Part shown: positions 1 through 64,000 of the stretch, piece by piece
Layout of the letters: the number at the start of each line of letters is the position of its first letter
Position numbering within the stretch: position 1 is the first letter of the stretch
NCBI GenBank assembly: GCA_017355425.1
Contig: CP070233.1
Coordinates: 5,055,501 to 5,119,500, forward strand
Direction: 5' to 3'
DNA length: 64,000 nt
Source: Dolichospermum sp. DET69
GTDB taxonomy: Bacteria; Cyanobacteriota; Cyanobacteriia; Cyanobacteriales; Nostocaceae
The notes under the pieces: generated by a model
What the model saw: only the letters and a program-made list of their open reading frames with translations
Databases searched by the model: none
What the model was told of the DNA's origin: nothing
Program-made: the position numbers and the translations under genes

Positions 1-278
1 AATTTTGGCATAACTATTAATAATGCCTGTGCAAAGCAAGTTAACATTCACTCAGTTAAATTAAATTCCAGAGCTTTGCTTGTCTATGCTGAAAATAAGC
101 TGATTAGAAATAATTTTCACCTAATTTCTAGCCTGAATATGATTCACTGCTGAATTAGCTCAAAAAGAGCTTGTGTTTGCTAACAACTTGAGGTATTTTC
201 TTATTGACCTGTTATGTGCTGTAAATAAAAGATAAGATAATAGTCTGTAGTTAATTTCCCATTTAGTAAGGTAAAAAC

Positions 279-1667
279 ATGACTAAAAGTGACAAAATCA
301 ACTTTTCAACTCCTAGCGGATTTCCAGAATTTTTGCCTAGCGAAAAGCGTCTAGAAGTATATTTAATGGATATTATTCGTCAAGTTTTTGAAAGTTATGG
401 TTTTACACCCATTGAAACCCCAGCAGTAGAAAGGTTAGAAGTCCTGCAAGCCAAAGGTAATCAAGGTGATAATATTATCTATGGTATCGAACCAATTTTA
501 CCGCCAAATCGCCAAGCAGAAAAGGATAAATCTGGAGAAACTGGTTCAGAATCCAGGGCTTTAAAATTTGATCAAACTGTGCCTTTGGCTGCTTATATTG
601 CTCGTCATTTAAATGAATTAACTTTTCCTTTTGCTCGTTATCAAATGGATATGGTATTTCGGGGTGAACGGGCAAAAGATGGAAGATTTCGGCAATTTCG
701 CCAATGTGATATAGATGTGGTTGCTCGTGGTAAACTCAGTTTACTTTATGATGCCCAAATGCCAGCAATTATCACAGAAATATTTGAAAAGATTAATATT
801 GGTGATTTTGTTATTCGCATTAATAACCGAAAAATTCTTACAGGTTTTTTCCAGTCAGTGGGAGTTGCCCAACAGCAAATTAAAACCTGCATTAGTATTA
901 TTGATAACCTAGAAAAAATTGGCGAAACTAAAGTTAAACAAGAGTTAGAAAAAGAAGGAATTTCCTCAGAACAAACAGACAAAATTATTGAGTTTGTTAA
1001 AATTGATGGCAGCATTGATGATGTTTTAGATAAACTAAAACACCTAGCCGCAAATCTTCCTGAAGCTGAACAATTTAATTTAGGAGTAACTGAATTAGAA
1101 ACAGTAATTAATGGAGTGAGAAATTTAGGAGTTGCTGATAAACGTTTCTGTATAGATTTGTCTATTGCTCGCGGTTTAAATTACTATACAGGCACCGTTT
1201 ATGAAACTACATTATTAGGACACGAAGCTTTAGGTAGTATTTGTTCTGGTGGTAGATATGAAGAATTAGTGGGAATGTTTATCGGTGAAACAATGCCTGG
1301 TGTGGGTATTTCTATTGGTTTAACTCGGTTAATTAGTCGGTTGTTAAAAGCCGGGATTTTAAATACTTTATCTGCTACACCAACTCAGGTGATAGTAGTG
1401 AATATGCAAGAGGATTTAATGCCTATTTATTTACAAGTATCACAACAGTTACGTCAAGCCGGAATTAATGTTGTGACTAACTTTGAAAAACGTTCTCTAG
1501 GTAAACAATTTCAAGCCGCTGATAAACAAGGAATCAGATTTTGTGTAATTATTGGTGCAGAAGAAGCAGCAGCACAAAAATCATCATTGAAAGATTTAAA
1601 ATCAGGTGAACAAATAGAAGTGGCTGTGGTAGATTTAGCTGAGGAAATTAAACGGAGACTGGCGTAA
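279..1667 (+). CDS. hisS: Histidyl-tRNA synthetase
   Basis: Cytoplasmic class II aminoacyl-tRNA synthetase that charges tRNA-His, 462 aa. The class II core is visible: N-terminal GFPEFLP around residue 14, motif 2 with FRGERAKDGRFRQFRQ at about 127-142, the histidine-specific ARGLNYYTG block, SGGRYEEL, and a motif 3 region GVGISIGLTRLI. After it comes a C-terminal anticodon-binding domain (QVIVVNM to the end). HisZ, the ATP-phosphoribosyltransferase regulatory paralogue, lacks this C-terminal domain, so HisS is preferred. The ATG is preceded by an AT-rich leader of about 280 bases in which I see no gene, only possible promoter sequence. It converges on the NadR-like gene across a fold-back repeat. 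Confidence 0.93.
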   Translation: MTKSDKINFSTPSGFPEFLPSEKRLEVYLMDIIRQVFESYGFTPIETPAVERLEVLQAKGNQGDNIIYGIEPILPPNRQAEKDKSGETGSESRALKFDQTVPLAAYIARHLNELTFPFARYQMDMVFRGERAKDGRFRQFRQCDIDVVARGKLSLLYDAQMPAIITEIFEKINIGDFVIRINNRKILTGFFQSVGVAQQQIKTCISIIDNLEKIGETKVKQELEKEGISSEQTDKIIEFVKIDGSIDDVLDKLKHLAANLPEAEQFNLGVTELETVINGVRNLGVADKRFCIDLSIARGLNYYTGTVYETTLLGHEALGSICSGGRYEELVGMFIGETMPGVGISIGLTRLISRLLKAGILNTLSATPTQVIVVNMQEDLMPIYLQVSQQLRQAGINVVTNFEKRSLGKQFQAADKQGIRFCVIIGAEEAAAQKSSLKDLKSGEQIEVAVVDLAEEIKRRLA

Positions 1668-1750
1668 TTTTTATTACCACGCTGTTAGAGGATGTTTGAT
1701 AGTTTGCGTGGCGTTAGCCATAAAGTCCTCTTGTCGGTATCAAAAATTTT

Positions 1751-1828
1751 AGATCCCTCTAAATCTCCCTTAAAAAGGGAGACTTTGATTCCGCTTCCCC
1801 CTTTTTTAAGGGGGGTTAAGGGGGATCT
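1751..1828. repeat. Nested fold-back repeat between convergent genes, likely terminator
   Basis: Outer arms AGATCCC (1751-1757) and GGGATCT (about 1821-1827) enclose two smaller hairpins: CTCCCT/AGGGAG at 1765-1781 and CCCCCTT/AAGGGGG near 1797-1815. It lies between the converging hisS and NadR-like genes and could terminate both. The sequence type is a dispersed intergenic repeat common in cyanobacterial genomes. Confidence 0.6.
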
Positions 1829-1835
1829 AAAAGTT

Positions 1836-2834
1836 TCAGAAATCAGCAGTTTTCAATAATTCATCTACTGCCATACAAGCTTTTTGCCAGCGTTGTTCCC
1901 AGTCGCCGTTAATGATAATATAGGGTCTATGACGTGATTCTAAGGCTTGAATACAGTGATCGCGGAATTCTTCTCGATAGTTAGGCAAACAACGCTGTGT
2001 ATCATCTACCCAAGGCACATCTACATCCAACAGTAGATACAAATTATACTCTCGTAAATTACCTTCATCCTCAATCCACTGGGGACATTTACCAAAGAGG
2101 ACATGACTCCAAATCGTAGTTGTAATCAAGTCCGTATCACAAAATATTACCTTATTTGCCTGTCGCACCAAAGCATCTTCAGCAGCCATTTGTCCCCTAG
2201 CAATTACAGGAATATCTGTAAAATCACAATTTCCACCTTTAAAATCTAACAATCCCCGTGCATACTCGCTCACATAAACAGTATTGTAATGATTAGCTAA
2301 ATTTTGCGTCAGTGTTGATTTACCAGTAGATTCAGGTCCAAAAATGCAAACACGACACGCAAAATAAGGACGCACACAGGGTGGGATATAATGCCAATTA
2401 GCAAAGGGATTTTGCCGCACTTGTGTACCAGAAATAGTTACTAAACTCCTAGCATGATCTACAGGAATATAACTTGCTTCCAAAATTTCTGCCAACTGCC
2501 AACCATAATTTTCCGAAGCAAAAACGTAATCTGGCCCTTTAGGTAATACCCGACGAATACTGTCATACCAAATTTGCCAAAAATCAGGATGGTCTTTTGG
2601 TTCTTGGGGATTTTCATCGGTAACATGAACAACATTGACATCAGGAAACATTTCCCTCATCCAACGGTAGCGCAAATCTCCAGGAATCGGTTCTGATTGA
2701 ATAGAACAAACCAAAACTGTCAAATTATCAACGTAATTGCGAGCAAAATCTACAAGATATTGGTGTCCTAAATGTGGGGGCATAAACTTGCCCAAAATCA
2801 TTCCAGTCGTAGCTTTTTGTAAGCCTTTTCCCAT
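1836..2834 (-). CDS. NadR-like bifunctional nicotinamide-nucleotide adenylyltransferase / ribosylnicotinamide kinase
   Basis: Predicted cytoplasmic NAD salvage enzyme, 332 aa. The N-terminal nucleotidyltransferase half carries the GKFMPPHLGH motif (HxGH, about residues 15-24), which transfers AMP to nicotinamide mononucleotide. The C-terminal half has a P-loop GPESTGKSTL near residue 164 and resembles the nicotinamide riboside kinase domain of NadR. The N-terminal DNA-binding domain of enterobacterial NadR is absent. It follows pnuC and overlaps its 3' end by 37 bases, so uptake of nicotinamide riboside and its conversion to NAD are probably co-expressed. The start at 2834 is ATG; a second ATG at codon 12 is possible. 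Confidence 0.85.
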   Translation of the reverse strand: MGKGLQKATTGMILGKFMPPHLGHQYLVDFARNYVDNLTVLVCSIQSEPIPGDLRYRWMREMFPDVNVVHVTDENPQEPKDHPDFWQIWYDSIRRVLPKGPDYVFASENYGWQLAEILEASYIPVDHARSLVTISGTQVRQNPFANWHYIPPCVRPYFACRVCIFGPESTGKSTLTQNLANHYNTVYVSEYARGLLDFKGGNCDFTDIPVIARGQMAAEDALVRQANKVIFCDTDLITTTIWSHVLFGKCPQWIEDEGNLREYNLYLLLDVDVPWVDDTQRCLPNYREEFRDHCIQALESRHRPYIIINGDWEQRWQKACMAVDELLKTADF

Positions 2835-3367
2835 TCTCTATATCCTAGTACAGCTAAAACTAAAAACACTAGATAGAGTCCTGTGGTTGGGTAAAGATGT
2901 TTAACTCCATAAACTCCCACTGCTATCACATCTACCGTTATCCAAATTATCCAACACTCTAATATTTTTTTAGCCATTAACCACTGGGCAATTAGACTGA
3001 AAATAGTAATACTAGCATCAGGGTAAGGCAATGACGCAGTAGTGTAACTACGCATAACATAACCTAAACCGAAAGTACCAATCAATGCTACACTAGACCA
3101 AATAACTATTCCCTGTTTGGAGATACGAGTTACAGCAACAGGAGTGTTATCTTTACCTCCATTTAACCAAATATACCAGCCATAAATTTGCAAAAATATA
3201 TAGATTACCTGGAGAATGACATCTGAGTAAAGACGTGCTTCATAGAAAACGAAGATATAGAAAAATACCATTACCAATCCTGTCGGCCAACACCAGATAT
3301 TTTCTTTAACAGTCAACCAAACACTTATAAGACCGAAGATAGCAGCAATAATTTCAATAGCACTCAT
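2798..3367 (-). CDS. pnuC: Nicotinamide riboside transporter PnuC
   Basis: Small integral membrane protein of 189 aa from the chosen start (MSAIEIIAAIFG). It has about seven hydrophobic segments and the Trp/Tyr-rich helices typical of PnuC (for example WYIWLNGG). It is expected to carry nicotinamide riboside across the plasma membrane. The open frame extends 15 codons upstream, but that stretch is not hydrophobic and runs towards a palindromic repeat, so the internal ATG at 3367 is preferred. Its end overlaps the NadR-like gene, which supports a joint NAD salvage role. Confidence 0.85.
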   Translation of the reverse strand: MSAIEIIAAIFGLISVWLTVKENIWCWPTGLVMVFFYIFVFYEARLYSDVILQVIYIFLQIYGWYIWLNGGKDNTPVAVTRISKQGIVIWSSVALIGTFGLGYVMRSYTTASLPYPDASITIFSLIAQWLMAKKILECWIIWITVDVIAVGVYGVKHLYPTTGLYLVFLVLAVLGYREWEKAYKKLRLE

Positions 3368-3389
3368 GTAATTTAATTGGGATTTGTAG

Positions 3390-3408
3390 GGGCGCAGGGC
3401 CTGCGCCC
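3390..3408. repeat. Perfect GC-rich palindrome upstream of pnuC
   Basis: A 19-base perfect palindrome, GGGCGCAGGGCCTGCGCCC, lies about 23 bases upstream of the pnuC start. It is a dispersed REP-like unit of cyanobacterial intergenic DNA and could also affect the pnuC leader mRNA. Confidence 0.6.
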
Positions 3409-3469
3409 TCAATAGTATTGCATCAAGAGCGATAACTGCTATAGGACTCCTATTTGATTTTTGAACATA

Positions 3470-3690
3470 TACTATTGGTGGGCAATGCCCACCAAAACCC
3501 GGATATTGTGGGCATTGCCCACCCTACAATACTTAGATATTGTTCAGAAATAATTTAGGATTCCTATATATAGGACTAATATTTGATTTTTAAAATGCAC
3601 GTAGGGTGAGTTAGCTCGTCTCGTAACGCACCGTTTATCAAGCTTAAGGTGCGTTACGGCTATGCCTAACGCACCCTACAAATACTTGGA
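3470..3690. repeat. Cluster of dispersed palindromic repeats
   Basis: The gap 3413-3750 has no gene. It contains GGTGGGCAATGCCCACC (about 3477-3494), a related inverted GTGGGCATTGCCCAC copy (about 3510-3524), and a larger fold-back at about 3602-3678. In the fold-back GTAGGGTG pairs with CACCCTAC and GTAACGCACC pairs with GGTGCGTTAC. A relative of the first type recurs at about 6615-6642. These look like short dispersed repeats, not regulatory sites of the flanking genes. Confidence 0.65.
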
Positions 3691-3759
3691 TTTTTCAAAA
3701 TTCAAATATTATTGCTATATTGTAAATCCAAATAGCCGCGAATTTAAAATTTGATATTA

Positions 3760-4161
3760 ATGATGACAACAAAATTAGAGAATACTTTAAGCGTTGCTCA
3801 ACAAGCATTTGGATATTTTACACAAGGCTTGGAAACTGGTGATTGGCAAGCATTTTTAGATATACTCACCGATGATTTTACCTTTTGGTTTCCTACGGGA
3901 AAATTTCACGGTTTAAATCAAGGCAAAGCCCGGGCAAAAGAGTTTTTTGAATATGTTTCACAAGCCTTTCAATCAGGAATAAAACTTACCTCACTAGATA
4001 GTATTACCAGCAATGAAAAAACCGTAATTTTTGAATTTCGAGACGAAGGATTATTATTAGGAAAACCTTATAAAAATCGGGTTGCCATCGCCTTTGATAT
4101 TCGTGATAATCAAATTTGTGCCTATCGAGAATACTTTGGTAGTGATGGTAAATCTTATTAA
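3760..4161 (+). CDS. NTF2/SnoaL-like protein
   Basis: About 133 aa, a single SnoaL/NTF2-like domain: N-terminal helices with AQQAFGYFTQGLETGDWQAFLDILTDDFTFWFPTG, then strands ending in FDIRDNQICAYREYFGSD. Proteins of this fold are small cone-shaped isomerase-like or ligand-binding domains, and the exact substrate cannot be told. ATGATG at 3760-3765 gives two adjacent starts; the upstream in-frame TTG is less likely. It stands alone, converging on ynfA. Confidence 0.7.
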   Translation: MMTTKLENTLSVAQQAFGYFTQGLETGDWQAFLDILTDDFTFWFPTGKFHGLNQGKARAKEFFEYVSQAFQSGIKLTSLDSITSNEKTVIFEFRDEGLLLGKPYKNRVAIAFDIRDNQICAYREYFGSDGKSY

Positions 4162-4172
4162 GAATGATGGAT

Positions 4173-4502
4173 TTATCTATGTGAACCAAATAAAATAATC
4201 ACTGTTCCCAGAAGAGAAATGAACACACCGAATAAATCCCATCTATCCGGCTTGACACCTTCAAATAACCATAACCACAGTAAAGATGAAAATATATAGA
4301 TTCCTCCATAAGCGGCATAAACTCTCCCAGCATTATCAGCATCTACCTTAGTTAGAGCAATAGCGAAGATGATCAAAGCAAAGATTCCCGGAATAATCCA
4401 AAAGATGCTTTTTCCTAATCTTAACCATGCCCAAAAACTGTAGCACCCAGAAATTTCTCCGAGCGCTGCAATTAAGAAAAAAATCAAACTTGATCTGTTC
4501 AC
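4173..4502 (-). CDS. YnfA/UPF0060 family small membrane protein
   Basis: 109-aa protein with four hydrophobic helices and the family pattern [43 protein letters not shown] and [25 protein letters not shown]0060/YnfA proteins belong to the drug/metabolite transporter-like small membrane proteins; the substrate is not established here. The start codon overlaps the lysC stop by 4 bases (4499-4502), so it is translationally coupled to lysC. Confidence 0.88.
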
Positions 4503-6298
4503 ACTGGAACTACAAATTTTTCACTTCCAGCCAAATTAAAAGCTGAGTGAATTACTTGTAAAGCCTTCACACCGTCATCTTCTCCCACAACACAACTAAT
4601 CTTAATTTCTGAAGTCGCAATCATTTGAATATTGATATGATTTTGTGCTAAAGCTGTAAACATTTTGGCAGCAATCCCTGGTTGTCCTACCATACCAGAA
4701 CCAACTATACTAACTTTAGCGATCGCTTTATCCAATACCACCTCACCCCAATCAAATGCTTTTGCAACTGCAATTAATTTTTGTTGGGCGTTTTCTGCAT
4801 CCATTCTCGCTACAGTAAAAGCAATATCCCGACGGGGAACACCATCTACTATCCGACAACGTTGGGATTGAATAATCATATCTACACTGACGTTATATTC
4901 TGCCAGTAATCCAAACAATTTTGCGGCCATACCCGGACGATTTGGTAATTGTCGAATCGCAATCCTGGCTTGATTCACGTCTAAAGCAACACCACGTACA
5001 GCAGGGGATTTAGTTCTAGGAGAGGTTAGGGAAGTAGAGGAAAAATTTATTTCAAATGTGTTACAAAGGGCAGCTATAGCGCGATCGCAGTCTGAAGCAT
5101 CAACTACACAACTCACCTTGACTTCACTGGTAGAAATCATCTGAATATTTACACCAGCGCCAGCCAAACTATTAAACATCTGCGCTGCTACCCCAGGACG
5201 ACCAATCATCCCTGCGCCCACAATACTTACTTTTGCAGTATCTTTCTCTACCATAACTTCCGCTTCATCAGAAATACGCTGATTTCTCAAAGCTGGGGCT
5301 ATAGCTAATGATACTGCTTCTGCTCGGTTTAATATTGAGTTATTTACCGTAAATGAAATGTCGTTACTATTACCTTCATTAATAGATTGAATAATTAAGT
5401 CCACATCAACATTTTGCTGGGAAATTTCCCCAAATAACTGAGCTGCTACCCCTGGTCTGTCAGGAACACGCAATAAAGACACCTTTGCCTGTTGAATATC
5501 AAATTCTACAGTGTCTACAGGATGGGCTAATTCTAAATTTACCAAAGCCCGATTTTGTCTTGGTGGTGTTGTTACCCAAGTTCCTGGTTGATCTGTCCAA
5601 CTCGAACGCACAACCAAGGGAATGCCATAATTTCGGGCAATCTCCACAGCCCTGGGATGTAATACCTTTGCCCCCAAACTAGCCAATTCCAGCATTTCAT
5701 CACTGGTAATTTCGGTCAATAATTGGGCTTCGGGAACAATGCGAGGATCTGTAGTCAAAATCCCCGGTACATCTGTATAAATTTCACAAAAATCTGCGCC
5801 GATAGCTGCGGCTATTGCCACTGCGGAAGTATCAGAACCACCACGCCCTAAAGTAGTAATTTCTAATTCGTCTGTACTGCTAATCCCTTGGAAACCTGCA
5901 ACAACAACAACTTTACCTGCATTGATTTGCCGCATTAAGCGTTCTGTTTCAATATGTAAAATCCGAGCGCGGGTATGTTCGGCTTCAGTAACAATGCCTA
6001 CCTGAGCGCCCGTCATCGAAATTGCTGGTTGGCCAATTTCCTGCAATGCCATACTGAGTAAAGCAATGGTAACTTGCTCTCCCGTAGACAGCAGCATATC
6101 CATTTCCCGACGATTAGGAGTTTTAGAGATATCATTAGCGAGTTTAACTAATCCATCAGTAGTTTTTCCCATTGCTGAAACTACTACTACGACAGAGTTT
6201 CCAGCTTTGACAGTTTTTTTAACCCTAGTCGCAACAGCTTGAATACGTTCGACTGAACCAACAGATGTACCACCGTATTTTTGAACTATGAGCGCCAT
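4499..6298 (-). CDS. lysC: Aspartate kinase with four ACT domains
   Basis: Phosphorylates aspartate, the first step towards lysine, threonine and methionine. 599 aa. The kinase domain starts with [11 protein letters not shown] and includes [21 protein letters not shown]. After residue ~260 come four ACT modules in two pairs, recognisable from the repeated pattern KVSIVGxGMxGxPGxAAxMF (twice) and the alternating [10 protein letters not shown] / [10 protein letters not shown] blocks. The four-ACT layout is the usual cyanobacterial form and suggests feedback control by end-product amino acids. ynfA is coupled downstream. Confidence 0.95.
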
Positions 6299-6730
6299 AA
6301 AATTCTCTTTAATCGCTTGTTATGCCACAATTAAGGCTTCTATAAAAATAAAAAACCCTGGAAGTGCCAGTTTAGATTACCAAAAAAAATACATTAGTTA
6401 GCAACTTTAGACTCTAATTTTAATCACAAGTTAACCAGTCATACAAACTATCTTAACCAATTTATACACCTTTTTTATTTATTGTAGTTAAGGATCAGGA
6501 AGTATTTATATTTGCGTAAATCTATACCAATCCATTCAAACATGGCAAAAAATATTACCTATTCCTAGTAGGCTATCTCATTGATATAACCCTGCTAGGA
6601 TATTTTATTCTAGTGTAGGGTGGGCATTGCCCACCAAAACCTGTTTATGGTGAACAACGCCTACGTGTAGTATGGCTACCGTAAGCTATCAAAAAATCAA
6701 ATAGGAATACTATAGAATTTTTAAATGGAT
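6299..6730. other. Intergenic region between lysC and pstS
   Basis: Divergent promoter region with no supportable gene. It is AT-rich and contains a GTGGGCATTGCCCACC dispersed palindrome near 6618-6634 and a small palindromic unit around 6655-6690. Confidence 0.5.
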
Positions 6731-6782
6731 TTTAAACTATTTACCGCATTTCCTTAATCTCTTCTTAACTATTCCATATCAA
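6731..6782 (+). promoter_or_regulatory. Candidate Pho box (SphR/PhoB site) upstream of pstS
   Basis: Five octamers spaced every 11 bases: TTTAAACT (6731), TACCGCAT (6742, weak), CTTAATCT (6753), CTTAACTA (6764) and CATATCAA (6775). The cyanobacterial Pho box is known as tandem CTTAACCT-like octamers separated by three bases; two of these match closely. It lies about 57-108 bases before the pstS ATG. The match is by eye. Confidence 0.55.
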
Positions 6783-6838
6783 ATTAATACAAGGATGTAA
6801 TTCCCTAAGTAAGTATTCCTTAAAAGTTTAGAGGCAGT

Positions 6839-7879
6839 ATGGCTTTTTTATCCACTATTTTGAATCGTGTTGTTGCCACTTCAGTGATAACCGGGGCTGT
6901 TGTATTGAGTCCAGTCTTGAGTGCGATCGCTCTTGCTGAAACCTTAAACGGCGCTGGAGCAACCTTTCCCGCTCCTCTTTACGAAAAATATGCTCGTGAA
7001 GTTAAAAAGAAATTCCCCGATTTGAAAGTCAACTATCAAGCAATTGGTAGTGGTGGTGGTATTCGTCAAACCATTGCGGGAACTGTTGACTTTGGTGGTA
7101 GTGATGCAGCGATGAAAGATGATGAAATCGCTAAAGTTAAGAATGGTGTAATCTTAGTACCCACTGCTGGTGGCGCTGTTTCCGTTGTTTATAATTTGCC
7201 TGGTGTCAGCAAATTGAGATTATCTCGCGCGACATTACCAGCGATTTTCTCTGGACAAATTAAAAACTGGGACGACGCGAAAATTAAAGCGGACAACCCT
7301 GGTGTAAATCTACCAAATCAACCCATTAAATTTGTAGTCCGCGCTGATGGTAGTGGCACAACCTTCATTTTTACTAATCACTTAAGTGCTATTAGTGGTT
7401 ATTTCAAAGGCAGAATTGGAGCAAACACCGCTCCCAAATGGACCTTACCAAACGCTCTCAAAGGGAAAGGTAATCCTGGAGTAGCTGCTTTAGTTAAAAG
7501 CACTCCTGGTTCAATTGGTTATGTTGAATATGACTACGCTACCAAAAACAAACTCAACTCAGCGGAAGTACAAAATAAAAAGGGAGAATTTGTTGCTCCT
7601 TCTTTAGCATCTGCTAACTCAGCTTTATCAACTGTCAAGTTTCCTGATAACTACCGCGTGTTTGTAGGAGATCCAGGACAAGGGTATCCTATTGTCGGTT
7701 TAACTTGGATGATGGTTTATCAGAAGTATTCTAATCCTGCAAAAGCTGAAGCTGTGAAGAAATGGATTAACTGGGTACTCAAAGACGGTCAACAGTATAA
7801 TGATGACCTCAACTATACTAAAATTCCTGGTGATGTTGTTAACCGTGTATTACAAACAGTGAATAGCACCGTTAAGTAA
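6839..7879 (+). CDS. pstS: Phosphate ABC transporter substrate-binding protein PstS
   Basis: Periplasmic phosphate receptor, 346 aa. A signal peptide covers about residues 1-33 (hydrophobic VVATSVITGAVVLSPVLSAIALA). The mature protein begins near AETLNGAGATFPAPLYEKY. Phosphate-binding loops are visible: GSGGGIRQTIAGTVDFGGSDAAM, RADGSGTTFIFTNHLS and the conserved GQGYPIVGLTWMM. First gene of the pst locus, behind a candidate Pho box, and followed by a strong hairpin that may let pstS be made in excess over the permease genes. Confidence 0.95.
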   Translation: MAFLSTILNRVVATSVITGAVVLSPVLSAIALAETLNGAGATFPAPLYEKYAREVKKKFPDLKVNYQAIGSGGGIRQTIAGTVDFGGSDAAMKDDEIAKVKNGVILVPTAGGAVSVVYNLPGVSKLRLSRATLPAIFSGQIKNWDDAKIKADNPGVNLPNQPIKFVVRADGSGTTFIFTNHLSAISGYFKGRIGANTAPKWTLPNALKGKGNPGVAALVKSTPGSIGYVEYDYATKNKLNSAEVQNKKGEFVAPSLASANSALSTVKFPDNYRVFVGDPGQGYPIVGLTWMMVYQKYSNPAKAEAVKKWINWVLKDGQQYNDDLNYTKIPGDVVNRVLQTVNSTVK

Positions 7880-7996
7880 TTTTCTCTCTTCTTATGTAAT
7901 TAATTTTGGTTGGGGGTTGGTAATTTCCACTCTTAGCCAAAATATCTAATAGTAAGTAGATGGGCTGAAATAAATATAAAATAATATTGTTGATTA

Positions 7997-8062
7997 GGGC
8001 AGGCTAGAAGCCCACCCCACAAGAATATTATCCTGATTGTGGGGTGGGCTTCTAGCCTGCCC
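7997..8062. repeat. 26-bp-arm perfect inverted repeat between pstS and pstC
   Basis: Two identical arms beginning GGGCAGGCTAGAAGCCCACC, with a 14-base loop. The arms have no mismatch, unlike decayed repeats. Position after pstS suggests transcript attenuation or mRNA stabilisation, but there is no clean T-run directly after it. It may instead be a dispersed repeat. Confidence 0.7.
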
Positions 8063-8138
8063 ATGTCATATTTAATTATGCCTACTTACTTAAGAAACAG
8101 GGAATTCAGATTCTATTTGTATAAAATTTTTATTAATC

Positions 8139-9131
8139 ATGGCTAATTTATTTGGACCACAGGATGATAATTCACTAAATTTAAGTGATGGAAATATTGA
8201 TTTAACATCTACTGGTGGGATTAATTTCTGGTTTGATAAAGGATTTACATGGCTGGTGTATATCTTCTCAGGTATTACCGTAGCTATTCTATTTGTAATG
8301 ACTTGGGTAATTTTTAGGGAAGCACAACCAGCTATCAGTAAATTTGGACTCGGCTTTTTATGGGGTCAAGATTGGGATACAGGTAATCAAATTTTTGGGG
8401 CATTACCTTATATTTATGGAACTTTGGTAAGTAGCGCGATCGCTATTTTATTAACTATACCTGTAGGCATATCCATCGCCTTAGTCACAAGTGAGGACTT
8501 TTTACCAAACCCAATCAAAACAACCCTCGCTTTTGTCATTGAATTAATTGCCGCTATACCCAGCGTTATTATTGGTTTATGGGGAATTTTTGTATTTATT
8601 CCCATCATAACACCCTTGCAAAAGTGGTTGGGTAACACTCTTGGCTTCATCCCGCTATTTAACACCCAAGACGCAGCCGGCAACAATATGTTAACAGCCG
8701 GAATTATCCTTGCCATTATGATTTTACCCGCAATGGCAGCTATTTCTCGTGATGTATTATTGGTGATCCCCAAAGAGTTACGTAGTTCATCTATGGCTTT
8801 AGGGGGAACTCGCTGGGAAACAATTTTTCGGGTTTTATTACCAGCAGGATTTTCTGGGATGGTAAGTGCAGCAATGTTATCTCTGGGTAGGGCATTAGGA
8901 GAAACAATGGCTGTGACAATGGTAATAGGTAACTCTGCTCAAATAAGCCTATCTTTACTGGATCCAGCCTATACTATTCCCGCTATTCTAGCTAATGAAT
9001 TTGCTGAATCTGAACCGGGCTTGCATATTGGTTCATTAAGTTATTTAGGACTAATTCTATTTGCATTAACTCTAGTAATAAATATCGCGGCAGTATTCAT
9101 CGTGGAATGGGTTGGCAAAAAGAATAGATAA
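8139..9131 (+). CDS. pstC: Phosphate ABC transporter permease PstC
   Basis: 330-aa inner-membrane permease with a cytoplasmic N-terminus and about six to seven hydrophobic segments. The permease coupling loop that contacts the ATPase is visible as VIPKELRSSSMALGGTRWETIFRVLLPAG. It also has the conserved LGRALGETMAVTMVIGNSAQ near the C-terminal membrane domain. Forms the channel with PstA. Separated from pstS by a 260-base spacer holding the long hairpin, and from pstA by a purine tract. Confidence 0.94.
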   Translation: MANLFGPQDDNSLNLSDGNIDLTSTGGINFWFDKGFTWLVYIFSGITVAILFVMTWVIFREAQPAISKFGLGFLWGQDWDTGNQIFGALPYIYGTLVSSAIAILLTIPVGISIALVTSEDFLPNPIKTTLAFVIELIAAIPSVIIGLWGIFVFIPIITPLQKWLGNTLGFIPLFNTQDAAGNNMLTAGIILAIMILPAMAAISRDVLLVIPKELRSSSMALGGTRWETIFRVLLPAGFSGMVSAAMLSLGRALGETMAVTMVIGNSAQISLSLLDPAYTIPAILANEFAESEPGLHIGSLSYLGLILFALTLVINIAAVFIVEWVGKKNR

Positions 9132-9417
9132 TTAGGGAAAAGGAGTCAGGAAAAAGGAGTCACCGAGTCAGGAAAAAGGAGAAAGAAGGAAGAAGAAGAA
9201 GGAAGAAGAAGAAGGAGGAAGGAAGAAGGAGGAAGGAAGAAGGAAGGAACGTCTCTTGCCTTTATGGATACAGAATTAATTGCACAAATTGTTTTTCTGT
9301 TCCCTGTTCCCAATTCCCTGTTCCCAATTCCCTGTTTCCTACCAACGAATTTAAATTTGTCCGACTACTTATTGCTATAAACAATTTAAAATCCAAAATC
9401 TAAAATCCAAAATTAAT
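9132..9417. repeat. Polypurine tract and short tandem repeats between pstC and pstA
   Basis: About 9133-9248 is almost pure purine on the + strand, made of GGAAGAAG/GGAGTCAGGAAAAA variants. It is followed by pyrimidine-rich CCCTGTTCCCAATT tandem copies (about 9301-9340) and heptamer repeats of AAAATCC/AAAATCT (about 9388-9415). The last type matches the short tandemly repeated repetitive sequences known in heterocystous cyanobacteria. No gene seen. Confidence 0.7.
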
Positions 9418-10299
9418 ATGCGCGATTATCCAAATTCAGAAATAGATCAATCTATAGCGGCTGAACTATATCAGCCTCTACCCAGAGGCAGACAAGTATT
9501 TACATATCTAATGAATGGGATTGCCTTCAGTTTGACTGGTTTAGCACTTCTGCCATTATTTTCGATATTGTGGGAAATTCTCCGCAAAGGACTTTTTGGC
9601 TTCAAACTAGATATGTTATTCCGGCCATTAATTGAAAATGGGTTTGCGAATGCTATTATTGGTACTATACTTATGGTAGGTATCGGTGCATTACTCAGTA
9701 TTCCTGTGGGAATAATGACGGGGATCTTTTTAGCAGAATTTAGTCAAACCAACCCAATTACTAAGTATGTTCGGTTTATTACTAGCATTCTTACAGGTGT
9801 TCCTTCCATCGTCGTCGGGATGTTTGCTTATGGTACGGTTGTTTTGTTAACCAAGGGATTTAGTGCCTTGGCTGGGGGCTTTGCCTTAGCTGTGATCATG
9901 CTACCAGTGATAGTATTGACAACAGAAGAGGCTTTAAAGCTAATTCCTGTTCCCCAACGTCTTGCATCCGCAGCTTTGGGCGGAACTCGCTTTCAAACCA
10001 CCTTTCGGGTTATTGTTAGTTCTGCTATCCCAGGAATAACTACTGGTATTTCCTTAGCTATAGCTCGTGCTTCTGGTGAAACTGCACCACTAATTTTTAC
10101 TGCTTTATTTAGTCAGAATTGGTCAGATAATTTATTAAGTCCTACTGCTTCCTTACCAGTATTAATTTTTAATCTTTATAATAATCCTGACCCAGAAGTA
10201 AACCAATTAGTATGGACTACTTCTATCATTCTTCTGACTTTAGTTTTGTTTTTCAGTCTGTTGTCTCGCGTAATTGCTAAGAAAAGTAAGCTCAAGTGA
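9418..10299 (+). CDS. pstA: Phosphate ABC transporter permease PstA
   Basis: 293-aa membrane permease paired with PstC. Six hydrophobic segments; coupling loop LIPVPQRLASAALGGTRFQTTFRVIVSSA; conserved ARASGETAPLIFTALF towards the C-terminus. The ATG lies directly at the end of an AAAATCC heptamer array, so the leader has been shaped by repeats. Followed by an IS605-derived miniature element before pstB. Confidence 0.94.
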   Translation: MRDYPNSEIDQSIAAELYQPLPRGRQVFTYLMNGIAFSLTGLALLPLFSILWEILRKGLFGFKLDMLFRPLIENGFANAIIGTILMVGIGALLSIPVGIMTGIFLAEFSQTNPITKYVRFITSILTGVPSIVVGMFAYGTVVLLTKGFSALAGGFALAVIMLPVIVLTTEEALKLIPVPQRLASAALGGTRFQTTFRVIVSSAIPGITTGISLAIARASGETAPLIFTALFSQNWSDNLLSPTASLPVLIFNLYNNPDPEVNQLVWTTSIILLTLVLFFSLLSRVIAKKSKLK

Positions 10300-10301
10300 A
10301 C

Positions 10302-10640
10302 TACCTACACTTCCCTGGCGGGTAAGTATAGGCTTCCTACCCAGTTAACAGCTTTTTGCTCTTCGAGAACAACAAGACTGATGTTAAGGCGATAGGCTGA
10401 CCCCTCGTTCCAAAGGCAAAATCAAGGTTAATCAACAAAAATGATCATGTATCTAGCTTGGTTATCGCTAATCTGATTCGCCTTGCCAAGATATTCAGTT
10501 CATAACACAAAATTTGTGAATTGTCTCCATGTTTTCCTTCCTTGCTGTCGCGTTGGTCGAAAAACCGTCGTCAATTCACGCGCCATTCATACCCCGATGC
10601 CCTATCGGGTCAGACGTGGAGCTTCTGTCGGTTAAGCTAA
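10302..10640 (-). mobile_element. IS200/IS605-type miniature element between pstA and pstB
   Basis: About 340 bases with no long ORF but with subterminal hairpins at both ends. One is at 10305-10332 (CTACACTTCCC opposite GGGTAAGTATAG) and the other at 10593-10609 (CCCGAT-GCCCT-ATCGGG). This arrangement is typical of IS200/IS605 ends, and the right-end-like side is at 10302, so the parental element would read on the minus strand. A short minus-strand frame near 10340-10440 may be a transposon-protein remnant. No transposase remains. Exact ends are uncertain. Confidence 0.5.
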
Positions 10641-10669
10641 AAAATTTTCTGTCCTATCTTTAGTTAATC

Positions 10670-11449
10670 ATGAGTAATCTAACCACTGCCATTCAAGTCA
10701 AAAATCTTAGCTTTTATTATGGAACCTATAAAGCTATTGAGGGGATATCATTAGATATCTACAAGAACCAAGTTACTGCATTAATTGGTCCTAGTGGTTG
10801 TGGTAAATCTACATTCATCAAAACTATTAATCGGATTAGTGAATTAGAAGGAAAAGTCAAAGTTGAAGGCCGGATAGAATTTTTCGGTCAAAATATCTAT
10901 GATCCTAAAATTAATATCAATCGTCTCCGTCGAGAAATTGGCATGGTATTCCAAAAGCCCAATCCTTTTCCGATGAGTATTTATGAAAATGTGGCTTACG
11001 GTGTGAAAATTGCCGGGAAACAGCCAAAAGTAGCATTAGATGAAATGGTTGAATCTGCGCTTAAGGATGCAGCTTTGTGGGATGAAGTCAAAGATAAACT
11101 GAATCAATCTGCTTCAGGGCTTTCTGGTGGACAACAACAACGTCTCTGTATTGCCAGGGCTTTAGCTGTTAAACCTAAGGTACTGCTTATGGATGAACCC
11201 TGTTCAGCCCTTGATCCTATTGCTACTATGAAAGTAGAAGAATTAATTCACAAGTTGCGAACAGAATTTACAATTGTGATTGTTACCCATAATATGCAGC
11301 AAGCGACTCGCGTTTCTGATTTTACTGCCTTTTTTAGCACCGATGAAAGTCGCATTGGTCAAATGGTGGAATTCGGGGAGACAGGTCAAATTTTTCGTAA
11401 TCCCTTAGATACTCGGACTCATGACTATGTGTCTGGACGATTTGGTTAA
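10670..11449 (+). CDS. pstB: Phosphate ABC transporter ATP-binding protein PstB
   Basis: 259-aa ATPase that energises phosphate import. Walker [10 protein letters not shown] (about residues 40-48), Q-loop [15 protein letters not shown] signature [15 protein letters not shown], Walker [14 protein letters not shown] and H-loop VTHNMQQA are all intact. Length and the PNPFPMSI segment are typical of PstB. Last gene of the pst cluster; no phoU follows, as cpcT is next. Confidence 0.95.
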
Positions 11450-11550
11450 CTTTCAGGAGTTACTGAGTCAAAATATTTGTAAAATTACCAAATCAAGGGT
11501 CATCAGGATTTAAAATCAAAAGCGTTGCTCATGCAAAATCCAAAATTGGT

Positions 11551-12147
11551 ATGACTCATTCTACAGATATTACTACCTTAGCTAGGTGGATGGCGGCTGA
11601 TTTTAGTAATCAAGCCCAGGTTTTTGAGAATCCGGCTTTTTTTGCCCATATTCGTGTATGTATGCGTCCCCTTGATTTTGGGGTATTATCAGGGGTAAGT
11701 TTGTTTGTGGAACAAGCTTATGACTATATGCTGAATAAGCCCTATCGGGTGCGGGTGTTAAATTTGCTGACAGTAGGGGATAAAATCCACATTGAAAATT
11801 ACACTGTCAAAGAAGAAAAAGATTTTTATGGTGCTTCCCGCGATTTACCACGGTTGCAAAGTTTAACGGGCGATCGCCTAGATAAGCTTTCTGGTTGTAA
11901 CATGATTGTAGAGTGGACTGGTAGCAAGTTTAAAGGCACAGTCGAACCGGGAAAAGGCTGTATTGTCATGCGTGACGGGCAAAGAACCTATTTAGATAGT
12001 GATTTTGAACTTGATGATAAACAGTTCATCAGCCGCGACAGAGGCCGAAATCCTGACACAGATGAGCATATTTGGGGTTCTGTCGCTGGTCCATTTTACT
12101 TTGTCCGCTGGGGTAACTTTGCTGATGAAGTGAAAATAATTCCCTAA
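11551..12147 (+). CDS. cpcT: CpcT/CpeT-type phycobiliprotein chromophore lyase
   Basis: 198-aa lyase of the T family that attaches phycocyanobilin to Cys-153/155 of beta phycobiliprotein subunits. Family features include LARWMAADFSNQAQ at the N-terminus, RPYRVRVLNLL-like NKPYRVRVLNLL, GCNMIVEWTGSKFKGTVEPGKGCIV and HIWGSVAGPFYFVRW near the C-terminus. It is cytosolic and serves phycobilisome assembly. It stands alone between pstB and tRNA-Cys. CpcT versus CpeT cannot be separated with certainty from sequence reading alone. A GGACAGGC/GTCTGTCC hairpin at about 12161-12180 follows. Confidence 0.88.
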   Translation: MTHSTDITTLARWMAADFSNQAQVFENPAFFAHIRVCMRPLDFGVLSGVSLFVEQAYDYMLNKPYRVRVLNLLTVGDKIHIENYTVKEEKDFYGASRDLPRLQSLTGDRLDKLSGCNMIVEWTGSKFKGTVEPGKGCIVMRDGQRTYLDSDFELDDKQFISRDRGRNPDTDEHIWGSVAGPFYFVRWGNFADEVKIIP

Positions 12148-12269
12148 TCTCCAGTGGAGGACAGGCTTTGCGTCTGTCCAGTTCGTGAAAAAGAATGAAT
12201 AGCCTAAAAATTTTCGCCTAAATGGTGCAAATTTGGAAAAATGGTGCTAACATTAGTAACTATAGGCGC

Positions 12270-12340
12270 GGCGACATAGCCAAGTGGTAAGGCAAGGGTC
12301 TGCAAAACCTTCACCCCCGGTTCAAATCCGGGTGTCGCCT
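12270..12340 (+). tRNA. tRNA-Cys (GCA)
   Basis: 71-nt cloverleaf. Acceptor GGCGACA (12270-12276) pairs with TGTCGCC (12333-12339), then discriminator T. D arm GCC-AAGTGGTAA-GGC; anticodon loop CTGCAAA gives anticodon GCA; T arm CCCGG-TTCAAAT-CCGGG. The CCA end is not encoded. Confidence 0.96.
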
Positions 12341-12393
12341 TTAAGAAAGAACAGCCAAAAATAAGCAATATAAGCATTTTGGCAATCAATGAA

Positions 12394-12426
12394 GGGACGA
12401 GCGCAATGCCCGTCCCTAATTTTTTG
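12394..12426 (+). terminator. Rho-independent terminator-like hairpin after tRNA-Cys
   Basis: GGGACG (12394-12399) pairs with CGTCCC (12411-12416), followed by TAATTTTTT. It lies about 55 bases after the tRNA and is well placed to end its transcript. Confidence 0.65.
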
Positions 12427-12500
12427 GGGCAAGTTTGGGGTAAATTCGGCTAGTTTGGCATAGCTATTGGGGTAAAAGTAAAGAAAAGGTATCTACCCCA

Positions 12501-12530
12501 ATATAGCGGTTCTTAGTCGGATGAAATACA
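12501..12530. mobile_element. Solitary IS630-like terminal repeat remnant
   Basis: ATATAGCGGTTCTTAGTCGG begins at 12501. TATAGCGGTT is shared with the terminal repeats of the small element at 42861-42966 and resembles IS630-type ends with a TA target. No partner end or transposase was found nearby. Confidence 0.35.
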
Positions 12531-13016
12531 ATCGAGGGCGAGAGAAAAAAACTTCAACAACTTCAAGAAAAACTTACAAATTTATTAGAAGAACGAAAAG
12601 CTTGTTATCAACAATATTGTGCAACAATTGACTAAGCTCAAAGAGTTCGTTTAAAACGAAATCTTGATAATTTTGATAAAGAAATAGCTGAAGTAGAAAG
12701 TCAAATAGCTAAAAGGTAACTATCGTCAACAAACAACTGATGTCGGTAGTTTTCAAGTAGCCAATGAATTTGGGTTGTGTGATATGCACGGTAATGTCTG
12801 GGAATGGTATCAAGATGGTTGGCATGATGACTATAAAGGTGCGCCTATAAATGGTAGTGCTTGGTCAAGTCAAAGCGACAATAATCATCTCCTGCGTGGT
12901 GGTTCTTGGGACTACATTCCTGAAGCTTGCCGTTCTGCGTGTCGCAACATTAATCATGCGGGCTTCGACTTCAACAACGTCGGTTTTCGTGTTGTGTGTG
13001 GTGCTGCGTGGACTTA
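12531..13016 (+). pseudogene. Decayed coiled-coil plus FGE-like variable protein remnant
   Basis: The first part (12531-12718) reads as a charged coiled coil: KLQQLQEKLTNLLEERKACY, an in-frame TAA, then AQRVRLKRNLDNFDKEIAEV, ending in a stop. In another frame from about 12716 the C-terminal third of a formylglycine-generating-enzyme-like (SUMF1, C-type-lectin fold) domain follows: NYRQQTTDVGSFQVANEFG, DMHGNVWEW, LLRGGSW and GFRVVCGAAWT. The last 98 or so codons are open; an ATG at 12784 could start an 78-aa fragment. It matches the 3' end of the kinase-FGE gene at 16402-18300, including 3' flanking DNA. The C-terminus looks like a DGR variable region (separate entry). The gene lacks most of its FGE core and is inferred to be broken. 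Confidence 0.7.
12886..13016 (+). other. Candidate DGR variable region (in pseudogene)
   Basis: Codons after LLRGGSW are dominated by NNC/NNT forms at positions that would be AAC/AAT in a template: GAC TAC ATT, then AAC ATT AAT, and TTC GAC TTC AAC AAC GTC before GGT TTT CGT. The constant scaffold (CRSA, GFRVVC) is shared with the copy at 18160-18300, while the surface codons differ. This fits adenine-specific mutagenesis by a diversity-generating retroelement. No reverse transcriptase or template repeat was found in the window. Confidence 0.6.
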
Positions 13017-13084
13017 GTAGTCCTTTATACTCTTGCTCTTTTGCCCTTTACCCTTACGAGCGTAGTGACCTCTTAAAAATTTTT

Positions 13085-13129
13085 TTGTCTGAATCAGGAT
13101 TTACAGGATTTGAGGATTTACATGATTTT
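13085..13129. repeat. Solo arm of the GAATCAGGAT fold-back family
   Basis: TTGTCTGAATCAGGATTTAC begins at 13085 and continues with AGGATTTGAGGATTTACATG. It matches the left arm of the fold-back elements at 18451, 19302 and 42055, but no right arm follows. Confidence 0.6.
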
Positions 13130-13215
13130 TTGGTGATTTGTCAGTTTAGGTTTTGTATATTAAAATGATTGGTATGATTCGTGTAATTTGAAGAACAAAT
13201 ATAAACAATAAATAA

Positions 13216-13620
<405 letters not shown>

Positions 13621-13631
<11 letters not shown>

Positions 13632-13914
13632 TGAAGAAGTAAAATTGCAACTGCGTCCCCGTGTCACAGAAGTTGTGTCTATCAAAATACCCACAGATAC
13701 TTTAGCCTCTCTAGAAGAAGTAGCTGTTAATAGAGATATGTCTATAGAAGCCTTGCTGAAATTTTATATTGGACAAGGTTTACGAGCAGATATAGCCAAG
13801 TTATTTAATGAACGATTATTAAATACAACTTTACAAGTTTTGTCACGTCATATTCAATCTGAAGAAGAAGTTTCTCAAATTATGCAAGAAATTAAGACGG
13901 AAACAATTAGATAA
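13621..13914 (+). CDS. BrnA-like antitoxin
   Basis: 97-aa protein starting 11 bases before the brnT stop, the usual toxin-antitoxin overlap. The middle portion (VVSIKIPTDTLASLEEVAVN RDMSIEALLKFYIGQGLR) has a ribbon-helix-helix look like CopG/BrnA antitoxins. It would neutralise BrnT and repress the promoter. It is intact although its toxin is interrupted, so it may now be an orphan antidote. Confidence 0.7.
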
Positions 13915-13930
13915 ATTAATTTAACTGACC

Positions 13931-14545
13931 GTGAAATACTATCAACAACAACCTAACGCCTTTCCTGTTCAATATCTCCAGGACTTGTGGGGAGAAATCC
14001 AAGCTTGTCCATACTTTGCGATCAATAACCTGAACCGAGATTTTATTAATACTAAAGGCTTTTCTGTAGTATTTCAGCGTCAAGGTTTAGCGGAAGTTTG
14101 CCAAAAGTTCCCCTATTTCAAACCTTATTTAGATAAGGCACTTTTATCTAATTGTAATGCCTTTTATTTGAATCCTCTACTACTCAAGGCAGGTTCTCGC
14201 GTTGACCCACATATTGATCGGTCTTTGCGTTCCTATTGTAAAACCGTTGAACCACCTGCATCTGTGAGCGTTCTTTATGTGCGTGTACCGGAGGATATGG
14301 AGGGGGGAGAATTGGTGTTAAAATTGCAAAAACGCCAAGTTGGACAAATTAAACCTCAAACCAATTCTTTAATTTACTTTCAGGGTGATTTAACTCATGC
14401 TGTGAATGCAGTTACAACTCCTGGAAATCGGTTAAGTCTTGTGTGTGAACAGTATTGTTTGAGTGCAGCTGAACTTGAGGAAATACCACAGTTTACATTA
14501 GAGTCTAGGGCTAATCAAGGGAATGGGAAAAAGCAAAGGAAGTAA
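13931..14545 (+). CDS. 2-oxoglutarate/Fe(II)-dependent oxygenase
   Basis: 204 aa, GTG start at 13931 (KYYQQQPNAF follows), 16 bases after the BrnA-like gene. A double-stranded beta-helix oxygenase is suggested by the HxD pair in DPHIDRSLR (near residues 96-98), a distal iron-binding His in FQGDLTHAV, and an Arg in TPGNRLSLVCEQY that would bind 2-oxoglutarate. The GGELVL strand between them fits the prolyl-hydroxylase-like group. The substrate is unknown. Confidence 0.75.
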   Translation: MKYYQQQPNAFPVQYLQDLWGEIQACPYFAINNLNRDFINTKGFSVVFQRQGLAEVCQKFPYFKPYLDKALLSNCNAFYLNPLLLKAGSRVDPHIDRSLRSYCKTVEPPASVSVLYVRVPEDMEGGELVLKLQKRQVGQIKPQTNSLIYFQGDLTHAVNAVTTPGNRLSLVCEQYCLSAAELEEIPQFTLESRANQGNGKKQRK

Positions 14546-14558
14546 GTAAACTTTGCAA

Positions 14559-15098
14559 CTACTTACCATGTTCCCACTTATGCAAAAGTGGCATTGCAAA
14601 TAAACCCCAGGCCAAACCAGTAATCAAACCGAAAGGAGTAACAAGATAATTATTAAAATCCCACAAACCGAAAATCTGCGCTGCTAACTCCAAAGGATAA
14701 GCCATCATTAATACACTAGCAACAGCCGCACCATTCCAACCGTATTGACTTAACCAATAAATGCCTTTACCAGCAGTTACACTATATAAAATCCGAGTAA
14801 TTAACAACCCTGTTACTGTCCCATAGCAGCGCATACATACTGCCATGATAAAGGGTGGCGCTAACTCTAAACCCATTGTCGGTTGCGGACAAACGTGATT
14901 ACCCATAAAGTAAATAATGTCCGCAATACCTGGAAGCAAAAACACGCCAGACGCAGCCAGAAAAGGAGCAAGAGGGGGACCAAAAACCATCCCTGCTAAC
15001 AGGAAATCAGCAAAAAAACTTACCCAATTAACCTGTTTAATCTGTAAATCTCTTGACAAAATAACCCTTTGCATCTTCCTTTTCTCTACGCGAAACAT
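14559..15098 (-). CDS. DUF2085 family membrane protein
   Basis: 179 aa with four to five hydrophobic helices and the DUF2085 signature: GNHVCPQP, then CMRCYGTVTGLLI, with Cys pairs that may bind a metal. Function is unknown. An internal ATG at codon 9 (MQRVILSRD) is an alternative start. It lies directly downstream of the broken uma2 gene on the same strand, with three bases between the two. Confidence 0.75.
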   Translation of the reverse strand: MFRVEKRKMQRVILSRDLQIKQVNWVSFFADFLLAGMVFGPPLAPFLAASGVFLLPGIADIIYFMGNHVCPQPTMGLELAPPFIMAVCMRCYGTVTGLLITRILYSVTAGKGIYWLSQYGWNGAAVASVLMMAYPLELAAQIFGLWDFNNYLVTPFGLITGLAWGLFAMPLLHKWEHGK

Positions 15099-15101
15099 TT
15101 C

Positions 15102-16293
15102 TTAATCTATTGTATCTGGATCTATCCCCATTGCTCGTAAACGTTCGGCTAATTGTACAGCTTTAAGTTCTGCTTGTTCAGCCCTTTGCTGTTGCTGTTC
15201 AGCCCTTTGTTTTTGTTGTTCAGCCCTTAATTTTTGTAATTGGGCTTCTTCTTTACAAGATTACTCGGTAAGCGTAAAGCTCAGTCACTTTAGTGCTGAG
15301 ATATAAGCGACACGGGCGAAAATATTTAGCCTAACTCGTTGACTAGTAACAGTAGGTGTGATATACTTTTAAAAGTTCCATAGTTTAAGTATAACTAAAC
15401 AACGTAAAAACTTAACTAATTTGGTTTAGTGCGTAGTCATACCTAACAGTATTGCAGTTTAGGAAAGCTAAATTTGGTGAAAAATGAAATACAAAAATCG
15501 AGTACGGTAGGGCATACCGGAATTAACGCTTTAGGAGAATCGACCTCTGTTTTTGTTGGAGTAATCCAGCAATTGTAAGTTGGCTCATTGATTAAAGAAT
15601 CTCAGTGTCTTTAGACCTGAGAGTGTCAACTACCAATAATAAATTACCATCTAAATCCCACCAGCGTAGCCAAAGTTGTTCAGGATTATTTAAGTAACTT
15701 CCTTGCCATAATCCTAATTCTACACCTAAAGGGGGAATGGGATAATGTCCGCGTTCGTTAGGCTGCATTTTTTGGTAAGAAAAATCAACCAAATGATAAA
15801 CTTCTAATTTGCCATTATTAATTTCATAAATAGCATAGTAGGGAACGCGGATAATGCGCTCGTATACCCAGAATTTACCAGGTTTTTCACCTTCTTTTAA
15901 ACCCGGTAGAGGTGTTGTGTCTCTTTCTTCTTCACCATTACCACTAGCTAATTCTATAGCAATTAATGGAGGAATATATTCCCGCCATAAAACATAAGAA
16001 CGGCGAATTTTACCTGCTAATTGTGGTGCTACATCAGGGATATAAAACCAGTCTGGTGCTACTGTACCTTTTTCTGGTGGTTCTGTTTTGCGCCAATAAA
16101 TCCCACAATCTTGACCTATACAAAATTGTCCGTCGGGATGTAACTTTTGTAAAGTTTGAATTATTGAATCTGTGATAATTATACTTTGAGGATGTTCTTG
16201 AAAGTTTTTCACGAAAGTACCATCAGACTCTGGTAGTTGAGTATGATCAGGAAACTGCGGTGGTATAGCAATATCAGCCAGGGTTTCACTCAT
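15102..16293 (-). pseudogene. Uma2-family nuclease-like gene split by an IS605-type miniature element
   Basis: The N-terminal part (16293 down to 15630) shows the Uma2 PD-(D/E)XK-like fold: APDWFYIPDVAPQ, PPLIAIELASGNG and KFWVYERIIRVPYYAIYEI, ending WWDLDGNLLLV. The C-terminal coiled tail lies beyond the insertion (15256 down to 15102): KEEAQLQKLRAEQQKQRAEQ and AERLRAMGIDPDTID. Removing 15257-15629 (373 bases) joins them in frame as LLLVGKEEAQ and gives 272 aa. In the present state the ORF runs into the element and stops at 15592. Uma2 proteins are abundant in cyanobacteria and have no settled role. Confidence 0.85.
15257..15629 (+). mobile_element. 373-bp IS200/IS605-type element with TnpB C-terminal remnant
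   Basis: Preceded by TTAC (15253-15256) and ending in TCAA (15626-15629), the left target and right end tetranucleotides known for IS608. Both ends carry the same 21-base hairpin, CTCAG-N11-CTGAG (15280-15300 and 15601-15621). An open stretch at 15504-15578 encodes TVGHTGINALGESTSVFVGV IQQL and stop, the form of a TnpB C-terminus. TnpA and most of TnpB are gone. The retained right end overlaps the place where a TnpB omega RNA would lie. Confidence 0.8.
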
Positions 16294-16401
16294 ACTGTTT
16301 AAGAAATTGCAGTTGTTAGTTTAGTATTATATCAGAGAACAGGAATCGCGGAATTACTGAATATTGTATTATAAAGGTTATACAGTCATCTATCACAGTT
16401 T

Positions 16402-18300
16402 ATGATTTGCTGCTTAAACCCAGATTGTTCCCAACCTATCAACCCTGATGATAACGAGTTTTGTCAAAGTTGCAGAACCCCATTGATACCATTATTAATC
16501 AATCGCTTTCGAGTATTGCGGTTGCTTTCTGCTGAAGGTGGTTTTGGGAGAACCTATTTAGCGGAAGATAGCCAGAAACTCAATGAAACTTGTGTAATCA
16601 AGCAACTTGCACCTAAACAGTCAGGAACTTACGCTTTAAAAAAAGCCACAGAGTTATTTATTGAAGAAGCTAAACGTTTACAAGATTTAGGAGAACACCC
16701 GCAAATACCAACGCTGTTTGCTTATTTTGAAGATAATGGGTTTCTCTATTTGGTACAACAGTTTATTGAAGGGGAAAATTTATTAGATGAATTAGCACAA
16801 AAGGGAAAATACAAGGAAACCCAAATTCGGGAATTATTACTAGATTTATTACCATCTTTAAAGTTTATTCATGAGCGCCAGGTTATTCATCGGGATATTA
16901 AACTACAGAATATCATGCGCCGAGCCAGTGATGGTAAGTTGGTATTAATTGATTTTGGGGCTTCTAAACAATTAACTACCACAGTTCACACCCAAATAGG
17001 AACACGAATAGGTACTCATGGTTATAGTCCACTGGAACAAATTCAGCTTGGTGAAGCTTATCCAGCCAGTGATTTATTTGCTTTAGGTGCAACTTGTTTT
17101 CATCTTTTAACAGGGGTTCATCCTTTGAATTTATGGAAAAGAAATGGTTTTAGTTGGGTGAATAATTGGCGACAACATTTACCTAGTCCTGTAAGTCAGG
17201 AATTAGGTAAAGTTTTAGATAAGTTGTTGAAAATTGAGATTCTAGAACGGTATCAATCTGCGGATGAAGTCATCAAAGATTTACAAATTCCTTCTACCGG
17301 TTATGTACCTCCAAGCACAAACAAAAATTCATCTTCGGGAAATTCTACAATTATAATAAATGGTAAAATAGATCGTCGCGTTTTTATCTATGGAGCATTA
17401 TCTTTAAGTGCTGTAACTATCCCATTTGTGGGACAAAATTTATTTTCTGGGAAGCAAAATCCAACCTCAATTTCAAATAACCTGAAAACCTTTAGTTTTG
17501 AAGTGGTCAGCACTAACGCAACCGGAAACATCATTAACCGACGTAATGAAAGTGCAAAATATTTCACAGAAGATTTGGGAAGTGGTGTGACATTGGAAAT
17601 GGTGGAAATCCCAGGAGGAACATTTATCATGGGTTCACCGGAAAACGAAGCAGGAAGGGATTCAGACGAAAGTCCCCAACATCAAGTTACTGTTCCTAGT
17701 TTCTTCATGGGAAAATATGAATTGACACAGGCACAATATCAAGCTATCGTGGGTAGTAACCCTTCTCGATTCAAAAGCAATAATCGCCCAGTTGAACGAG
17801 TCAGTTGGAATGATGCAGTTAAATTCTGTGAAAAGTTAAGTCAAAAAACAGGAAAAAACTATAAATTACCCAGTGAAGCTGAATGGGAGTATGCTTGTAG
17901 AGCCGGAACTACTACACCATTTTATTTTGGTGAAAGTATTACCCCAGAATTGGTAAACTATAATGGTAATTACACTTATGCTTCTGCACCAAAAGGCCAG
18001 TATCGTCAACAAACCACAGATGTAGGTTCTTTTCCCCCTAACGCTTTTGGTTTGTATGATATGCACGGTAATGTGTGGGAGTGGTGTTTGGATGATTATA
18101 TAAATAATTATAGTGATGCTCCTAGAGACGGTAGTGCTTTGACAAGTCAAAGTGTATCAATCAAGCTGCTGCGCGGTGGTTCGTGGACCTTCATTCCTGG
18201 CTATTGCCGTTCTGCTTCTCGCAGCGACCTCAACCTCCTCGACGACTACTACTACTTTATTGGTTTTCGGGTTGTATGTAGTGGTGCGGCGAGGACTTAG
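16402..18300 (+). CDS. Zinc-ribbon Ser/Thr kinase fused to FGE-like (C-type-lectin fold) variable domain
   Basis: 632 aa. A zinc ribbon (CCLNPDC...CQSC, residues 3-24) leads into a Hanks-type kinase from about residue 36: glycine loop SAEGGFGRTYLAED, Lys67 in CVIKQL, catalytic VIHRDIKLQNIM near 159-170, and DFG in LVLIDFGASKQ. One membrane segment lies at about 328-345 (VFIYGALSLSAVTIPFVG). From about residue 393 an extracytoplasmic formylglycine-generating-enzyme-like domain follows (MVEIPGGTFIMGSPE, YELTQAQYQ, LPSEAEWEYACRAGT, DMHGNVWEW, LLRGGSW). Its last 45 residues look like a DGR variable region. I infer a receptor-like kinase whose outer ligand-binding surface can be diversified. Confidence 0.85.
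   Translation: MICCLNPDCSQPINPDDNEFCQSCRTPLIPLLINRFRVLRLLSAEGGFGRTYLAEDSQKLNETCVIKQLAPKQSGTYALKKATELFIEEAKRLQDLGEHPQIPTLFAYFEDNGFLYLVQQFIEGENLLDELAQKGKYKETQIRELLLDLLPSLKFIHERQVIHRDIKLQNIMRRASDGKLVLIDFGASKQLTTTVHTQIGTRIGTHGYSPLEQIQLGEAYPASDLFALGATCFHLLTGVHPLNLWKRNGFSWVNNWRQHLPSPVSQELGKVLDKLLKIEILERYQSADEVIKDLQIPSTGYVPPSTNKNSSSGNSTIIINGKIDRRVFIYGALSLSAVTIPFVGQNLFSGKQNPTSISNNLKTFSFEVVSTNATGNIINRRNESAKYFTEDLGSGVTLEMVEIPGGTFIMGSPENEAGRDSDESPQHQVTVPSFFMGKYELTQAQYQAIVGSNPSRFKSNNRPVERVSWNDAVKFCEKLSQKTGKNYKLPSEAEWEYACRAGTTTPFYFGESITPELVNYNGNYTYASAPKGQYRQQTTDVGSFPPNAFGLYDMHGNVWEWCLDDYINNYSDAPRDGSALTSQSVSIKLLRGGSWTFIPGYCRSASRSDLNLLDDYYYFIGFRVVCSGAART
18160..18300 (+). other. Candidate DGR variable region in kinase-FGE gene
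   Basis: After the constant LLRGGSW, codons run ACC TTC ATT CCT GGC TAT TGC, and eleven consecutive codons at 18212-18244 are NNC (AGC GAC CTC AAC CTC CTC GAC and so on). This is remarkable in a genome that favours A/T third positions and is what AAC codons become after adenine-specific mutagenesis. The constant block GFRVVC and the 3' end match the remnant at 12886-13016. Reverse transcriptase and template are not in the window. Confidence 0.7.
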
Positions 18301-18362
18301 TAGCCCTTTACGCTCTTGCTCTTTTGCCCTTTTCCCTTCTTTCTCTTTCCCCTTCTTAACCC

Positions 18363-18376
18363 CCGCCGCTAGGCGG
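18363..18376 (+). terminator. Hairpin downstream of the variable region
   Basis: CCGCC-GCTA-GGCGG followed by an A/T-rich run ending in TTTTTT. It can act as a terminator. DGR targets also often carry a hairpin shortly after the variable region; this one is 62 bases past the stop. Confidence 0.5.
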
Positions 18377-18450
18377 AAAAATAAAATTTTTTCTTTCGAC
18401 AGTAAAGCCGATTGTGGTGTCTTTGCTTAGGATAGCACACATTTTTTAAA

Positions 18451-18823
18451 TTGTCTGAATCAGGATATCCAGGATTTAAGGATTTACAGGATGTTATTGA
18501 TAAATTTCTGGTTTTCCTTTGCGTCTTTGCTACTTTGCGTCTACCCTGCGGGATCTCTAAGAGAGATTGCGCGAAACTGAATATTAAATGTTCTCAGAAT
18601 CAGGATTTTCAGTATTTTTGTCATGTCCATATTCCTAAATTATTTTAAATAAATTGAGTATTTGTAATTTGTATTTTGAAAATTTTATGTTTAACAATGT
18701 TGAATGACTTAAATTCTGTTCGTATATATTAACCTTAATCATAAATTCTTAAATCCTAAAAATAACAACTTAAACCCACATCCTATAAATCCTAAAATCC
18801 TGGACATCCTGATTCTGACAATT
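18451..18823. repeat. Fold-back element, copy A
   Basis: Left arm starts TTGTCTGAATCAGGATATCC; the right arm is its near complement, ending ATCCTGATTCTGACAATT. The interior (about 280 bases) matches copy B at 19302-19653, including ATTGAGTATTTGTAATTTGT. No coding capacity is evident. Copies A and B bracket the UPF0175 gene in the same orientation. Confidence 0.75.
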
Positions 18824-18866
18824 TTTAAGATTCTCCTGCTTAATGGGGTTGTATCAGAAACAATAA

Positions 18867-19145
18867 TCATAAATTATTTGCTTTTAACCCCATTCTCGCT
18901 TGATTGATTTCTGACTGAAATTCCTCTAAACTCATACTATCGTCAAAAAGAGATATATCATATTTAGACATTAACTCAATCATATCTAATCGAGAAATTC
19001 CTAATAATTGACTAGCTTTACCACTACTAATTTCTCCGTGTTTTAGTAGTGTCATTACATAAGCTTCTTTAGCTTTATTTTCTGCTTCTTTTCTGATAGT
19101 GTCTGTGACGCTATGGATGGGAATGGTAAACTCTACTTTAGTCAT
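18867..19145 (-). CDS. UPF0175 family antitoxin-like protein
   Basis: 92 aa. N-terminal strand-helix (KVEFTIPIHSVTDTIRKEA) followed by a helix-turn-helix: LLKHGEISSGKASQLLGISR LDMIELMSKYDI. UPF0175 proteins usually sit beside a DUF3368/PIN-type toxin. Here no toxin follows, and the gene is enclosed by two copies of a fold-back element, so it is probably an orphan antitoxin. Confidence 0.75.
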   Translation of the reverse strand: MTKVEFTIPIHSVTDTIRKEAENKAKEAYVMTLLKHGEISSGKASQLLGISRLDMIELMSKYDISLFDDSMSLEEFQSEINQARMGLKANNL

Positions 19146-19301
19146 ACAATCACATTTGTTTATTTTGATGATGCTTATATTATAAACCCACAGAGGTAGT
19201 TATATCTTCAAAATATTGGATTTTACCACGGAGGGAAATAAATAATTCTGCTGTTGAACTTTTTACAACAATATTTTCTGGTCAAAAGAAAGTGATTTTA
19301 A

Positions 19302-19653
19302 TTGTCAGAATCAGGATATCCAGGATTTTAGGATTTACAGGATGTTATTGATAAATTTCTGGTTTTTCTTTACATTTTTGTGTGAAACTGATTAAATATT
19401 GTCAGAAATGGCTAACGCCACGCTGCGCGAACAGGATTTTTATGATTTTTGTAATGTCCATATTCCTAAATTATTTAAATAAATTGAGTATTTGTAATTT
19501 GTATTTTGAGAATTTTATGTTTGAAAATCGTATATATTAACATTAATCATAAATTTCTAAACCCTAAAAACACAACTCAAATAAACATCCTGTAAATCCT
19601 GAAATCCTGGATATCCTGATATGGCTAACGCCACGCTTCGCTATCAGACAATT
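19302..19653. repeat. Fold-back element, copy B, with nested small dispersed repeats
   Basis: Same family as copy A. Left arm TTGTCAGAATCAGGATATCC at 19302. Two copies of a short unit starting ATGGCTAACGCCACGC have inserted, one in the interior (about 19408-19429) and one in the right arm (19621-19646). The second splits TGAT and ATCA, the same geometry as the HIP1-nested repeats further on. Confidence 0.75.
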
Positions 19654-19676
19654 TGACAATTTAATTTTACAACCCT

Positions 19677-20552
19677 ATGAGTTTTGACAACGTTTGCAAA
19701 CTATTAGCAGAAAAATATCCCTTTGATTTTGCTAAATGGTTGCTTCCCCAAGCACCAAAAACCATCAAAGTCTTAAAAACCGAATTGAGTATAGAACCAA
19801 TTCGCGCTGATTTTGTCACCTTCTTACAAACAGAAAATCGGATTTTACATATTGAATTTCAAACCAACCCACAATCTAAACCTCCAATTCCTTTTAGAGA
19901 GTTAGACTATTCGGTGAGATTAATCCGTACATATCAAGTTCCTGTAACCCAAGTTGTGATTTTCTTACAAGAAACAAATGATCCAATTGTTTTTACTGAA
20001 GAATATGTTAACGAAACAACCAGACACCGTTATCGTGTAATCAGAATGTGGGAACAAGAACCAGAATTATTTCTCAATAATCTGGCATTATTACCGTTAG
20101 CACCATTAACACAGACAAACTCACCTCAAGGCTTATTATCCCAGATTGCCAATAATGTTGCTAAAATTGCAGATAGGGAGACTAAACAGGATATTGCAGC
20201 TTACACAGAGATTTTAGCAGGTTTGCGGTTTGAGAAAGACTTTATTCGTCAATTGTTAAGTGAGGATATTATGCAAGAATCAGTCATTTATCAGGATATT
20301 TTGCAGAAGGGAGAAAGAATTGGAGAACAAAGAGGAGAACTGAAAGGAGAACTGAAAGGAGAACTGAAAGGAGAACTGAAATTTTGCTTATTTTTACTTA
20401 ATCAACGGTTTGGAGAAATTGACTCTTTAATAGTTGAAAAAGTCAAAGGTTTACCTGTTGAACAGTTAGAAAATTTAGGTGCTGCGTTGTTTAATATTTC
20501 TGAAGTTGCTGATTTAGTAACTTGGTTAAATCAACAAGATCATCAGAACTAA
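19677..20552 (+). CDS. Rpn/PD-(D/E)XK family protein with DUF4351 tail
   Basis: 291 aa. A PD-(D/E)XK nuclease-like core is suggested by IEPIRADFVTFLQTENRILH IEFQTNPQ and the following helix with RLIRTYQ. These are hallmarks of Rpn (recombination-promoting nuclease)-like proteins frequent in cyanobacteria. A short GELK repeat (residues about 220-235) links to a C-terminal DUF4351-like part, LNQRFGEIDSLIVEKVKGLP VEQLENLGAALF. The linker is encoded by four perfect 12-bp repeats. Role is unknown, possibly a nuclease effector. Confidence 0.75.
   Translation: MSFDNVCKLLAEKYPFDFAKWLLPQAPKTIKVLKTELSIEPIRADFVTFLQTENRILHIEFQTNPQSKPPIPFRELDYSVRLIRTYQVPVTQVVIFLQETNDPIVFTEEYVNETTRHRYRVIRMWEQEPELFLNNLALLPLAPLTQTNSPQGLLSQIANNVAKIADRETKQDIAAYTEILAGLRFEKDFIRQLLSEDIMQESVIYQDILQKGERIGEQRGELKGELKGELKGELKFCLFLLNQRFGEIDSLIVEKVKGLPVEQLENLGAALFNISEVADLVTWLNQQDHQN
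20334..20381 (+). repeat. Four tandem 12-bp repeats within the Rpn-like gene
   Basis: GGAGAACTGAAA occurs four times in exact tandem, coding GELKGELKGELKGELK. In-frame slippage would change linker length without breaking the protein. Confidence 0.85.
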
Positions 20553-20594
20553 TAATTTGTGGTGTTGGGTTTTGCAACCCAACCTACTTTATAG

Positions 20595-21236
20595 TTACAA
20601 ATTTTTCATTAAAGCTACTAAAATTTTCATTAAAATTTCTAAATCATTGGGGACACGATAAAGGTTTAAATCTTGAGTAATTTCTTTTGATTCCCGATGT
20701 AAAATTACAAATTGCCAAATATTACCAATAGAAACTGCACCATACAGGATAGGATTATCAATAGGAGACCAATTATCAAAGGCAATTAATTCTACGGCTA
20801 ATTGGACAATTCCCCTTTCTAAATCGGCATTTTTAGCTTCAATAACTAATAATTGATTATCAGCTTTAATGTAATAATCAATAACTCCTTTTAATTGATT
20901 ATTGATATTTAACCCATACTCTACTCTAACTTTAGCATGGGTATAGTGAATTAGTTCCATAATTACAGGAGCAATTAAAAATTCTCTCCTGGCGGTTTCA
21001 CTGGTTAAACTAATATAGGGTAAACTTTCTTCAATACGATTTTTTAGGTCTGTTAATCTTTCTAAATTTTGTTGAGTTGTTGGTAAAGTTAGAGATTGTG
21101 ATTGAAATTTATAGCCAAAATATCCTATAATTTCATCTGGTTCATAATTCAATTTGAAATAATCAGCAAATGTGTAGGATTGATTAGAGTCAATTATTTG
21201 TATTTTTACCATAATTCCTACCTCACTCAATAACAA
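20595..21236 (-). CDS. Predicted PD-(D/E)XK restriction-like protein
   Basis: 213 aa. The central region VRVEYGLNINNQLKGVIDYY IKADNQLLVIEAKNADLERG shows a D...(E)xK pair (VIDYY and VIEAK), the layout of PD-(D/E)XK endonuclease-like folds. The rest is not recognised. A start within the frame at MVKIQIID (codon 9, 21212) is as likely as the first ATG. Convergent with the Rpn-like gene; downstream of argZ on the same strand. Related to type I restriction N-terminal-like hypothetical proteins of cyanobacteria. Confidence 0.6.
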   Translation of the reverse strand: MLLSEVGIMVKIQIIDSNQSYTFADYFKLNYEPDEIIGYFGYKFQSQSLTLPTTQQNLERLTDLKNRIEESLPYISLTSETARREFLIAPVIMELIHYTHAKVRVEYGLNINNQLKGVIDYYIKADNQLLVIEAKNADLERGIVQLAVELIAFDNWSPIDNPILYGAVSIGNIWQFVILHRESKEITQDLNLYRVPNDLEILMKILVALMKNL

Positions 21237-21303
21237 TTATATTGAAATGTTAGCGGGCAAGATGCCCGCACCACAAGATTGAGAATCTTAAAGGATGTAT
21301 TCC

Positions 21304-23415
21304 TTATCCTACATTAGCAACATAAGGACTCGTCAACTTATCTAATTGCTGAGTTAACAGACTGAGGAATAAACCCACATCAGTCACCACACCTACAGAT
21401 TCTATGGAACCGCGATCGCTCAATTTTGTCACTACTGCCGGATTAATATCCACACAGACCATCTTCACACCCGCAGGAGTCATATTCCCCACCCCGATAG
21501 AATGCAGCATAGAAGACAGCATCAAAATCATATCTGCACCTTCAATGATTTTAGAATATTCCTGTTGTGCTAAAATCAAATTCATTTGGGTATCGGGTAA
21601 AGGTCCATCATCCCGAATCGAACCAGCGAGGGAAAAGGGGATGTTATTTTTCACACATTCATACATCACCCCACTTTTCACCACTCCCGCTTCTACAGCG
21701 TTAGCAATGCTACCAAAACGGCGAACAGTGTTAATTATCTTTAAATGATGTCGGTGGCCACCCCGCACAGCTACACCCCGCTTCATATCCACACCCAGGG
21801 ATGTACCCAAGATATTTTGTTCCATGTCATGAACAGCGATCGCATTTCCGCCCAAAAGACCCTGTACGTAACCTTCTCGAACTAAGCGACAGAGATGTTC
21901 ACCACCACCTGTATGAATCACCACGGGACCTGCTGTGACAACTACTTTACCACCGCTATCCTTAATTTTACGTAATTCCCAAGCCACTTGTTCCACAACT
22001 ATTTCCACTCGTCTTTCGCTGGAAACACCGGAAGACATAAAGCTGAATTCTTGAGAATTGCGTTGTTCGCGTGATTCGGCTTTGCGGACAGTGCGGATAC
22101 CAAAGACATCAACAACTACTTTATCGCCGATTTCTAAATCACGGAGGAGTTTACATTTTGCTACTATACCATTGGCAGTTTGAGAAATTGCGATCGCTCC
22201 ATCCATGCGTTGATTCTGTACCTTCAGCCATTCCCTATTTACCCGTACTTCTGTGGGATAAATCGTACTGACATAGAAATCATCAGGAGCTACACCCGCT
22301 TGGATCACAGGTTCTAACTTAGAATCTCGTTCATCTTGGGGTAAATCAACCGCACCCAAATCAATCAACTGGGAGATGATTTCTTCCATCACGTCGTGAG
22401 ATGGTGCAGATACCCTCACCTCAGCCGCAGATGTACTTTGACGTTGTTCTCCCAAATTGAATTTGAGAACTTGGAAACTTCCCCCCATTTCCACAATCAA
22501 ATCTAAAGCGCGGTTAATCAAACCTGCATCTAGTAAGTGTCCTTCCATGCGGATGACACGACTTTCTACAGATGCGTTAGCGTAAATTTCCTCGCCAATA
22601 GGTTCTGTTACTCGCAAAGTCAAGCATTTAGCCGCACCACCAGCTTTGAGAAATTCTGTTAAAGGAGTTTCAATGACTTGGAAACCAACTTCTGCTAACC
22701 GTGATTTTAAACTTTCACTGGCTTTGTTCATAATCACGATGCTTTCCACATTCACCGCATTACAAGCAAAGTTAACAGCATCAGCTTCTACAATAGCAAT
22801 CCGCTTTTCAGGTGCAACGCGCATTTCAATCACGCGGTTAGAGTAAGAATCAAACGCACCGGGATAATACAGCAAATAACCATTTGCCAAAGGACAAAAA
22901 CAGGTATCAAGATGATAAAACCGCTCATCCATTAAGCGTAGGGAAATCACCTCAATGTCCAGCCATTTAGCCAGGTAGGGGTGAGAATCCAATTCTGACC
23001 GGAAACCATATCCAGCCCATAACCACCGCCCTTCTCGGTCTAGGAGTGCATCACCAGCACCTTCAAAGGGGAGGTCTTTGGGAAGAGTGTAAACATTAAA
23101 ACCATTTTGTTCAAACCACTGTTGAAAATACGGTTCTTCACCTTGACGTTCCTTATGCAAAAAGCGGCTGAGAACGACATTTTCACCGAGGACTAAACCC
23201 GCGTTAGCACTGAATACCATATCAGGCCAGCCTTTTTCAGGGGCAACTAAATCAACAATGGCATGATCTTTAATTACATGGTATAATTTATTCCATTGCT
23301 CCACGGCGCGATCGCGGGAGGATTTATGAATATTCCCTTCCATCCAAGGATTAATCACATAATCCACATCATAATGGTCAGGAGCGCACATCAAAAAACG
23401 AATTTGGGAAACCAT
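21304..23415 (-). CDS. argZ: Bifunctional arginine dihydrolase / ornithine cyclodeaminase (ArgZ/AgrE)
   Basis: 703 aa. The N-terminal guanidino-group-modifying fold (PDHYDVDYVINPWMEGN, DMVFSANAGLV, HLDTCFCPLANGYLLYYPGA) converts arginine to ornithine, CO2 and ammonia. The C-terminal half is the LOR/SDH-type conserved region (VVVTAGPVVIHTGGGEHLCR, GLLGGNAIAVHD, SLGVDMKRG), which in Anabaena AgrE contributes ornithine cyclodeaminase activity giving proline. The enzyme is important for mobilising nitrogen from arginine and cyanophycin. It is a single gene with no operon partner visible. Confidence 0.9.
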   Translation of the reverse strand: MVSQIRFLMCAPDHYDVDYVINPWMEGNIHKSSRDRAVEQWNKLYHVIKDHAIVDLVAPEKGWPDMVFSANAGLVLGENVVLSRFLHKERQGEEPYFQQWFEQNGFNVYTLPKDLPFEGAGDALLDREGRWLWAGYGFRSELDSHPYLAKWLDIEVISLRLMDERFYHLDTCFCPLANGYLLYYPGAFDSYSNRVIEMRVAPEKRIAIVEADAVNFACNAVNVESIVIMNKASESLKSRLAEVGFQVIETPLTEFLKAGGAAKCLTLRVTEPIGEEIYANASVESRVIRMEGHLLDAGLINRALDLIVEMGGSFQVLKFNLGEQRQSTSAAEVRVSAPSHDVMEEIISQLIDLGAVDLPQDERDSKLEPVIQAGVAPDDFYVSTIYPTEVRVNREWLKVQNQRMDGAIAISQTANGIVAKCKLLRDLEIGDKVVVDVFGIRTVRKAESREQRNSQEFSFMSSGVSSERRVEIVVEQVAWELRKIKDSGGKVVVTAGPVVIHTGGGEHLCRLVREGYVQGLLGGNAIAVHDMEQNILGTSLGVDMKRGVAVRGGHRHHLKIINTVRRFGSIANAVEAGVVKSGVMYECVKNNIPFSLAGSIRDDGPLPDTQMNLILAQQEYSKIIEGADMILMLSSMLHSIGVGNMTPAGVKMVCVDINPAVVTKLSDRGSIESVGVVTDVGLFLSLLTQQLDKLTSPYVANVG

Positions 23416-23456
23416 AAAAATTTTACAAACTTCTAAAATGCTACTAATGTCTTCTG

Positions 23457-23687
23457 GATACAGAGTTTGGGTGATCCAATTCTGTCAAATCTGCTACTTA
23501 ACCTCTACCTTTTGCTCTTGGTAGGCTTTACAAGGATATCGCTATTATTCTATTACTGCTAGGGACAATGTGAGGGGAAAAATAAAGAAGTTTGGATGCT
23601 AATGCAATATTAACTTGTTAATTGATGGGTTATTGTGATTGTGTGCTTAATTTAATCTATAATAATCAAAATGTGGAGTTAGCTATT
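23457..23687. other. Spacer between argZ and the toxin-antitoxin island
   Basis: Divergent leader region with no recognisable gene or repeat. Confidence 0.4.
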
Positions 23688-23930
23688 ATGTTCAATACCC
23701 TAAAAGCAGTTTATCGCAATGGCGCGTTCATTTTGGAAACAGCCTGTAATCTACCTGAAGGTTCTGAGGTTGAATTAGTCGTCCAATCAAGTTCTGTTGT
23801 TTTACCAACCAGTTCAGATTTAGAGAGTAAACAACTTTTTCTCAAATCTCTAATTTCCCGAATGCAGCAAAATCCAATTCCACTAAACGCACCTTATTTT
23901 ACACGAGAGATGCTGCATGAACGCCGTTGA
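23688..23930 (+). CDS. VapB-like (DUF104-type) antitoxin
   Basis: 80 aa from ATG 23688. The first half (LKAVYRNGAFILETACNLPEGSEVELVVQS) is the small beta domain of AF2212/DUF104-like antitoxins that accompany PIN toxins. The C-terminal ASSDLES...TREMLHERR portion would wrap the toxin. The next start codon (23917) lies inside its end, as in vapBC pairs, but the toxin is truncated. Confidence 0.7.
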   Translation: MFNTLKAVYRNGAFILETACNLPEGSEVELVVQSSSVVLPTSSDLESKQLFLKSLISRMQQNPIPLNAPYFTREMLHERR

Positions 23931-23970
23931 TACTAATATCTTAATTAATTTATTTTATGAACCACTATAG
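23917..23970 (+). pseudogene. Truncated VapC (PIN) N-terminus
   Basis: MNAVDTNILINLFYEPL and stop: the first PIN motif (DTN) is intact but only 17 codons remain. The rest is replaced by the start of the HEPN-like gene at 23957, so a deletion has joined two neighbouring genes. Confidence 0.75.
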
Positions 23971-24175
23971 TCAACTAGCTGATCTTGAATCTCTTCTGTT
24001 AGATATTGATGATGAAAATATTAGAGCATATGCAGCAGAGGCTATAGTTGCTTATTCTGGGGGAGCTTATCGATCTGCTATTGTCTCTATTTGGATCGCT
24101 GTGGTATATGACCTTTATCAAAAGTGGCTCTTCGGTAGTTATTATGCTAAACGATTAGCTACACTCACTAAATAA
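23957..24175 (+). pseudogene. Truncated HEPN-like / hypothetical N-terminal fragment
   Basis: 72 aa: MNHYSQLADLESLLLDIDDE followed by YAAEAIVAYSGGAYRSAIVS IWIAVVYDLYQK. This repeated-helix pattern is the N-terminus of longer cyanobacterial proteins that I recall as HEPN-like or hypothetical. The last 17 residues (WLFGSYYAKRLATLTK) are divergent and the protein stops early. Probably a 3'-truncated gene. Identification is moderate. Confidence 0.45.
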
Positions 24176-24231
24176 TATTATTGAAGAAGGAGTCAGGAGT
24201 CAGTAGCCGATCGCATCCCCACATCCCAAAA

Positions 24232-24310
24232 GCGATTCCTAGGTCGCGCTTCGCTATCGCATTCCCTTCATCCCCAAAACAGCGATTCCTAGGTCGCGCT
24301 TCGCTATCGC
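24232..24310. repeat. Two HIP1-nested palindromic repeats
   Basis: Copies at 24232-24260 and 24282-24310, each GCGAT, then TCCTAGGTCGCGCTTCGCT, then ATCGC. They are separated by ATTCCC/CACTCCC-type spacer with TCCCCAAAA, the same spacer that separates plain HIP1 sites at 31877-31940. Confidence 0.85.
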
Positions 24311-24336
24311 ACTCCCAACATCCCCAAAAGCATCAA

Positions 24337-24549
24337 TTAAGCAGATATTAAACGCTGTGTAGGTTCAGGAATTTTTCGACCTAACTCTTGAGCAGTTTCT
24401 ATCCATTCCTGCATAATAATTTCTATATTTTGCAGTGCTTTTTGATAAGTTTCTCCATCAGCAGCACATCCCGGTAAATCTGGAACTTCTGCGATAAATG
24501 ATTGGTCTTGTTCACTCCAATAGAGATTAATTTCATAGCGCATAGTCAT
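24337..24549 (-). CDS. HicB family antitoxin (first hicAB copy)
   Basis: 70 aa HicB-type partial RNase H-fold antitoxin: MTMRYEINLYWSEQDQSFIA EVPDLPGCAADGETYQKALQ NIEIIMQEWIETAQELGRK. It differs from the second copy (31960-32172) at only a few residues, so the two modules are recent duplicates. The toxin gene of this copy (directly upstream on the minus strand) is broken. Confidence 0.88.
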   Translation of the reverse strand: MTMRYEINLYWSEQDQSFIAEVPDLPGCAADGETYQKALQNIEIIMQEWIETAQELGRKIPEPTQRLISA

Positions 24550-24552
24550 CTT

Positions 24553-24890
24553 AACCTCCTAGCTGATATTTAAGTAACATTTCACGAACTTGTTTAACTT
24601 GATATGCTTTGGCTTTTGCTTGTTTGGGTTGAAGGTTCAAGATTTCTTCAACTCCTTCTTTTGTAAAAATGTGGTGACTACCACGAATTCTTGCATCAAA
24701 TCCTAAGCTGATATTTAAGTAACATTTCACGAACTTGTTTAACTTGATATGCTTTGGCTTTTGCTTGTTTGAGTTGAAGGTTCAAGATTTCTTCAACTCC
24801 TTCTTTTGTAAAAATGTGGTGACTACCACGAATTCTTTCATCAAATCCTAATCTGATTAAGAGTTGACACAATTGCTCAAAGTTTAATTT
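24553..24890 (-). pseudogene. HicA toxin pseudogene with internal tandem duplication
   Basis: Relative to the intact HicA at 32174-32422, two near-identical units of about 145 bases (about 24553-24706 and 24707-24852, boundary near 24705) stand in tandem. Each encodes RIRGSHHIFTKEGVEEILNL and KAKAYQVKQVREMLLKYQL. The duplication puts the second unit out of frame. The N-terminus before NFEQLCQLLIRLGFD is replaced by a small palindromic repeat (24894-24916), leaving no start codon. The antitoxin is kept. Confidence 0.75.
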
Positions 24891-24893
24891 TTT

Positions 24894-24916
24894 GATTCCT
24901 AGGTCGCGCTTCGCTA
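24894..24916. repeat. Partial HIP1-nested palindromic repeat
   Basis: GATTCCTAGGTCGCGCTTCG, then CTA, at the 5' edge of the broken hicA copy. The flanking HIP1 halves are missing. Confidence 0.75.
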
Positions 24917-24941
24917 CATCCTCAAAGAGAATATTAGTAAG

Positions 24942-25514
24942 TCAAATCATCCCTAAATTCAAAACAAAACCCTTTAAAATATCTTCCCCCAAAACCGTAG
25001 CAGGAGAATCCAAAACCTCAACATCCTTACCTGGTCTATAAATTTCTACTTGACGAAATTTACGATTAATTAATAAACCTAAACGCACACCATTATCTAT
25101 ATATTCTTTCATCTTTTTCTGTGTAGTTTTCAAACTATCACTGGGAGAAAGTAACTCAATTACAAAATCTGGACAAATAGGAGGAAACTTTTCCTTTTCT
25201 TCCTCTGTTAAATTATTCCATTTTTCTAATTTTATCCAAGCAGCACTAGGAGAACGAATAGCACCATTGGGTAAAATAAAACCGACATCAGAACCAAAAA
25301 CTACACCTTGTGATTTGTCATCGTTCCAATTTGCTAATTGAGCAGTTAAACCAGCATTAATATTGCTAGATATACCACCCGATAAAGTCTTTAATATCAG
25401 ACTACGATCAGCATTACGTTCAATTTTGATTAACTCATTAATTTGACATAATTCAAAAAATTGATTATCTGTTATTTGAATTGATGAAGGTAGATAGAGC
25501 GTGATAAAATCCAT
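24942..25514 (-). CDS. Uma2 family protein
   Basis: 190 aa, complete. Pattern FPPICPDFVIELLSPSDSLK and YIDNGVRLGLLINRKFRQVE IYRPGK is the Uma2 (PD-(D/E)XK-like) core. Compared with the paralogue at 39026-39607, the usual RSPDASW is RSPSAAW here, so the first acidic residue of the presumed nuclease motif is replaced by Ser. Encoded directly downstream of the HigA-like gene on the same strand (7 bases apart). Confidence 0.8.
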   Translation of the reverse strand: MDFITLYLPSSIQITDNQFFELCQINELIKIERNADRSLILKTLSGGISSNINAGLTAQLANWNDDKSQGVVFGSDVGFILPNGAIRSPSAAWIKLEKWNNLTEEEKEKFPPICPDFVIELLSPSDSLKTTQKKMKEYIDNGVRLGLLINRKFRQVEIYRPGKDVEVLDSPATVLGEDILKGFVLNLGMI

Positions 25515-25521
25515 ATTTCTT

Positions 25522-25833
25522 CTAAACCAAAGTCATAACTTGCTCATATTCTTCTTTGTGACTTTGCAAAGCATCCCAAATATCAACTTTTTGCTGAAGA
25601 TTTGACCAAAGTCTAGGTCCATTACCTAAAGCTTTACCAAGACGAATTGCAATATCTACAGTAATGGATTCTTCACCATTAATAATTTCCTGAATTGTTT
25701 GATTAGATATTCCTAAAATTTCTGCAAAATTGCTAGGATTAATATCTAAATCATCTAAAATATCTGCAATTACTTCACCAGGATGTATTGGTCTTACTAA
25801 TCTATCTTGAGTAATATCTTGCAAATTATTCAT
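25522..25833 (-). CDS. HigA-type antitoxin (XRE/HTH addiction module)
   Basis: 103 aa. VRPIHPGEVIADILDDLDIN PSNFAEILGISNQTIQEIIN GEESITVDIAIRLGKALGNG PRLWSNLQQKVD is the HigA signature: helix-turn-helix plus the GPRLW block. The usual partner HigB (RelE fold) is not present on either side; a Uma2 gene follows and XisI precedes. It may regulate neighbouring genes or be an orphan antidote. Confidence 0.88.
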   Translation of the reverse strand: MNNLQDITQDRLVRPIHPGEVIADILDDLDINPSNFAEILGISNQTIQEIINGEESITVDIAIRLGKALGNGPRLWSNLQQKVDIWDALQSHKEEYEQVMTLV

Positions 25834-25847
25834 AATCCTTAAATATT

Positions 25848-26183
25848 TTAACTAACAGCATATTCTGTAAATTGCCTCATAAAAGGAGACTGAAACCCTA
25901 ACACAATATCCTGCTTACTCACTCCCGCAGCCACTAAATCAGCAGCAATATCATCCTCTGTACCATTCCATTGCAGCCAAATTTTGCTACCTTTAATATC
26001 AATATGAATGATACAACTATGTACCCAATCTTGACCTTCCCAACCGACATGAACTATTTGATAATGGTCACGTTCTGTATCAAAAATTGTCTCAACTTCT
26101 ATATTGCCGTAAGCTGGTTTTTGATCACTATATTCCTGCAATATTTGCTGTATAAGCTGGCGATATCTGGTTAATGTATCCAT
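25848..26183 (-). CDS. xisI: XisI-like protein
   Basis: 111 aa. RYRQLIQQILQEYSDQKPAY GNIEVETIFDTERDHYQIVH VGWEGQDWVHSCIIHIDIKG SKIWLQWNGTEDDIAADLV is the XisI fold. XisH and XisI were found as factors needed for excision of the fdxN element in Anabaena, but many copies occur away from such elements, as here. It overlaps the xisH remnant by 13 bases, so the pair was an operon. Confidence 0.88.
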   Translation of the reverse strand: MDTLTRYRQLIQQILQEYSDQKPAYGNIEVETIFDTERDHYQIVHVGWEGQDWVHSCIIHIDIKGSKIWLQWNGTEDDIAADLVAAGVSKQDIVLGFQSPFMRQFTEYAVS

Positions 26184-26578
26184 TTAAAAATTACCTCTTG
26201 CTCTACATCATAAACAAGCATTTTTAACTGATTCTCTAATATCATATCTTTGGGAAAATCAAGTTGAAAAAATGTTTTGTAAGTCGTTAAAGGAACTGCT
26301 AAATATAAAACACGCTCCGGTTGTAACCTTCTCAATGCACCCCGATAATTAATAAATTGCCCTAATGCTGTATGAAATTCGGAAATAGCAGACGATCTTT
26401 CTAAAAAACTTTTGACTTCGACTGCAATTTTTTGTCCTTCCCGTTCTGCGGCCAAATCAATGGAAAGATTAACTCCTCCTACACTAATTGTAAGTGGATC
26501 ATTAGTAACTTGCCAACCATCTTTTTGTAAAGCTATTTTGACAACTCCATGAAAAATATCTGGCTCTTCGGGACTTAC
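26171..26578 (-). pseudogene. xisH: XisH-like gene lacking its start
   Basis: The open region reads PDIFHGVVKIALQKDGWQVT, VGGVNLSIDLAAEREGQKIA, VEVKSFLERSSAISEFHTAL and LPKDMI-like QLDFPKDMILENQL, essentially the whole XisH (endonuclease-like fold, E-V-K motif). Only a handful of N-terminal codons are missing. In frame, a stop stands just upstream and no start codon is present before PDIFH; an ATG within (26455) would give only 94 aa. The break coincides with the edge of an inverted-repeat element. Confidence 0.65.
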
Positions 26579-26579
26579 T

Positions 26580-26768
26580 ACCTATCTTCCGCACCCTCAA
26601 CTGTCACAATCGGTTTTTACTGTTTTTTATGATAAAATGAAGATGTATTATATACCGAATCTCAATTGATTAACGGATGCATGATGCCGACAAGGCATAA
26701 TTTATATCCAAAAATCAAGAGAAAATCAAGTTATAATACTATGTGACACCCCAGGGTGCGGAATGTGG
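26580..26768. mobile_element. Small inverted-repeat element at the xisH 5' end
   Basis: The left end CCTATCTTCCGCACCCTC...TGTCAC (26581-26614) is inverted at the right end as GTGACACCCC AGGGTGCGGAATGTGGG (26743-26768). Interior about 130 bases, AT-rich, no ORF. It looks like a MITE derived from an IS with CCGCACCCT ends. Its insertion is the likely cause of the xisH truncation. Confidence 0.6.
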
Positions 26769-26964
26769 GTTACTATGCTAAATTAGCCCATCGAATTGTA
26801 AAATCCTGACTATATAAGGAATGTAGGTTGATCCATCGGTTGATTTAACATAAGTTTGGCATCAAAAACCATAAAGTCCTTTAATTATAGGGGTTTTGGG
26901 GTAAATAAATTCATATTTGGCATAATATGATGTCAACTTATTTAATCTCTTGTAATTTATAAAT

Positions 26965-27264
26965 TTGCGTTATAATTTTGATTGGAATCCAGCAAAAGAA
27001 AAACAGAATATTCGTAAACATCAAATCAATTTTCGTTTAGCATCAACTGTTTTTCGTGATCAATATCAATTAAGTTTATATGATGAAGAACATAGTGATT
27101 ATGAAGACAGATGGATTACTATAGGTTTAGATGAAACGGGTATTTTAAGGGTTGTTATTCATACTTTTGAACAAACAGATGAAGACTCGTGTTTGATTCG
27201 TATTATTTCAGTACGGAAAGCAACTTTTAATGAACAGCAGTATTATCAAGGAAGAAAGCTATGA
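26965..27264 (+). CDS. BrnT-like toxin
   Basis: 99 aa using TTG at 26965 (RYNFDWNPAKEKQNIRKHQI follows, the normal BrnT N-terminus). Also LSLYDEEHSDYEDRWITIGL and LIRIISVRKATFNEQQYYQG. RelE-fold ribonuclease toxin. No ATG is available at this point, so TTG is the choice that keeps the domain complete. Its stop overlaps the next start by 4 bases, the usual toxin-first order of brnTA. Confidence 0.8.
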   Translation: MRYNFDWNPAKEKQNIRKHQINFRLASTVFRDQYQLSLYDEEHSDYEDRWITIGLDETGILRVVIHTFEQTDEDSCLIRIISVRKATFNEQQYYQGRKL

Positions 27265-27461
27265 AAGCAGAATATGATTTTTCACAAGCTGAACAAGGTA
27301 AATTTTATCATTCTGATGCAACTTTTTATTATCCTATTTACCTTGAACCAGATGTTGATAATTTTTTTAAAAAAATTGCTCAGGAAAAAAACATAGATGT
27401 GCAAATTTTAGTCAATGAATGGTTGAGAAATAATATTAAATTAATTGAAAGCATTAAGTAA
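27261..27461 (+). CDS. BrnA-like antitoxin
   Basis: 66 aa. The N-terminus (MKAEYDFSQAEQGKFYHSDA) is typical of BrnA-like antitoxins of cyanobacteria, and the second half, FKKIAQEKNIDVQILVNEWL RNNIKL, forms a ribbon-helix-helix. ATGA overlap with the brnT-like gene shows translational coupling. This is an intact module, in contrast to the broken one at 13234. Confidence 0.8.
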   Translation: MKAEYDFSQAEQGKFYHSDATFYYPIYLEPDVDNFFKKIAQEKNIDVQILVNEWLRNNIKLIESIK

Positions 27462-27463
27462 AA

Positions 27464-27492
27464 GCGATTCCTAGGTCGCGCTTCGCTATCGC
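27464..27492. repeat. HIP1-nested palindromic repeat
   Basis: GCGAT-TCCTAGGTCGCGCTTCGCT-ATCGC followed by ACTCCCAACATCCCC, directly after the BrnA-like stop. Confidence 0.85.
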
Positions 27493-27527
27493 ACTCCCAA
27501 CATCCCCAAAAGATATCACTTAAGCAA

Positions 27528-27950
27528 TTATACAGTAACTCTTTCCTGTGTTAGTTTTAGTTGAGGATTTGATTCAGTAAATTTTTCTTGATTCATCTCC
27601 TCTCTTGTAGCATTTTCACTATTACAAAATTGCTCAAATAATTCAAAAAAGTTATTTAGTGCATCTCTTTCATCAGCAGAATAAAAAAGAATAATACTAT
27701 CCCATCCATGTGAAGAACTAATTTTAAATCTTGTCTGTACCCATTCTTGGAATTGATTAAATTCTAGCTCTTGTTGAGTTGGTGGTAAACCTAAATCTGA
27801 TCTAGAACCCATATATCCATCTAAAAAAGCTCTTAGTCGAGTAATCGAACATTGACCTAAAAACATTCCTGGTCTTTGTTTAATTCTTTGGAGCATTTCA
27901 TAGAAATATTCATCGGGAATTATAGTAATACTATGATGATTTTTTTCCAT
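27528..27950 (-). CDS. Unrecognised partner of papain-fold toxin (candidate immunity protein)
   Basis: 140 aa, not recognised. It has PDEYFYEMLQRIKQRPGMFL GQCSITRLRAFLDGYMGSRS, a pattern seen in hypothetical proteins near toxin domains, and an acidic, low-complexity tail. It starts 12 bases after the papain-fold toxin gene on the same strand, so it is probably co-transcribed. The gene order (toxin, then small partner) suggests an immunity protein, which is inference. Confidence 0.45.
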   Translation of the reverse strand: MEKNHHSITIIPDEYFYEMLQRIKQRPGMFLGQCSITRLRAFLDGYMGSRSDLGLPPTQQELEFNQFQEWVQTRFKISSSHGWDSIILFYSADERDALNNFFELFEQFCNSENATREEMNQEKFTESNPQLKLTQERVTV

Positions 27951-27962
27951 AATCTTTAACTC

Positions 27963-28340
27963 CTAAAAAGTTTCTTCTGTGATTTGGAACTGCTTGCCGT
28001 TATACAGTTTATTATAAAACAGTAAGTTGGCTAACCATTGATTTCTGATGATTCCATCAGGATGATGATTATCAAATATCATTTCTACTCCATCTATTAT
28101 AATCATAATGCCTTGATGACGACCATTGATAGAGATTGCATCGCCAGAAACACTTTCATCATAGATATAACTATCGCGTCCTATTGCTGAACCTGTATAA
28201 AGTTTTAGCCGCTTTCCCGAAATTCTCTGTGATACCAAGTAATCTTGGATAGCTTGAGCGCATTCAACACATTCCAGATTCTTATATTTGGTTATAATTT
28301 CTTTAAGTTTGTAGATTTGCTCAATACTAATTGAAATCAA
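27963..28340 (-). CDS. Papain-fold toxin domain protein
   Basis: 125 aa, composed almost only of a papain-fold toxin-like domain. Candidate catalytic Cys in LECVECAQAIQDYL (Cys24 or Cys27), His75 in SINGRHQGIMIII, and Asp90/Asn91 in MIFDNHHPDGI; the spacing and the DNHHP motif fit the toxin papain-fold families described in polymorphic toxin work. There is no secretion or RHS portion, so it would act inside the producing cell, as part of a toxin-antitoxin or abortive system. Confidence 0.65.
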   Translation of the reverse strand: MISISIEQIYKLKEIITKYKNLECVECAQAIQDYLVSQRISGKRLKLYTGSAIGRDSYIYDESVSGDAISINGRHQGIMIIIDGVEMIFDNHHPDGIIRNQWLANLLFYNKLYNGKQFQITEETF

Positions 28341-28386
28341 GTTTTCTCCTATAAAGTCAAAGATAAGTGGTTATTTTATCACTAAA

Positions 28387-28463
28387 GCGATTCCTAGGTC
28401 GCGCTTCGCTATCGCACTCCCACACCCTCAATAAGCGATTCCTAGGTCGCGCTTCGCTATCGC
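28387..28463. repeat. Two HIP1-nested palindromic repeats
   Basis: Copies at 28387-28415 and 28435-28463, same consensus as at 24232, with ACTCCCACACCCTCAATA between them. Confidence 0.85.
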
Positions 28464-28555
28464 ATTCCCCACATCCCCGAACAGCGATATCTTCCCTTGA
28501 CAAAATATTTTCATACAATTAACATGAAATTAGCAAATAATTTATTGAAATTATG

Positions 28556-28828
28556 ATGTTTAGCCTAAGCGATATTCACCCCTTATCAGAATTTCAGCGC
28601 GGAGCAAAGATGTTTCTGGATAAGTTAAAAGAAACTCAATCTCCCATTGTGTTGACTGTGAATGGTAAAGCTGCTGCTGTGGTTCAGGATGCTGAAAGTT
28701 ATCAAAAACTTATTGATAGACTGGAATTATTAGAATCTGTTGCTAAGATACGTCAAAGTATAAATGAGTTTGAACAAGGTGAGGGTATGCCTTTAAATCA
28801 AGCATTTGCAGAATTTAAGGAAACATAA
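28556..28828 (+). CDS. Phd/YefM family antitoxin
   Basis: 90 aa from the second ATG (28556; the one at 28553 is equally possible). DIHPLSEFQRGAKMFLDKLK ETQSPIVLTVNGKAAAVVQD AESYQKLIDRLELLE is the Phd/YefM N-terminal DNA-binding fold and its following helix. Its partner ParE-like gene starts at the stop codon but is frameshifted. Confidence 0.88.
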   Translation: MFSLSDIHPLSEFQRGAKMFLDKLKETQSPIVLTVNGKAAAVVQDAESYQKLIDRLELLESVAKIRQSINEFEQGEGMPLNQAFAEFKET

Positions 28829-29169
28829 GGCATACCGGATTGAGATTTCACCTAGTGCTATTGCTGATATTGAGAGTATTTTCCTGTGGATAAAAGAGGA
28901 TTCGCACAGAAAGAGCTTTTCGTTGGGTGCGGGGATGTTATGAAATTATGCTGACGTTGGAAAATTTTCCACAACGTTGTTCTTTAGCTATAGAAAGTAA
29001 GTATATGGGAATTGATGTTCGACAACTTCTTTATCAAAAACAATTTTTAATTTTATTTACGGTTAAAAATCTTGGGGAAGAGGAAGGAGTTGTATATATT
29101 CATCGTGTTCGTCATGGTTCTCAGCAGAGATTGGAAAATATACAGGATTTATTAGGAGATGACTTATAA
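28827..29169 (+). pseudogene. ParE-type toxin with frameshift
   Basis: Frame one gives AYRIEISPSAIADIESIFLW IKEDS, and the next frame gives RAFRWVRGCYEIMLTLENFP and VYIHRVRHGSQQRLENIQDL; together these are one RelE/ParE domain. The switch lies at about 28896-28906, consistent with loss of a single base. There is also no clear ATG at its start. The toxin is inferred to be inactive while the antitoxin is intact. Confidence 0.75.
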
Positions 29170-29185
29170 AATTTGAGACTGAATA

Positions 29186-29262
29186 GCGATTCCTGCGGAG
29201 CGCTTCGCTATCGCACTCCCACATCCCCAAACAGCGATTCCTAGGTCGCGCTTCGCTATCGC
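29186..29262. repeat. Two HIP1-nested palindromic repeats, two subtypes
   Basis: 29186-29214 has GCGGAGCGCTTCGCT in place of the AGGTCGCG core; 29234-29262 is the standard type. The flanks (ACTCCCACATCCCCAAACA) are the same. A third copy of the GCGGAG subtype is at 41993-42021. Confidence 0.8.
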
Positions 29263-29321
29263 TTATCTATAGTGTATAGTTAAAGTAACAACATCAGCCA
29301 AAATTACTCATCGTCAAAAAT

Positions 29322-29555
29322 ATGTTGCAAGCAATAGAAGGAATTTACAAAGATGGTAAAGTAGAACTTAAAGAATTACCATCTGATATTTCAGAAAGTC
29401 TGGTTATTGTCACTTTTTTAAAGTGGGAAAAAAATCACCCAAAAAATAAAATAATGAAGTTTGGTATGTTTTCTGGTAATAACCAGTCAATAGAAGCAGA
29501 TTTTGAAATTGCTGAATTTCATGGGGATAGTGAAGACAGTTTAGACTGGTCATAA
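29322..29555 (+). CDS. Antitoxin of PIN toxin (DUF104-like)
   Basis: 77 aa. AIEGIYKDGKVELKELPSDISESLVIVTFL is the short beta domain of DUF104/AF2212-like antitoxins; the acidic tail (AEFHGDSEDSLDWS) would contact the toxin. It ends 6 bases before the start of the interrupted vapC, so it was the first gene of a vapBC pair. Confidence 0.75.
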   Translation: MLQAIEGIYKDGKVELKELPSDISESLVIVTFLKWEKNHPKNKIMKFGMFSGNNQSIEADFEIAEFHGDSEDSLDWS

Positions 29556-29650
29556 TAAATTATGAAATATGTCCTAGATACTCATGCTTTAATCTGGTTT
29601 CTTGAAGGTAATTTAAAGTTAGGTGCAAATGCTAAAGCCATTCTATCTAA

Positions 29651-29973
29651 TCCCAAAATAATGTAGTATTTTGGATTCAATAGTAGGAAAACATTTCCTA
29701 CTATTGACGTTTGTGGTCGGTTTGACCAATCCTTATTTCTAAGTAAAGTTTGCTTCAACCATGTTATTTAAGCTTGTTATCGTAAAGACACTTTCCTTTC
29801 GGAATGTTTAATCAGTACAGACAGAGCATGGGACTAGCGAATCCCAAGGTGTCATGACTTAAATAACGTTTACCCTTCGACTCGATTCGCTGACGCGAAT
29901 GACTACGATTAGGGTGGTTTGGTTCACATCTAATCCGTATTACTACTTTTTAGAATGATCCCATCCTTTGTGA
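29651..29973. ncRNA. Structured, ORF-less mobile RNA-like element
   Basis: 323 bases with long complementary stems: CCAAAATA/TATTTTGG (29653-29674), CAATAGTAGGAAA/TTTCCTACTATTG (29678-29706, perfect 13 bp), GTTATTTAAG (29763-29772) with CTTAAATAAC (29858-29867), GGGA/TCCC (29830-29845), ATTCGC/GCGAAT (29885-29900) and ACCCT/AGGGT (29872-29915). It interrupts vapC precisely (see finding), with GTGA at its right end. The nested multi-stem layout recalls IscB/TnpB guide RNAs (HEARO/omega type). This assignment is inference. Confidence 0.5.
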
Positions 29974-30236
29974 TCCTAATTCACAGTTAGTTATTCCTGC
30001 GACTACTCTAGCTGAGGCTGTTTGGATTGTAGAAAGAGGTAGAACATCTATTCCTGCCCCTAAAGATGTAATTTTAGCAGTAGAAGCTGATCCTCGTGTG
30101 GTAATTTATCCCCTTGATCAAGATGTTATTCAAATGACTATGAGATTATATTCTATTAATGAAATGCACGATAGACAAATTGCGGCAACTGCGTTAGTTT
30201 TAGCCAGTAAAGGTGAAATTGTACGGTTATTGACGT

Positions 30237-30263
30237 GCGATAGCGAAGCGCGACCTAGGAATC
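30237..30263 (-). repeat. Small palindromic repeat inside the vapC reading frame
   Basis: GCGATAGCGAAGCGCGACCT, then AGGAATC: the minus-strand orientation of the HIP1-nested repeat. It keeps the PIN frame open and adds residues near the fourth conserved acidic position. Confidence 0.85.
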
Positions 30264-30304
30264 AAAATATAACTGCTTCAGGTTTAGTTGCTATTGTTTG
30301 GTAG

Positions 30305-30509
30305 TTTGTAAATGAAGTCTATTTTAGCGATAGCACTACCTCCACATCTCTAAAACAGCGATCGCTCTCCCACCTCCCCAAAACAGCGATCTGCTGAAAG
30401 CAGCAGCGCTAGTTCCCTCCGGGACGCAATGCGTTCGCTATCGCCTAAATTCATCACCAGAATAAAAAATGATAGGATACTAATAAGATTTTATTCATAT
30501 TAGAAACTT
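30305..30509. repeat. HIP1 cluster with a 59-bp nested variant
   Basis: Plain GCGATCGC at 30358-30365, then a longer nested form at 30386-30444 beginning GCGATCTGCTGAAAGCAGCA and ending TTCGCTATCGC. The shared TTCGCTATCGC end links it to the short repeats. Confidence 0.7.
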
Positions 30510-30752
30510 ATGAATGTGAGTTTTCCGATACCAAAAGAACTTGAGTCTTATCTTGAGGTTCAGCTTCAATCTGGCAATTATGATACTGTAGCGGACTATT
30601 TTTTGATGTTGTTGCAGCAAGATCAACGGCGTAAGGATGCTCAAGCAAAATTAGCTAGTTTGTTGCAAGAAGGTTTGGAATCAGAAGCAGAACCTGTAAC
30701 TCCTGAATATTGGCAGGATTTGCGCCGATCAATCTTTGGTAAGGCGCAGTAG
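30510..30752 (+). CDS. ParD-like antitoxin
   Basis: 80 aa, ribbon-helix-helix N-terminus: MNVSFPIPKELESYLEVQLQ SGNYDTVADYFLMLLQQD, as in ParD/CopG antitoxins, with a C-terminal tail EPVTPEYWQDLRRSIFGKAQ that binds the toxin. Overlaps the toxin start or ends just before it. One intact module of the island. Confidence 0.85.
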   Translation: MNVSFPIPKELESYLEVQLQSGNYDTVADYFLMLLQQDQRRKDAQAKLASLLQEGLESEAEPVTPEYWQDLRRSIFGKAQ

Positions 30753-30757
30753 TGAGT

Positions 30758-31084
30758 ATGGCTTTCCAGGTAATTGTTCGCAATCGTGCTACTCAAGATA
30801 TCAGACAACAAGCAAATTATATTTTGGTGAATGGTAATCGGGAATTAGGGGAGAAGTTTTTGGAGTTTGTTGAGTATGCTTTTACTCAATTGGCGATAAC
30901 TCCCAATATGGGTAAGGTTGTGTCGTCTTTGTCGGATATGGGAACAATTCGTCAGTGGCGGATTAAGAATTTTAAGGACTATTTGATTTTTTATAAAGTT
31001 CAAGAGAAAGTGGAGGTTCTACGGGTTTTGCATGGAGCGAGAGATTTAGAGGATCTCTTGCCATTCTTAGATGAGGAAGTTTAA
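30758..31084 (+). CDS. ParE/RelE-type toxin
   Basis: About 108 aa from ATG 30758 (MAFQVIVRN); GTG at 30752 is an alternative that overlaps the antitoxin stop. DIRQQANYILVNGNRELGEK FLEFVEYAFTQLAITPNMGK and IRQWRIKNFKDYLIFYKVQE KVEVLRVLHGARDLEDLL are the RelE/ParE fold. Acts on gyrase or ribosome-bound mRNA depending on subfamily; the sequence alone does not decide. Confidence 0.85.
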   Translation: MAFQVIVRNRATQDIRQQANYILVNGNRELGEKFLEFVEYAFTQLAITPNMGKVVSSLSDMGTIRQWRIKNFKDYLIFYKVQEKVEVLRVLHGARDLEDLLPFLDEEV

Positions 31085-31090
31085 TTTTTT

Positions 31091-31149
31091 GATTACTAGG
31101 TCGCGCTTCGCTATCGCACTCCTCCCCAACATCCCCCAAAAGCGATCGC
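31091..31149. repeat. HIP1-nested repeat and plain HIP1 site
   Basis: 31091-31117 is a nested copy with the left half decayed (GATTACTAGGTCGCG...); a plain GCGATCGC follows at 31142-31149 with the same CACTCC/TCCCCACATCCC spacer. Confidence 0.75.
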
Positions 31150-31208
31150 ATCCCCACATCCCAAACAGCGTAAAATTAGGCTTAAAACTATAAGCAAGCA
31201 AAAAATGT

Positions 31209-31430
31209 ATGTCTAATTATCAAGAATTGTTACAACAAGCTAAAAGTCTGACTCCAGAAGAACAACTTAAATTAGTTGAGGATTTATCTATCTTAATTCG
31301 TCAACAATTGAAAATGACATCAAACCCAAAGCGTAGTATTTTAGAATTGCGTGGTTTAGGTAAGGAAATTTGGGGAAATATTGACGCTCAGAAATATGTT
31401 AATCAGGAGCGTGATTCATGGAATGGCTAA
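31209..31430 (+). CDS. VapB-like antitoxin
   Basis: 73 aa. The N-terminal helix (QELLQQAKSLTPEEQLKLVE DLSILIRQQL) is typical of the small helical antitoxins paired with cyanobacterial PIN toxins, and the tail ELRGLGKEIWGNIDAQKYVN QERDSWNG is the toxin-binding part. It overlaps the vapC start by 13 bases. Confidence 0.85.
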   Translation: MSNYQELLQQAKSLTPEEQLKLVEDLSILIRQQLKMTSNPKRSILELRGLGKEIWGNIDAQKYVNQERDSWNG

Positions 31431-31861
31431 ACAAATTACAAGGTAAAATTATAGGTTTAGATACTGCACCGCTAATTTATTTTATAGAAGAAAATCCTAT
31501 TTATTTAGAAGTTACAGATGCTTTTTTTACAGCCATGTATAGAGGTGAGTTTAGTGTTGTCACGTCGGTTTTAACTATATCAGAAGTTTTAGTTTATCCT
31601 TTACGTGCAGGAAATACGATATTAGCTCAACAATATCGTGATATTCTTTTCAATTCTCAAGGTTTAACAACTATTGAAGTTTTACCAGATATTGCTGAAA
31701 ATGCAGCTAAATTAAGAGCAGATTACAATTTAAGAACACCAGATGCTATTCAAATGGCTACTGCTGTTTATGGTGGTGCGTCTTTTTTCTTGACAAATGA
31801 TATACGTTTACCTTCTTTACCAGGGTTAACAGTGTTGGTTTTAAATCAGTTGATGAGTTAA
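31418..31861 (+). CDS. VapC (PIN-domain) ribonuclease toxin
   Basis: 147 aa. PIN acidic residues: Asp in IIGLDTAPLIYFIEE, Glu in LTISEVLVYPL, Asp in LRTPDAIQMATAV and Asp in FLTNDIRLPSLPGL. Complete, intact vapBC module. Predicted to cut tRNA or rRNA when the antitoxin is degraded. Confidence 0.9.
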   Translation: MEWLNKLQGKIIGLDTAPLIYFIEENPIYLEVTDAFFTAMYRGEFSVVTSVLTISEVLVYPLRAGNTILAQQYRDILFNSQGLTTIEVLPDIAENAAKLRADYNLRTPDAIQMATAVYGGASFFLTNDIRLPSLPGLTVLVLNQLMS

Positions 31862-31876
31862 GTGCTTTGAAATACA

Positions 31877-31940
31877 GCGATCGCACTCCCACATCCCCAA
31901 AACAGCGATCGCATCCCTCACATCCCCCATGAGCGATCGC
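31877..31940. repeat. Regular array of three HIP1 sites
   Basis: GCGATCGC at 31877, 31905 and 31933, exactly 28 bases apart, with CACTCCCACATCCCCAAAACA-like spacers. This is the empty-site form of the nested repeats seen at 24232, 28387 and 29186. Confidence 0.85.
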
Positions 31941-31959
31941 ACATCCCCAAAAGCATCAA

Positions 31960-32172
31960 TTAAGCAGACATTAACCGCTGTGTAGGTTCAGGAATTTTTC
32001 GACCTAACTCTTGAGCAGTTTCTATCCATTCCTGCATAATAATTTCTATATTTTGCAGTGCTTCTTGATAAGTTTCTCCATCAGCAGCACATCCCGGTAA
32101 ATCTGGAACTTCTGCGATAAATGATTGGTCTTCTTCACTCCAATAGAGATTAATTTCATAGCGCAGAGTCAT
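31960..32172 (-). CDS. HicB family antitoxin (second hicAB copy)
   Basis: 70 aa, nearly identical to the copy at 24337-24549 (differs at a few positions such as WSEEDQSFIA and TYQEALQ). It is one base beyond the HicA gene. Together they form an intact HicAB module. Confidence 0.9.
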   Translation of the reverse strand: MTLRYEINLYWSEEDQSFIAEVPDLPGCAADGETYQEALQNIEIIMQEWIETAQELGRKIPEPTQRLMSA

Positions 32173-32173
32173 C

Positions 32174-32422
32174 TTAACCTCCTAGCTGATATTTAAGTAA
32201 CATTTCACGGACTTGTTTAACTTGATATGCTTTGGCTTTTCCTTGTTTGGGTTGAAGGTTCAAGATTTCTTCAACTCCTTCTTTTGTAAAAATGTGGTGA
32301 CTACCACGAATTCTTTCATCAAATCCTAATCTGATTAAGAGTTGACACAATTGCTCAAAGGATATATTTGTGTCAGATGCGCCTGATAGAATTTTAGCTA
32401 ATAGCTTGTCTTGTTGACTCAC
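32174..32422 (-). CDS. HicA family toxin
   Basis: 82 aa mRNA interferase: KLLAKILSGASDTNISFEQL CQLLIRLGFDERIRGSHHIF TKEGVEEILNLQPKQGKAKA YQVKQVREMLLKYQLGG. The double-stranded RNA-binding-like fold with the conserved Gly-Ser-His-His is intact. It is the complete reference for the broken copy at 24553-24890. Confidence 0.9.
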   Translation of the reverse strand: MSQQDKLLAKILSGASDTNISFEQLCQLLIRLGFDERIRGSHHIFTKEGVEEILNLQPKQGKAKAYQVKQVREMLLKYQLGG

Positions 32423-32496
32423 AAGTTATGATTTTGTTAACTCAAATGTTTATAATAACCGATTTTAGCGGTCGCACTCCCTCCAAAACCCAAACA

Positions 32497-32525
32497 GCGA
32501 TTCCTACGGAGCGCTTCGCTATCGC
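32497..32525. repeat. HIP1-nested palindromic repeat
   Basis: GCGAT-TCCTACGGAGCGCTTCGCT-ATCGC, a third variant of the core. Confidence 0.8.
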
Positions 32526-32617
32526 ACTCCCAACATTCCTAAATCAACCCTTGTGGGTAGTTGAAAATACTGATAAGATAAAACTTGAATTATTGTTTAA
32601 TTTTTTAAAAAATAACT

Positions 32618-33337
32618 ATGTCTAGTCAGTTTTCCCAAGAACACCAGAATTTTTCTAAGTCCTGCGTATGTCCTCTGTGTAAATACGCTCCTAGTATCCC
32701 AAAATATTTTACAGGTAATGGAGAGAAAATTAATGCAAAAGAATTACTCATAAAAAATGATCTTGCCTCATATGCCAAGTGTAACAAATGTGAAAAAACG
32801 TGGAATATTTTTTTTCAATTACAGTCTTCATCAATAATTATTCCAAATTCAGACAACAATACACCAGTAAATGATTCAACAATATCAACAATAATTGAAG
32901 CTGATAATTTTATAGAAAATGTACGTACAGACCAGAGCCTAATTGCTAATCCGACCCGTGCTAAAATTACGAGAAAAATTACAAGTTCACTAGAATGGTC
33001 TCAAACTTACACAGTTGAATATGAAAAAACAAGAACCATAGGTGGTGAGTTAGCATTTGAAATATTTAAATTTATTCATTTACCTAACTTTAAATTAAAA
33101 GTTGATTATGCAATTAAAGATAAATACTCTTTTGCTGAAAATAGTAAACAAACCCATAGCAATGAGGTTATTATAGAAGTACCTGAATATACCAGCATTA
33201 GAGTATATTTATACTGGAAACTTTTATTGCGGAAAGGTTTAATACAATTCAGAGATAGCAATGGTGGAGAATTTAAAGTACCATTTCAAGCTGTTATTGG
33301 TAGCTGTGTTGATTGTGTACAGTCTGTAGAAAAATAG
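32618..33337 (+). CDS. Unrecognised protein with N-terminal zinc ribbon
   Basis: 239 aa, not recognised. Residues 16-21 CVCPLC and a later CNKC (about 55-58) form a four-Cys zinc ribbon. The rest is polar and predicted to be beta-rich (SLEWSQTYTVEYEKTRTIGG, NEVIIEVPEYTSIRVYLYWK), with no signal peptide or membrane segment. It is flanked by small mobile repeats and stands alone. Confidence 0.5.
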   Translation: MSSQFSQEHQNFSKSCVCPLCKYAPSIPKYFTGNGEKINAKELLIKNDLASYAKCNKCEKTWNIFFQLQSSSIIIPNSDNNTPVNDSTISTIIEADNFIENVRTDQSLIANPTRAKITRKITSSLEWSQTYTVEYEKTRTIGGELAFEIFKFIHLPNFKLKVDYAIKDKYSFAENSKQTHSNEVIIEVPEYTSIRVYLYWKLLLRKGLIQFRDSNGGEFKVPFQAVIGSCVDCVQSVEK

Positions 33338-33440
33338 ATATAAGATTAGAAATCTCCAAAAAAGAAGATGAAAGCCTTGTACAATCAGGGTCAATACCTC
33401 ATTTCTGGAGATGTCTATTAGAAAAATATATAAGATTAGA

Positions 33441-33561
33441 GGCGTTGCTGAAATCAAGTATGAATTTAGCGGTAGAGACGAGAATACTTACCCATGGAAT
33501 GTGTCTAAAAGGTTTATAAAATTATCAAAAATTATTTTCATACCTCAAATCAGCAACGCCA
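33441..33561. mobile_element. MITE with GGCGTTGCTGA terminal repeats
   Basis: GGCGTTGCTGAAATCAAGTATGA-like left end (first 11 bases at 33442) is inverted on the right as TCAGCAACGCC (about 33550-33560). About 120 bases, no ORF. The ends resemble those of common cyanobacterial IS5-type elements (from memory). Confidence 0.65.
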
Positions 33562-33578
33562 GGAAAACAAGCTACAAA

Positions 33579-34295
33579 TTATTGTTGTTGTTGGTTGTCT
33601 TTATACAAAGAGTTTAATCTGAAAAATAAAAATACATAGTAGGTTGCAATAATTGGATTCACAATCAAACTGTAGGACGCACTTACTAAGCTATTCAACA
33701 TTTCTGCATCCGCAGGTATGAAATTATAGATTATCAGTTCTGGTATAAATAATACAATACACCACAAAGAAGCCCTAACTATCACCCACCAGCGCCCCTT
33801 GGTTAAATTCCAACTTAGCTGAAAAGCGCCAAGTACAGAACTGTTTTCAATCATTACTGCATAATAAATAAAAGACCATCGAAAACTTAGATAGATAGCA
33901 GGGATAACTAGTAGAAGAAATGCAGGTATTAAAAAAACAATTAGTAAAATTGTTATCAACGCTAATTTTATGAATTTTTCTCCAGATGCTTGTAAAGACT
34001 GAGGGACAGTAACTTTACTTACAATACTCTGATGCACATAATAAATTGAACACCCAGCAGTGAATGGGATAACACAAAAATAAACAATGAGCATTATTAT
34101 AATTTCACTGCTGGGTGGTAACTCTGGAGGTATTGATGGTGATGGGAAATTCTTAAAAAATTTGTCATATTCAGGGGTAAGAAAATAAAATACAAATTGT
34201 GGTATAAAAAAAAGTAACATTGAAAAGTAAATTTTTTTAACAATAGATAATGAGTCTTTTAAAAGACTACTTGTTGATACATTAAAATTCTTCAT
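33579..34295 (-). CDS. Unrecognised multi-pass membrane protein
   Basis: 238 aa with about six hydrophobic segments, e.g. IYFSMLLFFIPQFVFYFL (residues ~21-39), IIIMLIVYFCVIPFTAGCSI, LALITILLIVFLIPAFLLLV. SLQASGEKFIK and SVLGAFQLSWNLTKGRWWVI recall the glycerophosphodiester phosphodiesterase membrane / YciC-like group. Function cannot be assigned. Confidence 0.5.
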   Translation of the reverse strand: MKNFNVSTSSLLKDSLSIVKKIYFSMLLFFIPQFVFYFLTPEYDKFFKNFPSPSIPPELPPSSEIIIMLIVYFCVIPFTAGCSIYYVHQSIVSKVTVPQSLQASGEKFIKLALITILLIVFLIPAFLLLVIPAIYLSFRWSFIYYAVMIENSSVLGAFQLSWNLTKGRWWVIVRASLWCIVLFIPELIIYNFIPADAEMLNSLVSASYSLIVNPIIATYYVFLFFRLNSLYKDNQQQQ

Positions 34296-34383
34296 AATTT
34301 ATTACCTTGTTTGCTAATGTCTAGTAGATTTAACTAAATATACAAGAAACACTACCATATAATATGTACATTTAGTAGTTTAA

Positions 34384-34478
34384 TACAGCACTTTGCGGAA
34401 CGGTTAGGTACAAGAATTTAGCACATCAAATGAAAAATAAGATATAACCTGTGTCAGATAGACGCGCAAAGTGCTGTA
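34384..34478. mobile_element. 95-bp MITE with TACAGCACTTTGCG ends
   Basis: TACAGCACTTTGCG (34384-34397) is perfectly inverted at 34465-34478 (CGCAAAGTGCTGTA). The interior has no ORF. Confidence 0.75.
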
Positions 34479-34632
34479 TCTATAAGCATTTATTATCGTA
34501 AGCCTTGATTTTTAAACATAAAATAATTTCACTCTTATCATTTTTACCTTTGTAGGAAGCTAATTCGTAATTTAGATCAGTATCTCCAATATTTAAAGGT
34601 GGGCAACAATTACCCACCTTTTTTATTCACAC
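34479..34632. other. Spacer after chlH
   Basis: AGGTGGGCAACAATTACCCACCTTTTTTATT at about 34598-34628 contains AGGTGGG/CCCACCT with a trailing T-run on the + strand. It can terminate the membrane-protein side; the reverse (A-run) side faces chlH. Confidence 0.4.
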
Positions 34633-37600
34633 TTACTCAATTCCCTCAATCCGGTTTTCCACCTCCTGATACAACTCTCTCAACTTGTCTAAATTCTCCT
34701 CGCTAGTCTCCCAATAACCGCGTCCATTCATTTCCAACAAAGTAGAAACAATCTTGCGGAAAGAATGAGGATTAAGATTCATCAAACGCTTTTGCATTTC
34801 CTCATCTTTGATGAAAGTCTCATTCGTGTCCTCATAAATCCAGTTATCCACAGCGCCAGCAGTCGCACTCCAACCAGTAGTATTTACCAACCGCTTCGAG
34901 AGTTCCCGCACACCTTCATAACCGTGAGACAACATCCCCTCATACCATTTGGGATTTAACAACTTCGTCCGCGCATCCAAACGCACAGTTTCCGATAAAG
35001 TTCTGACCTGTGCATTCGCAGTAGTTGTATCTGCAATATAAGAAGATGGTTTTTTACCATCAGCACGCAGACTTGCCACTAACTTAGTAGGATCAGAGTC
35101 AAAATAATGGGAAACATCTGTTAAACTGATTTCCGAAGAATCGAGATTTTGGAAAGTTGCATCAGCAGTTTTCAAAGTAGTTTCAAAAATCGCCCGTGAC
35201 TCATCCATTACCCCAGGATTATCAGAATTGAAAGAGAAAGATTTGCGTTTCAAATACATTTCTTGCAATTCAGCTTCACTATCCCAAGTGCTATTTTCTA
35301 CCGCAAGGTTAATGTTAGAAGAATAAGAACCAGAAGCATTAGAGAAAACGCGAGTTGCAGCTTGACGTAGATTTATGCCCATGTCCTCTGCTTGTTTCAA
35401 AGCGTGCATCCGCACAAAGTTCATTTCCAAAGGTTCATCAGCTTCAGCAGCCATTTTCACACCTTGGTCAAGCAGGTTCATTTGGTTAATGAACAAATCG
35501 CGGAATACACCAGAACAGTTAATGACAACATCAATTCTGGGTCTTCCCAACTCTTCTAAAGGTATCAATTCCAGCTTGTTAACCCGTCCCAAAGCATCGG
35601 CAACTGGACGCACACCAATCATCCACATAATTTGGGCGAGGGATTCACCGTAGGTTTTGATGTTATCTGTACCCCAGAGGACACAGGCAATGGTTTCTGG
35701 CCATTTTCCATCATTTTCTGACTTGTTGCGTTCCAACAACCTATCAACGACGATTTTCGCAGATTGGACTGCGGCAGAAGTGGGGATAGATTGGGGATCT
35801 AAAGCGTGGATATTTTTACCTGTGGGTAATACGTCAGGATTACGGATAGGATCACCACCGGGACCAGGAAGAATATATTCACCGGCTAAACCTTGGAGAA
35901 GTCCACCGAGTTCGTTATCTGCACAAACTTGTTTTAAGCAGAATTCCAAATACTCGAATAATGGTTTTAACGCAGAGGTGTCAACTTTGGAATAACCTGA
36001 TTGATGAAGAGATTCTACCCAAGGTTCTTTTCTGCCCATGTTGAAGAAGTTCAACTTGGAAACTTGAACAACTCTACCTTCAGCGTCAATTTGTTCTTGG
36101 ACTAAAGCTGTGACAGCCGCACGGGTAGCGAGGGTGATATCTTGGAGTAATTGCACATCTTCCAAAATTCCCGCGTCGTTGTTCTTGTAGATATCTTCAA
36201 TGGTGCGTCCCAGACTTCTGGCAATAATTCCGGGTAAACCGAGAAGTTCTTCCTCTTGGCGATCTAAACTAGCAATATTGACTAAAGTTGCGATCGCTTC
36301 TTCGGCACTAGGAGGCTTACCAATCACGTGCAGTCCACAAGGTAACAAGCGTGATTCAATTTCCATCAACCGACGATAAACGCTACCAACGATATTATCC
36401 CGTTCTTCGGAGGACATATCCTTAGAATCGGTTTCTGGTAAGTGAATATCCTTATCCAGATTGACAATTCGGCATTTATCCATGATGGAATTGACAATGG
36501 AAACACCGCGTCCAGTATCTTTCAAAGTTTGGTAAGAAGCAATTAACTCACTGAGTTCTTTCAAACCTTTGTATAAACCAGCATTTTCCGCAGGTGGTGT
36601 CAGGTAAGAAATTGTTTCTGCATAACTGCGACGTTTGGCAATTGTGGCTTCACTGGGGTTATTGGCTGCGTAATAATACAGGTTAGGAATTGAGCCAATT
36701 AGTTGATCTGGGTAACAATCACCAGACATCCCCATTTGCTTACCAGGCATGAATTCCAATGAGCCATGGGTACCAAAGTGTAATACAGCATCAGCGCCCC
36801 AAATCCGTTCTAAATAGGTGTAGTAAGCGGCAAAACCGTGGTGAGGACTAGCAGACCGGGAGAATAACAACCGCATGGGGTCGCCTTCATAACCAAATGT
36901 GGGTTGGACACCGATGAAAACGTTACCAAACTGTTTTCCGTAGATTAACAGATTTTGACCGTCGCTGTTGAGGTTTCCGGGAGGTGGTCCCCAGTTTTCT
37001 TCTAAGCGGTGGGAGTAGGGTGTCAGTGCTTCATATTCTGGCACAGACATTTTGTAAGCAATGTTGAGTTCGGGACTGTTGTATTGTGCTTGCGCGTCGT
37101 GGATGACTTGTTCTAGTAACTCTTGAGGAGTTTCGGGAATGTCTTGTACGTCGTAACCGTTGTTTCTCAGTCCTTTCAAGACTTCGTGGATAGAACCGAA
37201 TACATCTAAATATGCGGCTGTACCGACGTTACCTTTATCGGGAGGGAAGCTGAAAACGGTGATGGCGACTTTTTTGATTAATTTGGGCTTACGGCGAAGA
37301 TTTGCCCATTTTAATACCCGTTGAGCAACAATTTCGACTCTATCTTGTAATGCGATCGCTTTGCCAGTTGCCCCATCTTTACCTGATAAGATAATCGGCT
37401 CAATTGCGCCGTCAAGTTCGGGGATAGCAATCTGTAAAGCCACTTGAATGGGATGTAAGCCTAAATCACTATCTAGCCATTCTTCGGTGGTTTGGAAGAC
37501 CAAAGGCAACGCCACCATGTAGGGACGGTTGAGGCGTTTTAATGCTTCAATAGCTTTAGGATGATCCTGTCTAGCAGGTCCACCCACTAAAGCGAAACCA

Positions 37601-38619
37601 GTTAAGGATACTACTGCATCTACTAATTGTAATTTGGTTACTGGTTCATAGAAGTAAGCTTCTATTGGTTTGGAGAAATCTAAACCACCAGCAAACACAG
37701 GGAGAACTTTTGCCCCTAATGATTCTAATTCCTGGACAATTGCTACATAATGGGCATCATCGCCAGTCACTAGGTGTGTGCGTTGTAAAACCAATCCTAT
37801 ACATGGTGCTAGGGGATCTTTAATATTTCTGGAAATATCTCTGCGGGTAGCATACCAATTCAGATATTCTCGCACATCCTCAAACATATTTGGCGCTAAG
37901 GGATGCCAAATACCCATGTCAGGATAAACAACTGGTGCTTGATATTCAGCAGCAGCTAATTTTTGTTTATCTTCGCCTTTCAAGACGTATTTATCAGCCA
38001 GCATGAGGATGAAGTTTTCCAGGTTTTCGGCTGAACCACCTAGCCAATACTGAAAACTTAGCATGAAGTTTCTCGCGTCTTGTGCTTTTTCCATGGGTAG
38101 GAATTTCAGCACTTGGGGAAGTGTCCGCAACAGCTTCAACATTCCGTCTTGGAAGCCAGCGCCAGATTTCTCTTTACGCTTCTTCATGAACTGAGCAATT
38201 ACGCTCTTGGATTGTCCTAATTGCGCTAATGAGAAAGTACCCATTTTATTAAGGCGCATTACCTCTGGCATAGAGGGGAAGACAACGGAAACATCTAGGT
38301 TATCCCGGTGCGGTTCAACGGCTGCAACTACTTTCTGTGCTAAGTCTTCAATAAAAATCAGAGAAGCAATGAATATATTCGCACTCGCTATATCGCGTTT
38401 TAACTCTTCGTAGTTTTCCGGGTTACGGAGTTCTTCAATCATGTAACCACTGATTTCAATCGCTACGCTGGGATGATTAGCGTTAATTGTCCTTACCGCT
38501 TGAGACAATGAACTCTGGTATTGGGACTCAAGCACGACATAGACAACCTTGATTAACTTACGTCCCCGTAAATCATCAGGTGTAATATGTCTAATAGTGG
38601 ACTTGACTTGGGTAAACAT
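34633..38619 (-). CDS. chlH: Magnesium chelatase subunit H
   Basis: 1328 aa, the porphyrin-binding catalytic subunit that inserts Mg2+ into protoporphyrin IX at the start of chlorophyll synthesis, together with ChlI and ChlD. Characteristic blocks: [26 protein letters not shown] (shown in part), [20 protein letters not shown] and the C-terminal [20 protein letters not shown]. Length is that of ChlH, not CobN. The gene is alone, with about 400 bases of leader upstream. Confidence 0.97.
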
Positions 38620-39025
38620 TCAAATAAGTTCCTTTAAAGCGTGTTTGTTTGAAGTTCATCACGGTTAATATTTCCGTTTGTAACTTCAATTAATTTCGGC
38701 AATAAGAGTTTTTTAACAGAAAACTCTGATTTTGTGGGGGTTTTGTCCTATATCTGAAACAAAATGATATAGAAAACAACATATTTATTAATTAATCTTA
38801 ACAAAGAATGCAGGTTTTCTCACTTGTTTTTAAATTTTGTTTACATAGCTAAATAATTACTTAGTTATAAACTAACGGAATTGTTCAGCAAATTTAACAT
38901 TTTATGGTTTTATTTGACACTAAAAGCTCCAAAATTATGACAAAATAAAGCTATTAATTGGTAACTAATAATATAGAATAGGATATGAGATAGTTAAATT
39001 TTCTCCCTGAACATTCAATGAGGAT
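38620..39025. other. Divergent promoter region of chlH and uma2
   Basis: About 400 AT-rich bases between the divergent chlH and the Uma2 gene. No gene, hairpin or known box could be identified; probably promoters for both. Confidence 0.4.
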
Positions 39026-39607
39026 ATGACAATGAATGCTTTAACTGTCAATTTAGATTCAGTAATAAAAATGACTGATGACCAGTTTTTTAAACTATGT
39101 CAAGCAAACTGTGATTTAAGATTTGAACGTACTGCAAATGGAGAGTTAATAATTATGCCACCAACGGGAGGAGAAACGGGAAATCGTAATGCGGGTATTA
39201 CCGCTCAAGTTTGGATTTGGAATGAGCAAAATAAGAAGGGTATAGTTTTTGATTCTTCTACTTGTTTTAAGTTACCAAATGGTGCAGATCGTTCTCCTGA
39301 TGCTTCTTGGATTAAATTAGAAAGATGGGATGCTTTAACTGATGAGGAAAAACAAAAGTTTCCTCCTATTTTTCCTGATTTTGTAATTGAGTTACTTTCT
39401 CCTAGTGATAGTTTGAAGACTACACAGGAAAAGATGAAGGAATATATAGATAATGGTGTGCGTTTGGGGATATTAATTAATCGGAAATCTCGTCAAGTGG
39501 AGATTTATAGACAAGGTAAGGAGGTTGAGGTTTTGGAATCTCCTGCTACGGTTTCGGGGGAAGATGTTTTAAAGGGTTTTGTTTTGAATTTGGGGATGGT
39601 TTGGTAA
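39026..39607 (+). CDS. Uma2 family protein
   Basis: 193 aa. The PD-(D/E)XK-like core is intact: RSPDASWIKLERW, FPPIFPDFVIELLSPSDSLK and YIDNGVRLGILINRKSRQVE IYRQGKEVEVLESPAT. It closely resembles the copy at 24942, but keeps Asp in RSPDASW. Placed directly upstream of the PRTase/NADAR pair; whether it belongs with them is not known. Confidence 0.85.
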   Translation: MTMNALTVNLDSVIKMTDDQFFKLCQANCDLRFERTANGELIIMPPTGGETGNRNAGITAQVWIWNEQNKKGIVFDSSTCFKLPNGADRSPDASWIKLERWDALTDEEKQKFPPIFPDFVIELLSPSDSLKTTQEKMKEYIDNGVRLGILINRKSRQVEIYRQGKEVEVLESPATVSGEDVLKGFVLNLGMVW

Positions 39608-39694
39608 TAGAGAGTAATAATTTATTGTATTATTTAGGAATGAGTACACATACCTCATCGTCAATTTTTTAATCGTTTAACAAGAATATCTCAA

Positions 39695-40753
39695 ATGAAT
39701 CGCCAAAATTTACTAGAATCAATAGCCATCACTATTAGCGATTATCGCTTCAGTGAAATTCCTCCTATGACCACTGATCACGTTGATAGGTGGGTATCTC
39801 AGTTTGATAATCATGAACAATTAATTATTCTGGCGGAAATGAATTATCTGCTGAGTAAATATTATATATCTAAATCTAAAGCTGAATCTTTTCTAACTGA
39901 GATTTTAACATCTGAGATAATTTTTGGTAAAACTCCTTCAGGGGTAATTCCCTACTTCCAGTTCCTAGATATTCAGCGCAAAGGAAGTAGTCAAAAAGAT
40001 TTACTGAAATTAGCTAATGAAATTACGATGCGTGAATATGGAATTACCATTAATCAACCATCTTCACAACCTCTTGGTTATATATATTTAGATGATTGTC
40101 TATTTTCTGGAAGTACAGTTTACTATGATATTGAAAGATGGTTTAATCAAGCTATTCCTAATACAACTATTTATTTGATTTTTTTAGGTCGTCATATTTC
40201 TGGTGTAAATTATTATATTGATCGGAAATTAATACCACTAGCGCAACGAAGATCGGTATCTGTCAAGACTGGATCTTTTTTAAAATTTGATAATAATATA
40301 TCCAGAAATCAGGAAATATATGAATGCTTGTGGTCAAAAGAAATTTTTGATGATGAGTTAGTAAATAATTTTGTTAAGATAGTTAATGAAAACTCTGCAA
40401 AAAAATCTGTTAATCCAAGATTATTTCGTCCTGATAGAGTACCTAACACAGAGACATTATTCTCTACTCCTGAAGCTAGGAATATTGTAGAATCAGCTTT
40501 TTTAAGAAAAGGAGCTTACATAGCGTCTTTACCAGAAAACCGTAAACCTTCTATGCGACCTATGGGTTATGAGTATTTAGAATCTCTTGGTTTTGGTTCA
40601 GTATTTATTACCTACAGAAATATTGCTAATAACTGTCCGTTGGTTCTTTGGTGGGGTGACACAACTTATTCTCCTAATCATCCTTTTAGTAAATGGTATC
40701 CTTTATTCCCTCGAAAAGTAAATGAATCAACAAATTATGTCATACCGTATTAA
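39695..40753 (+). CDS. Predicted phosphoribosyltransferase-fold protein of conflict type (PRTase-CE-like)
   Basis: 352 aa. Residues 128-146 (GYIYLDDCLFSGSTVYYDI) form the classical PRPP loop: hydrophobic strand, two Asp, then SGST. The preceding helical region and the C-terminus are long and not like the metabolic PRTases of purine or pyrimidine salvage. PRTase domains with this look have been described next to NADAR domains in predicted bacterial conflict systems. The NADAR gene follows after 21 bases. No Trp-type purine-binding hood could be identified, so the substrate is unknown. Confidence 0.6.
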   Translation: MNRQNLLESIAITISDYRFSEIPPMTTDHVDRWVSQFDNHEQLIILAEMNYLLSKYYISKSKAESFLTEILTSEIIFGKTPSGVIPYFQFLDIQRKGSSQKDLLKLANEITMREYGITINQPSSQPLGYIYLDDCLFSGSTVYYDIERWFNQAIPNTTIYLIFLGRHISGVNYYIDRKLIPLAQRRSVSVKTGSFLKFDNNISRNQEIYECLWSKEIFDDELVNNFVKIVNENSAKKSVNPRLFRPDRVPNTETLFSTPEARNIVESAFLRKGAYIASLPENRKPSMRPMGYEYLESLGFGSVFITYRNIANNCPLVLWWGDTTYSPNHPFSKWYPLFPRKVNESTNYVIPY

Positions 40754-40774
40754 CTGATTTTTAGAGGTAAAATC

Positions 40775-41932
40775 ATGAAATCTTCCCAAATAAGAATATA
40801 CAACAGAAATGAATGTATAACCTTTCGTAAAACCAAAGAAGCATTTGGTGGATTATCAAATATGGCTGGAGGTTATAACTTAAAAGTTAATGGTGTCAAT
40901 ATACTCACATCAGAAGCATTATATCAGGCTTGCCGTTTTCCACATCTTCCCAAAGTGCAACAATTAATTATTGCTCAAAATAGTCCCATGACAGCTAAGA
41001 TGAAAAGTAAACCTTATCGAGATCAATCTCGACAAGATTGGGATAAGGTAAGAGTTAATATAATGCGCTGGTGTTTACGAGTTAAGTTGGTACAAAATTG
41101 GGAAAAATTTGGACAATTATTATTACAAACGGGTGATAAACCTATAGTAGAAGATTCCAGTAAAGATGATTTTTGGGGTGCAATACCAACTGAAAATAAT
41201 CAATTAGTTGGTGCAAATGTTTTAGGTCGTCTTTTAATGGAATTAAGAGAACATTTAAAACAAGGTGCTAATTTTTTAGAACTTGTCAAAATTCCAAATA
41301 TCCCTAATTTTTATCTTTTTAATCAACCTATTGAAAATATTTTAGTAAATAAAAATGTAGTCAATTCATTTAATGTGCAAGAATCTGAATTAATCACTCC
41401 AGATTTGCCATGTATTGACGATCAAAATATTGAATATCCACAAGAAGACATTATGATTTCCCATGAACATGAAATTAATGGAGATATAGTAGAACATCAA
41501 CAAGAACAATTCAATATTCTTCAAGAAGAAATTAATGAAAATACTTTAACTATCAACACAGAAATAAATCAAAATTTGGATAAAGAAGATAAAGAGAAAG
41601 AAGATAATATTTTTGAAAATTGGGTATTACCTAAATTAGAGAAAATATTACAAACTCCCTTAGCTGTTGAAAATATTTTAGAGCATTCTAATTTTAAAAC
41701 AGTTCATAAGAAACAGTTGCAAGATTGGCTAAAACTAGCGGTAGAATCAGGTAAAGTTATAAAATTAGAAAAACCAGTGAGATATATTTGGTATTCTACT
41801 TCTGAGTATAAATATGTTTGTCACAAACCTAGAGCAAACAAACCTAGAACCACTCAAAAAACATTATCTCAGTCTGTAACGAAAAGCAAATTAAATGTCA
41901 ATGAAGAAATTACACAACTTTCTTTAATCTAA
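40775..41932 (+). CDS. NADAR (YbiA-like) domain protein with C-terminal winged helix
   Basis: 385 aa. Residues about 15-165 are a NADAR domain: FGGLSNMAGGYNLKVNGVN, TSEALYQACRF, RQDWDKVRVNIMRWCLRVK, KPIVEDSSKDDFWGA and GANVLGRLLMELREHL; the conserved Glu, Asp-x-x-Trp-Gly and Asn-x-Leu-Gly are all present. NADAR enzymes cleave N-glycosidic bonds, and some remove ADP-ribose from guanine. Residues about 190-275 form an acidic linker, and 278-370 (LEKILQTPLAVENILEHSNF ...KPVRYIWY) look like a winged helix similar to the DprA C-terminal domain. Same operon as the PRTase-like gene. Confidence 0.75.
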   Translation: MKSSQIRIYNRNECITFRKTKEAFGGLSNMAGGYNLKVNGVNILTSEALYQACRFPHLPKVQQLIIAQNSPMTAKMKSKPYRDQSRQDWDKVRVNIMRWCLRVKLVQNWEKFGQLLLQTGDKPIVEDSSKDDFWGAIPTENNQLVGANVLGRLLMELREHLKQGANFLELVKIPNIPNFYLFNQPIENILVNKNVVNSFNVQESELITPDLPCIDDQNIEYPQEDIMISHEHEINGDIVEHQQEQFNILQEEINENTLTINTEINQNLDKEDKEKEDNIFENWVLPKLEKILQTPLAVENILEHSNFKTVHKKQLQDWLKLAVESGKVIKLEKPVRYIWYSTSEYKYVCHKPRANKPRTTQKTLSQSVTKSKLNVNEEITQLSLI

Positions 41933-41992
41933 TGTGATCGCCATTTAGGGATAAATTGGAATAGCGATCGTTTAAAATTGAGGTGGTTGTGT

Positions 41993-42021
41993 GCGATAGC
42001 GAAGCGCTCCGCAGGAATCGC
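41993..42021 (-). repeat. HIP1-nested palindromic repeat (reverse orientation)
   Basis: GCGATAGCGAAGCGCTCCGCAGGAATCGC in reverse orientation of the subtype at 29186 (core GCGGAGCG). A plain HIP1-like GCGATCG occurs at 41964. Confidence 0.8.
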
Positions 42022-42054
42022 TGTTTGGGGATGTTGGGGTGCGATTATGATTTT

Positions 42055-42259
42055 TTGTCAGAATCAGGATAACCAGGATTAAAGGATTTACAGGATGTTA
42101 TTTAATAATTGTTGGTGAAAATTTGGGGATTATTTCATTTATTCTGATATGGCTAACGCCACGCTATGCTATCAGACAATTACAACATTAACCACCAACA
42201 AACAAATGAGCAATTACATCCTGTACATCCTCAAATCCTGGACATCCTGATTCTGACAA
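42055..42259. repeat. Fold-back element, copy C
   Basis: Left arm TTGTCAGAATCAGGATAACC (42055); right arm CCTGGACATCCTGATTCTGA near 42237-42256. The interior is shorter than in copies A and B and contains an ATGGCTAACGCCACGC-type small repeat splitting TGAT and ATCA (about 42145-42174). Confidence 0.75.
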
Positions 42260-42319
42260 AAAATCCGTGTTAATCTGCGTTCACCTCTGAATCAAGAAAA
42301 ATAGGCGATCGCATTTAAA

Positions 42320-42586
42320 TCAATCATAATGATATTTACATGAAATGATAATTAATAAATCTTCTTCAGCTTTATAAACCAACCTATGTTCATCAGTAAT
42401 TCTCCTAGACCAGTAACCTTGTAATTCATATTTTAATGGTTCTGGTTTTCCTATACCTGAAAATGGTTCTCTTTGGATATCTTTAATAAGTGACAAGATT
42501 TTTTTAAAGACTTTTTTATTTTCTGTTCCCCATTGTCCTAATTCTTCAAAGGCTTCTGGTTCAAATGCTACTTTTTTCATATTCAT
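42320..42586 (-). CDS. yoeB: YoeB/Txe family toxin
   Basis: 88 aa. VAFEPEAFEELGQWGTENKK VFKKILSLIKDIQREPFSGI GKPEPLKYELQGYWSRRITD EHRLVYKAEEDLLIIISCKY HYD is a complete YoeB: catalytic Glu, Arg-Arg-I-T and the C-terminal His-Tyr. Ribosome-dependent mRNA interferase. Its start overlaps the antitoxin gene's end by 26 bases. Confidence 0.92.
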   Translation of the reverse strand: MNMKKVAFEPEAFEELGQWGTENKKVFKKILSLIKDIQREPFSGIGKPEPLKYELQGYWSRRITDEHRLVYKAEEDLLIIISCKYHYD

Positions 42587-42809
42587 CTAAATCAACATAA
42601 ATTAAATTTCCTTTTTCAACATTTTCTATAGCTTTTAGTAAATGTTCTTTATTAGATTTTGATTTTAAAAGATATGTAGTTTCATCTTCAATCACTTGGT
42701 CAACTAACACAATTACCTCTACAATTGTTCCCTCTGGTAACTCAGTTGTAGGTAATTCAATCTTGCCATTTTTACCAACAGTTGCTTTTTGTTTAATTTT
42801 AGTAATCAT
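42561..42809 (-). CDS. Antitoxin with unusual N-terminus, partner of YoeB
   Basis: 82 aa. The N-terminal half (KATVGKNGKIELPTTELPEG TIVEVIVLV) resembles AF2212/DUF104 or AbrB-like antitoxins instead of the YefM/Phd fold, while the C-terminal half (TTYLLKSKSNKEHLLKAIEN VEKGNLIYVDLDEY) looks like the toxin-binding tail of YefM. This is a domain swap: the DNA-binding part is of another family. Confidence 0.7.
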   Translation of the reverse strand: MITKIKQKATVGKNGKIELPTTELPEGTIVEVIVLVDQVIEDETTYLLKSKSNKEHLLKAIENVEKGNLIYVDLDEYEKSSI

Positions 42810-42860
42810 GGTTTATATTGATTTCCTTGTTTATTCTCATAATAACATCTATAATAGTAT

Positions 42861-42966
42861 TATAGCGGTTATAGCTAGGATGCAATGCTATTGAAGGCGC
42901 AGTCCCTGATCGCCTAAAGGCTTTGCGATTTACTGGCTGTATCTCACTCAAATAAAAACCGCTATA
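42861..42966. mobile_element. 106-bp MITE with TATAGCGGTT ends
   Basis: TATAGCGGTT (42861-42870) and AACCGCTATA (42957-42966) are inverted ends, with TA at both tips as in IS630-type elements. The interior (about 86 bases) has no ORF. Confidence 0.75.
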
Positions 42967-43030
42967 GTAGTGTTTGGATATTATAGCTTATTTTACAAAT
43001 AGTTGCTTTTTGTTTAATTAAGTACAAATA

Positions 43031-43288
43031 ACCATCAATGCTGTAAAACAATTGGCTGAATTTCATATCTTTTTTCAAAAATATCAAATATTATTTTTAG
43101 ATGATTTAGAAATTATTGAAAAATCTTGTTAAATTCATGCAAGATTAAAAGCCAAAGGTACACCTATTCAAGATGCTGATATTTTAATAGCAGCTACAGC
43201 AATTGTCCGGGATTTAATTCTATTTTCTAATGATTCTGACTTGTTAAGAGTTGAAGACGTTAATTTAGAAAATTGGTTATTATTATAA
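43031..43288 (+). pseudogene. C-terminal remnant of a VapC (PIN) toxin
   Basis: INAVKQLAEFHIFFQKYQILFLDDLEIIEKSC, stop, IHARLKAKGTPIQDADILIA ATAIVRDLILFSNDSDLLRV EDVNLENWLLL. It resembles the complete VapC at 50994-51395 (IHASLRLKGLPIQSEDVLIA...). No N-terminal DTN motif precedes it and an in-frame TAA lies at about 43130. Confidence 0.75.
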
Positions 43289-43437
43289 AACAATGGTCAA
43301 AAAAATTTGCTCTTTACCTGAAAAATCAAATGGAATTATCCATATATCTACAAGGATAATTCCATTAATCTGTTAAAAGCTAAAAGCCTAGAACCCTTTT
43401 CATACCCTACAAGAAATTCTCATGAAGTTGTCTTTTC

Positions 43438-43545
43438 TTACTTGCCTAAACCATCATATCTGTTTGGGTCTTTTTTCTCTTTTTTGTCCTTGGCATCTTT
43501 CTTAGGCTTTTTAGTTTCTTTGTTACCTTTTTTTTCCTTAGACAT
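43438..43545 (-). CDS. Lys-rich 35-aa microprotein
   Basis: MSKEKKGNKETKKPKKDAKD KKEKKDPNRYDGLGK (about 46 per cent Lys). Strongly basic with an acidic minority and a short Gly/Tyr C-terminus. I recall similar small Lys-rich proteins in other Nostocales, but no function. It is too short for most gene finders. The start is ATG at 43545. Confidence 0.6.
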   Translation of the reverse strand: MSKEKKGNKETKKPKKDAKDKKEKKDPNRYDGLGK

Positions 43546-43842
43546 CAGTTTTACCCAACTAGGTTTACTTGTCAATACTTATACATTCTGCTATTAGTAA
43601 ATCAGGGCGTAGCTTACCTGATATCCTTTGAAGACAGCAAGGAAAGTATTGCACATTTACACTACTAACTACTATGATACATTGTTATTTAATTTTGTTA
43701 TGAATTTTATTAACTATGATACAAAACTTTAGATACCCTGTCACTGGGTCTAATTCAGATTTTAACTTCTATATTCTGTTTTATTGCCTTCGTTCATTAT
43801 ATCAGTATAATCGTATTTGATAACTTATTAGGTAATAATTAA
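43546..43842. other. Spacer upstream of the LpxB-like gene
   Basis: AT-rich divergent region; no gene or repeat identified. Probably promoters for the microprotein and the LpxB-like gene. Confidence 0.4.
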
Positions 43843-45084
43843 ATGACTTCACCAGTAGATATTCTTATTCTTTCCAATGGACCAGGGGAAGTTACAACCT
43901 GGGTGCGTCCTGTTGTTAAAGCATTGAGAGCAGAATTAGGAAATGATCGTTCACAAGTGAGAATTTCTGTAATATTATCACCTTGTCCCCATGCTAGTGG
44001 TAAAGAAGCTGCGATAGCGTTGGGTTATCTAGAGGTTGATAGAGTGCAAGCACCTGAGCATTTTTGGCAATTTTTAATATGGGGAAAAACCGCAGAAAAT
44101 TGGGAATGGAGAAATAAAGGTGTAGTCGTATTTTTAGGTGGTGATCAAGTTTTTTCGGTGATTATTGGTAAGAAGTTAAAATATAAAACTGTAGTTTATG
44201 CGGAATGGGAAGCACGTTGGCATAATTTTATAGATAAATTTGCCATTATGAAAGCTCAAGTTGCAAAAAATGTCTCTGCTAAATATGCTGGTAAATTTGC
44301 TGTTGTTGGTGATTTAATGTTAGAAGCCGCAGAGGATGAAATAACATCTGCAAGTGAAAATTCAAAATCTAAAATTAACATTATTGGCATATTACCAGGT
44401 TCAAAAACAGCAAAATTAACTCAAGGTGTACCTTTAACTTTAGCTATTGCTGAATATGTTCACAGTAAATTACCCCAAACAAAGTTTTTTATTCCTGTTG
44501 CACCAACGTTAGATTTACCGACTTTAGCCAGTTTTGCTAATCCTGAAAATAACCCATTTACAAAAGCTTTTAATTTTCAAGGTGCATCTTTAAAGGATAA
44601 TTATTTAATAACTTCCACAGGTTTAAAAGTGGAATTAATCCAAGAAAATCCTGCTTATCATTTATTATCCCAATGTTCTCTTTGTTTAACTACAGTTGGT
44701 GCAAATACCGCCGAATTAGGGGCGTTAGCTGTACCCATGATTGTCTTATTACCCCTACAACAATTAGATGCTATGCGTTCTTGGGATGGTTTACCAGGAA
44801 TATTAGCAAATTTACCGGGAGTAGGTTCTAGTTTTGCTAAACTAATTAATTGGTGGATGGCAAAAAACAAGGGTTTATTCGCTTGGCCAAATATTTGGGC
44901 GCAGGAAGAAATTGTACCAGAATTAGTAGGAAATTTACAACCAGAAGCAGTAGGAGAAATGGTTTTAGATTTGTTAGAAAATCCAGGCAAATTAGATGCC
45001 ATGGGAGATAAATTACGCAGTGTTCGGGGTGAAAGTGGTGCTGCGAAAAAGTTGGCAATTTTGGTGAGAGAAGAGTTATACTAG
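43843..45084 (+). CDS. LpxB-related glycosyltransferase-like protein
   Basis: 413 aa. SNGPGEVTTWVRPVVKALRA, PCPHASGKEAAIALGY and GILPGSKTAKLTQGVPLTLA are typical of the cyanobacterial lipid-A-disaccharide-synthase-related family (GT19/GT-B fold). A C-terminal donor-binding part (LCLTTVGANTAELGALAVPM IVLLPLQQLDAMRSWDG) is complete. Cyanobacteria possess this paralogue beside true LpxB, and its substrate is not known. It starts after a spacer and is followed by the restriction-modification gene after 29 bases, but their functions are probably unrelated. Confidence 0.75.
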   Translation: MTSPVDILILSNGPGEVTTWVRPVVKALRAELGNDRSQVRISVILSPCPHASGKEAAIALGYLEVDRVQAPEHFWQFLIWGKTAENWEWRNKGVVVFLGGDQVFSVIIGKKLKYKTVVYAEWEARWHNFIDKFAIMKAQVAKNVSAKYAGKFAVVGDLMLEAAEDEITSASENSKSKINIIGILPGSKTAKLTQGVPLTLAIAEYVHSKLPQTKFFIPVAPTLDLPTLASFANPENNPFTKAFNFQGASLKDNYLITSTGLKVELIQENPAYHLLSQCSLCLTTVGANTAELGALAVPMIVLLPLQQLDAMRSWDGLPGILANLPGVGSSFAKLINWWMAKNKGLFAWPNIWAQEEIVPELVGNLQPEAVGEMVLDLLENPGKLDAMGDKLRSVRGESGAAKKLAILVREELY

Positions 45085-45113
45085 ATTCATGAAAAATGAG
45101 GATTTAAAAAAAT

Positions 45114-48100
45114 ATGAAAGCACCCGATCAAATTATTCAATTAGTTGAAAGTTTCCATCAACAAATAGACTTATATCGCTCTGGAGGAATGAATGAAACG
45201 CAAACCCGGATTCAATTTATTGATCCATTTTTTGAAGCATTAGGATGGGATGTGAGAAATCAAAAACAAATTATTGGTATTTATCAAGATGTTATTCATG
45301 AAGATTCTTTAAAAATTAGTGACGCAAATAAAGCTAAAGCACCTGATTATAGTTTTCGTGTTGCTGGAGTCAGAAAATTCTTTGTTGAAGCTAAAAAACC
45401 TGCTGTCAATGTTGGTAAAAGTATTAGTGCTGCTTTTCAAGTTAGACGTTATGGATGGTCTGCAAAATTAGCTGTCAGTATTTTAACAGATTTTGAGGAA
45501 TTTGCAGTTTATGATTGTCGAATTATGCCTAATAAAAATGATCCAGCATCTCAAGCTAGAATCAAACATTTTAATTATACAGAATATGTGGATAAATGGG
45601 AAGAGATTTATAATCTTTTTTCTAAGGAAGGTGTATTAAATGGTTGTTTAGAAAGGTTTGCAGAAACTAAAGTTAAAGCCGGAATTACTGTTGACAAAGC
45701 ATTTCTCCAAGAAATAGAAATTTGGCGAGAAAATTTAGCTACTAATATAGCTTGGCGTAATTTACAAATTCAACAACGAGAATTAAATTTTGCGGTACAA
45801 ATGACAATTAATAGAATAGTCTTTTTACGCATTTGTGAAGATAGAGGCATGGAAATTTATGAACAGTTAGGGAATTTATTAAAATTACATAATATTTATC
45901 AAGAATTAGGACGTTTATTTGTTAATGCTGATTATCGTTATAATTCAGGGTTATTTAATTTTCAGAATCAAAAAGGAAGAGAACAAGCTGATGATTTCAC
46001 ACTAAATTTAACCATTGATGATTCTATTTTAAAAGAAATTATTAGAAAACTTTATCCTCCAGAAAGTCCCTATGAATTTTCTGTAATTCCTGTGGAAATC
46101 TTAGGACAAGTTTATGAGCAGTTTTTAGGTAAAATTATTAAAATATCTGCAAGTCGTCAAGCAGTTATTGAAGATAAACCAGAAGTGAGAAAAGCTGGAG
46201 GTGTTTATTATACTCCCAGTTATATTGTTGATTATATTATTAAACATACCATTGGTAAAATTTTATCAGGTAAAACTCCAGAACAAGTTCAAGAAATTAC
46301 AATTCTTGATCCTGCTTGTGGTTCCGGTTCTTTTTTAATTGTGGCTTATCAATTTCTACTAGATTGGTATTTACAACGATATCTGCAAAAGCCTAAGAAA
46401 TATAAAAATCTATTTTATCAAATCTCTGATCAGAATTGGCGGTTAACTTCTAGCGAAAGAAAACGGATTGTATTAACTCATATCTATGGTGTAGATATTG
46501 ATCAACAAGCGGTAGAAACCACTAAGTTATCTTTATTATTAAAGGTGTTAGAAGGTGAATCTGGAGAAGCTATTACTAGACAATTACAGCTATTTAAAGA
46601 ACGGGCTTTACCTGATTTAGATAATAATATACTTTGTGGTAATTCTTTAATAGATGGAGAATTTTATCATAAAAGTCAAATGAATTTATTAGACGAAGAT
46701 ACAGCTTATCGAGTTAATATTTTTGATTGGAAATCAGCCTTTTCTGCAATCATGAAACGTGGTGGTTTTGATGTGATCATTGGTAATCCTCCTTATATTC
46801 GGATTCAAGCTTTAAAAGAATGGGCTGCTTTAGAAGTAGATTTTTATAAACAACAATATGTTTCTGCTAGTAAAGGAAATTATGATATTTATGTTGTCTT
46901 TGTCGAAAAGGGATTGGAGTTATTAAGAAAAGATGGGCATTTAGGTTTTATTTTACCTCATAAGTTTTTTAATGCTCAATATGGAGAATCTGTGAGAAAG
47001 TTAATTACTGACGGTAAATATCTCGAAAAAATAGTTCATTTTGGAGATCAACAAATCTTTCCCAAAGTTTCAACTTATACTTGTTTATTTTTCCTGTCTA
47101 AGACGAAAAAATCAGAATTAACTTTTATTCAAGTTAAGGATTTATTTCAATGGATTACTGATGGTAGTACGGAAGAAACATTGATTATCAATGAATCTAT
47201 TACAGATAAAAATTGGGACTTTGGTAAAATTAGAAATTCTGTATTTTTTGATAAATTTAAAACTTCTAAATTTATTCATTTAAGTCAGCTAAAAAATAAT
47301 ATTTCTCAAGGTATTAGAACAAGTGCTAATGAAATATATGTTTTAGATTGGATTTCTGAAGAAGATAATTTATTACAAGTATATTCTCAAGCTTTAGGTA
47401 AAAGACTCACAATCGAATCTAATTTGACTTCTCTTTTTTTACAAGGTAAAGAAATAAAACCATATCAACTTCTATATTCTGGGAAGTTATTAATTATTCC
47501 TTATGAAGTAAATAACGGAAATGTTAATCTTATTCATGAGGATAAACTACGTAATCACTTTCCTTTAACTTTTAATTATCTAATGCAAAATAAAGAAGTA
47601 TTAGAAAATAGAGAAAAAGGAAAAATGCTTGGTTCAAGTTGGTATGCTTATATTTATCCTAAAAATATTGAACTCATGAAAAGTCCTAAAATATTAGTTC
47701 CTGATATTGCCAATCGAGCTTCTTTTGCTTGGGACGATCAAGGAGATTATGCTTTTACCAGTGGTTATGGAATTACATTGAAGAGTAACGTAAAAGAATC
47801 AATTAAATATATTTTAGGATTACTCAATAGTAACCTATTAGATTTCTATCTCAAAAACATTAGTACCACAATGCGAGGAGGATTTTTCCGTTATTTTACT
47901 CAATTTATTGAACAATTACCAATTCGATTGATTGATTTTTCTAATACCAAAGAAAAAAATATTCATAATCAAATAGTTAAACTTGTTGAACAAATGCTTT
48001 CTCTCCATGAAAAATTACATGAGGTAAATACACCCCCAGCCAAAAGAATGGTTCAGCAACAAATACAAGCTACTGATAGACAAATAAATCAATTAGTTTA

Positions 48101-48152
48101 TGAACTCTATGAATTAACTAATGAGGAAATAGCTATTGTAGAAGGTATATGA
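45114..48152 (+). CDS. Type IIG restriction-modification enzyme (Eco57I-like)
   Basis: 1012-aa fused restriction and N6-adenine methylation enzyme. N-terminal nuclease (residues 1-200): DYSFRVAGVRKFFVEAKKP with Asp78 and E92-A-K94, the PD-(D/E)XK pattern of HsdR_N. A helical connector, then SAM motif I LDPACGSGSFL (near residue 398) and catalytic motif IV NPPY (near 559). C-terminal TaqI-like target-recognition region (LLQVYSQALGK... FTSGYGITL). All parts are intact, so both cutting and modification could be active. No separate specificity subunit is next to it. Confidence 0.87.
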   Translation: MKAPDQIIQLVESFHQQIDLYRSGGMNETQTRIQFIDPFFEALGWDVRNQKQIIGIYQDVIHEDSLKISDANKAKAPDYSFRVAGVRKFFVEAKKPAVNVGKSISAAFQVRRYGWSAKLAVSILTDFEEFAVYDCRIMPNKNDPASQARIKHFNYTEYVDKWEEIYNLFSKEGVLNGCLERFAETKVKAGITVDKAFLQEIEIWRENLATNIAWRNLQIQQRELNFAVQMTINRIVFLRICEDRGMEIYEQLGNLLKLHNIYQELGRLFVNADYRYNSGLFNFQNQKGREQADDFTLNLTIDDSILKEIIRKLYPPESPYEFSVIPVEILGQVYEQFLGKIIKISASRQAVIEDKPEVRKAGGVYYTPSYIVDYIIKHTIGKILSGKTPEQVQEITILDPACGSGSFLIVAYQFLLDWYLQRYLQKPKKYKNLFYQISDQNWRLTSSERKRIVLTHIYGVDIDQQAVETTKLSLLLKVLEGESGEAITRQLQLFKERALPDLDNNILCGNSLIDGEFYHKSQMNLLDEDTAYRVNIFDWKSAFSAIMKRGGFDVIIGNPPYIRIQALKEWAALEVDFYKQQYVSASKGNYDIYVVFVEKGLELLRKDGHLGFILPHKFFNAQYGESVRKLITDGKYLEKIVHFGDQQIFPKVSTYTCLFFLSKTKKSELTFIQVKDLFQWITDGSTEETLIINESITDKNWDFGKIRNSVFFDKFKTSKFIHLSQLKNNISQGIRTSANEIYVLDWISEEDNLLQVYSQALGKRLTIESNLTSLFLQGKEIKPYQLLYSGKLLIIPYEVNNGNVNLIHEDKLRNHFPLTFNYLMQNKEVLENREKGKMLGSSWYAYIYPKNIELMKSPKILVPDIANRASFAWDDQGDYAFTSGYGITLKSNVKESIKYILGLLNSNLLDFYLKNISTTMRGGFFRYFTQFIEQLPIRLIDFSNTKEKNIHNQIVKLVEQMLSLHEKLHEVNTPPAKRMVQQQIQATDRQINQLVYELYELTNEEIAIVEGI

Positions 48153-48154
48153 AT

Positions 48155-48538
48155 TTATTCTTCTTCTTCACCCTGTCTGCGTCCTAATTCATACACACCA
48201 GCGCCCATACAAGCCAGAATACCAAAACTAATTCCCCAGCTATTACCTAAACTAATATCTAAAATCCAGTTAGATAAACCACCAAATATCAAAAACGGAA
48301 AAATGCTAAATAGTGAAGCGTAGAAGGAATTTTGAGATTCCCTAGCAGGACGAGTCTTTTCAAATTCTGACTCACTGGTATAGAGGGAACGTTCAGCAAA
48401 ATTGAACCAACGGTTAAGTTGTGTAGTTACCCATTCTCTAAATTGGGAAAAACTCACATATAACGCTAAAGCCCATAAACAAGCTCCTGCAATCGCAACT
48501 TTATCTAACTCAAAGCTAAAAGGCAATATCTCAAACAT
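48155..48538 (-). CDS. Small hypothetical membrane protein
   Basis: 127 aa with hydrophobic segments at about 14-32 (VAIAGACLWALALYVSF), 73-90 and 96-114 (GISFGILACMGAGVYEL), and an acidic C-terminus RRQGEEEE. Not recognised beyond cyanobacterial conservation. It lies 3' to the restriction gene on the opposite strand, 2 bases away. Confidence 0.6.
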   Translation of the reverse strand: MFEILPFSFELDKVAIAGACLWALALYVSFSQFREWVTTQLNRWFNFAERSLYTSESEFEKTRPARESQNSFYASLFSIFPFLIFGGLSNWILDISLGNSWGISFGILACMGAGVYELGRRQGEEEE

Positions 48539-48624
48539 GACATAATTTAACTCTCCAATTGTTAATTTTAGCTTTTATTTGGCGATAAATCTCACTATAG
48601 GCAAATTTTTATTTAAAGGTTAAG

Positions 48625-48654
48625 TGTAGAGACGTTCCAGGTCACGTCTCTACA
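48625..48654. repeat. Hairpin TGTAGAGACG...CGTCTCTACA
   Basis: 10-bp perfect arms around a 10-base loop. A dispersed palindrome type found in cyanobacterial spacers; it may contribute to termination of ftsH. Confidence 0.65.
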
Positions 48655-48686
48655 AGGAATCCGAAAAATGCACATTTGACTCTAAA

Positions 48687-50594
48687 CTAATGAGGTACGG
48701 CTACCTGCTCATTAGTGACTTTGATTGCAGTATTATCGGCAACAATTTTACGGAATACATCACCCTCAATAGTTTCCTGTTCTATCAATAAATCAACTAC
48801 CCGTTCCAAAATTAAACGGTTTTCTTCAATAATTTCCTTAGCCTGAATATAGCATTTGTTCACAATTTCCCGGACTGCGGCATCAATTTTAGCAGCAATG
48901 TCTTCAGAGTATTCGGATTTATTTCCCCAGTCACGCCCTAAAAATACATCATTATTTTGATTTTCTAAGGAAACTGGACCCAAATCAGACATTCCAAATT
49001 TTGTTACCATTTGTCGGGCCAGACTAGTAACTTGTTGTAAGTCATTTCCTGCACCTGTAGTCACTTCTGCTTTCCCAAACACGATTTCCTCAGCAGCGCG
49101 ACCGCCTAAAGTGGCAGCAATTCGGGCTAAAATTTGAGAACGGGAAATTAAACCCTGTTCTTCATTGGGAGTAAACCACGTTAAACCTAGTGCTTGTCCT
49201 CTGGGAATAAGAGTAACTTTTTGTACAGGATCATGTCCATTAACTAACGTACCTACCAAAGCGTGTCCGACTTCATGATAAGCAATTAGGCGTTTACTTT
49301 TGCTGTCTACTAAAGCAGTTCCTTCCATACCTGCAACTACTCTATCTATCGCATTATCAATTTCTAAATCTGTAACAGCTTCTTTGCGTCTTCTCGCAGT
49401 CAGAATGGCGGCTTCGTTGAGTAAATTGGCTAAGTCTGCACCTGTAAAACCAGGAGTGCGGCGAGCGATCGCTTCTAATGATACAGTGGGATCAATTTTC
49501 TTATTCTGGGCGTGAACTGTCAAAATTTCCTGTCTTCCCTTCAAATCAGGAACATCTACAATTACCTGCCTATCAAAGCGTCCTGGACGTAACAGAGCCG
49601 AATCTAGAACATCTGGGCGGTTAGTAGCAGCAATAATAATAATGCCGGTATTCCCTTCAAAACCATCCATTTCCGTTAATAGCTGGTTGAGAGTTTGTTC
49701 CCGTTCATCATTTCCCCCACCAATACCCGCACCCCGTTGTCTACCTACCGCGTCAATTTCATCAATAAAGATCAAACAAGGAGCATTATCTTTGGCTTTT
49801 TTGAACAAATCACGGACACGGGAAGCACCCACACCCACAAACATTTCCACAAATTCCGAACCAGACATACTGAAAAATGGTACACCTGCTTCACCAGCAA
49901 TGGCTTTTGCGAGTAAAGTTTTCCCAGTTCCTGGAGGTCCAACTAACAGCACACCCTTGGGAATTTTTGCACCCACAGCCGTAAATTTTTCTGGTAGTTT
50001 TAGGAAAGTTACAACTTCCTCTAATTCTTCTTTTGCTTCCTTAACTCCCGCAACATCATCAAATTTTACCCCGGTTTTCGCTTCCATTTGAAACCGAGCG
50101 CGAGATTTACCAAAACTCATGGCTTGGTTAGAAGCATTTGCAGAACGACGCAGGAATAATAACATTAAAGCTACTAGGGGCAAAATCCACATTAAATTGA
50201 TTAACAACCCCACAGCGGCTCTATTTCCAGCGGAGGAAACCTCCCCAAAATCAACGTTTTTTTCTTTAAGTTTATTAATTAACTCCGCATTTTGATCTAA
50301 AAGGCGCACCTGTAAAGGTTGAGTATCGGGCTTTTGTCCAACTAAATAAACCCTAGCTGTTTGTTCACTTTGATCTAACTCGACCTTTTTAATTTCTCCT
50401 TTATCTGCTTTGCGAATTAACTCCCCATAGGTTAAAGAATTCCGCTCAGGTTTTTGTTGCGCTAGAACGGAACTACCACCAACCATTCCCGGTAACATCA
50501 TCAACCCAGCAGCCATGACTCCCGTTAAAAGATGACGCGGAGACGAACCGATTAAACGCTGTTTCATCAAAGCCTTTTTGTGGAAATTTTTCAT
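48687..50594 (-). CDS. ftsH: ATP-dependent zinc metalloprotease FtsH
   Basis: 635 aa. An N-terminal membrane anchor ([17 protein letters not shown], then a lumenal segment) and a second TM around residue 140 ([19 protein letters not shown]). AAA module: Walker [14 protein letters not shown], Walker [37 protein letters not shown]. Protease active site HEVGHALV. Degrades damaged membrane proteins such as photosystem II D1 in thylakoids. The first ~30 residues form a signal-like region, so an in-frame Met at codon 10 (MKQRLIG) is an alternative start. Confidence 0.95.
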
Positions 50595-50847
50595 AATACT
50601 TACCCTTTATGGCTGTTTTTCTGAGAAATTGTCAAATCTAGAAATTACAGTTTTCTCATCTAGTTTAACTGTCAGTCCCAACTATTGACAGGTGACAGTG
50701 GAGAAGCTAAGAGTCTTTAATATACTTTAATATCAATACTGCTCGGTTCAAGCTAAAAAGTTTTGATATCGGAGGTTGAGTTGAACGACAGCAAAATAAG
50801 GATGCTGTGGGGTTTCCTTGCGTTAAACCAACCTACATTTAGTATAC
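50595..50847. other. Spacer upstream of ftsH
   Basis: AT-rich, no gene; contains the ftsH promoter region. A WD40 remnant and a repeat arm follow further away (separate entries). Confidence 0.4.
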
Positions 50848-50938
50848 ATATGTTAGGTCAGTAGCCATTAGTCCAGATGGGAGGACTTTAGCTAGTGGTA
50901 GTATGGACAACACTATCAAAATCTGGTGGGTATCTTGA
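50848..50938 (+). pseudogene. WD40 repeat remnant
   Basis: Frame reading AISPDGRTLASGSMDNTIKI W, then W V S and a stop: one beta-propeller blade of a WD40-repeat protein. No more blades are adjacent. A leftover of a deleted gene. Confidence 0.65.
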
Positions 50939-50945
50939 CGTTAAT

Positions 50946-50989
50946 GGTCAGAATCAGGATTTCCAGGATTTAAGGATTTACAGGATGAT
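50946..50989. repeat. Solo arm of the GAATCAGGAT fold-back family
   Basis: GGTCAGAATCAGGATTTCCA begins at 50946 and runs to CAGGATGATG. It is the left-arm half; no right half follows. Confidence 0.65.
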
Positions 50990-50993
50990 GATA

Positions 50994-51395
50994 TTACAAC
51001 AACCAATTTTCTAAACTCAAACCTTCAACTCTAGTTAAATCACTATCATTAGAAACAACTGTTAAACCTTTAATCATTGCAGTCGCAGCAATTAAAACAT
51101 CTTCACTTTGAATTGGTAAACCTTTTAATCTTAAACTAGCGTGAATTTCCGCCGCTTTTTCTAAAATTGCCAAATCATCTAAAAAAATAATCGGATACTT
51201 TTGGCAAATTTTGTTAAATCTTTCTCTTTTCTTAGGAGCATCAACTGCTAAAAATCCTCTTCTAATTTCAAAATAAGTAATGCAGCTAATGTAAATACCT
51301 ACCTCCTCAAATTTCAGTATTTCTAACTTTCTCCGGATCTTAAAATCGTTTTTAATATCTAAAGAAACAATATTAGTATCTAACAAATAACTCAT
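50994..51395 (-). CDS. VapC (PIN-domain) toxin
   Basis: 133 aa. SYLLDTNIVSLDI with the first acidic DTN, ISCITYFEIRRGFL with Glu, and QSEDVLIAATAMIKGLTVVSNDSDLTRVEG with the last Asp pair. Complete. The antitoxin gene precedes it by 8 bases. A close relative is the remnant at 43031-43288. Confidence 0.9.
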   Translation of the reverse strand: MSYLLDTNIVSLDIKNDFKIRRKLEILKFEEVGIYISCITYFEIRRGFLAVDAPKKRERFNKICQKYPIIFLDDLAILEKAAEIHASLRLKGLPIQSEDVLIAATAMIKGLTVVSNDSDLTRVEGLSLENWLL

Positions 51396-51403
51396 GAAAT
51401 TAC

Positions 51404-51700
51404 CTATTTTCGTTTAATTGCCTCATCAAAAATTGCCATTTGTTCAGGTGTGAACTTTTCTCCAATTTTGGATAAAATTTCTGACGACATGACAAAACTG
51501 CAATTTTCTTTTAACTTGTCGTCAGACATATTATTAAATCTCTCCAGTGTTAAATTGTCTTGAACAATTTGAAGTATATGTTTGACTGTTTCTGCATAAT
51601 TAAGATCCTCTTTAAATATAGAGTCTTCTTCCATTAACATAGATACCACGCTTTCAATTCTGTTAATGATTGATTCTGGCTTAATATTTGTTGATAACAT
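51404..51700 (-). CDS. Candidate antitoxin of VapC
   Basis: 98 aa, not clearly recognised. Mainly helical and acidic: INRIESVVSMLMEEDSIFKE, GEKFTPEQMAIFDEAIKRK. Its position directly upstream of vapC, on the same strand, supports an antitoxin function. It lacks a classical AbrB, RHH or Phd domain signature. Confidence 0.55.
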   Translation of the reverse strand: MLSTNIKPESIINRIESVVSMLMEEDSIFKEDLNYAETVKHILQIVQDNLTLERFNNMSDDKLKENCSFVMSSEILSKIGEKFTPEQMAIFDEAIKRK

Positions 51701-51959
51701 AATAGACCTCTCATTTTAACTATCTTGCAATTATATCATATAATTGTCATTATTCAGTTATAATCAACTTGATTTTAACATTCTGTAAATTCTGATTAAA
51801 AAATAACTTTTGTAGAGAACAATATAGGTTTATCTGGTGAAAAATTATGAATCAACATCTTTAAATTAACTTGCTGAAATTGAGGAATTTTTAATTTTCC
51901 GCCAAACTTGGCACAATTCCTGGTAGAATACATATTCCAGTCTGTATTTTCTCAACATC

Positions 51960-53051
51960 ATGGGCAGCACTTTTGGTCATCTTTTCCGTATCACTACTTT
52001 TGGCGAATCTCACGGCGGCGGTGTGGGGGTTATTATTGATGGTTGTCCCCCACAACTGGAAATTTCTGCCGAGGAGATTCAATTTGAGTTAGATAGAAGA
52101 CGGCCAGGACAAAGTAAAATTACCACTCCTCGCAAAGAAGCAGACACCTGTGAGATATTATCTGGGGTGTTTGAGGGGAAAACTTTGGGAACACCAATTG
52201 CCATTTTAGTCAGAAATAAAAATACTCGTCCTGAAGATTATGATGAGATGGCGCAAAAATACCGCCCTTCCCATGCAGATGCTACCTATGATGCTAAATA
52301 TGGTTTCAGAAATTGGCAAGGTGGTGGCAGGTCGTCAGCGCGTGAGACAATAGGTAGAGTAGCAGCAGGTGCGATCGCTAAAAAGATTTTACATCAAGTT
52401 GCCAATGTTGAAGTTATTGCTTATGTTAAGCGCATTCAGAATTTAGAAGGCGTAGTGGATACCAATACCGTAACTTTAGCAGATGTAGAAAGCAATATCG
52501 TCCGTTGTCCAGATGGCGAAATTGCTAACACGATGATTTCATTAATAGAACAAACTGGAAGAGATGGTAATTCCATCGGTGGTGTCGTTGAATGTGTGGT
52601 GCGGAATGTTCCCAAGGGTTTAGGTGAACCAGTTTTTGATAAATTAGAAGCAGATTTAGCAAAAGCGGTAATGTCATTACCAGCAAGTAAAGGGTTTGAA
52701 ATTGGTTCAGGTTTTGATGGAACTTTATTAACAGGTTTTGAACATAACGACGAATTTTATATTGATGAAAATGGCGAAATTAGAACTGTAACTAACCGTT
52801 CTGGAGGAATCCAAGGGGGAATTTCCAACGGTGAAAATATTATTATCCGAGTGGCTTTTAAACCAACTGCAACTATTAGAAAAGAACAAAAAACCGTCAC
52901 TAAAGAAGGTGAAGAAACCCTTTTGAGTGGGAAAGGAAGACATGATCCTTGTGTTTTACCTCGCGCTGTACCTATGGTTGATGCGATGGTAGCTTTGGTT
53001 TTATGCGATCATCTTTTACGTCATTATGGACAATGCAAGGTTTTGTCATAG
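51960..53051 (+). CDS. aroC: Chorismate synthase
   Basis: 363 aa, the last enzyme of the shikimate pathway (EPSP to chorismate), FMN-dependent. Signatures: [32 protein letters not shown]-like [38 protein letters not shown] and [12 protein letters not shown]. Complete, cytoplasmic, single gene. An antisense ORF overlapping its start is a shadow. Confidence 0.97.
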
Positions 53052-53213
53052 ATCATCAATATTCCCAATTCCCCAATTATAAAGTATTGCAAAGTTATCT
53101 AAAAAAATGTTGTGTTTAATATAGATATATGAAGAATATGAGCAAGTAGATAGTAACAGTATTAAAGTACAAATATCGCCAATTAAAAGATTTAAAAAAG
53201 GGGCTATAGTATT

Positions 53214-53363
53214 ATGGCTATCTCCAAAATGTTTGCTAATATGGCTCAGTTTATTTCTGAAGCCTTCATGCGGATTTTTACCCCTGCCAATGATGCCTAT
53301 CCTGTGACTGGAGTGCAACCTTTTACAGGTAATATACATAAAAAAGGTAAAGCAATTTGGTAG
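53214..53363 (+). CDS. 49-aa conserved-looking small protein
   Basis: MAISKMFANMAQFISEAFMR IFTPANDAYPVTGVQPFTGN IHKKGKAIW. An amphipathic N-terminal helix followed by a proline-rich YPVTGVQPF motif. I recall similar short cyanobacterial proteins with a TGVQPF motif but know of no function. ATG at 53214 has AAGGGGC upstream (about 10 bases), a plausible ribosome-binding site. Confidence 0.6.
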   Translation: MAISKMFANMAQFISEAFMRIFTPANDAYPVTGVQPFTGNIHKKGKAIW

Positions 53364-53465
53364 GTATTAATTTAGTAACACTGAAGAAGATTTTTCTACA
53401 TAATAAAAGTAGGGATAAGGTAAAAATTCTGATACCATGTCCCTATTTTTAATTGCTAATCTACT

Positions 53466-54146
53466 CTAACCACCTATTTCTTGTAGCATTGCTTGTATGC
53501 GCTCTGCACTTTCTGTGTCATTTCCCCGCTGATATAAATTCAATGCTTTTTTGAGAACTTTGTTTGCTTGTGTCATTTGTCGTCGTTGTTTAAACATAGA
53601 ACCGATTAACTCATAGGTGCGAGGATTATTTTTATCTAAATTAATTGCTTGTTCATAAGCCCACAAAGCTGATTGATAATCACCCAAACTAACTTGAGAA
53701 ACTCCTAATCCTAAATAAGCGTTGACATTATTCCGATTTAACTGGATAGCCCGTCGGTAAGCCTCCTTTGCTCCTTTGTTATCGCTTTTACTACTTTTGA
53801 TATAACCAACAGCATAGTAAAAATCACTATTATTAGGATTAATGGCAATAGCTCGACGATAAGCATCTAAGGCTGAGGAAAGATTGCCTTGTTGAGTATA
53901 TAAGTAACCGATAGTAGCATGAATTCTGTCATTTTTACGATCTAATTGTGCTGCTTGTTGATAAACTGCGATCGCTCCATTATAATCTTTAGAATCTACC
54001 AGTTTTTTCCCCTCTTCTATCAGATTTTTCAACTCTGCATTATCAGCTTGTACCACTAATACATCAGTTGTTGCTACTACAGGTGTGCTAGTAAATAAAC
54101 ATCCTAATAAGATAGCAGTTAATACGAATGATGTTTTTTTGTACAT
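53466..54146 (-). CDS. Secreted TPR-repeat protein
   Basis: 226 aa from ATG 54146 (MYKKTSFVLTAILLGCLFTS TPVVATT), which gives a signal peptide with an AxA-like cleavage site; longer upstream starts do not. Then five to six TPR units: GKKLVDSKDYNGAIAVYQQA, YTQQGNLSSALDAYRRAIAI and similar. TPR domains mediate protein assembly; likely periplasmic. Upstream gene runs divergently. Confidence 0.75.
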   Translation of the reverse strand: MYKKTSFVLTAILLGCLFTSTPVVATTDVLVVQADNAELKNLIEEGKKLVDSKDYNGAIAVYQQAAQLDRKNDRIHATIGYLYTQQGNLSSALDAYRRAIAINPNNSDFYYAVGYIKSSKSDNKGAKEAYRRAIQLNRNNVNAYLGLGVSQVSLGDYQSALWAYEQAINLDKNNPRTYELIGSMFKQRRQMTQANKVLKKALNLYQRGNDTESAERIQAMLQEIGG

Positions 54147-54405
54147 AGTAAATTTTCCTAGATTTTCTGTAACCGTTTTTATGCGGATATTAAACCAAAA
54201 ATATTTATCTTTATAATCTATATTATTCACATTTACATAATACAGTATTAATATTTTCTTAAATCACTTAACATCTTTGAGGATTATAGCAATAAATTAA
54301 TACTTTCGCCCATCGGTACTGATAAATTGCAGGTAAATGAAGTATCAAGCAAGTTTTATTCCTGAATTTTGGTATAATTCCCTAATTTATCTTCTCAATA
54401 AATGT

Positions 54406-54732
54406 ATGCTTTTAACTACTACTGATGTGATTCAAGGGGCTGTAATTCAATCATACTTGGGCATTGTGACAGCAGAAGTTGTCTATGGTAGCAATTTTCT
54501 TCGAGATTTTTTAGCAAGTATTCGGGATATTGTTGGTGGCCGCACTGGTAGCTATGAGCGTCTCTTTGAAGAAGGACAACGGAAAGCAATGGAAGAATTA
54601 GAACAGAGAGCGCAACGCTTAGGTGCTGATGCTGTTATTGGTATTGCAGTTGATACGGGAACAATTAACGTTGATCAATCTGGTGTTTTATTAGTAATTA
54701 CAGCCACAGGTACAGCCGTAAAAATTCGTTGA
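54406..54732 (+). CDS. YbjQ/UPF0145 family protein
   Basis: 108 aa from ATG 54406 (MLLTTTDVIQGAVIQSYLGI VTAEVVYGSNFLRDFLASIR DIVGGRTGSYERLFEEGQRK AMEELEQRAQRLGADAVIGI). This is the putative heavy-metal-binding DUF74/YbjQ fold, a small pentameric protein. The extra 23 N-terminal codons of the open frame are not conserved in the family. Confidence 0.8.
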   Translation: MLLTTTDVIQGAVIQSYLGIVTAEVVYGSNFLRDFLASIRDIVGGRTGSYERLFEEGQRKAMEELEQRAQRLGADAVIGIAVDTGTINVDQSGVLLVITATGTAVKIR

Positions 54733-54987
54733 TATTTTCCTGATTTTGTAATTTTCAACCATTTACTGACCTAACTAATTTATAACTATAGAAAGAGTCA
54801 ATAACTCTTTCTATTGATAGAGATTTGAAATTATAATTAGCGATTTAATATTAGATATAAGCTTAAATAATTCAAAATTCCAAGCAGTGTTGAAAAGAAA
54901 GAATTCCCTTCTTAGAGTTTTTTCTTGTGAAAATATACAATATATAAACGAGCAACTTTGTTGCAATAACAAGGGAGAAAAATAGCT

Positions 54988-55641
54988 ATGGCATACGTAA
55001 ATCGAGTAGGCGAAGAAATTGGTTCTTCTGAGTCCTTGTCAGCTAATAGAGTCACTGAATACCGAGACCGTGTCCGCTGGGGTCCAATAATTTCCGGTGT
55101 GTTAGTTGCTTTAGCAACTCAATTAATATTGAGTTCCTTTTTTAGTGCCCTCGGTGCCGGAAGAATTGCCGAATCCTTAGAGCCAAGAAGCATTACCCCT
55201 ACTACTATTAGTAATGTCGGAATTTGGTCAACTATTGCCTTATTACTGTCCTTGTTTATCGGTGCTTGGATAACAACCCGTGCTTGTGGACCCATGCACC
55301 GAGATACAGCCATACTCAACGGTGCAATTCTTTGGGCAACAACTATCGCACTTAGCTCTTTTCTCTTAGCTAATGGAGTTTTTGGAGTTTTTGGAGTAGC
55401 CGCTTATAATGCCACCCAAGTTATTAATCAATTACAGCAACAGGGGAATGTTGTCACGTCGAATATACCCGTCTTGACTGCTGAACAAACTCGCAATATT
55501 GCTGCTGCAACCTCAAGAACTTTGTGGTGGTTTGTGTTTGGTTCTTTGTTAGGTTTACTTGCTTCCTTGGTAGGAGCAGTATCAGGTGCGCGTAGTACCT
55601 CTAACTCTAGTACATCTAGAACTAATAATTATAATTCCTGA
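54988..55641 (+). CDS. Hypothetical membrane protein
   Basis: 217 aa. Hydrophobic segments at about 31-54 (GPIISGVLVALATQLILSSF), 74-96, 104-128 and 172-196 (TLWWFVFGSLLGLLASLVGA). The N-terminus is cytoplasmic-like and polar (YVNRVGEEIGSSESLSANRV). A GGAG-type RBS is at 54972-54975. Not assigned; some relatives are annotated as hypothetical YrzE-like or DUF3792-like proteins. Confidence 0.65.
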   Translation: MAYVNRVGEEIGSSESLSANRVTEYRDRVRWGPIISGVLVALATQLILSSFFSALGAGRIAESLEPRSITPTTISNVGIWSTIALLLSLFIGAWITTRACGPMHRDTAILNGAILWATTIALSSFLLANGVFGVFGVAAYNATQVINQLQQQGNVVTSNIPVLTAEQTRNIAAATSRTLWWFVFGSLLGLLASLVGAVSGARSTSNSSTSRTNNYNS

Positions 55642-55649
55642 TTGAAAAG

Positions 55650-56210
55650 TTATGGAAGTGTTGGTAAAATTTGTTGAAATTCTGCCGAGTTGAGAGTTGC
55701 AAAATACAGTTCAATTTCCATCTGAGGATAGCGACTACGAATTGATGAATAAGCTTGATTTAAATAATCTGTATGTACTTGCAACTCTCGTTCTTTATCT
55801 TTACTTAAATTAGAGTCAATCATCATGGCATAAGCTCCACAATCTTGATGATCAATAATTATCACTTTGTGAATATGGTGCAGTCTATAGGAAATATCTA
55901 ATTGATCCCAAAATGCTTCAGCATCAGATTGATGAGGAAATCCAGTTACAGCTAGAGAAGCTCCTGCTAAGGCTGTCCAATCATATTTACCACCTAAATT
56001 TTTATTCATTAAAAAATATTGCTCTGCTGTCATGAACCGAAAGTCAATACAACTTAGAACTAAAGCTTGAGCTTGATTAACTTCAGCTTTCACTGGTGTC
56101 GCTGATTGGAGAACAGTAAAAGCGACTGCTGCGGGAAGAAACGATTTCAGAAAATGACGACGACTAGCTAAGGGATGACAACAAAGACATTGATTGATAG
56201 TTTTATTCAT
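55650..56210 (-). CDS. Beta-carbonic-anhydrase-like protein with twin-arginine signal
   Basis: 186 aa. N-terminal LASRRHFLKSFLPAAVAFTV is a Tat-type signal, so the protein is probably exported and folded. Zinc-site motifs of beta-carbonic anhydrase are present: CIDFRF (Cys, Asp, Arg) and IIDHQDCGAY (His, Cys). The fold is short and the substrate pocket is atypical, so it may be a carbonic-anhydrase-related protein. It starts 6 bases after the SulP transporter on the same strand, implying coupled export of function: bicarbonate transport plus CO2/HCO3- interconversion. Confidence 0.7.
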   Translation of the reverse strand: MNKTINQCLCCHPLASRRHFLKSFLPAAVAFTVLQSATPVKAEVNQAQALVLSCIDFRFMTAEQYFLMNKNLGGKYDWTALAGASLAVTGFPHQSDAEAFWDQLDISYRLHHIHKVIIIDHQDCGAYAMMIDSNLSKDKERELQVHTDYLNQAYSSIRSRYPQMEIELYFATLNSAEFQQILPTLP

Positions 56211-56216
56211 ATTTTA

Positions 56217-57905
56217 TCAGTCATTTAATTCCATCAATTCTTTTGATTTTAAATCAGTGACTCCACGTGGCAAACATCCTATAATTTGAGGAGAGATAGA
56301 GCAAATAGCATCTGTAGTTGTTTCAAAACAATTTGATAAACCAATTGTTTCTAATAATCCCGAACGTTCTAGTAGTTGTTTAACTTCCAGTTGTAGACCT
56401 GTGAGAATTAAACGGCAATTGTGGCGTTGCAAATCGTGATAAATGTCTTCTAATGCTACTAACCCAGTCGTATCCATATTTGGCACAAACCGTAACCGCA
56501 AAATTAAATATTTTACTTCTGGTTCATCTCTAAGAAAGGTAGCAAACCTTTCCGCAGCCCCAAAAAATACCGGACCATCTACCCGATAAACAGCAATTTC
56601 TTTCCCTAATTCCAGAGGAGTACCGGGGGGAAATACTTCAGTTTCGGGAATTTTCACCAAACTTAAATCACTCATCCGTTTGATGAACAAAGCACCAGCC
56701 GCAATTAATCCTACTTCTACAGCGAGAACTAAGTCAAACAAGATTGTTACCAACCAAGTTAAAATCATCACCGCAAAGTCAGAATAGGTAGCCCGCATTA
56801 ATAAACCAATGGCTTCCCACTCAATCATCCGCCAGCTAACTACCATGAGAATTCCCGCCAATGCGGCTAGGGGAATCTGTGCTGCTAAGGGCGCTAAAGT
56901 GAGAACAATAATGGCTAAAGCAACGCCGTGAATTACTCCTGATAGTCGAGTTTTACCGCCAGAACGGACATTAACAGCAGTCCGAGCAATTGCCCCTGTG
57001 GCTGGGATACCGCCAAAAAATGGGACAATCATATTTGCTAATCCTTGACCAATTAATTCGCGATCGCTATTATGTTTCTCACTAACAGTCATACCATCAG
57101 CCACAACTGCCGATAATAAAGATTCAATACTACCCAAAGCAGCTAAAGCCAAAGCTGGATTAATCAATTCTCGAATCACACTAACATCATTCCAGTGGGG
57201 AATCCCTTGGGGCATCGGTAAAGATTGGGGAATCGCCCCAATTGTGGGAACATTTAGATGAAAACAAGTAGCTATTCCCGTTGCTAATACCAACCCCACT
57301 AAAGAACCTGGTATTGTATTATTAATCCTCGGCCACAAAACTGTAGTCGCAATTACCACAATTGCCAGTCCCACTGCTGCCAAATTTACAGTTTCTACAT
57401 GAGTTAAAGTTTGCCAAACTCCCGGCAAAAAATGTTCACTCCGTGGTAGTTTTAAACCAAATAAATTATTTAATTGACCACAAAAAATAATAACAGCAAT
57501 CCCATTAGTAAAACCTGCTGTGACTGGATAGGGAATAAACTTCACTAGCTGTCCGAGTTTGGCTACTCCCAAAGCAATTTGGATAATTCCCGCCATTACC
57601 CCAGCAATCCAAACTTTCTCAATCCCGTACTTGGCGACAATTCCCACCAAAATCACGGCCATTGCTCCCGTGGGTCCGGTAATCTGGACTGGAGAACCGC
57701 CAAAGATAGCCGCCACAATTCCTGCGACAATAGCAGTATAAAGCCCCGCCTTTGGTTCGACTCCACTAGCTACAGCAAAAGCCAAAGCCAAAGGCAATGC
57801 TACTACTGCTGCGGTTAATCCTCCCGTCAAATCCCCACGCCAGCTACTAAACCAACGACCTAGACGGAAAAGCTTTGATTCTTGGAGAGTATCAGAGATG
57901 GCCAT
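56217..57905 (-). CDS. SulP family anion (probable bicarbonate) transporter
   Basis: 562 aa with 10-14 membrane helices (e.g. LTAAVVALPLALAFAVASGV EPKAGLYTAIVAGIVAAIFG, the SLC26 signature) and a C-terminal STAS domain from about residue 430 (VDGPVFFGAAERFATFL, FVPNMDTTGLVALEDIY). Cyanobacterial SulP proteins include BicA (Na+-dependent bicarbonate) and sulfate transporters; the carbonic-anhydrase-like gene downstream favours bicarbonate. No direct selectivity residue can be called. Confidence 0.82.
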   Translation of the reverse strand: MAISDTLQESKLFRLGRWFSSWRGDLTGGLTAAVVALPLALAFAVASGVEPKAGLYTAIVAGIVAAIFGGSPVQITGPTGAMAVILVGIVAKYGIEKVWIAGVMAGIIQIALGVAKLGQLVKFIPYPVTAGFTNGIAVIIFCGQLNNLFGLKLPRSEHFLPGVWQTLTHVETVNLAAVGLAIVVIATTVLWPRINNTIPGSLVGLVLATGIATCFHLNVPTIGAIPQSLPMPQGIPHWNDVSVIRELINPALALAALGSIESLLSAVVADGMTVSEKHNSDRELIGQGLANMIVPFFGGIPATGAIARTAVNVRSGGKTRLSGVIHGVALAIIVLTLAPLAAQIPLAALAGILMVVSWRMIEWEAIGLLMRATYSDFAVMILTWLVTILFDLVLAVEVGLIAAGALFIKRMSDLSLVKIPETEVFPPGTPLELGKEIAVYRVDGPVFFGAAERFATFLRDEPEVKYLILRLRFVPNMDTTGLVALEDIYHDLQRHNCRLILTGLQLEVKQLLERSGLLETIGLSNCFETTTDAICSISPQIIGCLPRGVTDLKSKELMELND

Positions 57906-58282
57906 ATTGTTATTCTCAACTCTTATACAATTTGCTGCTATTTTACTGCAATTATAAAAATAAGATTTTTTAACCTCAACTTAGTAATAGGATGTCCTCG
58001 CCCAATATGCTTAGTTTGGGTGAGAATTTTTGCGTTTGCATTCAGCAAGCTCTAATTATTACAAATATTAACACTTCACTCAAACATAGAATATATCTAG
58101 TTTTCACTTAAATGCAGATCTCAATTTGAGGAACTCTCAATATCTACTGATGGCATATTGGTTTAAAATCTTCGTGTCAAGTCCGTTCTTTAGTTCTAAT
58201 GATCAAATTGTGTAAATTCTGTAATTATCCCCCATCAGACTTTCATTAAAAATGTCAATTTATCCTCTAATTCGACAAGTGT
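57906..58282. other. Divergent promoter region of sulP and sugar transporter genes
   Basis: About 375 bases between divergent genes, no gene, no clear hairpin or known operator. Confidence 0.4.
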
Positions 58283-59587
58283 ATGTTTAGATATCCTAAA
58301 TATTCAACTGTTCCTCTATTATGCAGTTTATTTTTGATTTCTCTGATCTTGGTTGCTTGTGTAAACGGTAAAAATGACGATCGCATTTTGGATGTTTGGG
58401 TTCATGCTGGCCAAGAAGCAGAACGCCAGACCATCGCTGCACAGGTGGAACGGTTCAACCAGTCAGAAAATGACATTAAGGTGCAATTGACCTTTATTCC
58501 CGAAGGTTCTTACAATTCTCAAATTCAAGCTGCGGCACTTTCTAGAGATTTACCAGATATTTTAGAATTTGATGGCCCTTTTGTTTATAACTACGTTTGG
58601 CAAAAGAATCTAATTCCCATTGATAATATAATTTCCCCAGAGGTAAAAGATGATTTGCTACCTTCTATTATTGAACAGGGAACTTATCATCATCACCTTT
58701 ATTCAGTTGGTACATTTGACTCTGGTTTAGGACTCTATGGCAACCGTAAACAGTTAGAAACCGCAGGAGTTTCCATTCCTAAAAATAATACTAATGCTTG
58801 GACAGTGGCAGAGTTTAACCAAGTATTGGCTAAGTTAACCGAGAAAGACCCTAATAAAGATGGGCAAGTGCTTGATCTAAAATTAAACTATGGTGGTGAA
58901 TGGTTTACCTATGGTTTCGCTCCCATTATCCATTCTGCTGGGGGTTCTTTACTCCGTCAAAAGGGTGAAACATTGGAAGCTGAGGGAGCAATTAATGGAG
59001 AAAAAGCAATTCAAGCGATCGCACACTTGCAATCTTGGTTACAAAATAACTATGTTGATCCTAACCTGGATGATGCTGCCTTTACCAGTGGTAGAGTAGC
59101 TCTTTCTTGGGTTGGTCATTGGGCTTATGCTGGTTATGCTAAAGCATTGGGGAATGATTTAGTTTTATTACCCTTACCTAATTTTGGCACAGGCTCAAAA
59201 ACTGGACAAGGTTCTTGGAATTGGGGAATTACTAGTAATTGCAAAAACCCCAAAGCCGCGATGAAATTCTTAGAATTTTTGTTAAAACCCCAGGAAGTAT
59301 TAGCCATGACTAATGCTAATGGTGCAGTTCCAGCTACCAAAAGTGCGATCGCTCAATCTCCACTTTATCAAGAAGGTGGTCCCCTACGTTTATTTTCTGC
59401 CCAACTCTTAAACGGAAACACTGTACCCCGTCCTCGTACTCCTGGATATGCGGTAGTAACTTCAGCATTTCAACAAGCATTTAATAATATTCGCAATGGT
59501 GTGGATGTGGAAAAAGCTTTAAAAAAAGCCGCTATTAACATTGACATTGATATTGAAGATAATCAAGGTTATCCCCAAGTGAGTTAG
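58283..59587 (+). CDS. Carbohydrate ABC transporter substrate-binding lipoprotein
   Basis: 434 aa. A lipoprotein signal (SLFLISLILVACVNG, lipobox VAC with Cys26) anchors it to the plasma membrane. Family 1 solute-binding fold: LDVWVHAGQEAERQTIAAQV ERFNQSEND, LPDILEFDGPFVYNYVW. First of four genes SBP-permease-permease-ATPase. Could handle a sugar, glycerol phosphate or a compatible solute such as glucosylglycerol or trehalose. Confidence 0.85.
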   Translation: MFRYPKYSTVPLLCSLFLISLILVACVNGKNDDRILDVWVHAGQEAERQTIAAQVERFNQSENDIKVQLTFIPEGSYNSQIQAAALSRDLPDILEFDGPFVYNYVWQKNLIPIDNIISPEVKDDLLPSIIEQGTYHHHLYSVGTFDSGLGLYGNRKQLETAGVSIPKNNTNAWTVAEFNQVLAKLTEKDPNKDGQVLDLKLNYGGEWFTYGFAPIIHSAGGSLLRQKGETLEAEGAINGEKAIQAIAHLQSWLQNNYVDPNLDDAAFTSGRVALSWVGHWAYAGYAKALGNDLVLLPLPNFGTGSKTGQGSWNWGITSNCKNPKAAMKFLEFLLKPQEVLAMTNANGAVPATKSAIAQSPLYQEGGPLRLFSAQLLNGNTVPRPRTPGYAVVTSAFQQAFNNIRNGVDVEKALKKAAINIDIDIEDNQGYPQVS

Positions 59588-59612
59588 TGAACCATTCACA
59601 AATTAATCAACC

Positions 59613-60518
59613 ATGAATTACTTATTGTCCCAATTAAAAAATGAACGAAATACACCTGCTTTATTTGTCTCTCCGGCTTTAATTGGACTCTTTTTATTTT
59701 TGGGATTGCCATTTTTATCAGCAATCATCTTATCCTTTACAAATTTGCGTCTTGGTTCTCCACTGCCTTTAGAATTTTTAGGTTTAGAACAATATCACCG
59801 CATTCTTAAAGATCCAGCATTTTTACGAGCATTATTGAATAATGGCATTTTTGCCCTAGTGATAGTACCTTTACAAACAGCGATTGCTTTAGGACTAGCC
59901 ATATTATTAAATCAACCATTAAAAGGCATGGCAATTTTCAGAACATTCTTTTTCATGCCCGTTGTCTTTCCCATGTCTTTAGTTTCAGTGGTTTGGATAT
60001 TAATTTATGCCCCCAATGCTGATGGAATGATGAACTCTTTTATGGAGTTATTAACATGGGGATTTTGGGAAGCAAAGGACTTTCTGCGTGATTCTTGGTT
60101 AGCTTTACCCTCCATTATCCTGTTATCTATGTGGCAGGGTGTCGGCTTTCAAATGGTGATTATTCTCGCGGGTTTACAGTCAATTCCTGAAAATTTATAT
60201 GAAGCTGCGGCTATTGATGGTAGTAATAAATTGAATCAATTTATTTATATCACCTTACCTCAATTACGAAATACTTTGATTTTTGTGATGTTAGTGACTT
60301 CAATTTTGGCTTTTAGACTATTTGATCAAATTAAAATTATGACTCAAGGCGGTCCAAATGAGGCAACCACAACGGTAATGTATGAAGCGGTAAAAGCTGC
60401 TTTTGAACAGCAAAAAATGGCTAAGGGTGCAGCAATGACTGTGGTATTTTTTGTGGTGGTCTTGGCAATTACTATTATTCAAAGAATTGTGGTGAAACAG
60501 GAAAGAGCTATTGATTAA
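59613..60518 (+). CDS. Carbohydrate ABC transporter permease (MalF-like)
   Basis: 301 aa, six hydrophobic helices, and the EAA coupling loop YEAAAIDGSNKLNQFIYITL PQLRNTLIFV. Pairs with the permease at 60580. It starts 25 bases after the lipoprotein stop. Confidence 0.9.
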   Translation: MNYLLSQLKNERNTPALFVSPALIGLFLFLGLPFLSAIILSFTNLRLGSPLPLEFLGLEQYHRILKDPAFLRALLNNGIFALVIVPLQTAIALGLAILLNQPLKGMAIFRTFFFMPVVFPMSLVSVVWILIYAPNADGMMNSFMELLTWGFWEAKDFLRDSWLALPSIILLSMWQGVGFQMVIILAGLQSIPENLYEAAAIDGSNKLNQFIYITLPQLRNTLIFVMLVTSILAFRLFDQIKIMTQGGPNEATTTVMYEAVKAAFEQQKMAKGAAMTVVFFVVVLAITIIQRIVVKQERAID

Positions 60519-60529
60519 GAGATGATGGG

Positions 60530-60560
60530 AACGCAGATAAACGCGGATAAACGCAGATAA
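60530..60560 (+). repeat. Short tandem repeats ACGCAGATAA / ACGCGGATAA
   Basis: Three near-perfect 10-base units, ACGCAGATAA, ACGCGGATAA, ACGCAGATAA, between the two permease genes. Confidence 0.75.
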
Positions 60561-60579
60561 ATTTAATGGTTTAGATAAT

Positions 60580-61431
60580 ATGTCTATTTCTCAATCACAA
60601 GTACAAAAAATAATTGGCAAAGTCGTTATATATTTGATCTTGACTTTGTTAGCTTTTTTATTTGTTGCCCCAATTTTATTTATGATTGTGGGTAGTTTGA
60701 AACCTGATGATTTAGTATTGATAGAATCTGGAAGTATTAAGGCATTTATTCCTGATCAAATATCTTTTCAAAACTATCAAAATGTTTTTGAACGGGTTAA
60801 TTTTACGAGATTTTTCTTTAACTCCCTGTTCATTACCAGTATGATTGTATTGGTGGGTTTATTGGTCAATTCAATGGCAGCTTATGCTTTTGCCAGAATG
60901 CAATGGCAAGGTAGAGATATATTATTTGCTGTAGTTTTAGCTTTAATGATTATTCCCTTTGAAGCTATAGCTGTACCCTTGTTTTTTCAAATTACTTTAG
61001 TTGGGTTGCGTAATACTTATATTGCCCAAATTGTCCCATTTATTGCTAATTCTTTGGCGATTTATTTGTTTTACACCTTTTTTATTGGCTTACCCAAAGA
61101 ATTAGAAGAAGCAGCAAAAGTAGATGGAGCAAGTACATTTCAGACCTTTTTTGCCATAATTGTCCCCGTTTCTAAACCTGTATTTGCTACCGTAGCAATT
61201 CTCACCTTCTTAACACAATGGGGTTCATTTTTATGGCCTGTAATGGTGACAGTGGGGGAAAATGTCCGTCCTTTACCAGTAGCAATAGCCGAATTTCAAA
61301 CCCTACCACCATTACAATGGGGCGATATTATGGCCTTTGGAGTTATGATGGTAGCACCAGTTTTAATTATCTTTTTAATCTTCCAAAAATGGTTTGTAAA
61401 AGGAGTTGCATCTTCAGGAGTCAAAGGCTAA
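60580..61431 (+). CDS. Carbohydrate ABC transporter permease (MalG-like)
   Basis: 283 aa, six hydrophobic helices, EAA loop LPKELEEAAKVDGASTFQTF FAIIVPVSKPVFATVAILTF. Contains the usual SFQNYQNVFE and FFFNSLFIT start of the permease domain. Partner of the permease at 59613. Confidence 0.9.
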   Translation: MSISQSQVQKIIGKVVIYLILTLLAFLFVAPILFMIVGSLKPDDLVLIESGSIKAFIPDQISFQNYQNVFERVNFTRFFFNSLFITSMIVLVGLLVNSMAAYAFARMQWQGRDILFAVVLALMIIPFEAIAVPLFFQITLVGLRNTYIAQIVPFIANSLAIYLFYTFFIGLPKELEEAAKVDGASTFQTFFAIIVPVSKPVFATVAILTFLTQWGSFLWPVMVTVGENVRPLPVAIAEFQTLPPLQWGDIMAFGVMMVAPVLIIFLIFQKWFVKGVASSGVKG

Positions 61432-61562
61432 AAATCCCAACCTTCCAAAAACAACATCACCCAAACAAGATATCTCTCACCACCTCTTACCTTTGTGTCC
61501 TTCGCTCCTTCGTGGTTCATTAAATAAATATCTAAACACAAAACAAATAAACTAAAGTAACA

Positions 61563-62747
61563 ATGGCAACAATAGAATTTAAACAAATTTTCAAAGTCTA
61601 CTCCAACGGTTACACAGCCCTAAAAAACCTATCCTTAAACATCAAAGATGGAGAATTTTTAGTATTCGTTGGTCCCTCCGGTTGTGGTAAATCAACAGCT
61701 TTAAGAATCCTAGCCGGTTTAGAAGAAATTAGTGGCGGTAAACTAATGATTGGTGGAGAAATTGTCAACAACAAAACCCCCCAAGAACGTAACATAGCAA
61801 TGGTATTTCAAAACTATGCTCTTTACCCTCACATGACAGTTAGGGAGAATATAGAATTTCCTTTAAAAATGCTGAAAATGCCCAAACAAGAACGACAACA
61901 ACGGGTAATGGCAGCAGCCGAAAAATTAGGTTTAACCAACTTATTAGATAATAAACCCAAACAAATGTCAGGAGGACAACGCCAAAGAGTAGCAATGGGT
62001 AGAGCAATTGTGCGTAATCCTTCCGTATTTTTAATGGACGAACCATTATCTAATTTGGATGCCAAAATGCGGGTACAAATTAGAACGGAAATTTCCCAAT
62101 TACAGCGCAGTATGGGCATCACTATGGTATATGTCACCCATGATCAGGTAGAAGCGATGACAATGGGCGATCGCGTTGCAGTTATGCGCGGTGGTGAACT
62201 CCAGCAAATTGCTCCACCCCAGGAACTTTATGACTCTCCTGCAAATACCTTTGTAGCGGCTTTTATTGGTTCTCCAGCTATGAATATTTTCCACAGTCAA
62301 CTAGGTAAAAATGAAAGAGGTGAGTTTACCTTTGATTTCGCTGGACAACCATTTATCATAGATCCAGAAGCTCTTGATCACTATCAAGAATTAGAAAATT
62401 ACCTCAATCAGAAAATATTAATTGGTTTGCGTCCAGAAGCCTTTGCTTATCAAAAAACTTCGATAAACCAAGGTCACAAGATAGAGGTAGATGTAGAAAC
62501 AGTTGAATCCCTTGGTCATGAAATGATCATTTATTTCTATGCTGGGGTAGATAAAATTGAAGTGGAAGAAAACCGCGATGGATCTGCACAAGCAGGGATG
62601 AATAAGGAAGAAAATCGGAAAAAATCCTCAATTTTAATTGCTAGAGTCGCAACTTCTCCCGAAATTCAAGGTAAACCGAAATTAACTTTGAAAGTAGATA
62701 CAAAAAAATTGTATTTCTTTACTAAAGATGGTCAAGCCATTGTCTAA
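61563..62747 (+). CDS. Carbohydrate ABC transporter ATP-binding protein (MsmX/UgpC type)
   Basis: 394 aa. Walker [14 protein letters not shown], signature MSGGQRQRVAMGRAI, Walker B VFLMDEPLSNLDA, H-loop VTHDQVEAMTMGD. The C-terminal TOBE/OB regulatory domain (FIGSPAMNIFHSQLG... GLRPEAFAYQ) has a charged insertion (KIEVEENRDGSAQAGMNKEENRK) between beta strands. The last gene of the transport operon. Such ATPases often serve several sugar permeases. Confidence 0.9.
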   Translation: MATIEFKQIFKVYSNGYTALKNLSLNIKDGEFLVFVGPSGCGKSTALRILAGLEEISGGKLMIGGEIVNNKTPQERNIAMVFQNYALYPHMTVRENIEFPLKMLKMPKQERQQRVMAAAEKLGLTNLLDNKPKQMSGGQRQRVAMGRAIVRNPSVFLMDEPLSNLDAKMRVQIRTEISQLQRSMGITMVYVTHDQVEAMTMGDRVAVMRGGELQQIAPPQELYDSPANTFVAAFIGSPAMNIFHSQLGKNERGEFTFDFAGQPFIIDPEALDHYQELENYLNQKILIGLRPEAFAYQKTSINQGHKIEVDVETVESLGHEMIIYFYAGVDKIEVEENRDGSAQAGMNKEENRKKSSILIARVATSPEIQGKPKLTLKVDTKKLYFFTKDGQAIV

Positions 62748-62815
62748 TATATCAGAATGTAAGTAAACTGCGGCTAAAAAACTTCTGCCTGAAGTTATAT
62801 AATATTTAATTAAAT

Positions 62816-63085
62816 CTACCACTTGAGAAATGCTTCTTCAATCCCTTTCTCTCTTCTAACTTTGGCATCTATTTCAAACCAAGTTATAATTTGCTTTGTT
62901 GTCAATTCCTCAATAGAAACATCATATTCTTTGGCAATATGTTGTAAAATCCTCAAAGAAGAAATAGTCAGTCTTGTTAAAAACTTTTCAGGAGAAGATA
63001 ACAAAGCTGCGTCAACTTGAGCAGATTCTTCTGAAGATAAAAATTGGGTTGATGATTGATTAGGTGAAATATCCATAAAATTCAA
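62816..63085 (-). CDS. Hypothetical protein, possible small regulatory partner
   Basis: 89 aa, not recognised. An acidic N-terminus (DISPNQSSTQFLSSEESAQV DAALLSSPEKFLTRLTISSL RILQHIAKEYDVSIEELTTKQIITWFE) is helical. The pattern YDVSIEELTTKQI recalls short antitoxin-like proteins. Convergent with the ABC ATPase; a spacer without genes (63086-63282) separates it from the HicBA pair. Confidence 0.5.
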   Translation of the reverse strand: MNFMDISPNQSSTQFLSSEESAQVDAALLSSPEKFLTRLTISSLRILQHIAKEYDVSIEELTTKQIITWFEIDAKVRREKGIEEAFLKW

Positions 63086-63282
63086 AAAATTGTCTTTCTA
63101 CTATTAAATCATATTATTGTCACTCCTGAGCAATAAAAGCAGATCAATAGCGAGGATGTGCAAAGGGAAATTCTGCTTTTGATTTTTGGATGTGATTATG
63201 TTTACGTTTAGACTTAGATATTCCTGTGATTGAGGATATTAATGTAAATCAAACTACACAACCTGTCTAAAATGCCTAATAA

Positions 63283-63510
63283 CTAATGTAAAAGTTCTAT
63301 CAGTTCATCTTTAGTTAAATCTGCATCTCGAATTATTTTTACTAATAAACCTTTTCCGATAGTTTTACCACTATGGGAAGGAATAGAAACAACTCGATTA
63401 TCTTCATGTTTCATTCTTACATGACTTCCCTTTTGTCTGACTATATAAAAACCTGCTTTTTCTAATGCAGCAATCAGTTCTTCTCCTGTAATTGTTGGTA
63501 ATTTAGTCAT
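63283..63510 (-). CDS. HicA family toxin
   Basis: 75 aa from ATG 63510 (KLPTITGEELIAALEKAGFY IVRQKGSHVRMKHEDNRVVS IPSHSGKTIGKGLLVKIIRD ADLTKDELIELL). The HicA fold with GSHVRM and the catalytic His in PSHSGK is intact. Different subtype from those at 24.5 and 32.3 kb. Overlaps the HicB gene by 4 bases. Confidence 0.92.
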   Translation of the reverse strand: MTKLPTITGEELIAALEKAGFYIVRQKGSHVRMKHEDNRVVSIPSHSGKTIGKGLLVKIIRDADLTKDELIELLH

Positions 63511-63734
63511 GATAATACTACTTTTTGCACACCAATAAATTCTGTGGTTAATTCCTCTTCTAGTTCTTCTAAACACATTTCAATAACTTCTTTAATATTT
63601 TTTATTAGTTCATCAATAGTTTCTCCTTGACTATAACAGGCTTTTAGTTGAGGAACTTCACCAATATACATACCATCTTCATCTCTTTCAATTACTACAT
63701 AAAATTCTTTGTTTTTCATGGTTTTATTTGTCAT
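63507..63734 (-). CDS. HicB family antitoxin
   Basis: 75 aa (or 70 from MKNKEF). EFYVVIERDEDGMYIGEVPQ LKACYSQGETIDELIKNIKE VIEMCLEELEE is the HicB partial RNase-H fold. It precedes hicA on the minus strand with a TCAT-type 4-base overlap, an inverted gene order relative to the other hicAB modules here. Confidence 0.92.
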   Translation of the reverse strand: MTNKTMKNKEFYVVIERDEDGMYIGEVPQLKACYSQGETIDELIKNIKEVIEMCLEELEEELTTEFIGVQKVVLS

Positions 63735-63795
63735 GGCGATAGTTTACTAATAAAGTTAGCAATATTCGGTTTTTATTATAACACAAAGGAAAGTT

Positions 63796-64000
63796 CTATA
63801 GATCCTTCCATGCTTCGTCTTCCTCTGGATCAAGCCAAACTTTGTTTAAAGATGATTCACTCATTTCTAAAAATTCTTTAACCAATATTTTATCATCATC
63901 TGTATCAACAGCTTGTAAATTTTTAACCGCTGCTAATGGTAATCCAGTTAGTTTGACGATAAAATCTAATTCAATACCTTCTCGTAACATATTTATAGCA
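63796..64000 (-). CDS. C-terminal part of a probable Rpn/DUF4351-related or antitoxin-like protein (partial)
   Basis: At least 64 aa, and the frame is open to the window edge (AIN before MLREGIELDFIVKLTGLPLA). The C-terminus is MSESSLNKVWLDPEEDEAWK DL. MLREGIELDFIVKLTGLPLA is the usual end of Rpn-like nucleases, and SESSLNKVWLDPEEDEAWKD L is the usual form of short acidic antitoxin tails; this protein may be a fusion or a short antitoxin starting at 63990. The start is probably outside the window. Confidence 0.4.
   Translation of the reverse strand, partial: AINMLREGIELDFIVKLTGLPLAAVKNLQAVDTDDDKILVKEFLEMSESSLNKVWLDPEEDEAWKDL

Follow-up and report, generated by a model that had tools for sequence, protein, structure and literature searches.

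A kinase-FGE gene of Dolichospermum sp. DET69 is probably an orphaned DGR target of plasmid-type donors, with a candidate tag behind its stop codon

A kinase-FGE gene with a variable 3' end

The window analyzed here, a stretch of 64,000 nucleotides from the 6.04-Mb genome of Dolichospermum sp. DET69 (G000), contains a gene in which a protein kinase domain is joined through a linker to a C-terminal FGE-sulfatase domain (Table 1). The encoded protein ends in LLRGGSW...CRSA...GFRVVCSGAART. Its FGE domain, which we take to have a C-type-lectin-like fold, has PDB sequence relatives that include variable protein 1 of Treponema denticola (2y3c, E 3.3e-25), presumably itself a DGR target. An AlphaFold model of this domain, based on a 30-sequence alignment, was set aside (mean pLDDT 55, below 50 throughout the variable region, VR). 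The linker contains a borderline hydrophobic segment, for which Kyte-Doolittle values of 1.3-2.0 were obtained in the seven of eight orthologs that gave a value; it is no more than a possible membrane anchor for the kinase, which the first-pass annotation had inferred to be membrane-anchored with an external ligand-binding face.

Table 1. Coordinates of the features discussed. Positions without a contig name refer to the window; C1 and C2 are contigs of G000 and C66 is a contig of Dolichospermum sp. ST_sed8.
Feature	Position	Strand	Remarks
Relic of a second DGR target, truncated FGE fragment	12720..13017	+	VR resembles the template type of G009 (compared by eye)
VR tag copy behind the relic	13018..13044	+	Sequence match
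DGR target gene: 4-Cys prefix, protein kinase, linker, FGE/C-type-lectin-like domain	16402..18300	+	632 aa
Protein kinase domain, residues 45-288	16534..17265	+	Pfam
Borderline hydrophobic linker segment, residues 327-345	17380..17436	+	Mean Kyte-Doolittle 1.52
FGE-sulfatase domain, residues 399-625	17596..18276	+	Pfam and PDB sequence relatives
VR	18166..18293	+	Equals the ST_sed8 and pANA02 templates except mostly at template adenines; one extra codon
Hypervariable core of the VR, 12 consecutive NNC codons	18220..18255	+	Codon reading
Post-stop VR tag, 27 nt, TAGCCCTTTACGCTCTTGCTCTTTTGC	18301..18327	+	Found with most VRs and with none of the templates read
VR copy L034	C1:800273		Behind another kinase-FGE gene
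VR copy L035	C1:462992		Behind a TIR-FGE gene
Common block 1	C66 7380-8928, C2 135439-137001		92%
Common block 2	C66 20414-22693, C2 140405-143473		86-91%
Common block 3	C66 27865-38672, C2 145433-156186		87-97%

The VR lies at the 3' end of a gene for a C-type-lectin/FGE fold, as in DGR targets. Its core is a run of NNC codons that the first-pass annotation had recognized correctly but placed at 18212-18244; the run occupies 18220-18255 and comprises 12 codons, or 11 if the scaffold CGC is left out. Chance is not the source of this run: only 12.8% of the first 580 codons of the gene end in C, and the next longest NNC run in the window, among 37 frames that are open from stop to stop over at least 150 codons on either strand, has 5 codons.

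A matching template, GGTTCGTGGAACAACAATCCTGAAAATTGCCGTTCTGCTTATCGCAACAACAACAACCTCGACAACAACAACAACAATATTGGTTTTCGG, was found immediately 3' of the DGR RT of Dolichospermum sp. ST_sed8 (G013). The window VR differed from it at 18 of 33 A positions and at 1 of 83 other positions (Fisher p=3e-11). Using the 151-base 3' end of the gene as a query, we detected two close copies elsewhere in G000, L034 and L035, and these differed from the same template at 18/31 A and 1/82 non-A positions and at 15/33 A and 2/83 non-A positions, respectively. The alignments were scored without favoring A; L035 aligned gap-free, and the window VR and L034 each needed one codon gap, with 8 and 14 equally good placements. 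The sole non-A position at which the window VR departs from the ST_sed8 template carries the base present in the template of pANA02, a plasmid of Anabaena sp. 90, and where all three VRs have a common difference from the ST_sed8 template, the pANA02 template has an A. The pANA02 template differs at one further non-A position, and there the ST_sed8 template agrees with the window VR. Compared with each other, the three VRs of G000 differed at 16-21 of 32-34 A-sites and at 0-1 of 81-82 other sites, and a pooled genus set of 36 same-length sequences, which still contains one template as well as VRs belonging to other template types, gave 565/1188 A versus 159/2988 non-A differences. The first-pass annotation had proposed a DGR VR at the C-terminus of the kinase-FGE protein; the discovery of a real template in relatives, from which the VR differs almost only at adenines, confirms this proposal beyond codon shape alone, and by its sequence the segment is the VR of a DGR target.

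Two further properties of the VR were analyzed. Relative to the template, the window VR has gained and L034 has lost one codon. These changes fit slippage in AAC runs, which is already in print (PMC12875486; this and the other papers below are cited from excerpts of their text), and hence are not new. Third-position diversity was 0.060 in 17 constant VR codons versus 0.329 in 10 upstream codons (31 of the 64 genus VRs, those of the window type, chosen by protein sequence alone; upstream values from 28 of the 31 genes), which shows that the constant part stems from template copying and is not kept by protein selection alone.

The kinase-FGE gene had DNA matches in nine congeners, most of them including the flanks; in one (G008) the contig ends inside the gene. 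In the eight orthologs that are complete, identity was 87-95% for the kinase and FGE coding sequences, 82-90% for the linker and 50-75% for the VR. The syntenic ortholog of G007 (kinase and FGE coding 91-93%, linker 88%) differed from the window gene at 23 of 34 A-sites and at none of the 82 other VR sites. For three orthologs with the same VR type, the differences fell at 20-24 of 34 A-sites and 0-3 of 82 others, a template-polymorphic site being counted as A; thus, the alignment of related strains called for by the first-pass annotation placed the differences almost entirely at template adenines. At the same locus, G013 and G012 have another VR type, G002 has a further variant, and G004 and G006 have a segment without an NNC run. 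The VR amino acids of the latter two species (L125 and L124) are identical, as in a frozen allele.

Near the kinase target, a second DGR type has left its relic in the segment 12720-13044, together with a tag copy of its own.

The missing mutator and its likely donors

The first-pass annotation had expected an RT encoded elsewhere in the genome and had suggested a genome-wide search for the RT and a template repeat. Neither was found in the G000 assembly, which is 99.99% complete in two contigs. The RVT_1 profile (E up to 0.001) gave 30 matches in G000 with no DGR RT among them; a BPP-1 Brt query (1e-8, all 29 candidates scored) and a cognate cyanobacterial RT query (1e-40, 9 of 38 candidates scored) had no match. 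With the template as query, no template repeat was found in G000: the 108 matches consisted of four VRs and 104 short or weak matches, the best of which (E 1.6e-6, 54 bases) lies in an FGE gene without a recognizable VR. A PLLANI...RYADD block, presumably that of group II intron maturases, was present in 28 of the 30 RVT_1 matches. These approximately 28 RTs of group II intron type are spread over C1 and C2, several with identical scores, and represent a high load. Two other RT-like proteins were weighed as candidates for the missing DGR RT but rejected. One, of 276 aa (L031:2441-3271; G000:C1:1005440-1006270), is truncated: it starts with RVT_1 positions 1-84, lacks the catalytic half and continues into an unrelated tail. 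The other, of 1161 aa (L032:2505-5990; G000:C1:3894004-3897489), has a central RT domain with YVDD and long flanking parts, unlike the DGR RTs of about 350 aa, and is possibly a defense-type RT.

The first-pass annotation had named two observations that together would speak against a DGR: a genome without RT and template, and strain differences not limited to template adenines. The former was made here and the latter was not, the differences lying at A sites, which points to an orphaned target rather than an artifact. That the kinase VR is orphaned may also be an assembly fact, as a single assembly is at hand and a small plasmid may have been left unassembled or lost in culture.

We further checked the occurrence of VRs and RTs in the genus and family, where many genomes are drafts, making RT absences weaker there than in G000. 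VR matches (E up to 1e-6) were found in 15 of 16 genus genomes including G000, and a DGR-type RT was detected with the Brt query in five (G005, G008, G009, G010 and G013), so that 10 of the 15 VR-positive genomes, again including G000, had VRs without a detected RT. A sixth, weak Brt match (G015, E 1.8e-9, 552-aa ORF) had no cognate-RT match at 1e-40. Among the five RT-bearing genomes, the window-type template occurred only in G013; three had other types, and no template was found in one. The donor of most genus VRs is not among the detected cassettes. In the family (210 genomes), RTs were present in 56 at 1e-40; VR matches (at most four candidates per genome scored) were present in 74 at 1e-10, 42 of which had no RT match, and in 25 at 1e-20, 15 of them without RT. 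A GTDB scan gave 22 exact matches to the flank, one of which was a template, and IMG/VR contained no exact match to the VR flank. The genus pattern set consisted of 69 sequences (64 VRs and 5 templates), to which loci L067, L135, L142 and L147 contributed none. At L145 (G010:C14 near 17877), a template-like AAC-rich repeat adjoins a VR; the sole DGR RT detected in G010 is on a different contig and has a different template.

Fewer non-A changes were counted where the window-type template was found. All five VRs counted in G013 had no non-A change outside two template-polymorphic sites, and 33 VRs of other genomes had a mean of 1.5 non-A changes versus 0 in G013 (p=0.007); the G013 side of this comparison is five VRs of one genome, the frameshifted L046 was included, and L058, L069, L145 (twice), L148, L155 and L140, seven rows that belong to other or mixed types, were left out.

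The donor RT found in relatives (P0001), located next to a template and targets, contains the motifs LRYVDD and IGNLTSQ, which we take to be hallmarks of DGR RTs. The 56-kb plasmid pANA02 has the same kind of cassette, with an RT 95.7% identical to that of ST_sed8 and a template region 98.7% identical, along with an annotated Avd and two FGE genes; ST_sed8 has a 117-aa ORF at the place matching the pANA02 Avd. A DGR on a plasmid of Anabaena sp. 90 has already been noted (PMC7517822). One ST_sed8 target has an additional OAA-family lectin domain, and a MoxR ATPase is annotated beside a related cassette on Acaryochloris pREC1; this brings to mind the conflict systems in which targets of this kind have been proposed to act (PMC10907252). 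In Trichormus sp. NMC-1 (scaffold5, L189), a 276-aa frame with the DGR RT motif lies near a window-type VR; the usual length is 350 aa, and this is possibly a cassette in decay.

The ST_sed8 cassette contig, C66, and the 200.8-kb contig C2 of G000 have ordered blocks in common (Table 1), and further pieces of C66 match other parts of C2. pANA02 has parts in common with both C66 and C2, partly in inverted order, and the neighbors of the DGR differ between pANA02 and C66. A module present in both pANA02 and C66 extends as far as C66 20431, and homology to C2 begins at C66 20414. Where C66 has the DGR block, C2 has, between the flanking blocks, 3.4 kb with a Calx-beta/RTX gene (G000:C2:137178-139988). 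Judged from the common blocks alone, the contig C66 is plasmid-like, and G000 has a related replicon that lacks the DGR block; this arrangement is compatible both with loss of the block and with its never having been gained.

A candidate tag behind the stop codon

From the 27-nt tag behind the kinase-FGE gene, a pyrimidine tract runs on to about 18350. In G000, the segment 18286-18350 occurred behind each of the three VRs and behind the relic, and nowhere else (the fifth match had E 0.64), and the relic has the tag although its VR is of another type. A consensus of 27 nt derived from the genus was matched with at most 8 mismatches by 61 of 64 genus VRs (shuffles average 13.3), and the tag was present in none of the five genus templates. 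Outside the genus, in a set independent of the consensus, 22 of 25 VRs had at most 7 mismatches, the failures being two Microcystis VRs (10 mismatches) and one Nostocaceae VR (14); all 16 templates there had 13-17 mismatches. Among the frame ends of the window, 36 of 37 had at least 11 mismatches, the exception being the kinase-FGE gene. When the 63 bases from the stop codon were used as a query, 69 matches were obtained, distributed over 14 of the 16 genus genomes. Of these matches, 44 immediately follow a VR match, 21 follow another FGE match (sorted against 37 selected places, a subset of the FGE matches) and 4 are neither. Reading 18 of the 25 non-VR matches revealed VR-like C-termini in 14, the end only in one and none in three.

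No hairpin or cruciform was detected 3' of the VR in five flanks folded as DNA (z -1.04 to +0.90), and a recipient site of the BPP-1 hairpin type was rejected for the 3' flank on these values. The excerpts of PMC7517822 went no further than to suggest a cis feature of some kind as a possible mark of remote targets, and no description of the tag was found in those of PMC7517822, PMC3240598, PMC8144416, PMC10907252 and PMC8867640. As read from sequence, this pyrimidine-rich, hairpin-free post-stop element marks VRs of several template types and is an apparently new candidate homing tag.

It is conceivable, at somewhat less than even odds in our estimate, that the tag of cyanobacterial DGR targets (consensus near TAGCCCTTTAYACTYTTGCNCTTTTRCCCT) replaces the phage-type hairpin as a landing signal regardless of template type, such that tagged sensor genes would be long-term chromosomal residents and the mutator (RT, Avd and template) would visit on plasmids. 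A role of this kind would be consistent with the absence of the tag from all 21 templates and from two G000 FGE paralogs without a recognizable VR, and with tag identities of 0.84-0.88 where upstream coding identity was 0.50-0.65 (paired tags within 9 mismatches of the consensus only; some of the low coding values may reflect broken upstream frames). On the other hand, the tag is positioned in the 3' UTR and most of its carriers are homologous FGE genes, and it may well be a mere transcription terminator or a 3' remnant carried along with duplicated genes, with no function in homing. The ortholog comparison does not favor the tag: the segment 18301-18345 was 64-98% identical between orthologs, often below the DNA behind it (83% versus 93% in G013, 82% versus 96% in G006), which lowered our estimate for a role in homing and raised that for the absence of one, a reading we regard as a serious contender without favoring it.

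Origin of the targets and comparison with known systems

DGRs are established to act by mutagenic retrohoming at adenines. We consider it probable (roughly 0.85) that the kinase-FGE gene is a DGR target overwritten by a pANA02-type donor that is now absent, leaving its targets orphaned. cDNA of an AAC-rich template, with adenines randomized, would have been written over the 3' end of the gene, and the same retrohoming would have hit two or more further chromosomal genes, with the DGR type now carried by pANA02 and ST_sed8 C66 as the writer. This plasmid-borne donor may have acted in trans on tagged chromosomal sensor genes and then been lost; since the 200-kb contig is without the DGR block, the targets would now be orphaned, and frozen unless the plasmid returns or was not assembled. 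The tag would be what makes a gene a target, and the variable face of the FGE domain may be a ligand sensor gating the kinase.

Alternatively, the system may be active now, with RT and template on an unassembled plasmid diversifying the kinase in trans. pANA02 is indeed a separate 56-kb replicon in a congener, and the non-A sites of the G000 VRs are nearly clean (loads of 0, 0 and 1), but the completeness of the two-contig assembly and the presence of the related replicon without a DGR block make this unlikely. A much less probable explanation dispenses with retrohoming in this lineage and attributes the spread of the three VRs to gene duplication together with ordinary conversion between paralogs. 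The 23-base 3' flank, which occurs at exactly three places in G000 (up to 3 mismatches allowed), all of them VRs, is identical in the three 3' ends, and the gene has relatives elsewhere in G000 (7 DNA matches, itself included); however, conversion would level A-sites and other sites alike, and the three VRs differ at about half or more of the former and almost none of the latter. Ordinary positive selection on an FGE binding loop without any DGR, which might be suggested by variable residues confined to one domain segment with a presumed surface position, is refuted for practical purposes by the template match, by synonymous sites beside the variable codons that hardly vary and by changes that follow base class (A) and not codon effect.

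The probable orphaning of the targets suggests that targets and mutator are separable in this hypermutation system: targets are resident in 15 of 16 genus genomes, and the window-type donor was found in one of the 16 and on one plasmid. It thus becomes possible to test which genes undergo rewriting, at what time and through whose enzyme, with the tag as a short candidate address label. If the tag works, DGR targets could be listed in genomes without a DGR, where they are invisible to RT-based surveys; if the mutator is a visitor, diversification would come in bursts on plasmid arrival and leave a fixed receptor repertoire after departure.

The targets described here resemble those of cyanobacterial DGRs (Vallota-Eastman et al. 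2020, PMC7517822), in which a kinase or TIR domain is combined with a C-terminal CLec domain, the VR is at the 3' end of the gene and VRs are located far from the RT. That set, however, consists of genomes with complete cassettes, whereas here VRs persist without detected RT and template. The trans-acting DGRs of Thiohalocapsa PB-PSB1 (Dore et al. 2024, PMC10907252) have RT and template in the same genome, unlike G000. Bordetella phage BPP-1 (PMC3240598) also has a short conserved recipient mark just 3' of the VR, beyond the homology between template and VR, but that element is a GC-rich hairpin/cruciform with a demonstrated function, whereas ours is a pyrimidine-rich candidate with no significant fold. 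Similar to our case, Treponema denticola isolates have targets but no RT or template, and the differences between their orphan VRs and a template of related isolates lie mostly at adenines (PMC4891356). Those targets belong to one species and 62% of them have lipoprotein signals, whereas here signaling proteins across a genus are involved and the donor type is found on a replicon family that G000 holds in a DGR-less form. Orphan VRs are therefore already known from T. denticola, and the post-stop tag is apparently new.
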